Source: a virus. Taken from it: a DNA stretch of 22,297 nucleotides. Below, piece after piece: positions 1 through 22,297 of this stretch (within the stretch, counting starts at the first letter, position 1; the number at the start of each line of letters is the position of its first letter). Position numbers and translations under genes: made by a program. A model generated the notes under the pieces. It did no database searches and had not been told where the DNA came from. It saw only the letters and a list, made by a program, of their open reading frames with translations. Where the stretch lies: positions 1 to 22,297 of IMG/VR virus record IMGVR_UViG_3300046460_000401, one strand, 5' to 3'.

Positions 1-1050
1 CTATTTTGAGGGTTTGGCGATGGCGCCAATGCGGCGATAAACCCGTTCGGTAATGTCGCCTTTCGTGTGTCCAAGCAGCAGGCTGGCGTCACCCACATCG
101 CTGATCTCCGAAGCGGCTTTTGGGCGAATGTCCCGGAACTGAAACTCACCAATCCGTTTTGCAAGCAGCTCATCGCCCTTTTCTAGTGCCTCCAGTTTCG
201 CCTTTTCTCGAGCCGCATCCCATCGCTTCCTAAGCATCGTCGCCGTCATACGCTTGCCGCTTCGGTTGATGATTAAGTAGCTCGAAACGTGCATAACATT
301 TCGCTCAATGATCGCCGCAATTAAGTTGCCCAGGCTGTTTGATTCTCCGGCGGTCGTCATCTGAATACGCAGCTTTTTGTGCGTTTTGTTCTGCTGAACA
401 GTTAGATACCCGCCCACCACATCATCCTTGCGCATGACCAGCACGTCGGCAGGCCGCTGGCCCGTCAGATAAGCCAGATCCATCGCTTCTTTCAGCTCCT
501 GAGCTGCCTTCATATACACCGCATCCCAAACCAAATCGTTGGCGTAATAATCCCTCGGCGTTTCCTTATTTTTGCGCACACCTTGGCAGGGGTTTTCCTT
601 TGTCGTCAGCCCCCATTCACGGGCAATATTGAAAATGTGGGATAGAGTTGCTATCTCGCGATTTGCCCTGACCTTTGCTGACCGCGCATCCCGATAGCCA
701 GCAATTGTTGCCGGCGTAATTGAGTCGATAGGGGCACTATCGAACATCGGCCGAAGCTGCTTGATTTCCGCCAGGTTGTCCTTTTGCGTTCGCGGTGCTT
801 TCTTAGGCACCACGTCACGTATGTACCGGTCAAAGATTCCCTTCATGGTGCGCAGGTCTAGCGGCTTCTCCTTGGCTTCCAGTTCGGCCCATTTAAGTCT
901 GGCCTTGTCGAGATCCTTGCCCAACGGAATGTCGTGGCCGAGCAGATCTCGGTAATAGTAAGCCGTCCATATGTTGCCGTTTTTACGCTTCCTAGAACGC
1001 TTGTACATCCGAGGGGGGAGGTGCTGGTGCTCGGTCTTGCGGGGGCGCAT
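1..1050 (-). CDS. int: Phage tyrosine integrase
   Basis: Site-specific recombinase expected to integrate and excise the phage at its att site. It is 349 aa, a normal length for a phage tyrosine integrase. An N-terminal basic segment (about 1-60) would bind arm sites, a core-binding helical domain spans about 65-160, and the catalytic domain about 165-345. Visible active-site residues are R199 in TGQRPAD, K222, R309 in FRDIRPKAAS, H328 in LLGHTK and Y338. The usual first histidine of HxxR is replaced by R306, as in a known FRDxR subgroup. The stop codon occupies bases 1-3, so attP, if next to int as in most lambdoid phages, lies just outside the window. It is the last gene of the leftward transcript, directly after the DUF4224 gene. 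Confidence 0.95.
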   Translation of the reverse strand: MRPRKTEHQHLPPRMYKRSRKRKNGNIWTAYYYRDLLGHDIPLGKDLDKARLKWAELEAKEKPLDLRTMKGIFDRYIRDVVPKKAPRTQKDNLAEIKQLRPMFDSAPIDSITPATIAGYRDARSAKVRANREIATLSHIFNIAREWGLTTKENPCQGVRKNKETPRDYYANDLVWDAVYMKAAQELKEAMDLAYLTGQRPADVLVMRKDDVVGGYLTVQQNKTHKKLRIQMTTAGESNSLGNLIAAIIERNVMHVSSYLIINRSGKRMTATMLRKRWDAAREKAKLEALEKGDELLAKRIGEFQFRDIRPKAASEISDVGDASLLLGHTKGDITERVYRRIGAIAKPSK

Positions 1051-1051
1051 A

Positions 1052-1294
1052 TCAGTTCACTCGCGAATAGTCTGGCGTCCATGCCGGCACTGTCGGCGGC
1101 GGGTTTGGGTCGGCAATGGCGGGGTTAATCATGCCCAGTTTCATGCGTGCGTACATCCGACCCACGAGTGGGCGTTTGCCGCGGCTTTCGATGAACACCC
1201 ACTGGCGATCAATGAGCCATCGGCGCTGGTAGGCCCGAGCCTTGTAGCCGGTGAGTGCAGCCAGTTCCTCGTCGGAGAGGATTTCGGTTTCCAT
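1052..1294 (-). CDS. DUF4224 domain protein next to integrase
   Basis: An 80-aa protein beginning METEILSDEELAALTGY and continuing with a Q-R-R-W-L motif, the signature I associate with DUF4224. Members are small phage proteins nearly always encoded immediately upstream of integrase. The N-terminal part resembles a short helix-turn-helix, so an excisionase-like or directionality role is plausible but is not established for the family. It lies one base before int and is surely cotranscribed with it. A palindromic repeat (1337-1369) sits about 45 bases upstream of the start, in the space shared with the divergent membrane-protein gene at 1447. Confidence 0.85.
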   Translation of the reverse strand: METEILSDEELAALTGYKARAYQRRWLIDRQWVFIESRGKRPLVGRMYARMKLGMINPAIADPNPPPTVPAWTPDYSRVN

Positions 1295-1336
1295 TGTGAT
1301 GCTCCATTCCGCGCGTGGCGGCCGAAGGGGGGGCGC

Positions 1337-1369
1337 CCTTGCCGCTATAGCGGCTGACTTTCAAGGGGG
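1337..1369. repeat. Palindrome-containing repeat, copy 1
   Basis: A 33-base unit with the perfect 14-base palindrome GCCGCTATAGCGGC (1341-1354) followed by GACTTTCAAGGGGG. A second copy at 2028-2060 matches 31 of 33 positions by eye. Each copy lies between the start of a leftward phage gene and a divergently read accessory gene. It could be an operator, a leader hairpin or a recombination anchor. The sequence alone does not decide. Confidence 0.8.
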
Positions 1370-1446
1370 TTGTGGTTTAGGATCGGGCTACGTTGGCCGA
1401 TATCTGAGTACGCTGATTTGCAAACTAATTGAATGGAGTATTAGCT

Positions 1447-1839
1447 TTGAGAGCGGTCAATCGAGTTATGGGGTTTTTGAGGCGCTGTCAGTATTGGTGG
1501 CTCTTGCTCATGACCACGGCCTCGCTTCTAAACATCTGTATTCGGTTCATTGGAGATTGGAAGAGTTTTTGGACTGTGCTTCTTATCCAGGTGTTTTTTG
1601 GTCAAGCAGTGTTCGCATTTATAAGGGGAGCAGCCATTCACGTTGCGCCTGGCGGACGTCTTTCCAAGGACGCGGATCCAGTTGGCCGAGCTGGATTAGC
1701 GGCATTTTCACTTGCAGTTTATTTTTTAGCTTTTGGTTACGAGCCTGCAAAGCAAGAACAATCAATCTATGAGAAAAGAGCCTCGGATTGGACAATCCCT
1801 GCGCGCGAAGAGATTGGCAGGTCGGCTGAGCAGCAGTAA
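1447..1839 (+). CDS. Small multi-pass membrane protein, accessory
   Basis: A 130-aa protein that I do not recognise. Hydrophobic segments near residues 16-34, 40-60 and 84-98 predict about three membrane helices, with a hydrophilic C-terminal tail, so it should sit in the inner membrane. I chose the TTG at 1447 because GGAG lies 9 bases upstream. Another in-frame TTG at 1429 has no ribosome site. It is read against the surrounding early genes, convergent with the truncated gene ending at 1619 and divergent from the DUF4224 gene. Base composition is AT-richer than the phage backbone. An overlapping frame (1251-1772) is open by chance and gives no protein-like pattern. A lysogenic-conversion or superinfection-exclusion role is inference only. 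Confidence 0.6.
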   Translation: MRAVNRVMGFLRRCQYWWLLLMTTASLLNICIRFIGDWKSFWTVLLIQVFFGQAVFAFIRGAAIHVAPGGRLSKDADPVGRAGLAAFSLAVYFLAFGYEPAKQEQSIYEKRASDWTIPAREEIGRSAEQQ

Positions 1840-2020
1840 TTGATAGTGGTGCATGCTGTTGATCCTCCGCAGGTTCAACGGTCAAACCCTGCTCCGCTAC
1901 CCAGGCCTTGCACTTGTCGCCGTCACCCTCGTCGAAGTCCGGGATATCCGGATGTTGGAACGAGCCCATTTCGTCGCGCACGACCTTTGCTGGCTGGATC
2001 AATCTGATTTCTTCAGACAT
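1619..2020 (-). pseudogene. Truncated phage gene, 5' part only
   Basis: The first 50 or so residues (starting MSEEIRLIQPAKVVRDE, with an acidic PDIPDFDEGDGDKCKAW stretch) look like a conserved short hypothetical of Pseudomonas phages. After about residue 52 the frame merely runs antisense through the accessory membrane-protein gene until a chance stop at 1619. The genuine 3' half is therefore missing, replaced from roughly 1850 leftward by the insert. The start is supported by AAGGA 8-9 bases upstream, inside the second palindromic repeat. The product, if made, is a chimera of 133 aa and unlikely to be functional. Confidence 0.6.
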
Positions 2021-2027
2021 GAGTCGT

Positions 2028-2060
2028 CCTTGCCGCTATAGCGGCTTACTTTGAAGGGGG
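2028..2060. repeat. Palindrome-containing repeat, copy 2
   Basis: Second copy of the unit at 1337-1369, with the same 14-base palindrome at 2032-2045. Here it is only 8 bases from the leftward start at 2020 and supplies that gene's ribosome binding site (AAGGA on the minus strand). On the other side it abuts the accessory membrane gene at 2108. Confidence 0.8.
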
Positions 2061-2107
2061 AGGAGGAATAGCTACACTCATCGCCTTACCAATGGAGGGT
2101 GTGTTCG

Positions 2108-2749
2108 GTGAAGCGATTTAACACGGTACTGATGTGTCTATATTGCTCGTTGCTTTTTTTAGCGGGAGTCGTATTCAGCTTTCTATTTACAAAAACGGGA
2201 GAAGTTGGTTTTGTTGCTTTCTTGGGTGCGGTGGCTAGCTTGGCAACCATCGGCGCAGCTATAACGGCGATTTATGCGTTAAATATCTGGTATCCGCAAT
2301 TTAAGCATTCCGAAAAATTTAAAGCCTTGAAAAGGCTGCGAGAGATTTTGGATGCCGGGAACTCTGCTGAAAAATATATCGAGTCTGTATATTTTGATTG
2401 TATGCGGAGAAATACTAATGAAGTAAGCTCTGGAACTAGAGCAATGGATATGAGGCACGAAGCGAAGGTAAAGTGGCGTCGTCAATGCCTAAGTGTTGAG
2501 CGTTGCTGGGATGACCTGGAAACGCTTTTCTCTCAGAGTGAATTGGCGGCTTTTTCTGATGTGCCAAAGGATATTGATATCGCAGTTGAGAGTCATGTGC
2601 AGAATATCGAATATATGACTTCGGATGGAGCTTCTGTAGATTTCATCCAGTTGGGTCTTCAAGTTAGCGATGTATGCCAAAATGTGAGGTTAAGGATTAA
2701 ACATGTCAGTGATGATTCAAAAGATTTGATATCAAAGTTATTGAGTTGA
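2108..2749 (+). CDS. Two-helix membrane-anchored protein, accessory
   Basis: A 213-aa protein of unknown family. Two N-terminal membrane helices (about 6-27 and 33-55) are followed by a roughly 155-residue soluble, mainly helical domain with many charged residues and several cysteines. This places the bulk of the protein in the cytoplasm. GTG 2108 was chosen because GGAGG ends 9 bases before it. The in-frame GTG at 2099 is too close to that site. The gene looks clearly AT-rich against the phage genes. It lies between the divergent phage gene start at 2020 and a decayed phage gene ending near 2754. The architecture resembles the proteins at 5519, 6766 and 8362, suggesting a common theme (membrane-tethered sensor or exclusion factor), but no homology can be claimed. 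Confidence 0.7.
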   Translation: MKRFNTVLMCLYCSLLFLAGVVFSFLFTKTGEVGFVAFLGAVASLATIGAAITAIYALNIWYPQFKHSEKFKALKRLREILDAGNSAEKYIESVYFDCMRRNTNEVSSGTRAMDMRHEAKVKWRRQCLSVERCWDDLETLFSQSELAAFSDVPKDIDIAVESHVQNIEYMTSDGASVDFIQLGLQVSDVCQNVRLRIKHVSDDSKDLISKLLS

Positions 2750-2753
2750 ATTA

Positions 2754-3081
2754 TCTCTACTAAGTGGGTTGCTAAGCGTTCTCGAGTGAATTTGGCTGTA
2801 GATCAGCGTGCTTTCGAAAGTCGCGTCCTTGATAGCTTCGACCTCCCAGGCGTAGTACTGCGGCACACGACGCGGCCTTCGGCGAAGTCGATCCCATAGT
2901 CGTAATCGATTCGCTTGGTCTGCACGGTGAAAATCACGGCGGCAGTGAGGTTCCGCTTAACGCCGGCGCCGTTGCAGTGATAACGGAGTCGTTCGACGAA
3001 GTCGGTTCAGGTCGAAGCATCAAGCGCGGCGCCGGTCGCCAATGTCGGCATCGGCACGGCCGGTTTGTTTTCTGTGAGCAT
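2754..3081 (-). pseudogene. Decayed phage hypothetical gene
   Basis: Starting at ATG 3081, the frame gives MLTENKPAVPMPTLATG and so on, then meets a TGA at 3007-3009. It continues in the same frame with a protein-like stretch (FVERLRYHCNGAGVKRNLT, then TKRIDYDYGIDFAEGRVVC). Near 2860 the protein-like signal jumps to another frame (YYAWEVEAIKDATFESTLI). This is the pattern of a leftward phage gene with an in-frame stop plus an internal deletion or frameshift, cut off at its 3' end by the insert carrying the 2108 gene. Function of the parent gene is unknown to me. No other gene is visible between 2750 and 3160. Confidence 0.6.
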
Positions 3082-3125
3082 AGGGAATACCTTTGGAGTA
3101 TGGCTTTTTGCCTTTATCTGTTGTA

Positions 3126-3161
3126 TTTGAACCGCTCAGTCCCTACACGGAGCGGTTCAAA
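3126..3161 (+). promoter_or_regulatory. Inverted repeat enclosing the RBS of the 3161 gene
   Basis: TTTGAACCGCT (3126-3136) and AGCGGTTCAAA (3151-3161) are perfect 11-base inverted repeats with a 14-base loop. The right arm contains most of the GGAG ribosome site (3149-3152) and the A of the ATG start. It could be an RNA hairpin that hides the start region, or a DNA operator for autoregulation. Confidence 0.7.
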
Positions 3162-4099
3162 TGGCTGACGGATCTGGTAAAAAGGCTCAAAACTGGGCTA
3201 GCAATCGAATAAAGCACGCGTTGCATCTTCCTGGCTGGGTTTTCAGGCAGGATCGCGAGGCGACTTTGCGTGCCAATGGAAGACCGGTGCTCGTATCTGA
3301 GTATCAGCCAGAGATGAAGGGCGCGCTCTTTTGCCCTGAGTGCTGCTGCCCCCTGTTTCGCTCGCCTGAAAAGGAAGAGGCCAACAAAAAGGGCAAGAAT
3401 GCTTACTATGCACATCGACGTAACATCGTGACTGAGTGCGGCCTAAGAACGAATAAGGCTGAAGGAAAGAAATACTTGACCGAAGAGGAGGCAGCCCAGG
3501 CTATCGCCGACGGAAAACTAGTCATCGTTAAGGGTTTCTTGAAAGATAAACCTGTTTCACCCGACAAAGAAGCCGAAGTTTATAATCAAACAGCGGTGGA
3601 GGATGAGCAAGGTGAAGTATCAGAGGTTGCTATTGGGCGCCATCGAGGTGAAAAATTCAATCTTCCAAGCACTCTGACCACGGTGCGAGGACTATGCACC
3701 AAATTCGATGAAAATCTATATAAGTACTATGTTTTTCCAGAGAAGCAGCATGCGCAGCTACTCCTCGATGCTCTCCGTAATGTGACAACACTTGTTTCCA
3801 CTACCGAGAGCCCAATTCTTGGATATGGACGAATCGTTAGTATTTACGAACCAGGTAAGCGTCCGCAGAGCACTCGATTTGTGAAACTGGCTTTTGAAGC
3901 AAAAGGCGGCTACGGGGACTTCTCTGTGATGATTTCACAGCATGAGGCTGATCTGCATAATCTTAATACTCAATCGATTGACCGATTTGCTATTTTCTAT
4001 GGAAAAATAAGTGTGAATGGCGGCGGTTTGAGTGTGAAGAACATTGGTTGGGGAGAAGTCGCTTTGCTGCCGACAAAATACGAAAAATTCCTAGATTGA
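3161..4099 (+). CDS. CoiA-like zinc-module protein, accessory
   Basis: A 312-aa soluble protein with no signal peptide or membrane helix. Residues 58-93 hold CPEC (C58, C61), two further cysteines (C62, C63), YYAHRR (H85) and C93. This arrangement resembles the Cys/His module found before the nuclease domain in CoiA-like proteins (CPxC ... HFAH ... C). The remainder, including a Glu-rich linker near 105-155 and a beta-rich C-terminal half (about 200-312), matches nothing I know, and I do not see a PD-(D/E)XK core. The ribosome site GGAG lies 8 bases before ATG 3161. It is alone on its strand, divergent from the decayed gene at 3081. A role in DNA or RNA handling or in phage defence is inference from context. 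Confidence 0.7.
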   Translation: MADGSGKKAQNWASNRIKHALHLPGWVFRQDREATLRANGRPVLVSEYQPEMKGALFCPECCCPLFRSPEKEEANKKGKNAYYAHRRNIVTECGLRTNKAEGKKYLTEEEAAQAIADGKLVIVKGFLKDKPVSPDKEAEVYNQTAVEDEQGEVSEVAIGRHRGEKFNLPSTLTTVRGLCTKFDENLYKYYVFPEKQHAQLLLDALRNVTTLVSTTESPILGYGRIVSIYEPGKRPQSTRFVKLAFEAKGGYGDFSVMISQHEADLHNLNTQSIDRFAIFYGKISVNGGGLSVKNIGWGEVALLPTKYEKFLD

Positions 4100-4189
4100 A
4101 TCTTTTGAAAATTGAGCACCGCTTCGGCTGGCGTGATTCGTAGAAGCGGGCATTAGTTGAAGCTCAATGCGAATGAGAAGGTGACTGCG

Positions 4190-4300
4190 ATGAGCGCGAA
4201 ATCCGATGTTCAGGCCTTGCGGCTGATCAGCGATGAGGTTGTTCGCCTGCTCAGCCTTCCTGATGAAAAGTTGGATGCTGAGGCAGAAGTCTTCGACTGA
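4190..4300 (+). CDS. Possible 36-aa small protein
   Basis: A short acidic, helical ORF (MSAKSDVQALRLISDEV, ending EAEVFD) with AAGGTG 6-7 bases before the ATG. It falls in the 275-base space between the 3161 gene and the yejK remnant, which otherwise shows no gene. The codon pattern is compatible with coding and it reads like an intact small protein, but there is no recognised family. It may be part of the same inserted segment as the 3161 gene. Confidence 0.4.
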   Translation: MSAKSDVQALRLISDEVVRLLSLPDEKLDAEAEVFD

Positions 4301-4374
4301 TTGCCGACCTTGCTCGGTGGCGCTAGCGGCTTGCAGCGCCAGTACCGAGGCTCTCTCGCAACAGGAGAAACAGG

Positions 4375-5423
4375 TTAGACGCCTGAGCGCTTGAGCTGTT
4401 CCATAAGCTGGGTTGGCAGGCCGCGGGTCATCGTCCCGCCGGCTTCGTCGAATTCAATCTGCGATCCTAGCAAGTGCTGCTCGAAGCTGATCGACAGGCC
4501 CTCGGCACGACCGGTGAAGCGCCGGAATTTGTTCAGGGTCTTCTTAACAGCCGGAATGGTTGGCGACATGCCGTATTCCTTGTCGAGGATGAAGTTGACG
4601 AACGCCTTGGGCCGGTCTTCGTTGATCAGCTCGGACAGCTCGTCGATAGTGATCGGCTCACCCAACTTGGCTTGGGCCATCGAGTAACTGACAAACGTGT
4701 GCGTCTTCTCGCGGGCGGAGTCTTCCGCAGATCTTAGCTCTCGACGAAGTCACTGAACGCTTTGAGCAGGGTTCGCGTTTCTCCCTGGCCGTCGACGCCT
4801 TCCTGGTAGCCGATGAAGTCGCGAAAGTATTCATTGGATTTGCGCCCTTGCTTACCCTTGAAAAACGAGATGTATTGTTTCGATGATGGGTTTTCCTTCC
4901 ACTCTGTGAGGTTGATTCGAGCGGCCAGGCTGAAGTGATCAAGATTGAGTCGGCGAACAGTTGTTGTCAGAAGGTGCTCGTTGATCGTCCACGCTTCGAC
5001 TTCCTGGAGCAGCGCGATGGTCAGGTACTGCGTCATACCTTGCTGGTAGTGACAGAAGAGAGCATGACCGCCGACCGTGAGATTCGATTCTTCCATCAGC
5101 TTGGTCAGGTGCTCGGCAGCCATCTGGCTAAAGTCGCGGAAAGCAACGCCGTCACCATGCACCGATCCGCGGGCCATATATTACTGAGCCAGCCGCTGAA
5201 TGGGTACGCGCCTGACTCAGCATGAAGCAGACCCCAAGCCTTGCCGGCCTTGGCGTTATAGCTGATGTTTAGGTCGTGCATCAAATCATCGGCGACCTGC
5301 GCATCAGCGAGAGTACGGTCAGCAAGAGTACGGTCAGCGAGGTGAAGAATGGCTGGGGTGCCGTCAGGCTTCTTCTCGATCTTGTGGATGATGATCTGGC
5401 GAATGGGAATGGTGATGACCTCG
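4375..5423 (-). pseudogene. yejK: Frameshifted yejK/ndpA-like nucleoid-associated protein
   Basis: Three leftward reading-frame segments join into one YejK (37-kDa nucleoid-associated protein) homologue. The N-terminal part ([10 protein letters not shown] through a [20 protein letters not shown]-type motif) lies at about 5420-5180. The middle part ([21 protein letters not shown] and [13 protein letters not shown]) ends with TAA near 4734. The C-terminal part ([24 protein letters not shown] to [10 protein letters not shown]) ends at 4375. Frame changes fall near 5180 and 4735. A 15-base in-frame tandem duplication (5306-5335) doubles LADRT. The expected initiator of MPIRQ reads ATT, so the start is also lost or altered, and the 5' edge meets the repeat at 5440. 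YejK proteins bind DNA in the host nucleoid. Several phages carry copies, and this one should be inactive unless frameshifts are sequencing errors. Confidence 0.8.
5306..5335. repeat. 15-base tandem duplication inside yejK remnant
   Basis: AGCGAGAGTACGGTC followed by AGCAAGAGTACGGTC, 14 of 15 identical and in frame, duplicating LADRT on the minus strand. A typical replication-slippage product. Confidence 0.8.
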
Positions 5424-5439
5424 GGTGCGCGCCGCCCTC

Positions 5440-5493
5440 CGTGACCGGTGGTGGCAATTTGGTTTGGATTGGGGTATTACGGGTAACTGGCAT
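5440..5493. repeat. 54-base repeat, copy 1
   Basis: Starts with GTGACCGGTGGTGGCAATTT and ends in GGTAACTGGCAT. The second copy at 7352-7403 is nearly identical. The minus-strand reading ([14 protein letters not shown]) looks like the first codons of a phage gene, and the plus-strand frame is also open. Here it joins the 5' edge of the yejK remnant to the upstream side of the PutAbiC-like gene. Confidence 0.75.
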
Positions 5494-5518
5494 GGAGTCA
5501 GATAAAGTGGAGCAGGTA

Positions 5519-6319
5519 ATGAATAAGAAATCGCGACTTGATTTTTATATAGGGCTAATAATCTTATTTATCATAGGGGCATATATAGCTTATTGGACTT
5601 ATCTTTATGCTGGATTAGATTCCGCGCCACTCGGTGTTCTAGATCGAACTCGTTCTGGGACATTTGGTGATGCGTTTGGCGTAGTAAACGCTCTTTTTTC
5701 AGCGCTGGCATGCAGCGGTGTTGTTGCGACTCTGCTGTACCAACGGCGAGATCTATCCGCTCAAAAGGAAAAATCGGACATGCAGCAATTTGAAACGCAG
5801 TTTTACAGTCGTTTAACATTGCAGCAAAATGTTGTCGATAGACTTGATCTGGTAGACAGTAAAACAAAGGCGGTAATAGCTACTGGACGTGACTGCCTTA
5901 AAACTATTTTTCGTGAAATGAAGAGAATCTACTCTGCTGCTATTAAGACGCGCAAACACGACACCGCACTTACGAAATCTTACTCTGTTGTATGGGGGCA
6001 TTTTCATAGTGACTTAGGTGTCTATATGAGGTCACTTTACAGTGTTTTTAAATTCGTGTCGGAGAGTGAGTACCCCGATAAGAAAAAATTGGGCGTGGTT
6101 GTAAGGTCGCTATTGTCGGATTTCGAATTGGCTCTCATTTTTTACAATTGCTTAAGCGAAAAAGGCGAGAGCTTCAAAAGGTATGCTGAGGAGTTTCATT
6201 TATTTGACAATCTGGATATAGATATTTTGATGTTGAAAGAGGATGTATGTCGATTGCCAAAAGCAGCATGGGGCAACAATGCCGCTGCTCTAGCGGTTTT
6301 CAAGATGCATGAATCTTAG
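5519..6319 (+). CDS. PutAbiC-like putative phage abortive infection protein
   Basis: A 266-aa protein with two N-terminal membrane helices (about 9-30 and 54-74) and a cytoplasmic helical domain. The GTFGDAFGVVNALFSALA stretch (about 47-64), QFETQFYSRL (90-99) and the later YSVVWGHFHSDLGVYMRSLYSVFKF region are the pattern of the putative phage abortive infection family (PutAbiC, PF16872). Named members are thought to stop phage growth by killing or disabling the infected cell; the mechanism is not known. ATG 5519 was chosen because GGAG precedes it by 6 bases. The in-frame ATG at 5492 has no such site. The gene is AT-rich, opposite in strand to the early operon, and flanked by the yejK remnant and a truncated phage gene, so it looks like a prophage-carried defence gene. 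Confidence 0.8.
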   Translation: MNKKSRLDFYIGLIILFIIGAYIAYWTYLYAGLDSAPLGVLDRTRSGTFGDAFGVVNALFSALACSGVVATLLYQRRDLSAQKEKSDMQQFETQFYSRLTLQQNVVDRLDLVDSKTKAVIATGRDCLKTIFREMKRIYSAAIKTRKHDTALTKSYSVVWGHFHSDLGVYMRSLYSVFKFVSESEYPDKKKLGVVVRSLLSDFELALIFYNCLSEKGESFKRYAEEFHLFDNLDIDILMLKEDVCRLPKAAWGNNAAALAVFKMHES

Positions 6320-6332
6320 TGTTCTTTGATAT

Positions 6333-6428
6333 CTATATTATATTTGGTGTGGCGTCCATTGCTTTCGCGTTCTCGCGATTCTTACGGTGTCTGATGGCTT
6401 CCGCCGTCAGCTCCTGTTCCTCGGCCAT
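6333..6428 (-). pseudogene. Truncated phage gene, 31-codon 5' remnant
   Basis: A leftward ORF beginning MAEEQELTAEAIRHRKNREN and stopping after 31 codons at a TAG inside the tail of the PutAbiC insert. Its leader has AGAGGT before ATG and shares the CGGAATTGAAGAGGTAG repeat with the intact gene at 8216. The charged, helical N-terminus looks like a genuine gene start, so I read it as the stump left when the neighbouring insert replaced the 3' part. Confidence 0.5.
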
Positions 6429-6429
6429 G

Positions 6430-6452
6430 GCCTACCTCTTCAATTCCGCTGG
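6430..6452. repeat. Leader repeat (CAGCGGAATTG type), copy 1
   Basis: CCTACCTCTTCAATTCCGCTG on the plus strand, or the ribosome-site leader CAGCGGAATTGAAGAGGTAG on the minus strand just before ATG 6428. Two further copies are at 8220-8240 and 9050-9072. Confidence 0.7.
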
Positions 6453-6507
6453 CTGGCACGTAAGTAGGTGGTGTCTATGCTTCAACTCACACTGGCAGGA
6501 GGCCGAC

Positions 6508-6696
6508 ATGAGGTTGCAGAGCGATGTAGATGCGTTAGCGGCTATTAGAGAGGACGCTAAAGCGATGCTGAAACGGATAGGGCTGCCGGACGATGCAGTG
6601 AAGCTGGAGGTGGTCGTGTTCCTCAGGGAGGTGATCGACCTGGCCAGCTACATGGAGTCCGCGCACCGAATCGTGGAAGCGCCGGGCTTTGTCTGA
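6508..6696 (+). CDS. Small 62-aa helical protein
   Basis: A 62-residue soluble protein (MRLQSDVDALAAIREDAKAM and so on), with alternating charged and hydrophobic residues predicting two or three amphipathic helices. AGGAGG ends 6-7 bases before ATG 6508, a strong ribosome site. Unlike its AT-rich neighbours its composition resembles phage backbone genes. It precedes the 6766 membrane gene by 69 bases on the same strand, so the pair may be cotranscribed. I do not recognise the family. An antitoxin-like or regulatory role would be guesswork. Confidence 0.55.
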   Translation: MRLQSDVDALAAIREDAKAMLKRIGLPDDAVKLEVVVFLREVIDLASYMESAHRIVEAPGFV

Positions 6697-6765
6697 GCTG
6701 GCGTATTGCGCGCCGTTGCGCTATTTGTGGTCGGCCCGGCATAGCGCCGGATCAAGGGAGCAGCA

Positions 6766-7287
6766 ATGTGGGTTGAAGGTGTTTTTATTTGGATCGAGGC
6801 ACATCCAGGGTTAGCCTCATGGCTCCAAGCAATTTTTTCAGTGATTGCAATATGCGCGGCAGCTGCATTCCCAATCTGGCATGAGAAGGCTAAAGAAAAA
6901 CGTCAGATTGGTATCACGCTTACAAGCCTGATGTATCTCGCCAGCGAACTGACGAGCATCCATCGTCGACTGCTGAGAGCGCTTAAAAGTGAAGATGATT
7001 ACTCCGATTGGCGTTTTGGCAATAAGGCTCATGATCTCGAAATGGTATGCGCTCTCGCAGCCGAGATTCACGCCAATATGGTCGTTGGTGAGCGGATGGC
7101 TTACTTGTTTGAAATTCGCAAAAGCTGTGAACATGCAAAGGATCTTGCCTTCATTTTTTCGCAGCACAGTTTCGACAAATCGCTGAGCCCCTACGACTTC
7201 GAGGACATGGTTGCGCGTCAGACTTCCGAAGCTGAATCGATAAATGCATTGTTCGAAGTTCTCAAGGCGGAGAAAAACGCGCTTTGA
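6766..7287 (+). CDS. Single-helix membrane-anchored protein, accessory
   Basis: A 173-aa protein with one N-terminal membrane helix (about 15-38, rich in Ala and Ile). A basic WHEKAKEKRQ stop-transfer stretch follows, then about 130 residues of mostly helical cytoplasmic domain. GGGAG lies about 8 bases before ATG 6766. The gene ends 65 bases before the second copy of the 54-base repeat. The layout, membrane anchor then helical domain, matches the genes at 2108 and 8362. No family recognised. An exclusion or defence function is suggested only by its setting among the opposite-strand accessory genes. Confidence 0.7.
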   Translation: MWVEGVFIWIEAHPGLASWLQAIFSVIAICAAAAFPIWHEKAKEKRQIGITLTSLMYLASELTSIHRRLLRALKSEDDYSDWRFGNKAHDLEMVCALAAEIHANMVVGERMAYLFEIRKSCEHAKDLAFIFSQHSFDKSLSPYDFEDMVARQTSEAESINALFEVLKAEKNAL

Positions 7288-7351
7288 ATAGTTTGATGCT
7301 TTGACCGCATGGTCGACGCTCATCGATATTCGAACTATCCAGATGCCCCCC

Positions 7352-7403
7352 CCGTGACCGGTAGTGGCAATTTGGTTTGGGTTGGGGTATTACAAGTGAC
7401 CGG
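7352..7403. repeat. 54-base repeat, copy 2
   Basis: Second copy of the element at 5440-5493, with GTGACCGG repeated at both its ends. The minus-strand reading (PVTCNTPTQTKLPLPVT) ends at a TAG about five codons further on, so any phage gene that began here is cut off by the insert carrying the 6766 gene. The 7439 gene starts 36 bases downstream. Confidence 0.75.
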
Positions 7404-7438
7404 CAAGGGGCCGGCAAAAAATCATAGGAGCAGATTCC

Positions 7439-7882
7439 ATGGACTTCAGTCGCGATCCAGAAGCTTTTTCAGGTTACTTGAACACCGTCAAGCGTGATTG
7501 GACAGGCGCGGCGAGGGAGTTTATGGGGCTTCTTGAACACTGGCAAACCATAACGAAGCAGTACTATCCAGATCTAGTTGAGATAGGTGTTGGAGAGGAA
7601 GCCAATACCATTAAAGGCAAGGTTCTGGGGAAAGCCTTTTTACTCGAGCTCAGCCCGTTGGCAAAGGATCAAGTTGGTTATGCAGAGGCCATACTCTCGA
7701 CTAGCAACTCAGCAGGAGTAGAGGTAGAAATTGGTCGATTTCTCGTGCGCCGAGACGGAACTCTAGTCGGAGCTGACGGAGATGTCTTAACTGACCCAAT
7801 GTCGAATATGTATAGTTACAAGATATTCACGACCATTCTGCGTGACGTCGTAGAGACTCCCGCCGCAGTTAAGGGGGTGTAA
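7439..7882 (+). CDS. Unknown 147-aa soluble protein, accessory
   Basis: A soluble protein with no signal peptide or membrane helix. The first 50 residues are helical (MDFSRDPEAFSGYLNTVKRD and on, Trp/Tyr rich). The rest looks like a beta-rich fold, with GKVLGKAFLLELSP, VEVEIGRFLVRRDGTLVG and a terminal helix. AGGAG lies about 8 bases before ATG 7439. It ends 10 bases before the stop of the convergent phage gene at 7893, one of the few places where the insert did not damage a resident gene. I do not recognise the family. The EIGRFLVRRDGTL pattern resembles a strand-turn-strand hairpin but no catalytic motif is visible. Confidence 0.7.
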   Translation: MDFSRDPEAFSGYLNTVKRDWTGAAREFMGLLEHWQTITKQYYPDLVEIGVGEEANTIKGKVLGKAFLLELSPLAKDQVGYAEAILSTSNSAGVEVEIGRFLVRRDGTLVGADGDVLTDPMSNMYSYKIFTTILRDVVETPAAVKGV

Positions 7883-7892
7883 TCAGTCTCGG

Positions 7893-8216
7893 CTAATCAT
7901 CATTCAAAGCCCGCAGCGCCTCTCGTTCGTAGGAGTGCTGCAGCTTCCGTGACATGTTTTCGCTTATGATGATTTTAGGTCGCGACATGTCGGCGAATCG
8001 TGCGGACTCTTCAGTAGACGCCCCAGCGATGTTGATCAGGAACGTCGACACCGTCTCCTGCCATTCCTCGAAGTCGTGGCGCTCGCCCAGCACTTGAAGT
8101 GCATCAGCGAGCGCTTTCGACACAATCAGCGATCGCTTCTCGGCGCCGATCCGATCCAGCAGCGCCTTCTCCTTGGCTCGCTTGTCCTTCTGCAATTGCG
8201 CGTTGCTCTTGGCCAT
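7893..8216 (-). CDS. Conserved-looking phage hypothetical protein
   Basis: An intact 107-aa leftward gene. The N-terminus is a strongly charged helix (MAKSNAQLQKDKRAKEKALL), followed by a helical body containing LADALQVLGERHDFEEWQET and a basic C-terminus. This suggests a small nucleic-acid-associated protein, possibly ribbon-helix-helix or other short DNA-binder, but the fold cannot be assigned by eye. The AGAGGT leader lies 7 bases before ATG and belongs to the CGGAATTG repeat. It is part of the PL transcript and, unlike most of its neighbours, undamaged. Confidence 0.75.
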   Translation of the reverse strand: MAKSNAQLQKDKRAKEKALLDRIGAEKRSLIVSKALADALQVLGERHDFEEWQETVSTFLINIAGASTEESARFADMSRPKIIISENMSRKLQHSYEREALRALNDD

Positions 8217-8219
8217 GAC

Positions 8220-8240
8220 CTACCTCTTCAATTCCGCTGT
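8220..8240. repeat. Leader repeat (CAGCGGAATTG type), copy 2
   Basis: Same 20-base core as at 6430, directly upstream of the intact leftward gene at 8216, where it provides the ribosome site. Confidence 0.7.
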
Positions 8241-8361
8241 CTGCGGTCAAACACCATGTATTGCACGGACGAGATTCAGCGAATAGATAAGCGTGATGGC
8301 TTAACGATGGTGCATCTATGCCATCTCGCGTAATATCCCGAAAAAACACAAGGGTGGATAC

Positions 8362-9003
8362 ATGGAAGGTTACACATTGAATGTTGCGGATATTCGTTAT
8401 GATGGTAAAGGAATTCTTGTTGATCAGGCGACAACTACCTCTGTCGGTACTAAAGAACATCCACTAACTGTCTATGTAAGCTCAGATACCGACTGGATAG
8501 CATTCGGCCCAAGTGCAGCAGGCGTTATCGTAGCAATTCTTGTTGCTATTTTGACAATTGGAGTTCAGCGAAATCAGATAAAATCAAATATCAGTAATTT
8601 CAGGCATCACTGGATGGTGGAGCTGCGTAGTGCAGCCTCTGAACTTATTCAATTGATGACGCTTTTAGCAAACTCTGTAACTATGAACCAAGGATACAAG
8701 AAAACGCCAGAGTATTTTGAAAACTGTTCAAAAGCGTCTCAGCTTAGAGCAAAAATTGACTTACTGTTAAGTAGGGATGATGAAACGTCCAAGAAAATAA
8801 TGTCGGCCGGGCTAGAGACTCTAAAAAAAGTTTCGAGTGCTAGCTATCAGGACGACAAGGACAAAATTTTGAGTTATGTATCCGCATATAAACATTTGCT
8901 GCGGGCAGAGCTTGAGAGAGCTTGGGGTCATACCCAGGAAGATCTGGGCATAAATAAGCGTTTTATGTTTTTACGTATGTTCAAAAGAAATGGTTCCACC
9001 TAA
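8362..9003 (+). CDS. Membrane-anchored helical protein, accessory
   Basis: A 213-aa protein. About 47 polar residues are followed by one membrane helix (about 48-68, GPSAAGVIVAILVAILTIGV) and then a long helical domain starting NQIKSNISNFRHHWMVELRS. This membrane-helix plus RxxWxxELR pattern is familiar from many uncharacterised bacterial membrane proteins found near defence genes, but I cannot name a family. AAGGGTGG precedes ATG 8362 by about 5-6 bases. It looks AT-rich against the phage backbone. The insert lies between the intact gene at 8216 and the truncated gene at 9130. It is the last of the opposite-strand accessory genes before the immunity region. Confidence 0.75.
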   Translation: MEGYTLNVADIRYDGKGILVDQATTTSVGTKEHPLTVYVSSDTDWIAFGPSAAGVIVAILVAILTIGVQRNQIKSNISNFRHHWMVELRSAASELIQLMTLLANSVTMNQGYKKTPEYFENCSKASQLRAKIDLLLSRDDETSKKIMSAGLETLKKVSSASYQDDKDKILSYVSAYKHLLRAELERAWGHTQEDLGINKRFMFLRMFKRNGST

Positions 9004-9016
9004 GAGCTGGCTTTTT

Positions 9017-9130
9017 TTAGTCGGTAGTGACGATTATTATTTTAGAGGCTACCTCTCCAATTCCGCTGGCCGGCAAGTCCAGCCAGGTCTGTGGGCGGCG
9101 TGTCGTCGCCTGGTTACTGATGCGTTTCAT
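9017..9130 (-). pseudogene. Truncated small phage gene
   Basis: An ATGA overlap with the stop of the 9127 gene starts a leftward frame (MKRISNQATTRRPQTWLDLP, then ASGIGEV) that leaves phage-like sequence near 9048 and stops 10 codons later inside AT-rich insert sequence. The residues ASGIGEV fall in the third copy of the CGGAATTG repeat. I read it as a cotranscribed phage gene with its 3' part replaced by the insert carrying the 8362 gene. It could still give a 37-aa peptide. Confidence 0.5.
9050..9072. repeat. Leader repeat (CAGCGGAATTG type), copy 3
   Basis: CTACCTCTCCAATTCCGCTG, one base different from the other two copies across the core. No start codon follows it on the minus strand, so the gene that would have begun here has been replaced. 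Confidence 0.65.
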
Positions 9131-9432
9131 GAGTTGAACTTGAGTCCGTTCTCGCTGGCGATCAGCGCAACCCGCTTGACGTGCATGTGCAGTGTCTTGG
9201 CCGTCTCGCTGATAGTCTTGCCGGCTTCGGCCAGTTCGCGCACTCTCGGAGCGATCTTGTTGCGCTCGACGCGCAGACGGTCGTGGTGCGGGGTGGATGC
9301 CAGCTTTGGATCGCCAGTTACGCCACTGGGGATTTGCTGGGCCTTGCCGCCGGCGCCAAAAAACTGATCCAGCTGCTCGTTCAGGCTCGCGACGATGCAG
9401 TCTCGGGGGTTAGGTTGCGGTACGCCGATCAC
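9127..9432 (-). CDS. HTH-containing phage protein
   Basis: A 101-aa protein starting at GTG 9432, which overlaps the stop of the preceding gene (GTGA) and has AGGAGG 5 bases upstream. The C-terminal third (RVRELAEAGKTISETAKTLH then MHVKRVALIASENGL) is a classic helix-turn-helix of the homeodomain-like or resolvase type. The N-terminal part is polar with a short Gly-rich turn. It should bind DNA and may regulate the leftward operon. A longer open frame reaching to 9891 has no ribosome site and overlaps the 9731 gene, so I rejected that start. No named family. Confidence 0.8.
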   Translation of the reverse strand: MIGVPQPNPRDCIVASLNEQLDQFFGAGGKAQQIPSGVTGDPKLASTPHHDRLRVERNKIAPRVRELAEAGKTISETAKTLHMHVKRVALIASENGLKFNS

Positions 9433-9731
9433 TGCTGACCTCCTGCTGGCCGGTTGGCTTTTGCTTCGAACTGAATCGCCATGTCGAGCGCCGCCTTGTA
9501 GGTCCAGCGAAACGCCGCTGTCTTGCCGGTGGACAGATTTACGACATGGAAGGCCTTGCCGACCGTCCTCACCTGGAAGCGCACCTGCTTCTCCGGCATC
9601 ACTAGGCCTGCGAGTCGCGCAAACGTCTCGCGTGCTGCCTGGGTACGAATCATCAGGACGCGCAGAACATCGACGCGCTGTTGCATCAGTGCGTGCATTT
9701 CGACCTGAGCAATTTCTGTTGCGTGCTTCAT
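9429..9731 (-). CDS. Phage hypothetical protein, first gene of PL operon
   Basis: A 100-aa protein (MKHATEIAQVEMHALMQQRV and on). A helical N-terminal half is followed by a basic beta-rich segment, RFQVRTVGKAFHVVNLSTGKT, then another helix. No motif identifies a function. Being the first gene after PL it occupies the place of N in lambda, but it lacks the Arg-rich N-terminus of an N-type antiterminator, so I do not propose that role. Translationally coupled to the 9432 gene by a four-base overlap. Confidence 0.7.
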   Translation of the reverse strand: MKHATEIAQVEMHALMQQRVDVLRVLMIRTQAARETFARLAGLVMPEKQVRFQVRTVGKAFHVVNLSTGKTAAFRWTYKAALDMAIQFEAKANRPAGGQQ

Positions 9732-10034
9732 GGTTGATTACCTGTCGGTTGTCATCCCAAGCAGCCCTCGCGAGAAGGCTGCTCAGTGATGCTTTCCGTT
9801 TCTCGTTGCACATCGACGCCGGAGTCCTCTCTCTGCCCGCTGCCGCTACTGGCGTCACATCGGGTGGCTGTGCAACTTTGCGTGCTCTCATGAGAGAGCC
9901 CGGCCAGTTCCAGAGCTGGCATGGGGATCGAAATTTGTGTTTCGCGCTGTTCCCGTTGCCGGGGATCGATCCGCGAAGATTTTTGATTGTTAAAGAACGG
10001 CGTAGCTTTCGCTACTTGGCCTGCGTACTGGCTT
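9732..10034 (-). other. Leader of the PL transcript
   Basis: About 300 bases between the expected PL start and the first clear gene. It contains the hairpin at 9760-9783 and a 96-codon leftward open frame (10042-9752) whose ATG would lie inside the PL -10 region, so that frame could not be read in full from PL. Shorter internal starts are possible. I see no boxA/boxB pair that I can defend. Confidence 0.4.
9760..9783 (-). promoter_or_regulatory. Perfect hairpin in PL leader
   Basis: AGCAGCC and GGCTGCT arms of 7 bases around a 10-base loop, 28 bases before ATG 9731 on the leftward transcript. There is no U-run, so it is not a simple terminator. A nut-like, attenuator or protein-binding hairpin is possible. 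Confidence 0.5.
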
Positions 10035-10040
10035 GAATCC

Positions 10041-10069
10041 ATTTAAGCAAGCTGAAATCAAGCAGTCAA
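10041..10069 (-). promoter_or_regulatory. PL promoter
   Basis: Leftward promoter with -35 TTGACT (10064-10069), a 17-base spacer and -10 TTAAAT (10041-10046). Two CI-type operators overlap it, so repressor binding would block it directly. It would drive the leftward early genes down to integrase. Confidence 0.75.
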
Positions 10070-10101
10070 GCATGCTTAATAAAATAATTCAGCAATCTGA
10101 A
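10043..10101. promoter_or_regulatory. OL operators (three sites)
   Basis: TTAAGCAAGCTGAA (10043-10056), TCAAGCATGCTTAA (10066-10079) and TTCAGCAATCTGAA (10088-10101) are 14-base sites with dyad symmetry, starting 22-23 bases apart, i.e. about two helical turns. They match the sites around 11209-11278 next to cro and cI. Confidence 0.8.
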
Positions 10102-10113
10102 ATGAACGGCCGT

Positions 10114-10135
10114 AAAAAAGCCCGCGTTTGCGGGC
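10114..10135 (-). terminator. Leftward terminator after DUF1654 gene
   Basis: Minus-strand GCCCGC-AAAC-GCGGGC hairpin followed by six Ts, six bases past the stop at 10141. It would separate DUF1654 transcription from PL. Confidence 0.85.
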
Positions 10136-10140
10136 TTCTT

Positions 10141-10392
10141 TCAAGCGTCACAGTATTGTTTCCACCCGATCTTTATTGCACCACCTTGTAAAGATTCAAC
10201 CATCACACCGTCAGTCTCGCTGATATCGTCAATTAGTCGCTGCCAGTCTTCCTCGGCCTCGTGCTCCAACCTCGACACCGTGACGGCCATTCTCTTCTGA
10301 ACACTCGGAGCAGCGATTAGTGCCTGGAGGCGCCGGCCCGCGAGTTCGTAAGATGTGGTGGTGCTGGGTGTCGCGGTCGATCGTAGAGACAT
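10141..10392 (-). CDS. DUF1654 family protein under SOS-type promoter
   Basis: An 83-aa protein with the DUF1654 pattern: YELAGRRLQALIAAPSVQKR near the N-terminus, then DWQRLIDDISETDGV and a C-terminal beta-strand ending in IKIGW. The family is typical of Pseudomonas and its prophages and its biochemical role is unknown. AAGGAG precedes the ATG. The gene has its own promoter with a LexA box (10412-10427) and its own terminator, and it lies between OL and cI, the place held by rex genes in lambda. Damage-induced expression is therefore predicted, independent of CI. Confidence 0.85.
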   Translation of the reverse strand: MSLRSTATPSTTTSYELAGRRLQALIAAPSVQKRMAVTVSRLEHEAEEDWQRLIDDISETDGVMVESLQGGAIKIGWKQYCDA

Positions 10393-10411
10393 GGTTGCTC
10401 CTTACCTTTAG

Positions 10412-10427
10412 CTGTATGAATGTACAG
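10412..10427. promoter_or_regulatory. LexA (SOS) box
   Basis: CTGTATGAATGTACAG fits the CTGT-N8-ACAG consensus with TAT and TA at the expected inner positions. It abuts the -10 of the DUF1654 promoter, where bound LexA would block RNA polymerase. Confidence 0.8.
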
Positions 10428-10454
10428 TATTATTTCAGCGCAGTTGATTGGCAA
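10427..10454 (-). promoter_or_regulatory. Promoter of DUF1654 gene
   Basis: Leftward -35 TTGCCA (10449-10454), 16-base spacer, -10 TAATAC (10427-10432), with the LexA box immediately downstream. Confidence 0.65.
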
Positions 10455-10460
10455 GGTTTT

Positions 10461-10480
10461 AGGAGTACATTTGTACTCCT
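10461..10480. promoter_or_regulatory. Perfect 8-4-8 inverted repeat
   Basis: AGGAGTAC-ATTT-GTACTCCT. It lies just upstream of the DUF1654 promoter and just past the cI terminator. It looks like a dimeric protein operator. It does not match the CI operators or the LexA box, so a third regulator is possible. Confidence 0.55.
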
Positions 10481-10494
10481 TTGTCTTCGGGCAG

Positions 10495-10519
10495 CAAAAA
10501 GCCCGCTTTTGGCGGGCTT
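10495..10519 (-). terminator. Leftward terminator after cI
   Basis: Minus-strand AAGCCCGC-CAAAA-GCGGGCTT hairpin followed by a T-run, about 30 bases past the cI stop. Confidence 0.8.
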
Positions 10520-10547
10520 GGGGTTAGCGGGTAGGGAGTAAGTGGGG

Positions 10548-11198
10548 CTATAACTTCTGCAGCGCCCGGACTACCACACCTACAATGCGGCAGTCTTCGG
10601 CCAGCATCTCAGTTGGATACGCGGGATTCAACGGCTTCAAAAAACGCCTGCCGCCATCATCAACAAGCTTTTTGAAAGTGGCTTGATCGCTATCGGCGAG
10701 TTTTGCGACAACCAGTTTGCCCGATTGCACATCTGCCTCAGTGTCGACGAGGATAAGTGTTCCCTCTGTGATGCTTGTGCCAACCGGCGATGTCATCGAA
10801 TCGCCTTTCACTTCCAGCCAGAACGCGGTTCCCTTGGAGTCATAGTCGGAGAGCTCGTACCGATCTGAGAAACCAGGCGGGAAGGGCTCCACAGCCTCGG
10901 CCCACGCGCCTGCAGCTACCCAGCTGATAACCGGATATCGAAACGACTCCACGGGTTGTCGAGCCGCGCCTACATTCGAATCAGGTTCAACCTCTTCGCC
11001 TTCGCCGATTGCAAGCCATTCAGCCCTAAACCCCGTGGCCTTAGCCAGCGCGTAAAGGTTTTCAGGCCGAATACTTTTACTTTCGCCTGAGATCCATTGA
11101 GTAACGGCAGAATTCGCCACCCCGCAAAGGGCGGCGATTTCCCCTTTCTTTTTCCCACTGAGCGCAATGGCTCGGGCAATACGTTCGTGTCTTTCCAT
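10548..11198 (-). CDS. cI: CI-type repressor (HTH-XRE plus S24 peptidase)
   Basis: A 216-aa phage repressor. Residues 1-65 form the helix-turn-helix (KKGEIAALCGVANSAVTQWI) and 90-216 the LexA/CI-like S24 self-cleavage and dimerisation domain. The expected cleavage site is A96-G97 (VAAGAWAE), the nucleophile is S134 (KGDSM) and the general base K177 (TFKKL). It should bind the 14-base operators at OL and OR, keep PL and PR off in the lysogen and be inactivated by RecA-stimulated autocleavage after DNA damage. The start codon lies only 7 bases past a TAATAT -10 sequence, with no ribosome site, so the mRNA is probably leaderless like lambda cI from PRM. Divergent from cro. Confidence 0.95.
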   Translation of the reverse strand: MERHERIARAIALSGKKKGEIAALCGVANSAVTQWISGESKSIRPENLYALAKATGFRAEWLAIGEGEEVEPDSNVGAARQPVESFRYPVISWVAAGAWAEAVEPFPPGFSDRYELSDYDSKGTAFWLEVKGDSMTSPVGTSITEGTLILVDTEADVQSGKLVVAKLADSDQATFKKLVDDGGRRFLKPLNPAYPTEMLAEDCRIVGVVVRALQKL

Positions 11199-11205
11199 GA
11201 CGCCA

Positions 11206-11211
11206 ATATTA
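11206..11211 (-). promoter_or_regulatory. PRM -10 element
   Basis: TAATAT on the minus strand, with no convincing -35, as expected for an activator-dependent maintenance promoter. An operator (11209-11222) overlaps it. Confidence 0.5.
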
Positions 11212-11278
11212 AGTTAGCTGAATTTAAGTATGCAGAGTGCTTAATTCTGCGTTGACGCCATAACTTCAGCATGCTGAA
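11209..11278. promoter_or_regulatory. OR operators
   Basis: TTAAGTTAGCTGAA (11209-11222), an imperfect site read on the minus strand as TTAAGCACTCTGCA (11231-11244), and the perfect palindrome TTCAGCATGCTGAA (11265-11278). They share the consensus of OL and lie between cI and cro. The palindrome sits between the -35 and -10 of PR. Confidence 0.8.
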
Positions 11279-11280
11279 AT
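11252..11280 (+). promoter_or_regulatory. PR promoter
   Basis: Rightward -35 TTGACG (11252-11257), 17-base spacer, -10 TGAAAT (11275-11280), with an operator covering the spacer. It drives cro and the replication operon. Confidence 0.7.
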
Positions 11281-11307
11281 TGCGGCACGCACGAATGAGG
11301 ATGCGCA

Positions 11308-11487
11308 ATGAATACGCGTGAGGTCGCCGAACACTTCGGCAGCAAGAAAAAGTTAGCGGTTGCGCTGGGAATCCATCCAAGTGCCGTGACCATGTGGGGG
11401 GAAACGATCCCAGAGTCCCGCCAGTACCAGATTCAGGTTCTTTCCAAAGGGAAATTCAAAGCGGAGCGTAAAAGCGACGCCCCATAG
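11308..11487 (+). CDS. cro: Cro-like repressor
   Basis: A 59-aa DNA-binding protein with the compact Cro pattern: VAEHFGSKKKLAVALGIHPS followed by AVTMWGETIPESRQYQI, a helix-turn-helix with the W-x-x-x-IPE-x-R-x-x-x-I tail seen in P22-type Cro proteins. It is too short for domains beyond the helix-turn-helix. It is the first gene after PR and divergent from cI, and would bind the same operators to favour lytic growth. The ribosome site is GAGG at 11297-11300, about 7 bases from ATG 11308. Confidence 0.85.
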   Translation: MNTREVAEHFGSKKKLAVALGIHPSAVTMWGETIPESRQYQIQVLSKGKFKAERKSDAP

Positions 11488-11561
11488 CTGCCCTGATCCA
11501 TGAGTTGAATTCTACTCCGCCACTGGCATCACGCCACGGAAACAAATTTGAGGTTTTACGA

Positions 11562-11984
11562 ATGGAAGATTTCTTGAGGGCTTGCCACACCACCGTCAAG
11601 GAAAGTGGGGCAGAGGAGTTGGCCGGGAAGATGTGCATGGCACACGTGAGCTTGCTCCAGCGCTCGAACCCGGACAACGCGGCGCATCACCTGACTATTG
11701 AGCATCTGTTTGGGATTTTGCTGCACACCGAAGACATGCGCCCGTTGCAAACGTTGGCGGATCAGTTCGGTTTCGAGCTCGTTCCGAAGGATGCGCCGGC
11801 ACCCAAAGAGCTGACTGCCTCGCTGGTACATGTCGGCAAGGAAGTAGCTGAACTGACCATCGCTGTGCACGAGGCTTTGGATGACCAGCACGTTTCATCC
11901 GGCGAGAAGACCGACATTCTCACTGAGATCGGACATGTACGCGAAAGCCTTCATTTGCTCGAAAGCTCGGTGAAGGCAGCTTGA
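11562..11984 (+). CDS. Phage regulatory CII family protein
   Basis: A 140-aa protein starting MEDFLRACHTTVKESGAEEL, containing SLLQRSNPDN and LTIEHLFGILLHTEDMRPL, the signature of the phage CII/CP76 regulatory family (PF06892). Residues 1-90 form the helix-turn-helix core and the C-terminal part is a helical region. It should be a transcription regulator of the lysis-lysogeny choice. GAGG lies about 7 bases before ATG 11562; an upstream in-frame TTG at 11505 has no ribosome site. It follows cro by 74 bases and is read from PR. Confidence 0.85.
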   Translation: MEDFLRACHTTVKESGAEELAGKMCMAHVSLLQRSNPDNAAHHLTIEHLFGILLHTEDMRPLQTLADQFGFELVPKDAPAPKELTASLVHVGKEVAELTIAVHEALDDQHVSSGEKTDILTEIGHVRESLHLLESSVKAA

Positions 11985-11993
11985 GTTTCAGGC

Positions 11994-12023
11994 ACAAAAA
12001 AACCGGGCTGCAACCCGGTTTCT
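11994..12023 (-). terminator. Terminator between cII and the replication genes
   Basis: AAACCGGG-CTGCAA-CCCGGTTT hairpin. The long T-run is on the minus strand (seven As at 11997-12003 on the plus strand), so it best stops leftward transcripts. On the plus strand TTTCTTC is a weaker end. Confidence 0.75.
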
Positions 12024-12051
12024 TCAAAACGCAAAAAACTGAGGGGCCATT

Positions 12052-12174
12052 ATGAATACGAACGTCACCCCCGGTAATTCCTCCATTCCTGCGACACGTT
12101 TTGGTCAATCGCAAAAAGTGTCGCGACACACGTCATCTCGTTTTGCCGAATTGAATATCGGAGCCTCGCTGTGA
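12052..12174 (+). CDS. Small 40-aa protein ahead of the initiator gene
   Basis: An ORF of 40 codons (MNTNVTPGNSSIPATRFGQS and on) with GAGGGG about 6-8 bases before ATG. Its TGA overlaps the GTG start of the next gene, which points to translational coupling. It is Ser/Thr rich with no motif. Its main role may be coupling of initiator translation. No family recognised. Confidence 0.55.
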   Translation: MNTNVTPGNSSIPATRFGQSQKVSRHTSSRFAELNIGASL

Positions 12175-12953
12175 GCGTTCAAGCAATGTCATGGGCGCTG
12201 TCTTTGCCCACGCAAGTTCTCAAGGATGCTAGCGCACGGCACGTCCTGCTGTGCTTGGCCAACTATGCCGGATCGAACGGCACTGGCGCGTTTCCGTCAG
12301 CTTCCACCCTGGCTCAGGACACCGGTCTATCCGAGCGCACCGTGCGTTACAAGTTAGATGACCTGGAGAAGTCGGGACTGATCAAGCAGGGCAATCAGGC
12401 GATTGCTGCTGTTCACATTGATCGCCATGACCGACGCCCAGTCGTTTACGACCTTCAAATATTGCGGGGTGCAAATGCTGCACCCCGTTCGGAACGGGGT
12501 GCAAATGACGGCACGGGGTGCAATCCACAACAGGACGGGGTGCAATCTACGACAGAACGGGGTGCAGCGGCTGCACCCAATACGTCAATTAACCATCAGG
12601 TAACCGAACAGCAGCTGCAGCGCGAGTTTTCTGGCGTGGTCGATGATCAGGATCGACAAGCTCTCGTAGATCCACGCCAGCGCTTTTCGATGTTTGTCGA
12701 CTGGGAGTTCAGCGCTAAACAGTTGGAAGACCAGCTTCGCCTGATGTGCTTGCCGATCTCATCGGCTACCGATGAGTTGATTAACTCGTTCAAAGGTTTC
12801 TTCATCGCCAAACCCGATACCCGTGACAACGCCGCCGGCTGGTGCCACCGCCTTGCTAAGTGGATCAAGCGTGATCGCGCTGTGAAGTCCGGCGACATTG
12901 AGGAAGAGATGGATGCGACCGGTGACTGGACTGCCAAGGGGGTTCGGGTATGA
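12171..12953 (+). CDS. Replication initiator with wHTH and DnaT-like domain (O-like)
   Basis: A 260-aa protein beginning at GTG 12171. Residues about 15-80 form a winged helix-turn-helix (FPSASTLAQDTGLSERTVRY then KLDDLEKSGLI), which should bind the origin. Residues about 95-150 are a low-complexity linker encoded by the iteron array. Residues about 165-240 match a DnaT-like ssDNA-binding domain (FSMFVDWEFS, then GFFIAKPDTRDNAAGWCHRL). It would open the origin and recruit the host helicase with the P-like protein encoded next, whose start overlaps its stop (ATGA). Lambda O likewise carries its origin inside the gene. Confidence 0.85.
   Translation: MSVQAMSWALSLPTQVLKDASARHVLLCLANYAGSNGTGAFPSASTLAQDTGLSERTVRYKLDDLEKSGLIKQGNQAIAAVHIDRHDRRPVVYDLQILRGANAAPRSERGANDGTGCNPQQDGVQSTTERGAAAAPNTSINHQVTEQQLQREFSGVVDDQDRQALVDPRQRFSMFVDWEFSAKQLEDQLRLMCLPISSATDELINSFKGFFIAKPDTRDNAAGWCHRLAKWIKRDRAVKSGDIEEEMDATGDWTAKGVRV
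12465..12578. other. Iteron cluster, candidate phage replication origin
   Basis: The motif CGGGGTGCA occurs in direct orientation at 12465, 12495, 12514, 12536 and 12558, inverted at 12479-12487 (TGCACCCCG), and partly inverted at 12572-12578. Four direct copies extend to CGGGGTGCAA. Starts are 30, 19, 22 and 22 bases apart, near whole helical turns. The array lies in the linker part of the initiator gene, as in lambda ori within O. Confidence 0.8.
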
Positions 12954-13621
12954 AATCTGCACGCGATCTTATTGCCGAACGGCGAACCGACCCTATCTAC
13001 AAGCCGACGTCCGATCCAGTAGTGGCCGAGGTTGATCCATCGACCAAAGCTGTCATCGACGATTTGTTCCTGCGTCTTCGCGGTGCCTGTGGCGCATGGC
13101 GCCAGTCTTGGCCGACTGAGGCCGTGATGAATGCCTCGAAGCTTGAATGGCTCGGCGAGTTCATGCGCTCCGGGATCAACCGGATGGAGCAAATCGACCA
13201 CGGCATGCGCGTCCTGAGTGCGAGTAAGTCGGCATTTGTTCCGGCGCCTGGCGTTTTCGTTAGCTGGTGCTTTGCTCCTGAAGGGCTGGGATTGCCGAGC
13301 GTCGAAAAAGCGTACGCCCAGGGTCTTCGCAACTGCCATCCCGCTATGCGTGATTCGGCCAAGTGGATGCACGCTGCGGTCTACCACGCTACTGCGGCCG
13401 CTGGTTTTCATGGCCTGCCATTGCTCTCGCGCGAACTTGGTTTGGCGAGCTTCGAGCGTCACTACTTGGCCCAGTGCAGGAAGATTTGGAAGGGTGAACC
13501 CCTAGGCTCTATCCCTATTGCTGAACTTGCTGCGCCTAAGCCTGATCGCAACCCCGAAGTGGGTAACACCGCTTTGGCCAACTTGCGCGCGATGCGTGCG
13601 GGGAGGGCGGAACGTGTGTGA
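12950..13621 (+). CDS. Phage replication protein P-like
   Basis: A 223-aa protein matching the phage replication protein P family (PF06992) in length and pattern. It has an N-terminal SARDLIAERR, a helical centre with WRQSWPTEAVMNASKLEWLG and GMRVLSASKSAFVPAPGVFV, and a C-terminal part with MRDSAKWMHAAVYHATAAAG. Lambda P loads host DnaB helicase at the origin. The ATG overlaps the stop of the initiator gene, so the two products are probably made in a fixed ratio. Confidence 0.8.
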   Translation: MKSARDLIAERRTDPIYKPTSDPVVAEVDPSTKAVIDDLFLRLRGACGAWRQSWPTEAVMNASKLEWLGEFMRSGINRMEQIDHGMRVLSASKSAFVPAPGVFVSWCFAPEGLGLPSVEKAYAQGLRNCHPAMRDSAKWMHAAVYHATAAAGFHGLPLLSRELGLASFERHYLAQCRKIWKGEPLGSIPIAELAAPKPDRNPEVGNTALANLRAMRAGRAERV

Positions 13622-13823
13622 CCGTCGCCTTGCGGTACCCGAAATCGATACCTATCGATTCGCAGTGTTCTGCTGTTCGTTCAAGGTCGATTTGAGTTCG
13701 CCGCCTGATCACGCGCTGGCGCTGTTTGCCGACAAGGCCATGGCCAAGCGTTATGGCTCGTGGATGTGGCCTGGGACCTACGAAGTCGTCGACGTCGTGA
13801 CGGGGAAGCCTGCATGCGAGTGA
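13614..13823 (+). CDS. Small hypothetical protein after P
   Basis: A 69-aa protein starting at GTG 13614, with GGAGGG about 6 bases upstream and an 8-base overlap with the P-like gene. It reads MCDRRLAVPEIDTYRFAVFC with WMWPGTYEVVDVVTGKPACE at the end. This beta-rich pattern with Trp and Tyr resembles short nin-region proteins of Pseudomonas phages. It overlaps the next gene by 10 bases. No function known. Confidence 0.65.
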   Translation: MCDRRLAVPEIDTYRFAVFCCSFKVDLSSPPDHALALFADKAMAKRYGSWMWPGTYEVVDVVTGKPACE

Positions 13824-14116
13824 GCTCGAAGAAGCTTCGCGCCTCGGCCGATGGCCAAGAGTGCACCGTCCGGATGCCAGGCATCTGCAATCGCAATCCA
13901 GAAACCACCGTCCTCGCGCATCTGCCTTGCGGGCAGAAGGGTATGGGCATGAAAGGCTTTGACACCGTGGCGGTGTACGCGTGCTGCGCTTGCCACGACG
14001 TGATCGACGGCCGCGCCGCCGTCGAGATCGACTGGCAGGACGTTCCGCGCGCCATCGCCGAAACCCACGAAGCCCTGATCAGGGCTGGAATTCTCACCGT
14101 GAAGGGGGCCGCATGA
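13814..14116 (+). CDS. YbcO/DUF1364-like putative nuclease
   Basis: A 100-aa protein of the DUF1364 family found in the nin region of lambdoid phages (E. coli prophage YbcO is the named example). Conserved cysteines and histidines (ECTVRMPGIC, LAHLPCG, ACCACHDVIDGR) form what looks like an HNH-type zinc fold with C-x-x-C-H. A DNA nuclease or recombination role is proposed for the family but unproven. ATG 13814 is chosen because the conserved N-terminus (KKLRASADGQECTVR) follows directly. An earlier in-frame start at 13760 would overlap far into the preceding gene. Confidence 0.8.
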   Translation: MRVSSKKLRASADGQECTVRMPGICNRNPETTVLAHLPCGQKGMGMKGFDTVAVYACCACHDVIDGRAAVEIDWQDVPRAIAETHEALIRAGILTVKGAA

Positions 14117-15393
14117 GTACCGCCGCGGTGAAGATCACGGAAGCTGAGATCAAGCGCCAAGTGGCCGGCACCGTACAGGACGTACGCGACATTGGGAATA
14201 AGGGCCTGTACCTGCGCTTCAACAAGGCTCGAACCGGTGGCTCGTGGTACCTGGTGTTGAAGGGCAAGTGGAATCCCATCGGCACGTTCCCCGAGCTGAC
14301 TCACAAACAGGTTGTAGCGGCGCTGCCTTCGCTTCGGCTGCGTCTGGCCGCCGGGGAGAGCGCGAGCCTGTCGAAGTGGAACGCTGTTGGCGAACTGCTG
14401 GACTGGTTCGCTGATCGCATGTCGCGCGATCGCAATCTGTCGACCAAACGTAAAAACACCGGCGCCTCGATCATCAAGTGCCACCTGAAACCGCGCCTCG
14501 GCGAGCTGCCCCTGATCGGTATCGACAAGGCTGCTCTCGACACCCTACTGATGTGGCCGCTGCAGGAGACGGTTTCCATCGACTACGTGCGTTCCGCGTT
14601 CCAGCTATTGGCCTTGTCATTCCGGCAGGCGGCCAAGCTGGGGTTGATCACGCCCAACCCGATGGCAGCGATCCGGTTCAACGACTTCTCTAAGGCAAAG
14701 GTCGGCATCAAGCCGTCCCGTCTGCGCGGCGTTCAGTTGGAAGGCCTGCTCGGGCAACTGGCCGAAGTCATGAGCACTGCGCCGCTGGATTCGATGCTCG
14801 CACTGATGATGCTCTGCCATGGCACGCGGATCGGTGAAACCCGGATGGCGCGCTGGTCGCACATCAGCCTGGCCGAACGCGAATGGTTCATCCCGGCCGA
14901 GAATACGAAAACCGGTGTCGAGCATCACCTGCCTCTGACAGAGCAAGTATGCACGCTGCTGACCCGGTATCGAGAAGGCCAATACGCTCGAGGCTATGAG
15001 GGCCAGTGCCTGTTCCCGGCACGTAATGGCAAGGCGCTAGGCGAGGCTCAGGGCTGCGCAGTGTTTCGTCGACTGGGGCAGGGCGATTGGACCAGCCACG
15101 ACCTGCGCAAGGTGGCGCGCACCAGTTGGGCAGACCTTGGCATCGATCACCTGATTGGTGAGCTGCTGATCAACCACGCGATGGGCCACAACGTGAAGGT
15201 GTACATCCAGTCCGACGTGATGAGTCGCAAGCGTGACGCTCTCGAACAGTGGCACGCGCATCTAGATCAGAAAGGGTTTGCAGCGATTCACGGATTGACC
15301 GGCGTTAGATTTGAAGATTCCGGTAATCCGCTGCAAGCCACAGAACATAAGGCCTGCAAGGCCATTCAAGAAACAACCATAGGCGAGGTTTAA
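14113..15393 (+). CDS. Second tyrosine recombinase, in the early operon
   Basis: A 426-aa full-length tyrosine recombinase. It has an N-terminal arm-binding-like domain (about 15-80, GLYLRFNKARTGGSWYLVLK), a core-binding domain (about 88-190) and a catalytic domain (about 205-390). The complete active site is visible: R239 (HGTRIGE), K266, H329 and R332 (SHDLR), H355 and Y364. It is unrelated in detail to the integrase at 1-1050. The ATG overlaps the stop of the DUF1364 gene, so it is a built-in member of the rightward early operon, not a separate insertion with its own att module. Its substrate is unknown. Resolution of phage multimers, inversion or control of cargo exchange are all possible. 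Confidence 0.9.
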   Translation: MSTAAVKITEAEIKRQVAGTVQDVRDIGNKGLYLRFNKARTGGSWYLVLKGKWNPIGTFPELTHKQVVAALPSLRLRLAAGESASLSKWNAVGELLDWFADRMSRDRNLSTKRKNTGASIIKCHLKPRLGELPLIGIDKAALDTLLMWPLQETVSIDYVRSAFQLLALSFRQAAKLGLITPNPMAAIRFNDFSKAKVGIKPSRLRGVQLEGLLGQLAEVMSTAPLDSMLALMMLCHGTRIGETRMARWSHISLAEREWFIPAENTKTGVEHHLPLTEQVCTLLTRYREGQYARGYEGQCLFPARNGKALGEAQGCAVFRRLGQGDWTSHDLRKVARTSWADLGIDHLIGELLINHAMGHNVKVYIQSDVMSRKRDALEQWHAHLDQKGFAAIHGLTGVRFEDSGNPLQATEHKACKAIQETTIGEV

Positions 15394-15395
15394 AA

Positions 15396-15710
15396 ATGGA
15401 TAAAAAGCAGCATGGCCCCGCCTTTGTGCGCCGCCAGATCCCGCTCACTGATTGCCCGTCCTGTGCCGGGAAGGGGTTCATAAGAGGTGTGTTTCATCAG
15501 TTGGATTGCATCGGTTGCCACGCTTCTGGACTGGTACACGCCGAAACACTCGAGCCGCTGCTGGTGGAAGACCTGGTTGTCCAGCTCGGCATGTTGATCC
15601 GCCGTGAGCGTCACCTTGCGACGTTGCCGCAAAAGGCGCTGACCATGGCCGAGCTATACCAGCAAACCAATACTCGCGGGCCGGGTGGCTCGGCCTTCAA
15701 GGGAGATTGA
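15396..15710 (+). CDS. Small CxxC zinc-type protein
   Basis: A 104-aa protein with two CxxC pairs (CPSCAGKGFI at about 20-29 and CIGCHASGLV at about 38-47), the spacing and glycine pattern of half a DnaJ-type zinc finger. A helical C-terminal half contains a QLGMLIRRERHL segment. GAGG lies about 9 bases before ATG. Placed directly upstream of the antiterminator, like many lambdoid nin proteins. It may bind nucleic acid or protein; no function is known to me. Confidence 0.75.
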   Translation: MDKKQHGPAFVRRQIPLTDCPSCAGKGFIRGVFHQLDCIGCHASGLVHAETLEPLLVEDLVVQLGMLIRRERHLATLPQKALTMAELYQQTNTRGPGGSAFKGD

Positions 15711-15712
15711 TC

Positions 15713-16066
15713 ATGGCCTTCACTCCAACATTTAAAGAACGTACCGCTGAGGATCTGCTGGAGCATTGGGGGCGCTGGGTCGTGCTGGGCTCTGGTGTGT
15801 CCTGCTGTGCTTCTCGCGAGAACACCATCCTGTCGCCAATGATCACTGATGACGATGCCTTGATGATTGATCGCCTGATAGGGCGCCTGCTCAAGCGCTA
15901 CCCAGAATGCGGCAAGGTGCTGATGAAGTACTACACATCGCGCGATACCTCGCTGTCTGATGTTGGTAAAAAGCTCGGTTTTAAGGTTGAGAAAACCAGG
16001 CAGCTTTGGAAGGCTGGCGTCGCGTGGATTGATGGCGCGCTCGAAAGTCGGAGAGAGGCGGCGTGA
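15713..16066 (+). CDS. Q-type antitermination protein
   Basis: A 117-aa protein matching the phage antitermination Q family (PF06530): EHWGRWVVLGSGVSC early, LIGRLLKRYPECGKVLMKYY in the middle, and a C-terminal helix-turn-helix (SLSDVGKKLGFKVEKTRQLW). It would act on RNA polymerase paused at the late promoter and let it pass the downstream terminators. ATG 15713 is preferred, with GGGAG 7 bases upstream. The TTG at 15707 is too close to that site. The expected target, a strong promoter followed by two terminators, lies at 16637-16772. Confidence 0.85.
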   Translation: MAFTPTFKERTAEDLLEHWGRWVVLGSGVSCCASRENTILSPMITDDDALMIDRLIGRLLKRYPECGKVLMKYYTSRDTSLSDVGKKLGFKVEKTRQLWKAGVAWIDGALESRREAA

Positions 16067-16123
16067 TCGGCAACCCTCCAAGTGGGTGATATCATTTAGA
16101 TGTCAATAACATGAGGATGGTTG

Positions 16124-16612
16124 ATGAAAAGGATATTTGGAGCAGCTTTTTGCATGACTTTGGCGCTGGTTGCGAATGCCGAGCAAAAGCTACAGGTAAT
16201 TAATCTTGCGCCTGATCAGCCCGTAAGCGAGGAGGCGAAAGAAAGGGGGCGCAAGCAAATAGCCGCGCAGGAAGCGGCCGCTAAAATCACGCCTGATGAG
16301 GCGATGGCGTTCATGGCGCGCCTAGACGCTACGGTTAACCAGGGGCATGCACTAGCCAAAACCGGCGGTGCGGATGGAAAAGCAATTCGCAATCAGGCAA
16401 TTGCTTTGAACAAGCTTGATGACGAAGGTGCGCGTTTCCGCGTGTTGTTCGCGCCGTTCAGGAGCTGTGGAAACGCTTCCACAGACGCCGCGATGTCTTG
16501 GCAAGGGTTAGTGGGTAGCGACCAAGCGCAATTTGTTGAATACCACGAAAAGTATATCGCGGCAGCGATGGAGTGCATTCAAACTGCTCAAAGCAAGTCC
16601 AGCGGAAGCTGA
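16124..16612 (+). CDS. Small exported protein of unknown function
   Basis: A 162-aa protein with a clear Sec signal peptide (MKRIFGAAFCMTLALVANA, cut before EQK). The mature part is Ala- and Gln-rich, mainly helical (about 50-150), with two cysteines (FRSCGN, AMECIQ) that could form a periplasmic disulphide. GAGG lies 7 bases before ATG 16124. It sits alone between the Q gene and the late promoter. It could be a periplasmic lysogenic-conversion factor or a lysozyme-inhibitor-like or exclusion protein. No family recognised. Confidence 0.75.
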   Translation: MKRIFGAAFCMTLALVANAEQKLQVINLAPDQPVSEEAKERGRKQIAAQEAAAKITPDEAMAFMARLDATVNQGHALAKTGGADGKAIRNQAIALNKLDDEGARFRVLFAPFRSCGNASTDAAMSWQGLVGSDQAQFVEYHEKYIAAAMECIQTAQSKSSGS

Positions 16613-16636
16613 GTCTGTCATAGCGAAATTGATTAA

Positions 16637-16665
16637 TTGACAAGACCGGTTTCACTCTGTAGTTT
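16637..16665 (+). promoter_or_regulatory. Candidate late promoter pR'
   Basis: Consensus -35 TTGACA (16637-16642), exactly 17 bases, then -10 TAGTTT (16660-16665). Two strong terminators follow within 110 bases, the layout on which Q-type antiterminators act. Confidence 0.65.
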
Positions 16666-16695
16666 TTAAGTTACTTTGCGGTTTTTCCGCGAGCA

Positions 16696-16724
16696 AAGCC
16701 CAACCCTAGAGTTGGGCTTTTTGC
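16696..16724 (+). terminator. Terminator 1 (tR'-like)
   Basis: AAGCCCAAC-CCTAGA-GTTGGGCTT hairpin followed by a T-run. Confidence 0.9.
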
Positions 16725-16740
16725 TTTCTGCCTTTCATTC

Positions 16741-16772
16741 AAGCCCTGCCATCGAGCAGGGCTTTTTCGTTT
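16741..16772 (+). terminator. Terminator 2 (tR'-like)
   Basis: AAGCCCTGC-CATCGA-GCAGGGCTT hairpin followed by TTTCGTTTTT. Tandem with terminator 1. Confidence 0.9.
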
Positions 16773-16845
16773 TTGGCCCTACGCCTGGCTCTTTGCTTCA
16801 AGCGGATGACAGTGACGTGGGGCCAAACTTATTTGAGGACTGCAA

Positions 16846-17190
16846 ATGAACTCGGAGCAACAGGCTCTCGTGGATGTGCCGTTGTGGCTGTTGGTGTTGC
16901 TGAGCATGGCCGGTTTGTCCGGGGAGATGCTGAGGGCATCAGGTAGCGACCTCGGTCTACAGCAGATCCTTCAGCGCGTAGCGTTACGGTTTCTCGCGTC
17001 CGGCCTTTTGGGAATGGCCACTTTGCTGCTCGCAATGGCGATCTGGAACAACCTGTATTTGGCCGCAGGACTGGGCATCGTGATCGCGGTTATTGGCGCC
17101 GATGTCGCGGGAGGCCTCTACACGCAATTTTTGGCAAGGAAGGCGGGGGTCAGCTCTCCACCATCAGATTCCAGCATGAATGATAAATGA
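16846..17190 (+). CDS. Phage holin (LydA-like)
   Basis: A 114-aa protein with about three membrane helices (about 11-30, 47-68 and 70-92) and a short charged C-terminal tail ending SDSSMNDK. This fits a class of phage holins related to P1 LydA (PF16083), which make inner-membrane holes and time lysis. The first gene after the tandem terminators, so it depends on Q. GAGG lies about 7 bases before ATG. The matching endolysin is not in this window and may lie further right. Confidence 0.75.
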   Translation: MNSEQQALVDVPLWLLVLLSMAGLSGEMLRASGSDLGLQQILQRVALRFLASGLLGMATLLLAMAIWNNLYLAAGLGIVIAVIGADVAGGLYTQFLARKAGVSSPPSDSSMNDK

Positions 17191-17285
17191 GGTGGTGCCG
17201 GTGCGGCGCCTAGCTCGGCCACACGAGCGGCGTTGCACCGTTTTGGCGCAGAAAACCGCCGGGGCCCCTGAGGATATTCAAAGGA

Positions 17286-17307
17286 TACGGGGTCGGAAAC
17301 CCGCGGG
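17286..17307. other. Candidate cosN (DNA packaging cut site)
   Basis: A 22-base stretch starting TACGGGG and ending CGCGGG with the same total length as lambda cosN, and by eye about 16 of 22 positions equal to it from memory. It lies about 250 bases before the terminase small-subunit gene, the position of cos in lambda. The sequence between holin stop and 17564 has no gene. Confidence 0.6.
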
Positions 17308-17333
17308 AAAGCGTTAGCCACAGGGCTGGAAAG

Positions 17334-17545
17334 TTAGTTGACAGCGGTTGACAGGTTGACAAGGAATGCCGGGTTGTCAGCGGCAGAATTTGCGTGATCT
17401 CACACAGTGTTTTCTAGTTGATTCCCCCCGGTTCTATTGGGGTTTCAGGCATTTTTACACCTGTTCAAATTATTGAACACCAGCCCCTGTGCAATGGCCA
17501 GAAGGCTTGTCAACTAAGCCGGGTTAGTTGACAGGATCGACAAGC
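17334..17545. repeat. GTTGACA repeat cluster, candidate cosB
   Basis: GTTGACA occurs at 17337, 17347 and 17355, its complement TTGTCA at 17374-17380 and 17508-17513, and again as TTAGTTGACAGG at 17524-17535. CTTGTCAACTAA (17506-17517) and TTAGTTGACAGG form a 12-base near-perfect inverted repeat 6 bases apart. A separate GTTCAA-ATTA-TTGAAC dyad lies at 17463-17478. In lambda, terminase binds repeated R sites between cosN and nu1. Confidence 0.65.
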
Positions 17546-17563
17546 CAAGACGATGGAGGCCGC

Positions 17564-18133
17564 ATGGCTTTTGTAACTCGCAAGGAGTACTGCGAGCTGA
17601 AGGGGTGGTCGAGGCAGTACGTTGGCAAGCTGGTCAAGAATCAACGACTGGTTCTGAATGCCGCCGGTAAGATTGATGTGGAGGCCAGCGAGAAGCTTCT
17701 GGCCATGACGAGCGACCCGAGCAAGGCCGCCGTCGCCGCTCGACATGAGCGCAATCGCCCCAATCGGGGTGATCAGCCACCGCTGGAAATAGTCATCGCA
17801 GACTTTGTAGATGACCCCTCTGGTCAGGTACCCGACTTTCAAAGGTCACGCGCGCTTCGCGAGCACTACCTGTCGCTTCAGGAAAAAAACAACTTCCTTA
17901 AAGCCCAAGGAACCTTGGTAGAGCGCAAGGCGGTCGAAAATGCGGCCTATAACGCCGGTCGCTTACTGCGCGATCTTTTGCTTGGACTGGCGCCACAGCT
18001 ATCGCCGGAACTGGCCTCGCTGTCTGATCCATGGCAAATCGAAAAGCGTCTGACGTCGGCTTTACGACAAACACTGGAAGATGCTGAGCGGCTATCAGCA
18101 GCAGATCTAGAACAAGCCATTACCCCGAGCTAA
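17564..18133 (+). CDS. Terminase small subunit, Nu1-like
   Basis: A 189-aa protein with an N-terminal winged helix-turn-helix (VTRKEYCELKGWSRQYVGKL), a proline-rich basic linker near 50-75, and a long helical C-terminal part (LREHYLSLQEKNNFLKAQGT) for binding the large subunit, as in Nu1. It should recognise the cos repeats just upstream and deliver them to the GpA nuclease. GGAGG precedes ATG 17564 by about 4 bases. An upstream in-frame start at 17528 lacks a ribosome site. The large-subunit gene follows after 4 bases. Confidence 0.85.
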   Translation: MAFVTRKEYCELKGWSRQYVGKLVKNQRLVLNAAGKIDVEASEKLLAMTSDPSKAAVAARHERNRPNRGDQPPLEIVIADFVDDPSGQVPDFQRSRALREHYLSLQEKNNFLKAQGTLVERKAVENAAYNAGRLLRDLLLGLAPQLSPELASLSDPWQIEKRLTSALRQTLEDAERLSAADLEQAITPS

Positions 18134-18137
18134 CCCT

Positions 18138-20132
18138 ATGTCCTTAGAAATGTCGAACGGTGCGACGGTGTACCGCGAAGCGTATTTCCGTGGGCAGCGA
18201 CCAGAGCCAGATGTCTGGATTGATCAGTGGGCCGACGAGTACATGCGCATCCCGCGCGACACCGGTGCGGCCGAGCCTGGTCAATACCACACTTCGCGTA
18301 CCCCCTATGCGCGTGAGCCTATGCGCTGTCTGTCACCAGCCCACCCGTGCAAGCGGGTGGTGACTATGGTGGCTTCGCAGCTGATGAAAACGCAGATCGC
18401 CTTGAACTGGATCGGCGGCCTGATCCATATGGCCCCGTCCAACATCCTCACGTTGTTGCCAAGTCTGGGGTTGGCCAAGCGGGTATCGTCGCGGATTGGT
18501 AAAACCATCAAGGCTACGCCGGTTCTGCGTGAGCGCGTGGCGTCCAACCGCTCGCGAGATGCGCGCAACACCATGGACACGAAGGAGTTCGAGGGCGGTT
18601 CGCTGTACATCACCACGGCCGGTTCTGCGGCCAACCTGGCGGAGCTTTCCGCACGCTACATCTACGGTGACGAAGTTGATCGCTGGAGTGTGGACGTGGG
18701 TGAAGAGGGCGACCCGGTCGAACTGGCCGAGACGCGCGGCAGTACGTTCGGCCGTAACGCCAAATTTTATTTTTCCAGTTCGCCGACGATCAGGGGGGCG
18801 TCACGGATCGCTGATCTGTTTGAGGTCAGCGATCAGCGTTACTACTACGTGCCGTGTCCAACCTGTGAACACATGCAGGTTCTGGAGTGGGAGCGGTTGC
18901 ATTACTCGGCGGATTATCAGGTTGTGCATTACCAATGTGCCGGCCCCGACTGCGACGTGCTGATCGAGGAGCGCTATAAGGGCGAGATGCTCGCGAAAGG
19001 GGAGTGGCGATCACACACCCAAGGCGATGGCGAAACCATTGGTTTTAACTTGAACGCGTTGTACTCGCCGCCTGGCTGGACGGGTTGGGCCTCGTTGGCC
19101 AAGCAATTCGAGAAGGCTAAAAAGGCTCAGGCCAAAGGCGATCTGGAGCCGATGCAGGTGTTTTATAACACCCGTCTGGCAAAGGTCTGGGATAGCGCTC
19201 AGGAGCAAACCTCAGCCGATGTGCTGAGGGATCGGGCTCGACTGGAAAGCTACGGGCTTGGCTCAATGCCTGAGGGCGTGTTGATGCTGACCGCTTCTGT
19301 TGACACCCAAGCCAACCGTCTGGAACTGATGGTGATGGGGTGGGGTGTCGGCATGGAACGCTGGGTGGTCGACTTCCAAGTGATCAACGGCGACCCCGCA
19401 GATGAGCGCACCTGGGCGGCGCTGGATGAGTTACTCAAGGCCCGTTACCGACACCCTTGTGGTGCTGAGCTGATCATCATGGCTACTGCAGTCGACTCCG
19501 GTGGTAACCATACGGACGAGGTCTATCAGTTCTGTCGTATTCGCCGCTGGCGCAGCGTGTTCGCCATCAAGGGCGCGAGCAAGCGGGGCCGGCCGGTGAT
19601 CGCGCAGCGACCTTCGATGGTCGACGTGACGTGGAAAGGCCTGACTGAACGGCATGGCGCCGAGCTTTGGATTGTTGGTACCGACACGGCGAAGGACTGG
19701 ATCTACAACCGCTATGTGTTCGACACCGGCCCGGGGGCGCTGCACCTTGCCAACGACCTGCCGGATGACTTTTTCGCTCAGTGCGTGGCTGAGCGCAAAG
19801 TCACCCGTTACGTCAGGGGGCATAAGCGCATCGAATGGACAAAGGGCAAGGCCGAGCGCAACGAAGCGCTTGATCTGTTGGTGTACAACCTGGCCATGGC
19901 CCATTACCTCGGCATCAATCGCTACCAAGATCACGATTGGTCGCGGATTCGGCAGGCGGTCTACCAGTCGGTTTCGGGCGACAGTGTCCAGCCCGTTCAG
20001 AGCGAACGGCTCAGTCGGCCAGTCGTAACACCGGCAGCGCCACAGGCGCCGCAACCAGCCGTGAAATCACGTCCGCCAACCGCTCCCCCACAACGCCGCA
20101 GTTCCACCAGTGGCTACCTGAAGAGACGCTGA
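18138..20132 (+). CDS. Terminase large subunit GpA
   Basis: A 664-aa protein of the GpA terminase family (PF05876), similar in length to lambda gpA (641 aa). The N-terminal half is the packaging ATPase: WADEYMRIPRDTGAAEPGQY is the family signature, MVASQLMKTQ fills the Walker A position, and YIYGDEVDRW is Walker B. A CPTC ... CAGPDC zinc motif lies at about 235-275. The C-terminal half is the RNase H-like nuclease (TASVDTQANRLELMVMGWG, then ATAVDSGGNHTDEVYQF with acidic residues). It cuts cos and pumps DNA into the prohead. A proline-rich tail (625-660) precedes the stop. Confidence 0.95.
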   Translation: MSLEMSNGATVYREAYFRGQRPEPDVWIDQWADEYMRIPRDTGAAEPGQYHTSRTPYAREPMRCLSPAHPCKRVVTMVASQLMKTQIALNWIGGLIHMAPSNILTLLPSLGLAKRVSSRIGKTIKATPVLRERVASNRSRDARNTMDTKEFEGGSLYITTAGSAANLAELSARYIYGDEVDRWSVDVGEEGDPVELAETRGSTFGRNAKFYFSSSPTIRGASRIADLFEVSDQRYYYVPCPTCEHMQVLEWERLHYSADYQVVHYQCAGPDCDVLIEERYKGEMLAKGEWRSHTQGDGETIGFNLNALYSPPGWTGWASLAKQFEKAKKAQAKGDLEPMQVFYNTRLAKVWDSAQEQTSADVLRDRARLESYGLGSMPEGVLMLTASVDTQANRLELMVMGWGVGMERWVVDFQVINGDPADERTWAALDELLKARYRHPCGAELIIMATAVDSGGNHTDEVYQFCRIRRWRSVFAIKGASKRGRPVIAQRPSMVDVTWKGLTERHGAELWIVGTDTAKDWIYNRYVFDTGPGALHLANDLPDDFFAQCVAERKVTRYVRGHKRIEWTKGKAERNEALDLLVYNLAMAHYLGINRYQDHDWSRIRQAVYQSVSGDSVQPVQSERLSRPVVTPAAPQAPQPAVKSRPPTAPPQRRSSTSGYLKRR

Positions 20133-20133
20133 T

Positions 20134-20340
20134 ATGTCATTTACGAAAAAGCACCTCGACGCGGTTGAGGCGGCCATTGCTCGCGGTGAAAAAACTGTGC
20201 GCTACACCGACCGTACCGTGGAATACCGCACGGTCGATGAACTGCTTAAGGCGCGCGAGGAAATACGCTCGTCGCTGGCCAGCGCCGCCGGGCCACGTTC
20301 GCGCGTGGTTCGGCTGTACCACTCAGGGAAGGGGGTCTGA
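20134..20340 (+). CDS. gpW-like head-tail joining protein
   Basis: A 68-aa protein with the size and pattern of lambda gpW (68 aa): two helices around a beta hairpin, TVRYTDRTVEYRTVDELLKA. gpW sits at the neck of the head after DNA packaging. The order terminase, W, portal, protease matches lambda A-W-B-C. The start follows the terminase stop after one base and its stop overlaps the portal start. Confidence 0.85.
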   Translation: MSFTKKHLDAVEAAIARGEKTVRYTDRTVEYRTVDELLKAREEIRSSLASAAGPRSRVVRLYHSGKGV

Positions 20341-21821
20341 TGGCCCGCCAATTTCCGACGCTGACCCGTAACGGATTTGTGTTGCCGTCCAACATCAAGG
20401 CCAGTTACGAAGGCGCTGGTGAGGGCCGCCGATCCGCTGGCTGGGACGCTCCCGACAACGGGATTAACAGCATCAACACCCCGGCACTGCGCAATTTGCG
20501 GTCGCGCTCCCGGGCAGCGGTTCGCAATGATCCGTATGCCTTCAACGTGATCGACAAGCGCGTCAGCAACCTGATCGGCACGGGCATCACCCCACGGCCA
20601 ACGACCGACGATGAAGCATTGCGCAAACTGCTGCAGGAGCTTTGGGGCGATTGGGTCGATGAGTCTGATGCGGATGATCGCACCGACTTTTATGGCCAGC
20701 AGGCGCTGGTGGCGCGCACGGTGGAAACATCGGGTGAATGCTTTGTTCGTTTGCGTCCTCGCAGTCGGGACGAAGGCTTGGCGGTTCCGCTGCAGTTGCA
20801 GATTCTGGCGCCGGAGTTCGTGCCGCACGACAAATTCGAGAGCACCAAGAGCGGCAACATTATCCGCGCCGGCATCGAGTTCACCCCCGGCGGCAAGCGG
20901 GTAGCGTATTGGATGTACCTGTCGCATCCGCGTGACTCGGCCTCGTTGAACGCCGGCTACAACCAGCTAGTGCGCGTGCCGGCCGCGCAGGTGCTGCACA
21001 TTTTCGAACCGGTGGAGCCAGGACAACTGCGCGGTGTGCCTCGATTGTCGCCGGTGCTCAAACGCCTGCGCAGTCTCGACAATTACGACGACGCGGTGCT
21101 GTTCCGTCAGGAAGTGGCCAACCTGTTTGCTGGCTTTATCAGTCGTCCGGCGCCGGACTCCGGGCAAATGCCACGGGATCCGGTCACCGGCGCTCTGATG
21201 GATCTTGATCGCGACGGGTTCACCCCGATGGTCGCGCTCGAACCCGGCACCATGCAGGAACTCGGGCCGGGTGAGGAGGTTGAGTTTTCCAAACCGCCGG
21301 ACGCGGGTAACAACTACCCAGACTTCATGCGGCAGCAATTGATGGCTGCAGCAGCGGGATCGGGCACGCCTTACGAGATCCTCACCGGCGACATGCGCGG
21401 CATCAACGATCGAGCGCTTCGGGTGGTACTCAACGAGTTTCGGCGCCGCCTGGAACAACTGCAGTTCAGCGTCTACGTGCATCAACTCTGCCGCCCGGTT
21501 CGGGCCGCGTGGATGGACATGGCGGTGCTGTCGGGTGTCTTGGTGCTGGACGATTACGCACAGAAGCGCCGCCAATACCTGCGCACCCGCTGGGTACCAC
21601 AAGGTTGGGCCTACATCCAGCCAGTGCAGGACGTGCAGGCGCGAGCGATGGAGGTTAGAGCCGGTTTTTCGTCGCGCAGCGAGATGGTTTTGCGCACTGG
21701 CTACGACGCCGAAACGGTCGATCTGGAAAACGCTGCCGATCTGGCGCGCGCCACCGCATTGGGCCTCAACTACAACACCCTTGATGCCGTCGAAGACAAC
21801 GACGACAAGGAGCAACCATGA
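20340..21821 (+). CDS. Portal protein, lambda family
   Basis: A 493-aa protein of the lambda-type portal family (PF05136; lambda gpB is 533 aa). Signature stretches are NLRSRSRAAVRNDPYAFNVI near residue 45, ETSGECFVRLR near 135, and MAAAAGSGTPYEILTGDMRG near 340. It forms the dodecameric ring through which DNA enters the head. GGGAAGGGGG lies before ATG 20340. The stop overlaps the ATG of the protease gene (ATGA). Confidence 0.95.
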   Translation: MARQFPTLTRNGFVLPSNIKASYEGAGEGRRSAGWDAPDNGINSINTPALRNLRSRSRAAVRNDPYAFNVIDKRVSNLIGTGITPRPTTDDEALRKLLQELWGDWVDESDADDRTDFYGQQALVARTVETSGECFVRLRPRSRDEGLAVPLQLQILAPEFVPHDKFESTKSGNIIRAGIEFTPGGKRVAYWMYLSHPRDSASLNAGYNQLVRVPAAQVLHIFEPVEPGQLRGVPRLSPVLKRLRSLDNYDDAVLFRQEVANLFAGFISRPAPDSGQMPRDPVTGALMDLDRDGFTPMVALEPGTMQELGPGEEVEFSKPPDAGNNYPDFMRQQLMAAAAGSGTPYEILTGDMRGINDRALRVVLNEFRRRLEQLQFSVYVHQLCRPVRAAWMDMAVLSGVLVLDDYAQKRRQYLRTRWVPQGWAYIQPVQDVQARAMEVRAGFSSRSEMVLRTGYDAETVDLENAADLARATALGLNYNTLDAVEDNDDKEQP

Positions 21822-22297
21822 GCAAAACCGCGAAACCGCGTATTTACAACCGCGCCGGCAAACGCGTCGAGGTACAGGACAAGACCTGGTACGCCGTTCA
21901 TGCCAGCGGCGAGGCCACCGAGCGAGTAATCGAAGTTTTCGTCTATGGCGAGATCGGCGCGTGGGGCATCACTGCCAATCAGTTTGTGCAGGATCTGCGC
22001 GCCATGGATGACGGTTTTTCACCGGTGGTGGCCGCGTTCAACAGCATCGGTGGCGACCTGTTCGACGGGCTGGCCATGCACAACGCGCTGTCGCGGTTGG
22101 GCGAACGCTGCACCGGGCGGATCGATGCACTGGCAGCGAGTGCGGCCAGTGTGGCTGTGTGCGGTGCCCACCGCGTGGTGATCGCTTCCAACGCGATGTT
22201 GATGATCCATAACCCATGGACATACGCCGCCGGTGATGCTGAAGACTTCCGCAAGGTGGCCGACGTTCTCGACCAGACCATGGAAGCCATCATCGCG
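21818..22297 (+). CDS. ClpP-like prohead protease (partial at window end)
   Basis: The first 160 residues of a head maturation protease of the ClpP type (lambda gpC-like position). FNSIGGDLFDGLAMHNAL is the glycine-rich oxyanion strand, LAASAASVAVCG holds the nucleophilic serine and MIHNPW the histidine. It would cleave scaffold and portal during head assembly. The reading frame is open to the right edge. In this family a scaffold or capsid gene usually follows. Confidence 0.9.
   Translation, partial: MSKTAKPRIYNRAGKRVEVQDKTWYAVHASGEATERVIEVFVYGEIGAWGITANQFVQDLRAMDDGFSPVVAAFNSIGGDLFDGLAMHNALSRLGERCTGRIDALAASAASVAVCGAHRVVIASNAMLMIHNPWTYAAGDAEDFRKVADVLDQTMEAIIA

Follow-up and report, generated by a model that had tools for sequence, protein, structure and literature searches.

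Is the two-strand layout in the left arm of this virus a set of inserts in resident phage genes, or one instance of a more general arrangement? The window, which is the whole stretch of 22,297 nt analyzed (IMG/VR record IMGVR_UViG_3300046460_000401, positions 1-22,297), carries nine plus-strand ORFs interspersed with minus-strand early genes, as a sequence-only reading had noted. With the 36-codon ORF at 4190-4300 left out of the check, the remaining eight have same-strand relatives elsewhere, and differences from these relatives are highest at third codon positions of the plus frame (e.g. 11/15/45; 3161-4099, 49/26/152; 1429-1839, 3/5/15), demonstrating that these eight ORFs are real genes. 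Opposite-strand genes are referred to below as cargo, and minus-strand genes as residents.

The putative PL operon ends distally in a tyrosine integrase (1-1050, minus strand, 349-aa ORF; 81-99% aa identity to relatives in 80 viral contigs), preceded by the xis-position gene (1052-1294, minus; cluster 2, 75 members) and its leader X (1295-1331, minus; 4/40 mismatches, shuffle minimum 16), to which a first copy of leader A is joined (1334-1369, minus; repeat D3; 9/42, shuffle minimum 16). A 136-aa cargo protein with membrane helices follows (1429-1839, plus; 97% at the DNA level to L001). The minus-strand ORF at 1619-2020 is a fusion of the initial 48 codons of a gene of ~108 codons (1877-2020, cluster 8) to the 22 C-terminal codons of another (1802-1867, cluster 13), and is followed by leader A copy 2 (2025-2063, minus; 8/42, shuffle minimum 16) and a 213-aa cargo protein with two membrane helices and a helical domain (2108-2749, plus; L137 has an 88% homolog at this leader). 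The cluster 42 gene (2795-3081, minus), intact in L137, lacks ~95 internal codons; leader F (3066-3086, minus; 2/18, shuffle minimum 4) stands at its start. Beyond it lie a 312-aa cargo protein unassigned to any family (3161-4099, plus; 82% homolog in L139), a diverged leader D without a resident gene (4109-4156, minus; 17/48, shuffle minimum 20), which in L139, too, comes after the homologous cargo, and the putative 36-aa ORF (4190-4300, plus). The ndpA/yejK pseudogene (4375-5425, minus) is frameshifted across three frames, with PF04245 on separate ORFs and tblastn pieces at 5180-5425, 4683-5150 and 4378-4728. Joint B copy 1 (5425-5506; repeat D1; 5/58, shuffle minimum 27) comprises the ndpA leader on the minus strand and a putative cargo promoter on the plus strand, and precedes a gene for a PutAbiC/AbiP-like membrane protein of 266 aa (5519-6319, plus).

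A truncated copy of gene 1 (6333/6351-6428, minus) retains 26 codons, and is followed by leader C copy 1 (6423-6461, minus; 1/32, shuffle minimum 11), a 62-aa co-cargo ORF (6508-6696, plus; cluster 10, recurring in 20 other calls; codon-position differences 7/1/12), element K, a cargo-side hairpin with a Shine-Dalgarno sequence (6736-6759, plus; 4/24, shuffle minimum 8), and a 173-aa cargo protein with one membrane helix (6766-7287, plus; relative in L057; 10/10/28). At joint B copy 2 (7338-7419; 10/58, shuffle minimum 27) and leader C copy 3 (9040-9092, minus; cut at its own Shine-Dalgarno sequence) the resident genes are gone and the leaders alone are left, at 7338-7395 and 9040-9071. Between them are a 147-aa cargo protein (7439-7882, plus; cluster 59, with members in L006, L041 and phage PseuP_222), resident gene 1 (7893-8216, minus; phrog_5439; cluster 1, 78 members) with leader C copy 2 (8206-8243, minus; 3/32, shuffle minimum 11), and a 213-aa cargo protein with one membrane helix and a helical domain (8362-9003, plus; 49% homolog, Pseudomonas chromosome, L131). 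Gene 1 at 7893-8216 is the sole near-intact resident between xis and 9.1 kb, where almost all minus-strand genes are truncated, deleted or frameshifted. The five residents that the sequence-only reading had listed as decayed (1619, 2754, 6333, 7396 and 9017) are all broken, and the ndpA frameshift was missing from its list.

Comparison of 74 left arms, window included, with genes called by a home-made caller, revealed a two-strand mosaic in all 74, comprising 310 opposite-strand genes in 161 clusters (109 singletons), with a median of four an arm. Alternation of strands is not above random order, with 92 '<<' neighbors, about the expectation for 310 opposite-strand genes among 1062. The signal lies in the joints, strand fidelity and content rather than in strict alternation. 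Only two of the 85 families with at least three members occur on both strands, GC content is 47.7% for cargo vs 58.5% for residents, and a membrane helix is predicted for 64/157 cargo vs 9/153 resident families (Fisher p 6e-14), the latter including methylases, RecT, ERF, YqaJ and NdpA. The observation made in the window thus holds across the Pseudomonas virus family, and in the samples searched the exchange zone is confined to Pseudomonas. The sequence-only reading is borne out in part: its standing exchange site is supported, but cargo does not intrude on a gene set that is fixed in other respects. Cargo is usual in these arms, and the residents are swapped as well.

The window has the highest share of cargo among the 74 arms, and is an extreme member of the set, with joints A and B doubled, joint C tripled, and residents nearly all lost. 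Such an arm could be a decaying prophage, its residents lost through deletion and drift and its cargo pattern a leftover, as the broken residents and the several lesions in the ndpA pseudogene would suggest. However, other arms have the same layout and joints with mostly intact residents, and the window retains intact int, repressor, terminase and portal ORFs. Decay would account for the extremity of the window while leaving the architecture unexplained, and we regard it as somewhat unlikely.

What really marks these arms is a few leader sequences that their 5' joints have in common. Some eight short leaders recur directly upstream of numerous minus-strand genes unrelated to one another, and a recurrent leader is found at 188 of the 212 divergent cargo/resident joints in the 74 arms. 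The joint families are k-mer based, single-linkage clustering having been dropped since it merged nearly all joints. Leader A stands before 13 resident and 25 cargo families, and contains a perfect 14-nt palindrome, GCCGCTATAGCGGC, while a TGGC-17-TATT element is common to joints B and D. Three repeat families are located at the window joints, and no shuffle comes close to the low mismatch counts of the best window matches to leaders A, B and C, indicating that these joints are not due to chance. Leader A is present in 83 of 299 Pseudomonas genomes (28%), with zero control hits. In an independent set of 20 chromosomal leader-A sites, chosen without reference to integrase, opposite-strand genes are nearby in 17, and leader C with gene 1 in 18; the immediate upstream neighbor of leader A is cargo in only 5/20. 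Leader C is seldom a cargo site (9/67). No description of these joints was found in the open-access literature searched, and in the paper on PseuP_222/224 the genes of this region are mostly given as hypothetical (PMC10305613).

Alignment of relatives, which the sequence-only reading had proposed as a check, revealed the same joints with different cargo, supporting its claim of a standing exchange site over a single event. Identity to the window is 98% for L067 (from 9046) and 97% for L060 (from 9049), and both matches break off at the joint at 9040-9092. This joint is closed in 18 relatives (gap of 73-82 bp in 17) and cargo-filled only in the window and L077. The window, L137 and L138 carry the same cargo at leader A with differing neighbors. 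A leader lies within 15 bp of the start of 47.7% of the tracts with at least 90% identity, vs 8.0% for random positions, and near the end of 13.2%, vs 8.0%; since the phages compared are related, the breakpoints are not all independent events.

The left arm is probably a PL operon with single-gene morons scattered along it, which are exchanged by recombination at shared leaders, forming a two-strand exchange zone in lambdoid Pseudomonas phages. The residents, on the minus strand, are genes for early lytic growth, recombination and anti-restriction, and each has one of a few standard 5' leaders for its translation, often with a short hairpin beside the Shine-Dalgarno sequence. Cargo lies directly upstream of a leader, divergent from the resident behind it and convergent with the next resident. 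In the proposed pathway, the recurrence of the same leaders across unrelated genes and phages would let homologous recombination from leader to leader swap the contents upstream. At the other end, illegitimate joining within the 3' end of the neighboring resident, or close to it, would often leave that resident clipped. A point against this scheme is that no gene for a recombinase was recognized in the window from cI to the joints.

Alternatively, the leaders may be kept merely as regulatory or translation signals, with recombination being ordinary illegitimate mosaicism that tolerates intergenic breaks. Consistent with this, the hairpin beside the Shine-Dalgarno sequence folds better than shuffles for several leaders (A, z -3.2; G, z -2.9), many breakpoints lie away from leaders, and in cluster K mycobacteriophages start-associated sequences with one 13-bp consensus, some with inverted repeats, precede many gene families (PMC3203893). 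Mere tolerance, however, should favor gaps at either end of a tract, whereas the roughly six-fold enrichment at leaders concerns tract starts and hardly their ends, the convergent gaps have no common element, and a single leader is near-identical ahead of many unrelated genes. We consider this alternative distinctly unlikely. Very improbable is a third, in which cargo are integron- or transposon-like cassettes moved by an enzyme acting at the leader: the palindrome in leader A and the repetition of joints B and C within one arm would fit, but the 199 convergent junctions examined lack a shared 3' element and hence a recombination site at both gene ends, neither terminal inverted repeats nor target duplications were seen (for lack of all three, a transposon or integron origin was rejected), several unrelated leaders serve the same role, and an IS66 transposase is present as one cargo only.

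The exchange zone resembles several known systems in part. Morons of temperate phages are extra genes antisense to lytic genes and lower in GC, and one in Salmonella prophages comes with a promoter of its own and is expressed in the lysogen (PMC7067206). The Pseudomonas arms likewise hold antisense, lower-GC genes, with joint C closed in relatives and occupied in the window and L077; unlike those morons, they are several an arm, with recurring shared joints and clipped residents. PeSL promoter/stem-loop cassettes of T4-type phages, as described in PMC4503421 (citing Arbiol 2010 and Comeau 2014), are short conserved intergenic elements between unrelated small genes that are tied to shuffling. 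The recurrence of a stem-loop element between unrelated genes and the start-side breakpoints at it are alike, but the phages here are temperate and lambdoid, with several element families, divergent opposite-strand genes and a putative promoter role. Like the start-associated sequences, the repeats lie directly upstream of starts in many gene families, but they form several longer families tied to breakpoints and opposite-strand cargo. In the Tha/Ith noncontiguous operons of S. aureus phages, for which transcripts were shown, an antisense gene is nested in an operon, and a defense gene, on the cI strand, is coupled to lysogeny (PMC11087260). The nesting is shared, whereas one or few fixed genes there contrast with many exchangeable genes here, which lie opposite the PL operon. 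Finally, phage-encoded antiviral hotspots (Rousset 2022, as cited in PMC13182921) hold variable defense-like genes at fixed prophage places; known defense families are also among the variable genes here, but the sites are small, many to an arm and tied to leaders.

Three CI-type operator sites (oL, 10043-10101) match three at cI/cro (oR, 11209-11278), near the CI-type repressor (10548-11198, minus; LexA/S24-type match). These place a predicted PL at about 10.05 kb, and transcription from there would cross all cargo in the antisense direction, as the sequence-only reading had anticipated. As in a noncontiguous operon, here deduced from anatomy, cargo occupies the opposite strand of the stretch from oL/PL to int. 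Sigma-70 promoter scans of the arm were near chance, with a modest excess upstream of cargo (hits in 22% vs 14% in shuffles). With PL shut by CI in the lysogen, cargo may be expressed from promoters of its own, and upon induction antisense PL transcription may damp it. More tentatively, each joint could be bidirectional, the leader serving as recombination homology, lytic translation leader and opposite-strand lysogeny promoter, such that any gene that landed there would be active during lysogeny and switched off upon induction, with no need for a regulator of its own; we think this rather doubtful. If the exchange reading is right, it offers a testable account of single-gene swaps at fixed places in lambdoid phages, and strand by itself could be what parts lysogenic from lytic functions within one operon. 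Shared joints could account for the repeated swapping of defense genes among such viruses, with leaders as searchable tags and the adjoining opposite-strand genes, most in families of no known function, as candidates for lysogeny, defense or exclusion.

Among 149 cargo proteins, matches to defense families comprise PutAbiC, AbiEii-type AAA, SLATT_5, PIN, KwaB, AriA, AbiLi and HEC-01; the majority are without family assignment, and 'defense' is thus a minority annotation, although a mainly anti-phage or exclusion role may be supposed. Of the content labels given earlier, PutAbiC-like was borne out: the protein at 5519-6319 matches PF16872 at 66.8 bits vs a curated cut-off of 22 (2.5e-18; PADLOC AbiP 9.3e-15), making it by profile a PutAbiC/AbiP family member with a predicted role in abortive infection. 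Its start is most likely 5519 rather than 5276, and no PDB sequence match was found. The CoiA-like label for 3161-4099 was not: the sole match was DUF7828 at a sub-threshold E of 0.04, and no CoiA model matched in the profile search. No left-arm minus-strand gene received an NCBIfam name above cut-off. The protein at 2108-2749 gave a confident helical model (pLDDT 81.7) with no match at E<=0.001 in PDB or viral structure libraries, and the model for 8362-9003 is poor at the N-terminus (mean 64.6). A CsrA/Rsm switch at the cargo hairpin (loop AUGGA) is kept as a lead, but the loop of this hairpin is variable, being ATGGA in 10/46.

The window record, a viral fragment of 22,297 bases, derives from a lambdoid Pseudomonas phage, with an integrase gene (1-1050) and a CI-type repressor gene (10548-11198) on the minus strand, a plus-strand gene in the cro position from 11308, and replication, terminase and portal-position ORFs rightward of it. 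The nine plus-strand ORFs that a sequence-only reading had placed amid minus-strand genes between int and 9.1 kb were present as stated. The eight that were compared, all save a 36-codon ORF (4190-4300), have same-strand relatives elsewhere, with differences concentrated at third codon positions. A second integrase-domain gene (14113-15393, plus strand, 426 aa; cluster 37) lies amid the early genes of the right arm; five other loci carry relatives, and its match to PRK09692 is weak and below cut-off.

Genes were called and clustered, and gene orders drawn, for 80 viral contigs carrying the same integrase; setting aside arms of other architecture left 74, the window included. Opposite-strand genes (cargo) occur in all 74 arms (median four), and the 310 such genes fall into 161 clusters, 109 of them singletons. 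Their GC content is 47.7%, versus 58.5% for the 752 same-strand genes (residents). Family nearly fixes strand, with only 2 of 85 families of at least three members found on both, and membrane segments are predicted in 64/157 cargo clusters versus 9/153 resident clusters. An independent set of 20 chromosomal sites was picked through leader A, a short sequence recurring upstream of residents, without use of the integrase. Opposite-strand genes lay nearby in 17 of these sites, leader C with gene 1 was found in 18, and in five the gene immediately upstream of A was itself cargo.

The window repeats at 1334/2025, 5435/7348 and 6420/8208/9037 are leader copies that recur in relatives. A de novo search found about eight leader families in 188 of 212 divergent cargo/resident gaps; each of the four largest precedes 10-16 unrelated residents and 24-27 cargo families. 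Leaders lie on the resident strand in 485 occurrences versus 12 on the other, and several are predicted to form a short hairpin next to the Shine-Dalgarno site. Joints B and D also have a common arrangement facing the cargo: directly ahead of many unrelated cargo genes lie a TGGC-17-TATT element and then a CCGGC...GCCGG hairpin with a Shine-Dalgarno site. The element looks like a putative standard cargo promoter, of which generic promoter scans are no proof. A shared element was also sought at convergent junctions of the compared arms, and none was found. The cargo-side hairpin loop, next to an AGGAG-type Shine-Dalgarno site, is often AUGGA (e.g. loci L013, L014, L031), resembling a CsrA/Rsm site, and is not invariant; CsrA homologs make up one of the resident families. 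A 62-aa ORF (6508-6696, plus strand) is a recurrent co-cargo, found at leaders C and D and called 20 more times in related arms.

Of the tracts shared between two arms at ≥90% identity, 47.7% start within 15 bp of a leader, versus 8.0% expected at random, and 13.2% end there. The related loci L067 (98%) and L060 (97%) match the window rightward from its third C leader and break there, while L001 matches at 97% from int through the end of cargo 1. Eighteen relatives have this third C joint closed (the genes 73-82 bp apart in 17 of them); the window and L077 alone have it filled. In the window, in L137 and in L138, cargo 2108-2749 adjoins leader A; another resident lies behind the leader each time, and the genes on the 3' side of the cargo differ as well. 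Cargo families are also found at different leaders. The RecT, ERF and YqaJ-type genes among the residents of this phage family could provide recombination for exchange.

Judged against intact relatives, nearly all window residents of the arm are truncated, deleted or frameshifted; the minus-strand genes are therefore worn and the plus-strand genes conserved. On the minus strand, a cluster 8 remnant (48 of ~108 codons) is joined to the 22 C-terminal codons of cluster 13, the cluster 42 gene lacks residues 74-168 (intact in L137), ndpA is a pseudogene split over three frames, and a second copy of gene 1 retains 26 codons. Three leaders stand without a gene (4109-4156, 7338-7395, 9040-9071), and gene 1 (7893-8216, minus strand) is the only near-intact resident. 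In the window, cargo makes up 64% of the arm's coding length, the highest share among the 74 arms (median 29%). Within the ndpA pseudogene lies a ~15 bp tandem duplication (AGAGTACGGTCAGC, 5310-5340). Gene 1 (phrog_5439) encodes a small protein and, in nearly every relative, stands at the head of the commonest cargo site; in some (L009, L014, L053) it is in tandem with its leader.

Among the window cargo, one protein is clearly PutAbiC/AbiP-like. Matches among 149 cargo proteins comprised PutAbiC, AbiEii-type AAA, SLATT_5, PIN, RelA/SpoT, KwaB, ion channel, AriA, AbiLi and HEC-01, and those among 110 residents DNA methylases, PAPS reductases, NdpA, RecT, ERF and Gp157. A separation of lysogeny-type from lytic-type functions by strand is thus visible in these predicted functions, most cargo having no assignment. 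Six CI-type operator sites, in two groups of three (10043-10101 and 11209-11278), place PL at ~10.05 kb, from where it reads leftward along all residents to int, antisense to all cargo, in agreement with the sequence-only reading. Given this anatomy and published precedents, cargo would be expressed in the lysogen and damped on induction: Salmonella prophages carry accessory genes antisense to lytic genes under their own promoter (PMC7067206), and noncontiguous operons of S. aureus phages tie defence to lysogeny (PMC11087260).

The sequence-only observation is confirmed, and the interpretation of the arm given with it is partly supported and here extended. Judged by position and composition, the cargo genes are morons. 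The arm appears to work like noncontiguous operons and its joints like PeSL joints; as promoters and recombination are putative here, no claim is made that it belongs to an established shuffling system.

Of 299 sampled Pseudomonas genomes, 83 contain leader A and 25 the cargo-promoter pattern; controls gave no leader A hits. An order-wide draw of 294 genomes has leader A in 3, all three also within the Pseudomonas set. Pieces of joint B and adjoining DNA of the window arm also turn up in phage records obtained from human fecal samples, MT835699.1 among them.

Follow-up and report, generated by a model that had tools for sequence, protein, structure and literature searches.

A hairpin leader ahead of varied genes in Pseudomonas temperate phages that looks like a joint for gene exchange

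The sequence analyzed here, which we refer to as the window, is the whole stretch of 22,297 nucleotides at positions 1 to 22,297 of the IMG/VR virus record IMGVR_UViG_3300046460_000401. Its first part contains the genes for an integrase and an excisionase, 2 copies of a short repeat, and cargo genes in divergent orientation, with the following coordinates (features marked "by eye" were identified by inspection).

1..1050, minus strand: int, tyrosine integrase
1052..1294, minus strand: xis (DUF4224; PHROG 4764 excisionase)
1309..1321, minus strand: small hairpin CCGC-CACGC-GCGG ahead of the xis Shine-Dalgarno (SD) sequence (GGAG, 1305-1302), by eye
1337..1369, minus strand: type-1 leader, copy 1, consisting of CCCCCTTGAAAGTCA, hairpin and AAGG, without a start codon of its own
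1341..1354, minus strand: hairpin of copy 1, GCCGC-TATA-GCGGC
1429..1839, plus strand: cargo ORF 1, divergent, between both copies
1859..2020, minus strand: 5' part (about 54 codons) of a resident gene, PHROG 1372, the remainder of which is missing towards cargo ORF 1
2018..2031, minus strand: SD of copy 2, AAGGA (2031-2027), spacer CGACTC and ATG (2020-2018)
2028..2060, minus strand: type-1 leader, copy 2, consisting of CCCCCTTCAAAGTAA, hairpin and AAGG
2032..2045, minus strand: hairpin of copy 2, GCCGC-TATA-GCGGC
2099..2749, plus strand: cargo ORF 2, divergent, adjoining copy 2
3079..3094, minus strand: start region like the type-2 leader (AAAGG-TATTCCCT-ATG, then CTCACAGAAAAC), without the type-2 hairpin, by eye
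3161-4099, plus strand: cargo ORF upstream of the type-2-like start region

A preliminary description of this DNA had reported that the 33-base copies at 1337-1369 and 2028-2060 match at 31 of 33 bases and contain a perfect palindrome, each between divergent genes, and that the second copy provides the ribosome site of the resident gene. All of this was confirmed. A repeat search extended the pair to 1334-1380 and 2025-2071 at 83% identity, and the palindrome GCCGCTATAGCGGC was found in exact form at 1341-1354 and 2032-2045 only, in the whole window. With up to 2 mismatches, it had 3 matches against 0.13 expected, a number reached in none of 100 shuffled sequences (0/100), and the repeats are not due to chance. 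Copy 1 is flanked by xis (start at 1294, minus strand) and a plus-strand ORF with its start at 1429, and copy 2 by the resident ORF, which starts at 2020 on the minus strand, and another plus-strand ORF with its start at 2099. The preliminary description needed correction with regard to the direction of reading: both copies are read on the minus strand, which is the strand of int and xis.

The AAGGA at 2031-2027 in copy 2 is located 6 bases from the ATG at 2020, and copy 2 is a complete leader of a resident gene that lacks its 3' part. In copy 1 there is no adjoining start codon, and the AAGG, which reads AAGGGCG, continues into a separate xis leader; this copy is a leader that lacks a gene of its own and is fused to the one of xis. 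The small hairpin of the xis leader has a stem of no more than 4 bp, and neither of the hairpin scans returned it. At the corresponding site, phage PseuP_222 reads GCCGC-CATGC-GCGGC, and here the same xis leader as in the window is placed after the stop codon of another gene. The DNA similarity between PseuP_222 and the window stops at 1333, beside copy 1. Searches of Pfam, PHROG, and PADLOC with cargo ORF 1 (1429..1839, plus strand) gave no match, and cargo ORF 2 (2099..2749, plus strand) had no Pfam match above the cut-off. No sigma-70 promoter for the cargo was predicted within the repeats, and the region 1200-2900 had a single match (2726-2754), compared to 1.8 expected. Folded alone, the window copies were not unusually stable, with z-scores of 0.22 (93 nt with copy 1) and -1.79 (59 nt with copy 2). 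No Rfam family matched the window or 6 related loci at the gathering score. An ar14 match that overlapped copy 2 (E 0.55, 18.6 bits against a gathering score of 58.8) and 2 matches at 1834-1908 (E 1 and 1.4, in a search of 1200-2200 with E up to 10) were taken as chance.

The element is widespread. A scan of viral contigs for GCCGCTATAGCGGCAAGG returned at least 120 stretches, and most of the 121 copies that were set in register were preceded by CCCTCCCCCTTCAAAGTCA and followed by CGAAGTC-ATG-CCTGAAGAAA, both of them absent from the query. A genome scan anchored on the leader and the SD gave 63 stretches, 59 of which were from Pseudomonas by title, and 50 of these 59 contained the exact palindrome; the other 4 (L139, L167, L175, and L182), which were not Pseudomonas by title and had an unrelated middle, resembled chance matches and were left out of this count. 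In the genus of Pseudomonas sp. BCA17 (L126), the element was found with at most 1 mismatch in 115 of 398 genomes, some of which represent chance matches, because a reversed pattern gave 29 hits in 27 of the same 398 genomes (hand count). At least 80 genomes in this genus had an exact match among the matches listed (hand count). The 58-nt consensus matched 9 phage records, including 2 duplicate pairs and 2 partial matches, with no match to plasmids at E up to 0.01 and none to E. coli at E up to 0.1. Of 40 viral records, which may be fragments and which were picked from the loci such that all carry the element, 37 contained a single copy at 2 mismatches or fewer, 2 contained 2 copies, and 1 contained 3 copies. 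A copy was located within about 10.4 kb of the record end, and pointed towards it, in 38 of the 40 records, G010 and G014 being the exceptions. In 4 annotated phages the element shared the strand of int and preceded that gene; a fifth matching record was hardly annotated. The preliminary description had counted absence from related phages, or random positions in them, as evidence against a role for the repeat; the element turned out to be common and start-proximal.

A start codon followed by an open frame of at least 30 amino acids, or by one running off the end of the locus, was present after 183 of 191 copies, and in 112 of these 183 the start codon was located exactly 12 nt after the palindrome. 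The proteins encoded downstream were sorted into 34 clusters, 19 of which had 2 or more members, although these are blastp groups rather than proofs of unrelatedness, some singletons being frames cut by the end of the locus, and clusters 4 and 5 seem by eye to be related at the N-terminus. In 183 distinct 130-mers, with positions counted from the palindrome, conservation was limited to a block of approximately -19 to +38, and the flanks were near random. The SD AAGGA falls inside this block, and the conservation extends to the first codons. The layout of the leader, about 58 nt in total, is a C-rich stretch, a GCCGC-loop-GCGGC hairpin, the SD AAGGA, and the start codon. We also noted that 17 of 221 distinct copies (e.g. 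L209-L222) had AAAGG in place of AAGG after the hairpin, most of which retained AAAGGA and a start codon, and that 42 of the 221 type-1 copies (e.g. L018, L024, and L070) had an inverted repeat, GAGTACATCCGTACTC with 2 mismatches or fewer, at 34-40 nt ahead of the hairpin.

Genes upstream of 215 copies were predicted with a gene caller that was crude and self-trained. The closest one was divergent and at most 250 nt away for 53 copies, equally close but on the same strand for 97, and more distant for 57; for the other 8 it was off the edge of the locus. The placement of the palindrome at boundaries to divergent cargo, which was reported previously, thus holds for the window, but for 162 of the 215 copies the caller predicted no divergent gene over this upstream distance of 250 nt.

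The first scans were unable to test the palindrome as such, because it was required in the query. We therefore turn to a viral scan in which T was barred at the first loop position, and which returned 92 stretches with 82 distinct copies that had enough flanking sequence. With this palindrome-free query, 76 of the 82 copies, including 65 of the 71 non-canonical ones, had a stem of 5 bp or longer, 4 or more of them G-C pairs, whose 3' end was 0-2 nt from the SD. The corresponding figures were 0 of 82 for the adjoining 30 nt on the upstream side and 1.5% for shuffled sequences. The 6 failures comprised three 4-bp stems of the GGCC/GGCC type, two of the CCGC/GCGG type, and 1 copy without a stem. 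There were 21 different loops, the most common of which were GATATG (22 copies) and GTGT (21 copies), a variety that is partly due to selection since the scan picked altered loops; the informative part is the survival of the stem. In the 398 genomes, a query for the SD and start gave 77 places, of which 42 were canonical, 31 had other stems of at least 5 bp, and 4 had stems of 3-4 bp, in a count made without a control. Because the stem persists across copies retrieved by a query that lacks the palindrome, whereas the loop differs among them, the palindrome is best described as one allele of a predicted RNA hairpin rather than as a DNA operator.

The stem arms were nearly invariant, with GCCGC/GCGGC in 67 of the 76 hairpins, and there is consequently little compensatory change within type 1. 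Among the matches listed for the 398 genomes, changes that keep the pairing (C-to-T) outnumbered G-to-A changes by 10 to 1 (hand count), while the viral scans showed the reverse at the inner pair, with C5 showing no real change and G10 replaced by A in 4 loci. The RNA and the DNA reading are not told apart by single-base variants. In a MAFFT alignment of 24 hairpins, the arms flanking 6-nt loops were out of register, and pair counts were made without this alignment. When 353 copies that had been selected for the hairpin were folded, the pairing of the 3' arm was 97.5%, and the predicted accessibility of the SD was 0.49, compared to 0.47 with shuffled upstream sequence. Sequestration of the SD by CCUU in the leader was considered and is unsupported as a rule by these values, and insulation of the start site is favored over a switch because the accessibility of the SD is about the same as with shuffled upstream sequence.

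To describe how the genes on either side are combined, the DNA flanking 201 copies was clustered into 110 upstream and 48 downstream groups, which occurred in 184 pairings compared to 179.4±3.2 (SD) under shuffling. Of 236 pairs with a common upstream group, 27 (11.4%) also had a common downstream group, with 12.7% expected. Likeness tracked the upstream gene at most positions to the left of -3 and the downstream gene at most positions to the right of +19, while the core from -2 to +18 tracked neither side, which is partly forced by its presence in the search pattern. The switch in linkage cannot be placed more finely, since this core could hardly vary. For 169 copies, the ratio of joint to independent sharing was 1.08 at the element, compared to 2.8 at -800, 2.6 at -600, 3.4 at -400, and 3.4 at +800, and was also low at +400 (1.30) and +600 (1.14); 8 further junctions from -300 to +300, except 0, are confounded because one of the compared stretches includes the element. 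In these loci, which were mostly picked for carrying type 1, the groups on the two sides of the element are paired essentially at random, and other such places may exist. The suggestion in the preliminary description that the repeat could be a recombination anchor thereby gains statistical support from both the pairing of the flanks and the change in linkage.

The junctions themselves were of several kinds. The leader was canonical in 193 of 215 copies; the remaining 22 had other leaders, with the junction at the 5' edge of the palindrome or close to it. In L206-L208, a small divergent cargo was located between 2 full palindromes, and in L027, L048, L057, and L210, half-elements consisting of the leader plus GCCGC or GCCGCT were found upstream of full ones. 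The leader-bearing phage phiAH14a, the sole one checked for recombinases, has genes for an Erf-like annealing protein and for a RecE-like exonuclease, both located upstream on the same strand.

Leaders with the same layout but other sequences were also identified. Of the 1102 AAGGA-start sites in the loci, 373 had an abutting hairpin, compared to 16, 26, and 34 at 3 offsets, and 295 of the 373 hairpins had the GCCGC/GCGGC arms for which most loci were picked. Of the 1358 starts on the type-1 strand, 277 had an abutting hairpin (110 with GCCGC/GCGGC arms) compared to 49 and 41 in the offset controls, and on the other strand the number was 65 of 703 compared to 23 and 24. A second family of the CCGGG type, CTCCCCCACTCCACCGC-CCGGGCATGGCCCGGC-AAGGACTCCCC-start, had 57 copies in front of 12 downstream clusters, 8 of which had 2 or more members, and in all 58 of the 58 cases in which a CCGGG-type site shared its strand with type 1, it was located upstream of the nearest type 1, at a median distance of 1.3 kb. 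A third family, with the arms GCCTGCCG/CGGCGGGC, had 121 copies. Sites of this third family, the GCCUGCCG type, identified with a looser pattern, were located downstream of type 1 in 91 cases, but their order is not strict because another 29 were upstream and 5 on the opposite strand. With a looser hairpin filter, copy 2 was the sole minus-strand start in the window that passed, along with 5 plus-strand starts (6766, 13614, 13949, 15713, and 21818).

Other repeats and genes in the window may be mentioned here. A repeat pair at 5435-5506 and 7348-7419 on the plus strand, 82% identical and ahead of cargo, contains hairpins recognized by eye, CTGGC-ATGGA-GTCAG at 5487-5501 and CCGGC-AAGGG-GCCGG at 7400-7414, in which one pair is altered on both sides; the 14-mer CCGGCATGGAGCCG, which is related to this pair, precedes 58 start sites in 21 rough groups. 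A three-copy repeat is located at 6420-6455, 8208-8243, and 9037-9072, and its copy at 8216, read on the minus strand, is a start leader without an obvious hairpin (CAGCGGAATTGAAGAGGTAGGTCATGGCC). The cargo protein encoded at 5276-6319 (plus strand) matched putAbiC in Pfam and AbiP in PADLOC and is for this reason probably an abortive-infection defence. The ORFs at 4375-4680 and 4734-5177 (minus strand) matched different parts of the NA37/NdpA nucleoid-associated protein, the gene for which is therefore apparently broken.

We propose that the repeat is probably a portable translation-start leader of Pseudomonas temperate phages, located on the int-xis strand, which doubles as a joint for exchange. 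In the mRNA, a short G+C hairpin would form directly 5' of the SD (AAGGA), after the C-rich stretch, in front of which the stop codon of the previous gene is often found, and would give the next gene a defined start site that is independent of the upstream content. Since the same 40-58 nt precede many genes, the leader is DNA that is common to phages with differing genes, and this shared sequence would make the leader itself the exchange joint. Exchanges, probably through the annealing recombinases of the phages themselves, may be resolved in or beside the leader, such that the gene on one side is swapped while a working start remains. From the sequence comparisons we infer the function in translation, the recombinase route, and the function that has driven the conservation.

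Several alternatives make use of the same observations. The least improbable, though still unlikely, is that the block is a pure recombination linker, kept only as shared homology for the recombination of modules, with an incidental hairpin. The random pairing of the flanking genes, the change in linkage across the element, and the conservation into the first codons all agree with such a linker, but the stem is retained where the loop, the leader, and the downstream gene differ, and this counts against it because homology alone would not preserve base pairing; moreover, other sequences with the same layout recur ahead of other genes. The preliminary description had offered both a leader hairpin and an operator for the 2 directions. 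Whereas the former is favored by the preferred spacing to start codons and by stems that are kept while loops change, we regard it as highly unlikely that a symmetric regulator binds the palindrome as DNA and controls resident and cargo genes both ways. The most common allele is indeed a perfect 14-bp palindrome with a nearly invariant stem sequence, and both window copies are located between divergent ORFs. However, dyad symmetry, by which an operator would be recognized, is not conserved: many alleles with non-palindromic loops (GTGT, GATATG, GAGTGA, and GTTA) retain the hairpin and the SD. The element also has a fixed orientation relative to the start codon, with a preferred spacing, a same-strand gene is predicted within 250 nt upstream of 97 of 215 copies, and the large majority lack a divergent neighbor there.

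It is just as hard to credit the hairpin as a target at which divergent cargo is inserted by a site-specific or hairpin-recognizing enzyme. The cargo between 2 full palindromes in L206-L208 and the half-elements upstream of full ones in L027, L048, L057, and L210 would fit such insertions, but the cargo ends are unlike among L206, L207, and L208, and no divergent gene is predicted within 250 nt upstream of 162 of 215 copies. Least probable of all, by a small step, is a signal in transcription, be it a terminator, a nut-like antitermination site, or a Rho-related site, as might be suspected from an intergenic hairpin with a C-rich, G-poor stretch ahead of it and from the terminator-like score of copy 2 on the plus strand. 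The scan for intrinsic terminators reported the palindrome on the plus strand only (2032-2045) and not on the int strand, where the hairpin is followed by AAGGA instead of a T-run; the number of terminator-like sites, 3 compared to 1.8 expected, is within chance, and the spacing to the SD and the start codon would be left unexplained.

The proposal of a translation-start leader can be taken one step further, more tentatively and with somewhat less than even confidence. The positions in the run of early genes on the int side may be addressed slots with their own hairpin types, GCCGC near int-xis, CCGGG upstream, and in addition the GCCUGCCG type and the xis type, into which recombination would swap genes so that each ends up in the right slot. 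All would have the same layout of C-rich stretch, hairpin, SD, and start, with the differing hairpins serving as addresses, so that gene order and translation are kept and the run is not scrambled. If true, this would amount to a natural modular cloning scheme.

The leader bears on the open question of how mosaic phage genomes maintain the expression of genes that they have newly acquired: one short element is both a candidate translation start and a site at which neighbors lose their linkage, in over a hundred viral contigs. Judged by its sequence, the leader of these Pseudomonas prophages looks like a plug-in joint that would permit gene swapping with translation kept. The link between gene exchange and expression becomes directly testable in laboratory Pseudomonas phages, and the leader provides a handle to find accessory and cargo genes of unknown function.

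Boundary or linker sequences in lambdoid phages are short stretches of homology between unrelated modules and are thought to allow module exchange. The Pseudomonas leader is similarly shared at the junction of randomly paired neighbor groups, but here the boundary itself is a candidate translation-start hairpin that is common to many gene families. Rad52-like recombinases of phages carry out relaxed homologous recombination and have been associated with homology-driven shuffling among temperate phages (PMC3945230). The Erf-like protein of the leader-bearing phage phiAH14a is in line with such a system, whereas the parts of that article covered here describe no specific short leader, and the use of the leader by these enzymes is our suggestion.

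The exact palindrome was found in no paper of the literature searched, which does not prove its absence from print, and 5 longer or related strings matched only papers on other subjects. The element is not mentioned in the passages on repeats, hairpins, and palindromes of the articles on PseuP_222/224 (PMC10305613), phiAH14a (PMC4936722), and P. syringae prophages (PMC13182921); those on phiAH14a describe 2 imperfect inverted repeats at other coordinates (PMC4936722).

The closest known kind of element is the start-associated sequence (SAS) of cluster K mycobacteriophages, a short conserved sequence in the position of the ribosome site, by the starts of varied gene families outside the structural genes, with the consensus GGGATAGGAGCCC and 11-19 copies per genome, for which a role in translation initiation was suspected in the passages covered here (PMC3203893). 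The extended SAS (ESAS) adds inverted repeats just upstream, of 17 bp with a variable spacer (PMC3203893). Like the SAS, the Pseudomonas leader is in the position of the ribosome site a few nucleotides from starts (183 of 191 copies, 112 at 12 nt) and precedes different families (34 downstream clusters, 19 with 2 or more members). Unlike the SAS, it has another consensus, based on 183 distinct copies, and is single in 37 of 40 records, which may be fragments, and it has one 5-bp hairpin abutting the SD instead of the 17-bp repeats of the ESAS. For the Pseudomonas leader, the random pairing of genes on both sides has in addition been measured. By analogy, the leader appears to work like the SAS without being a member of it.
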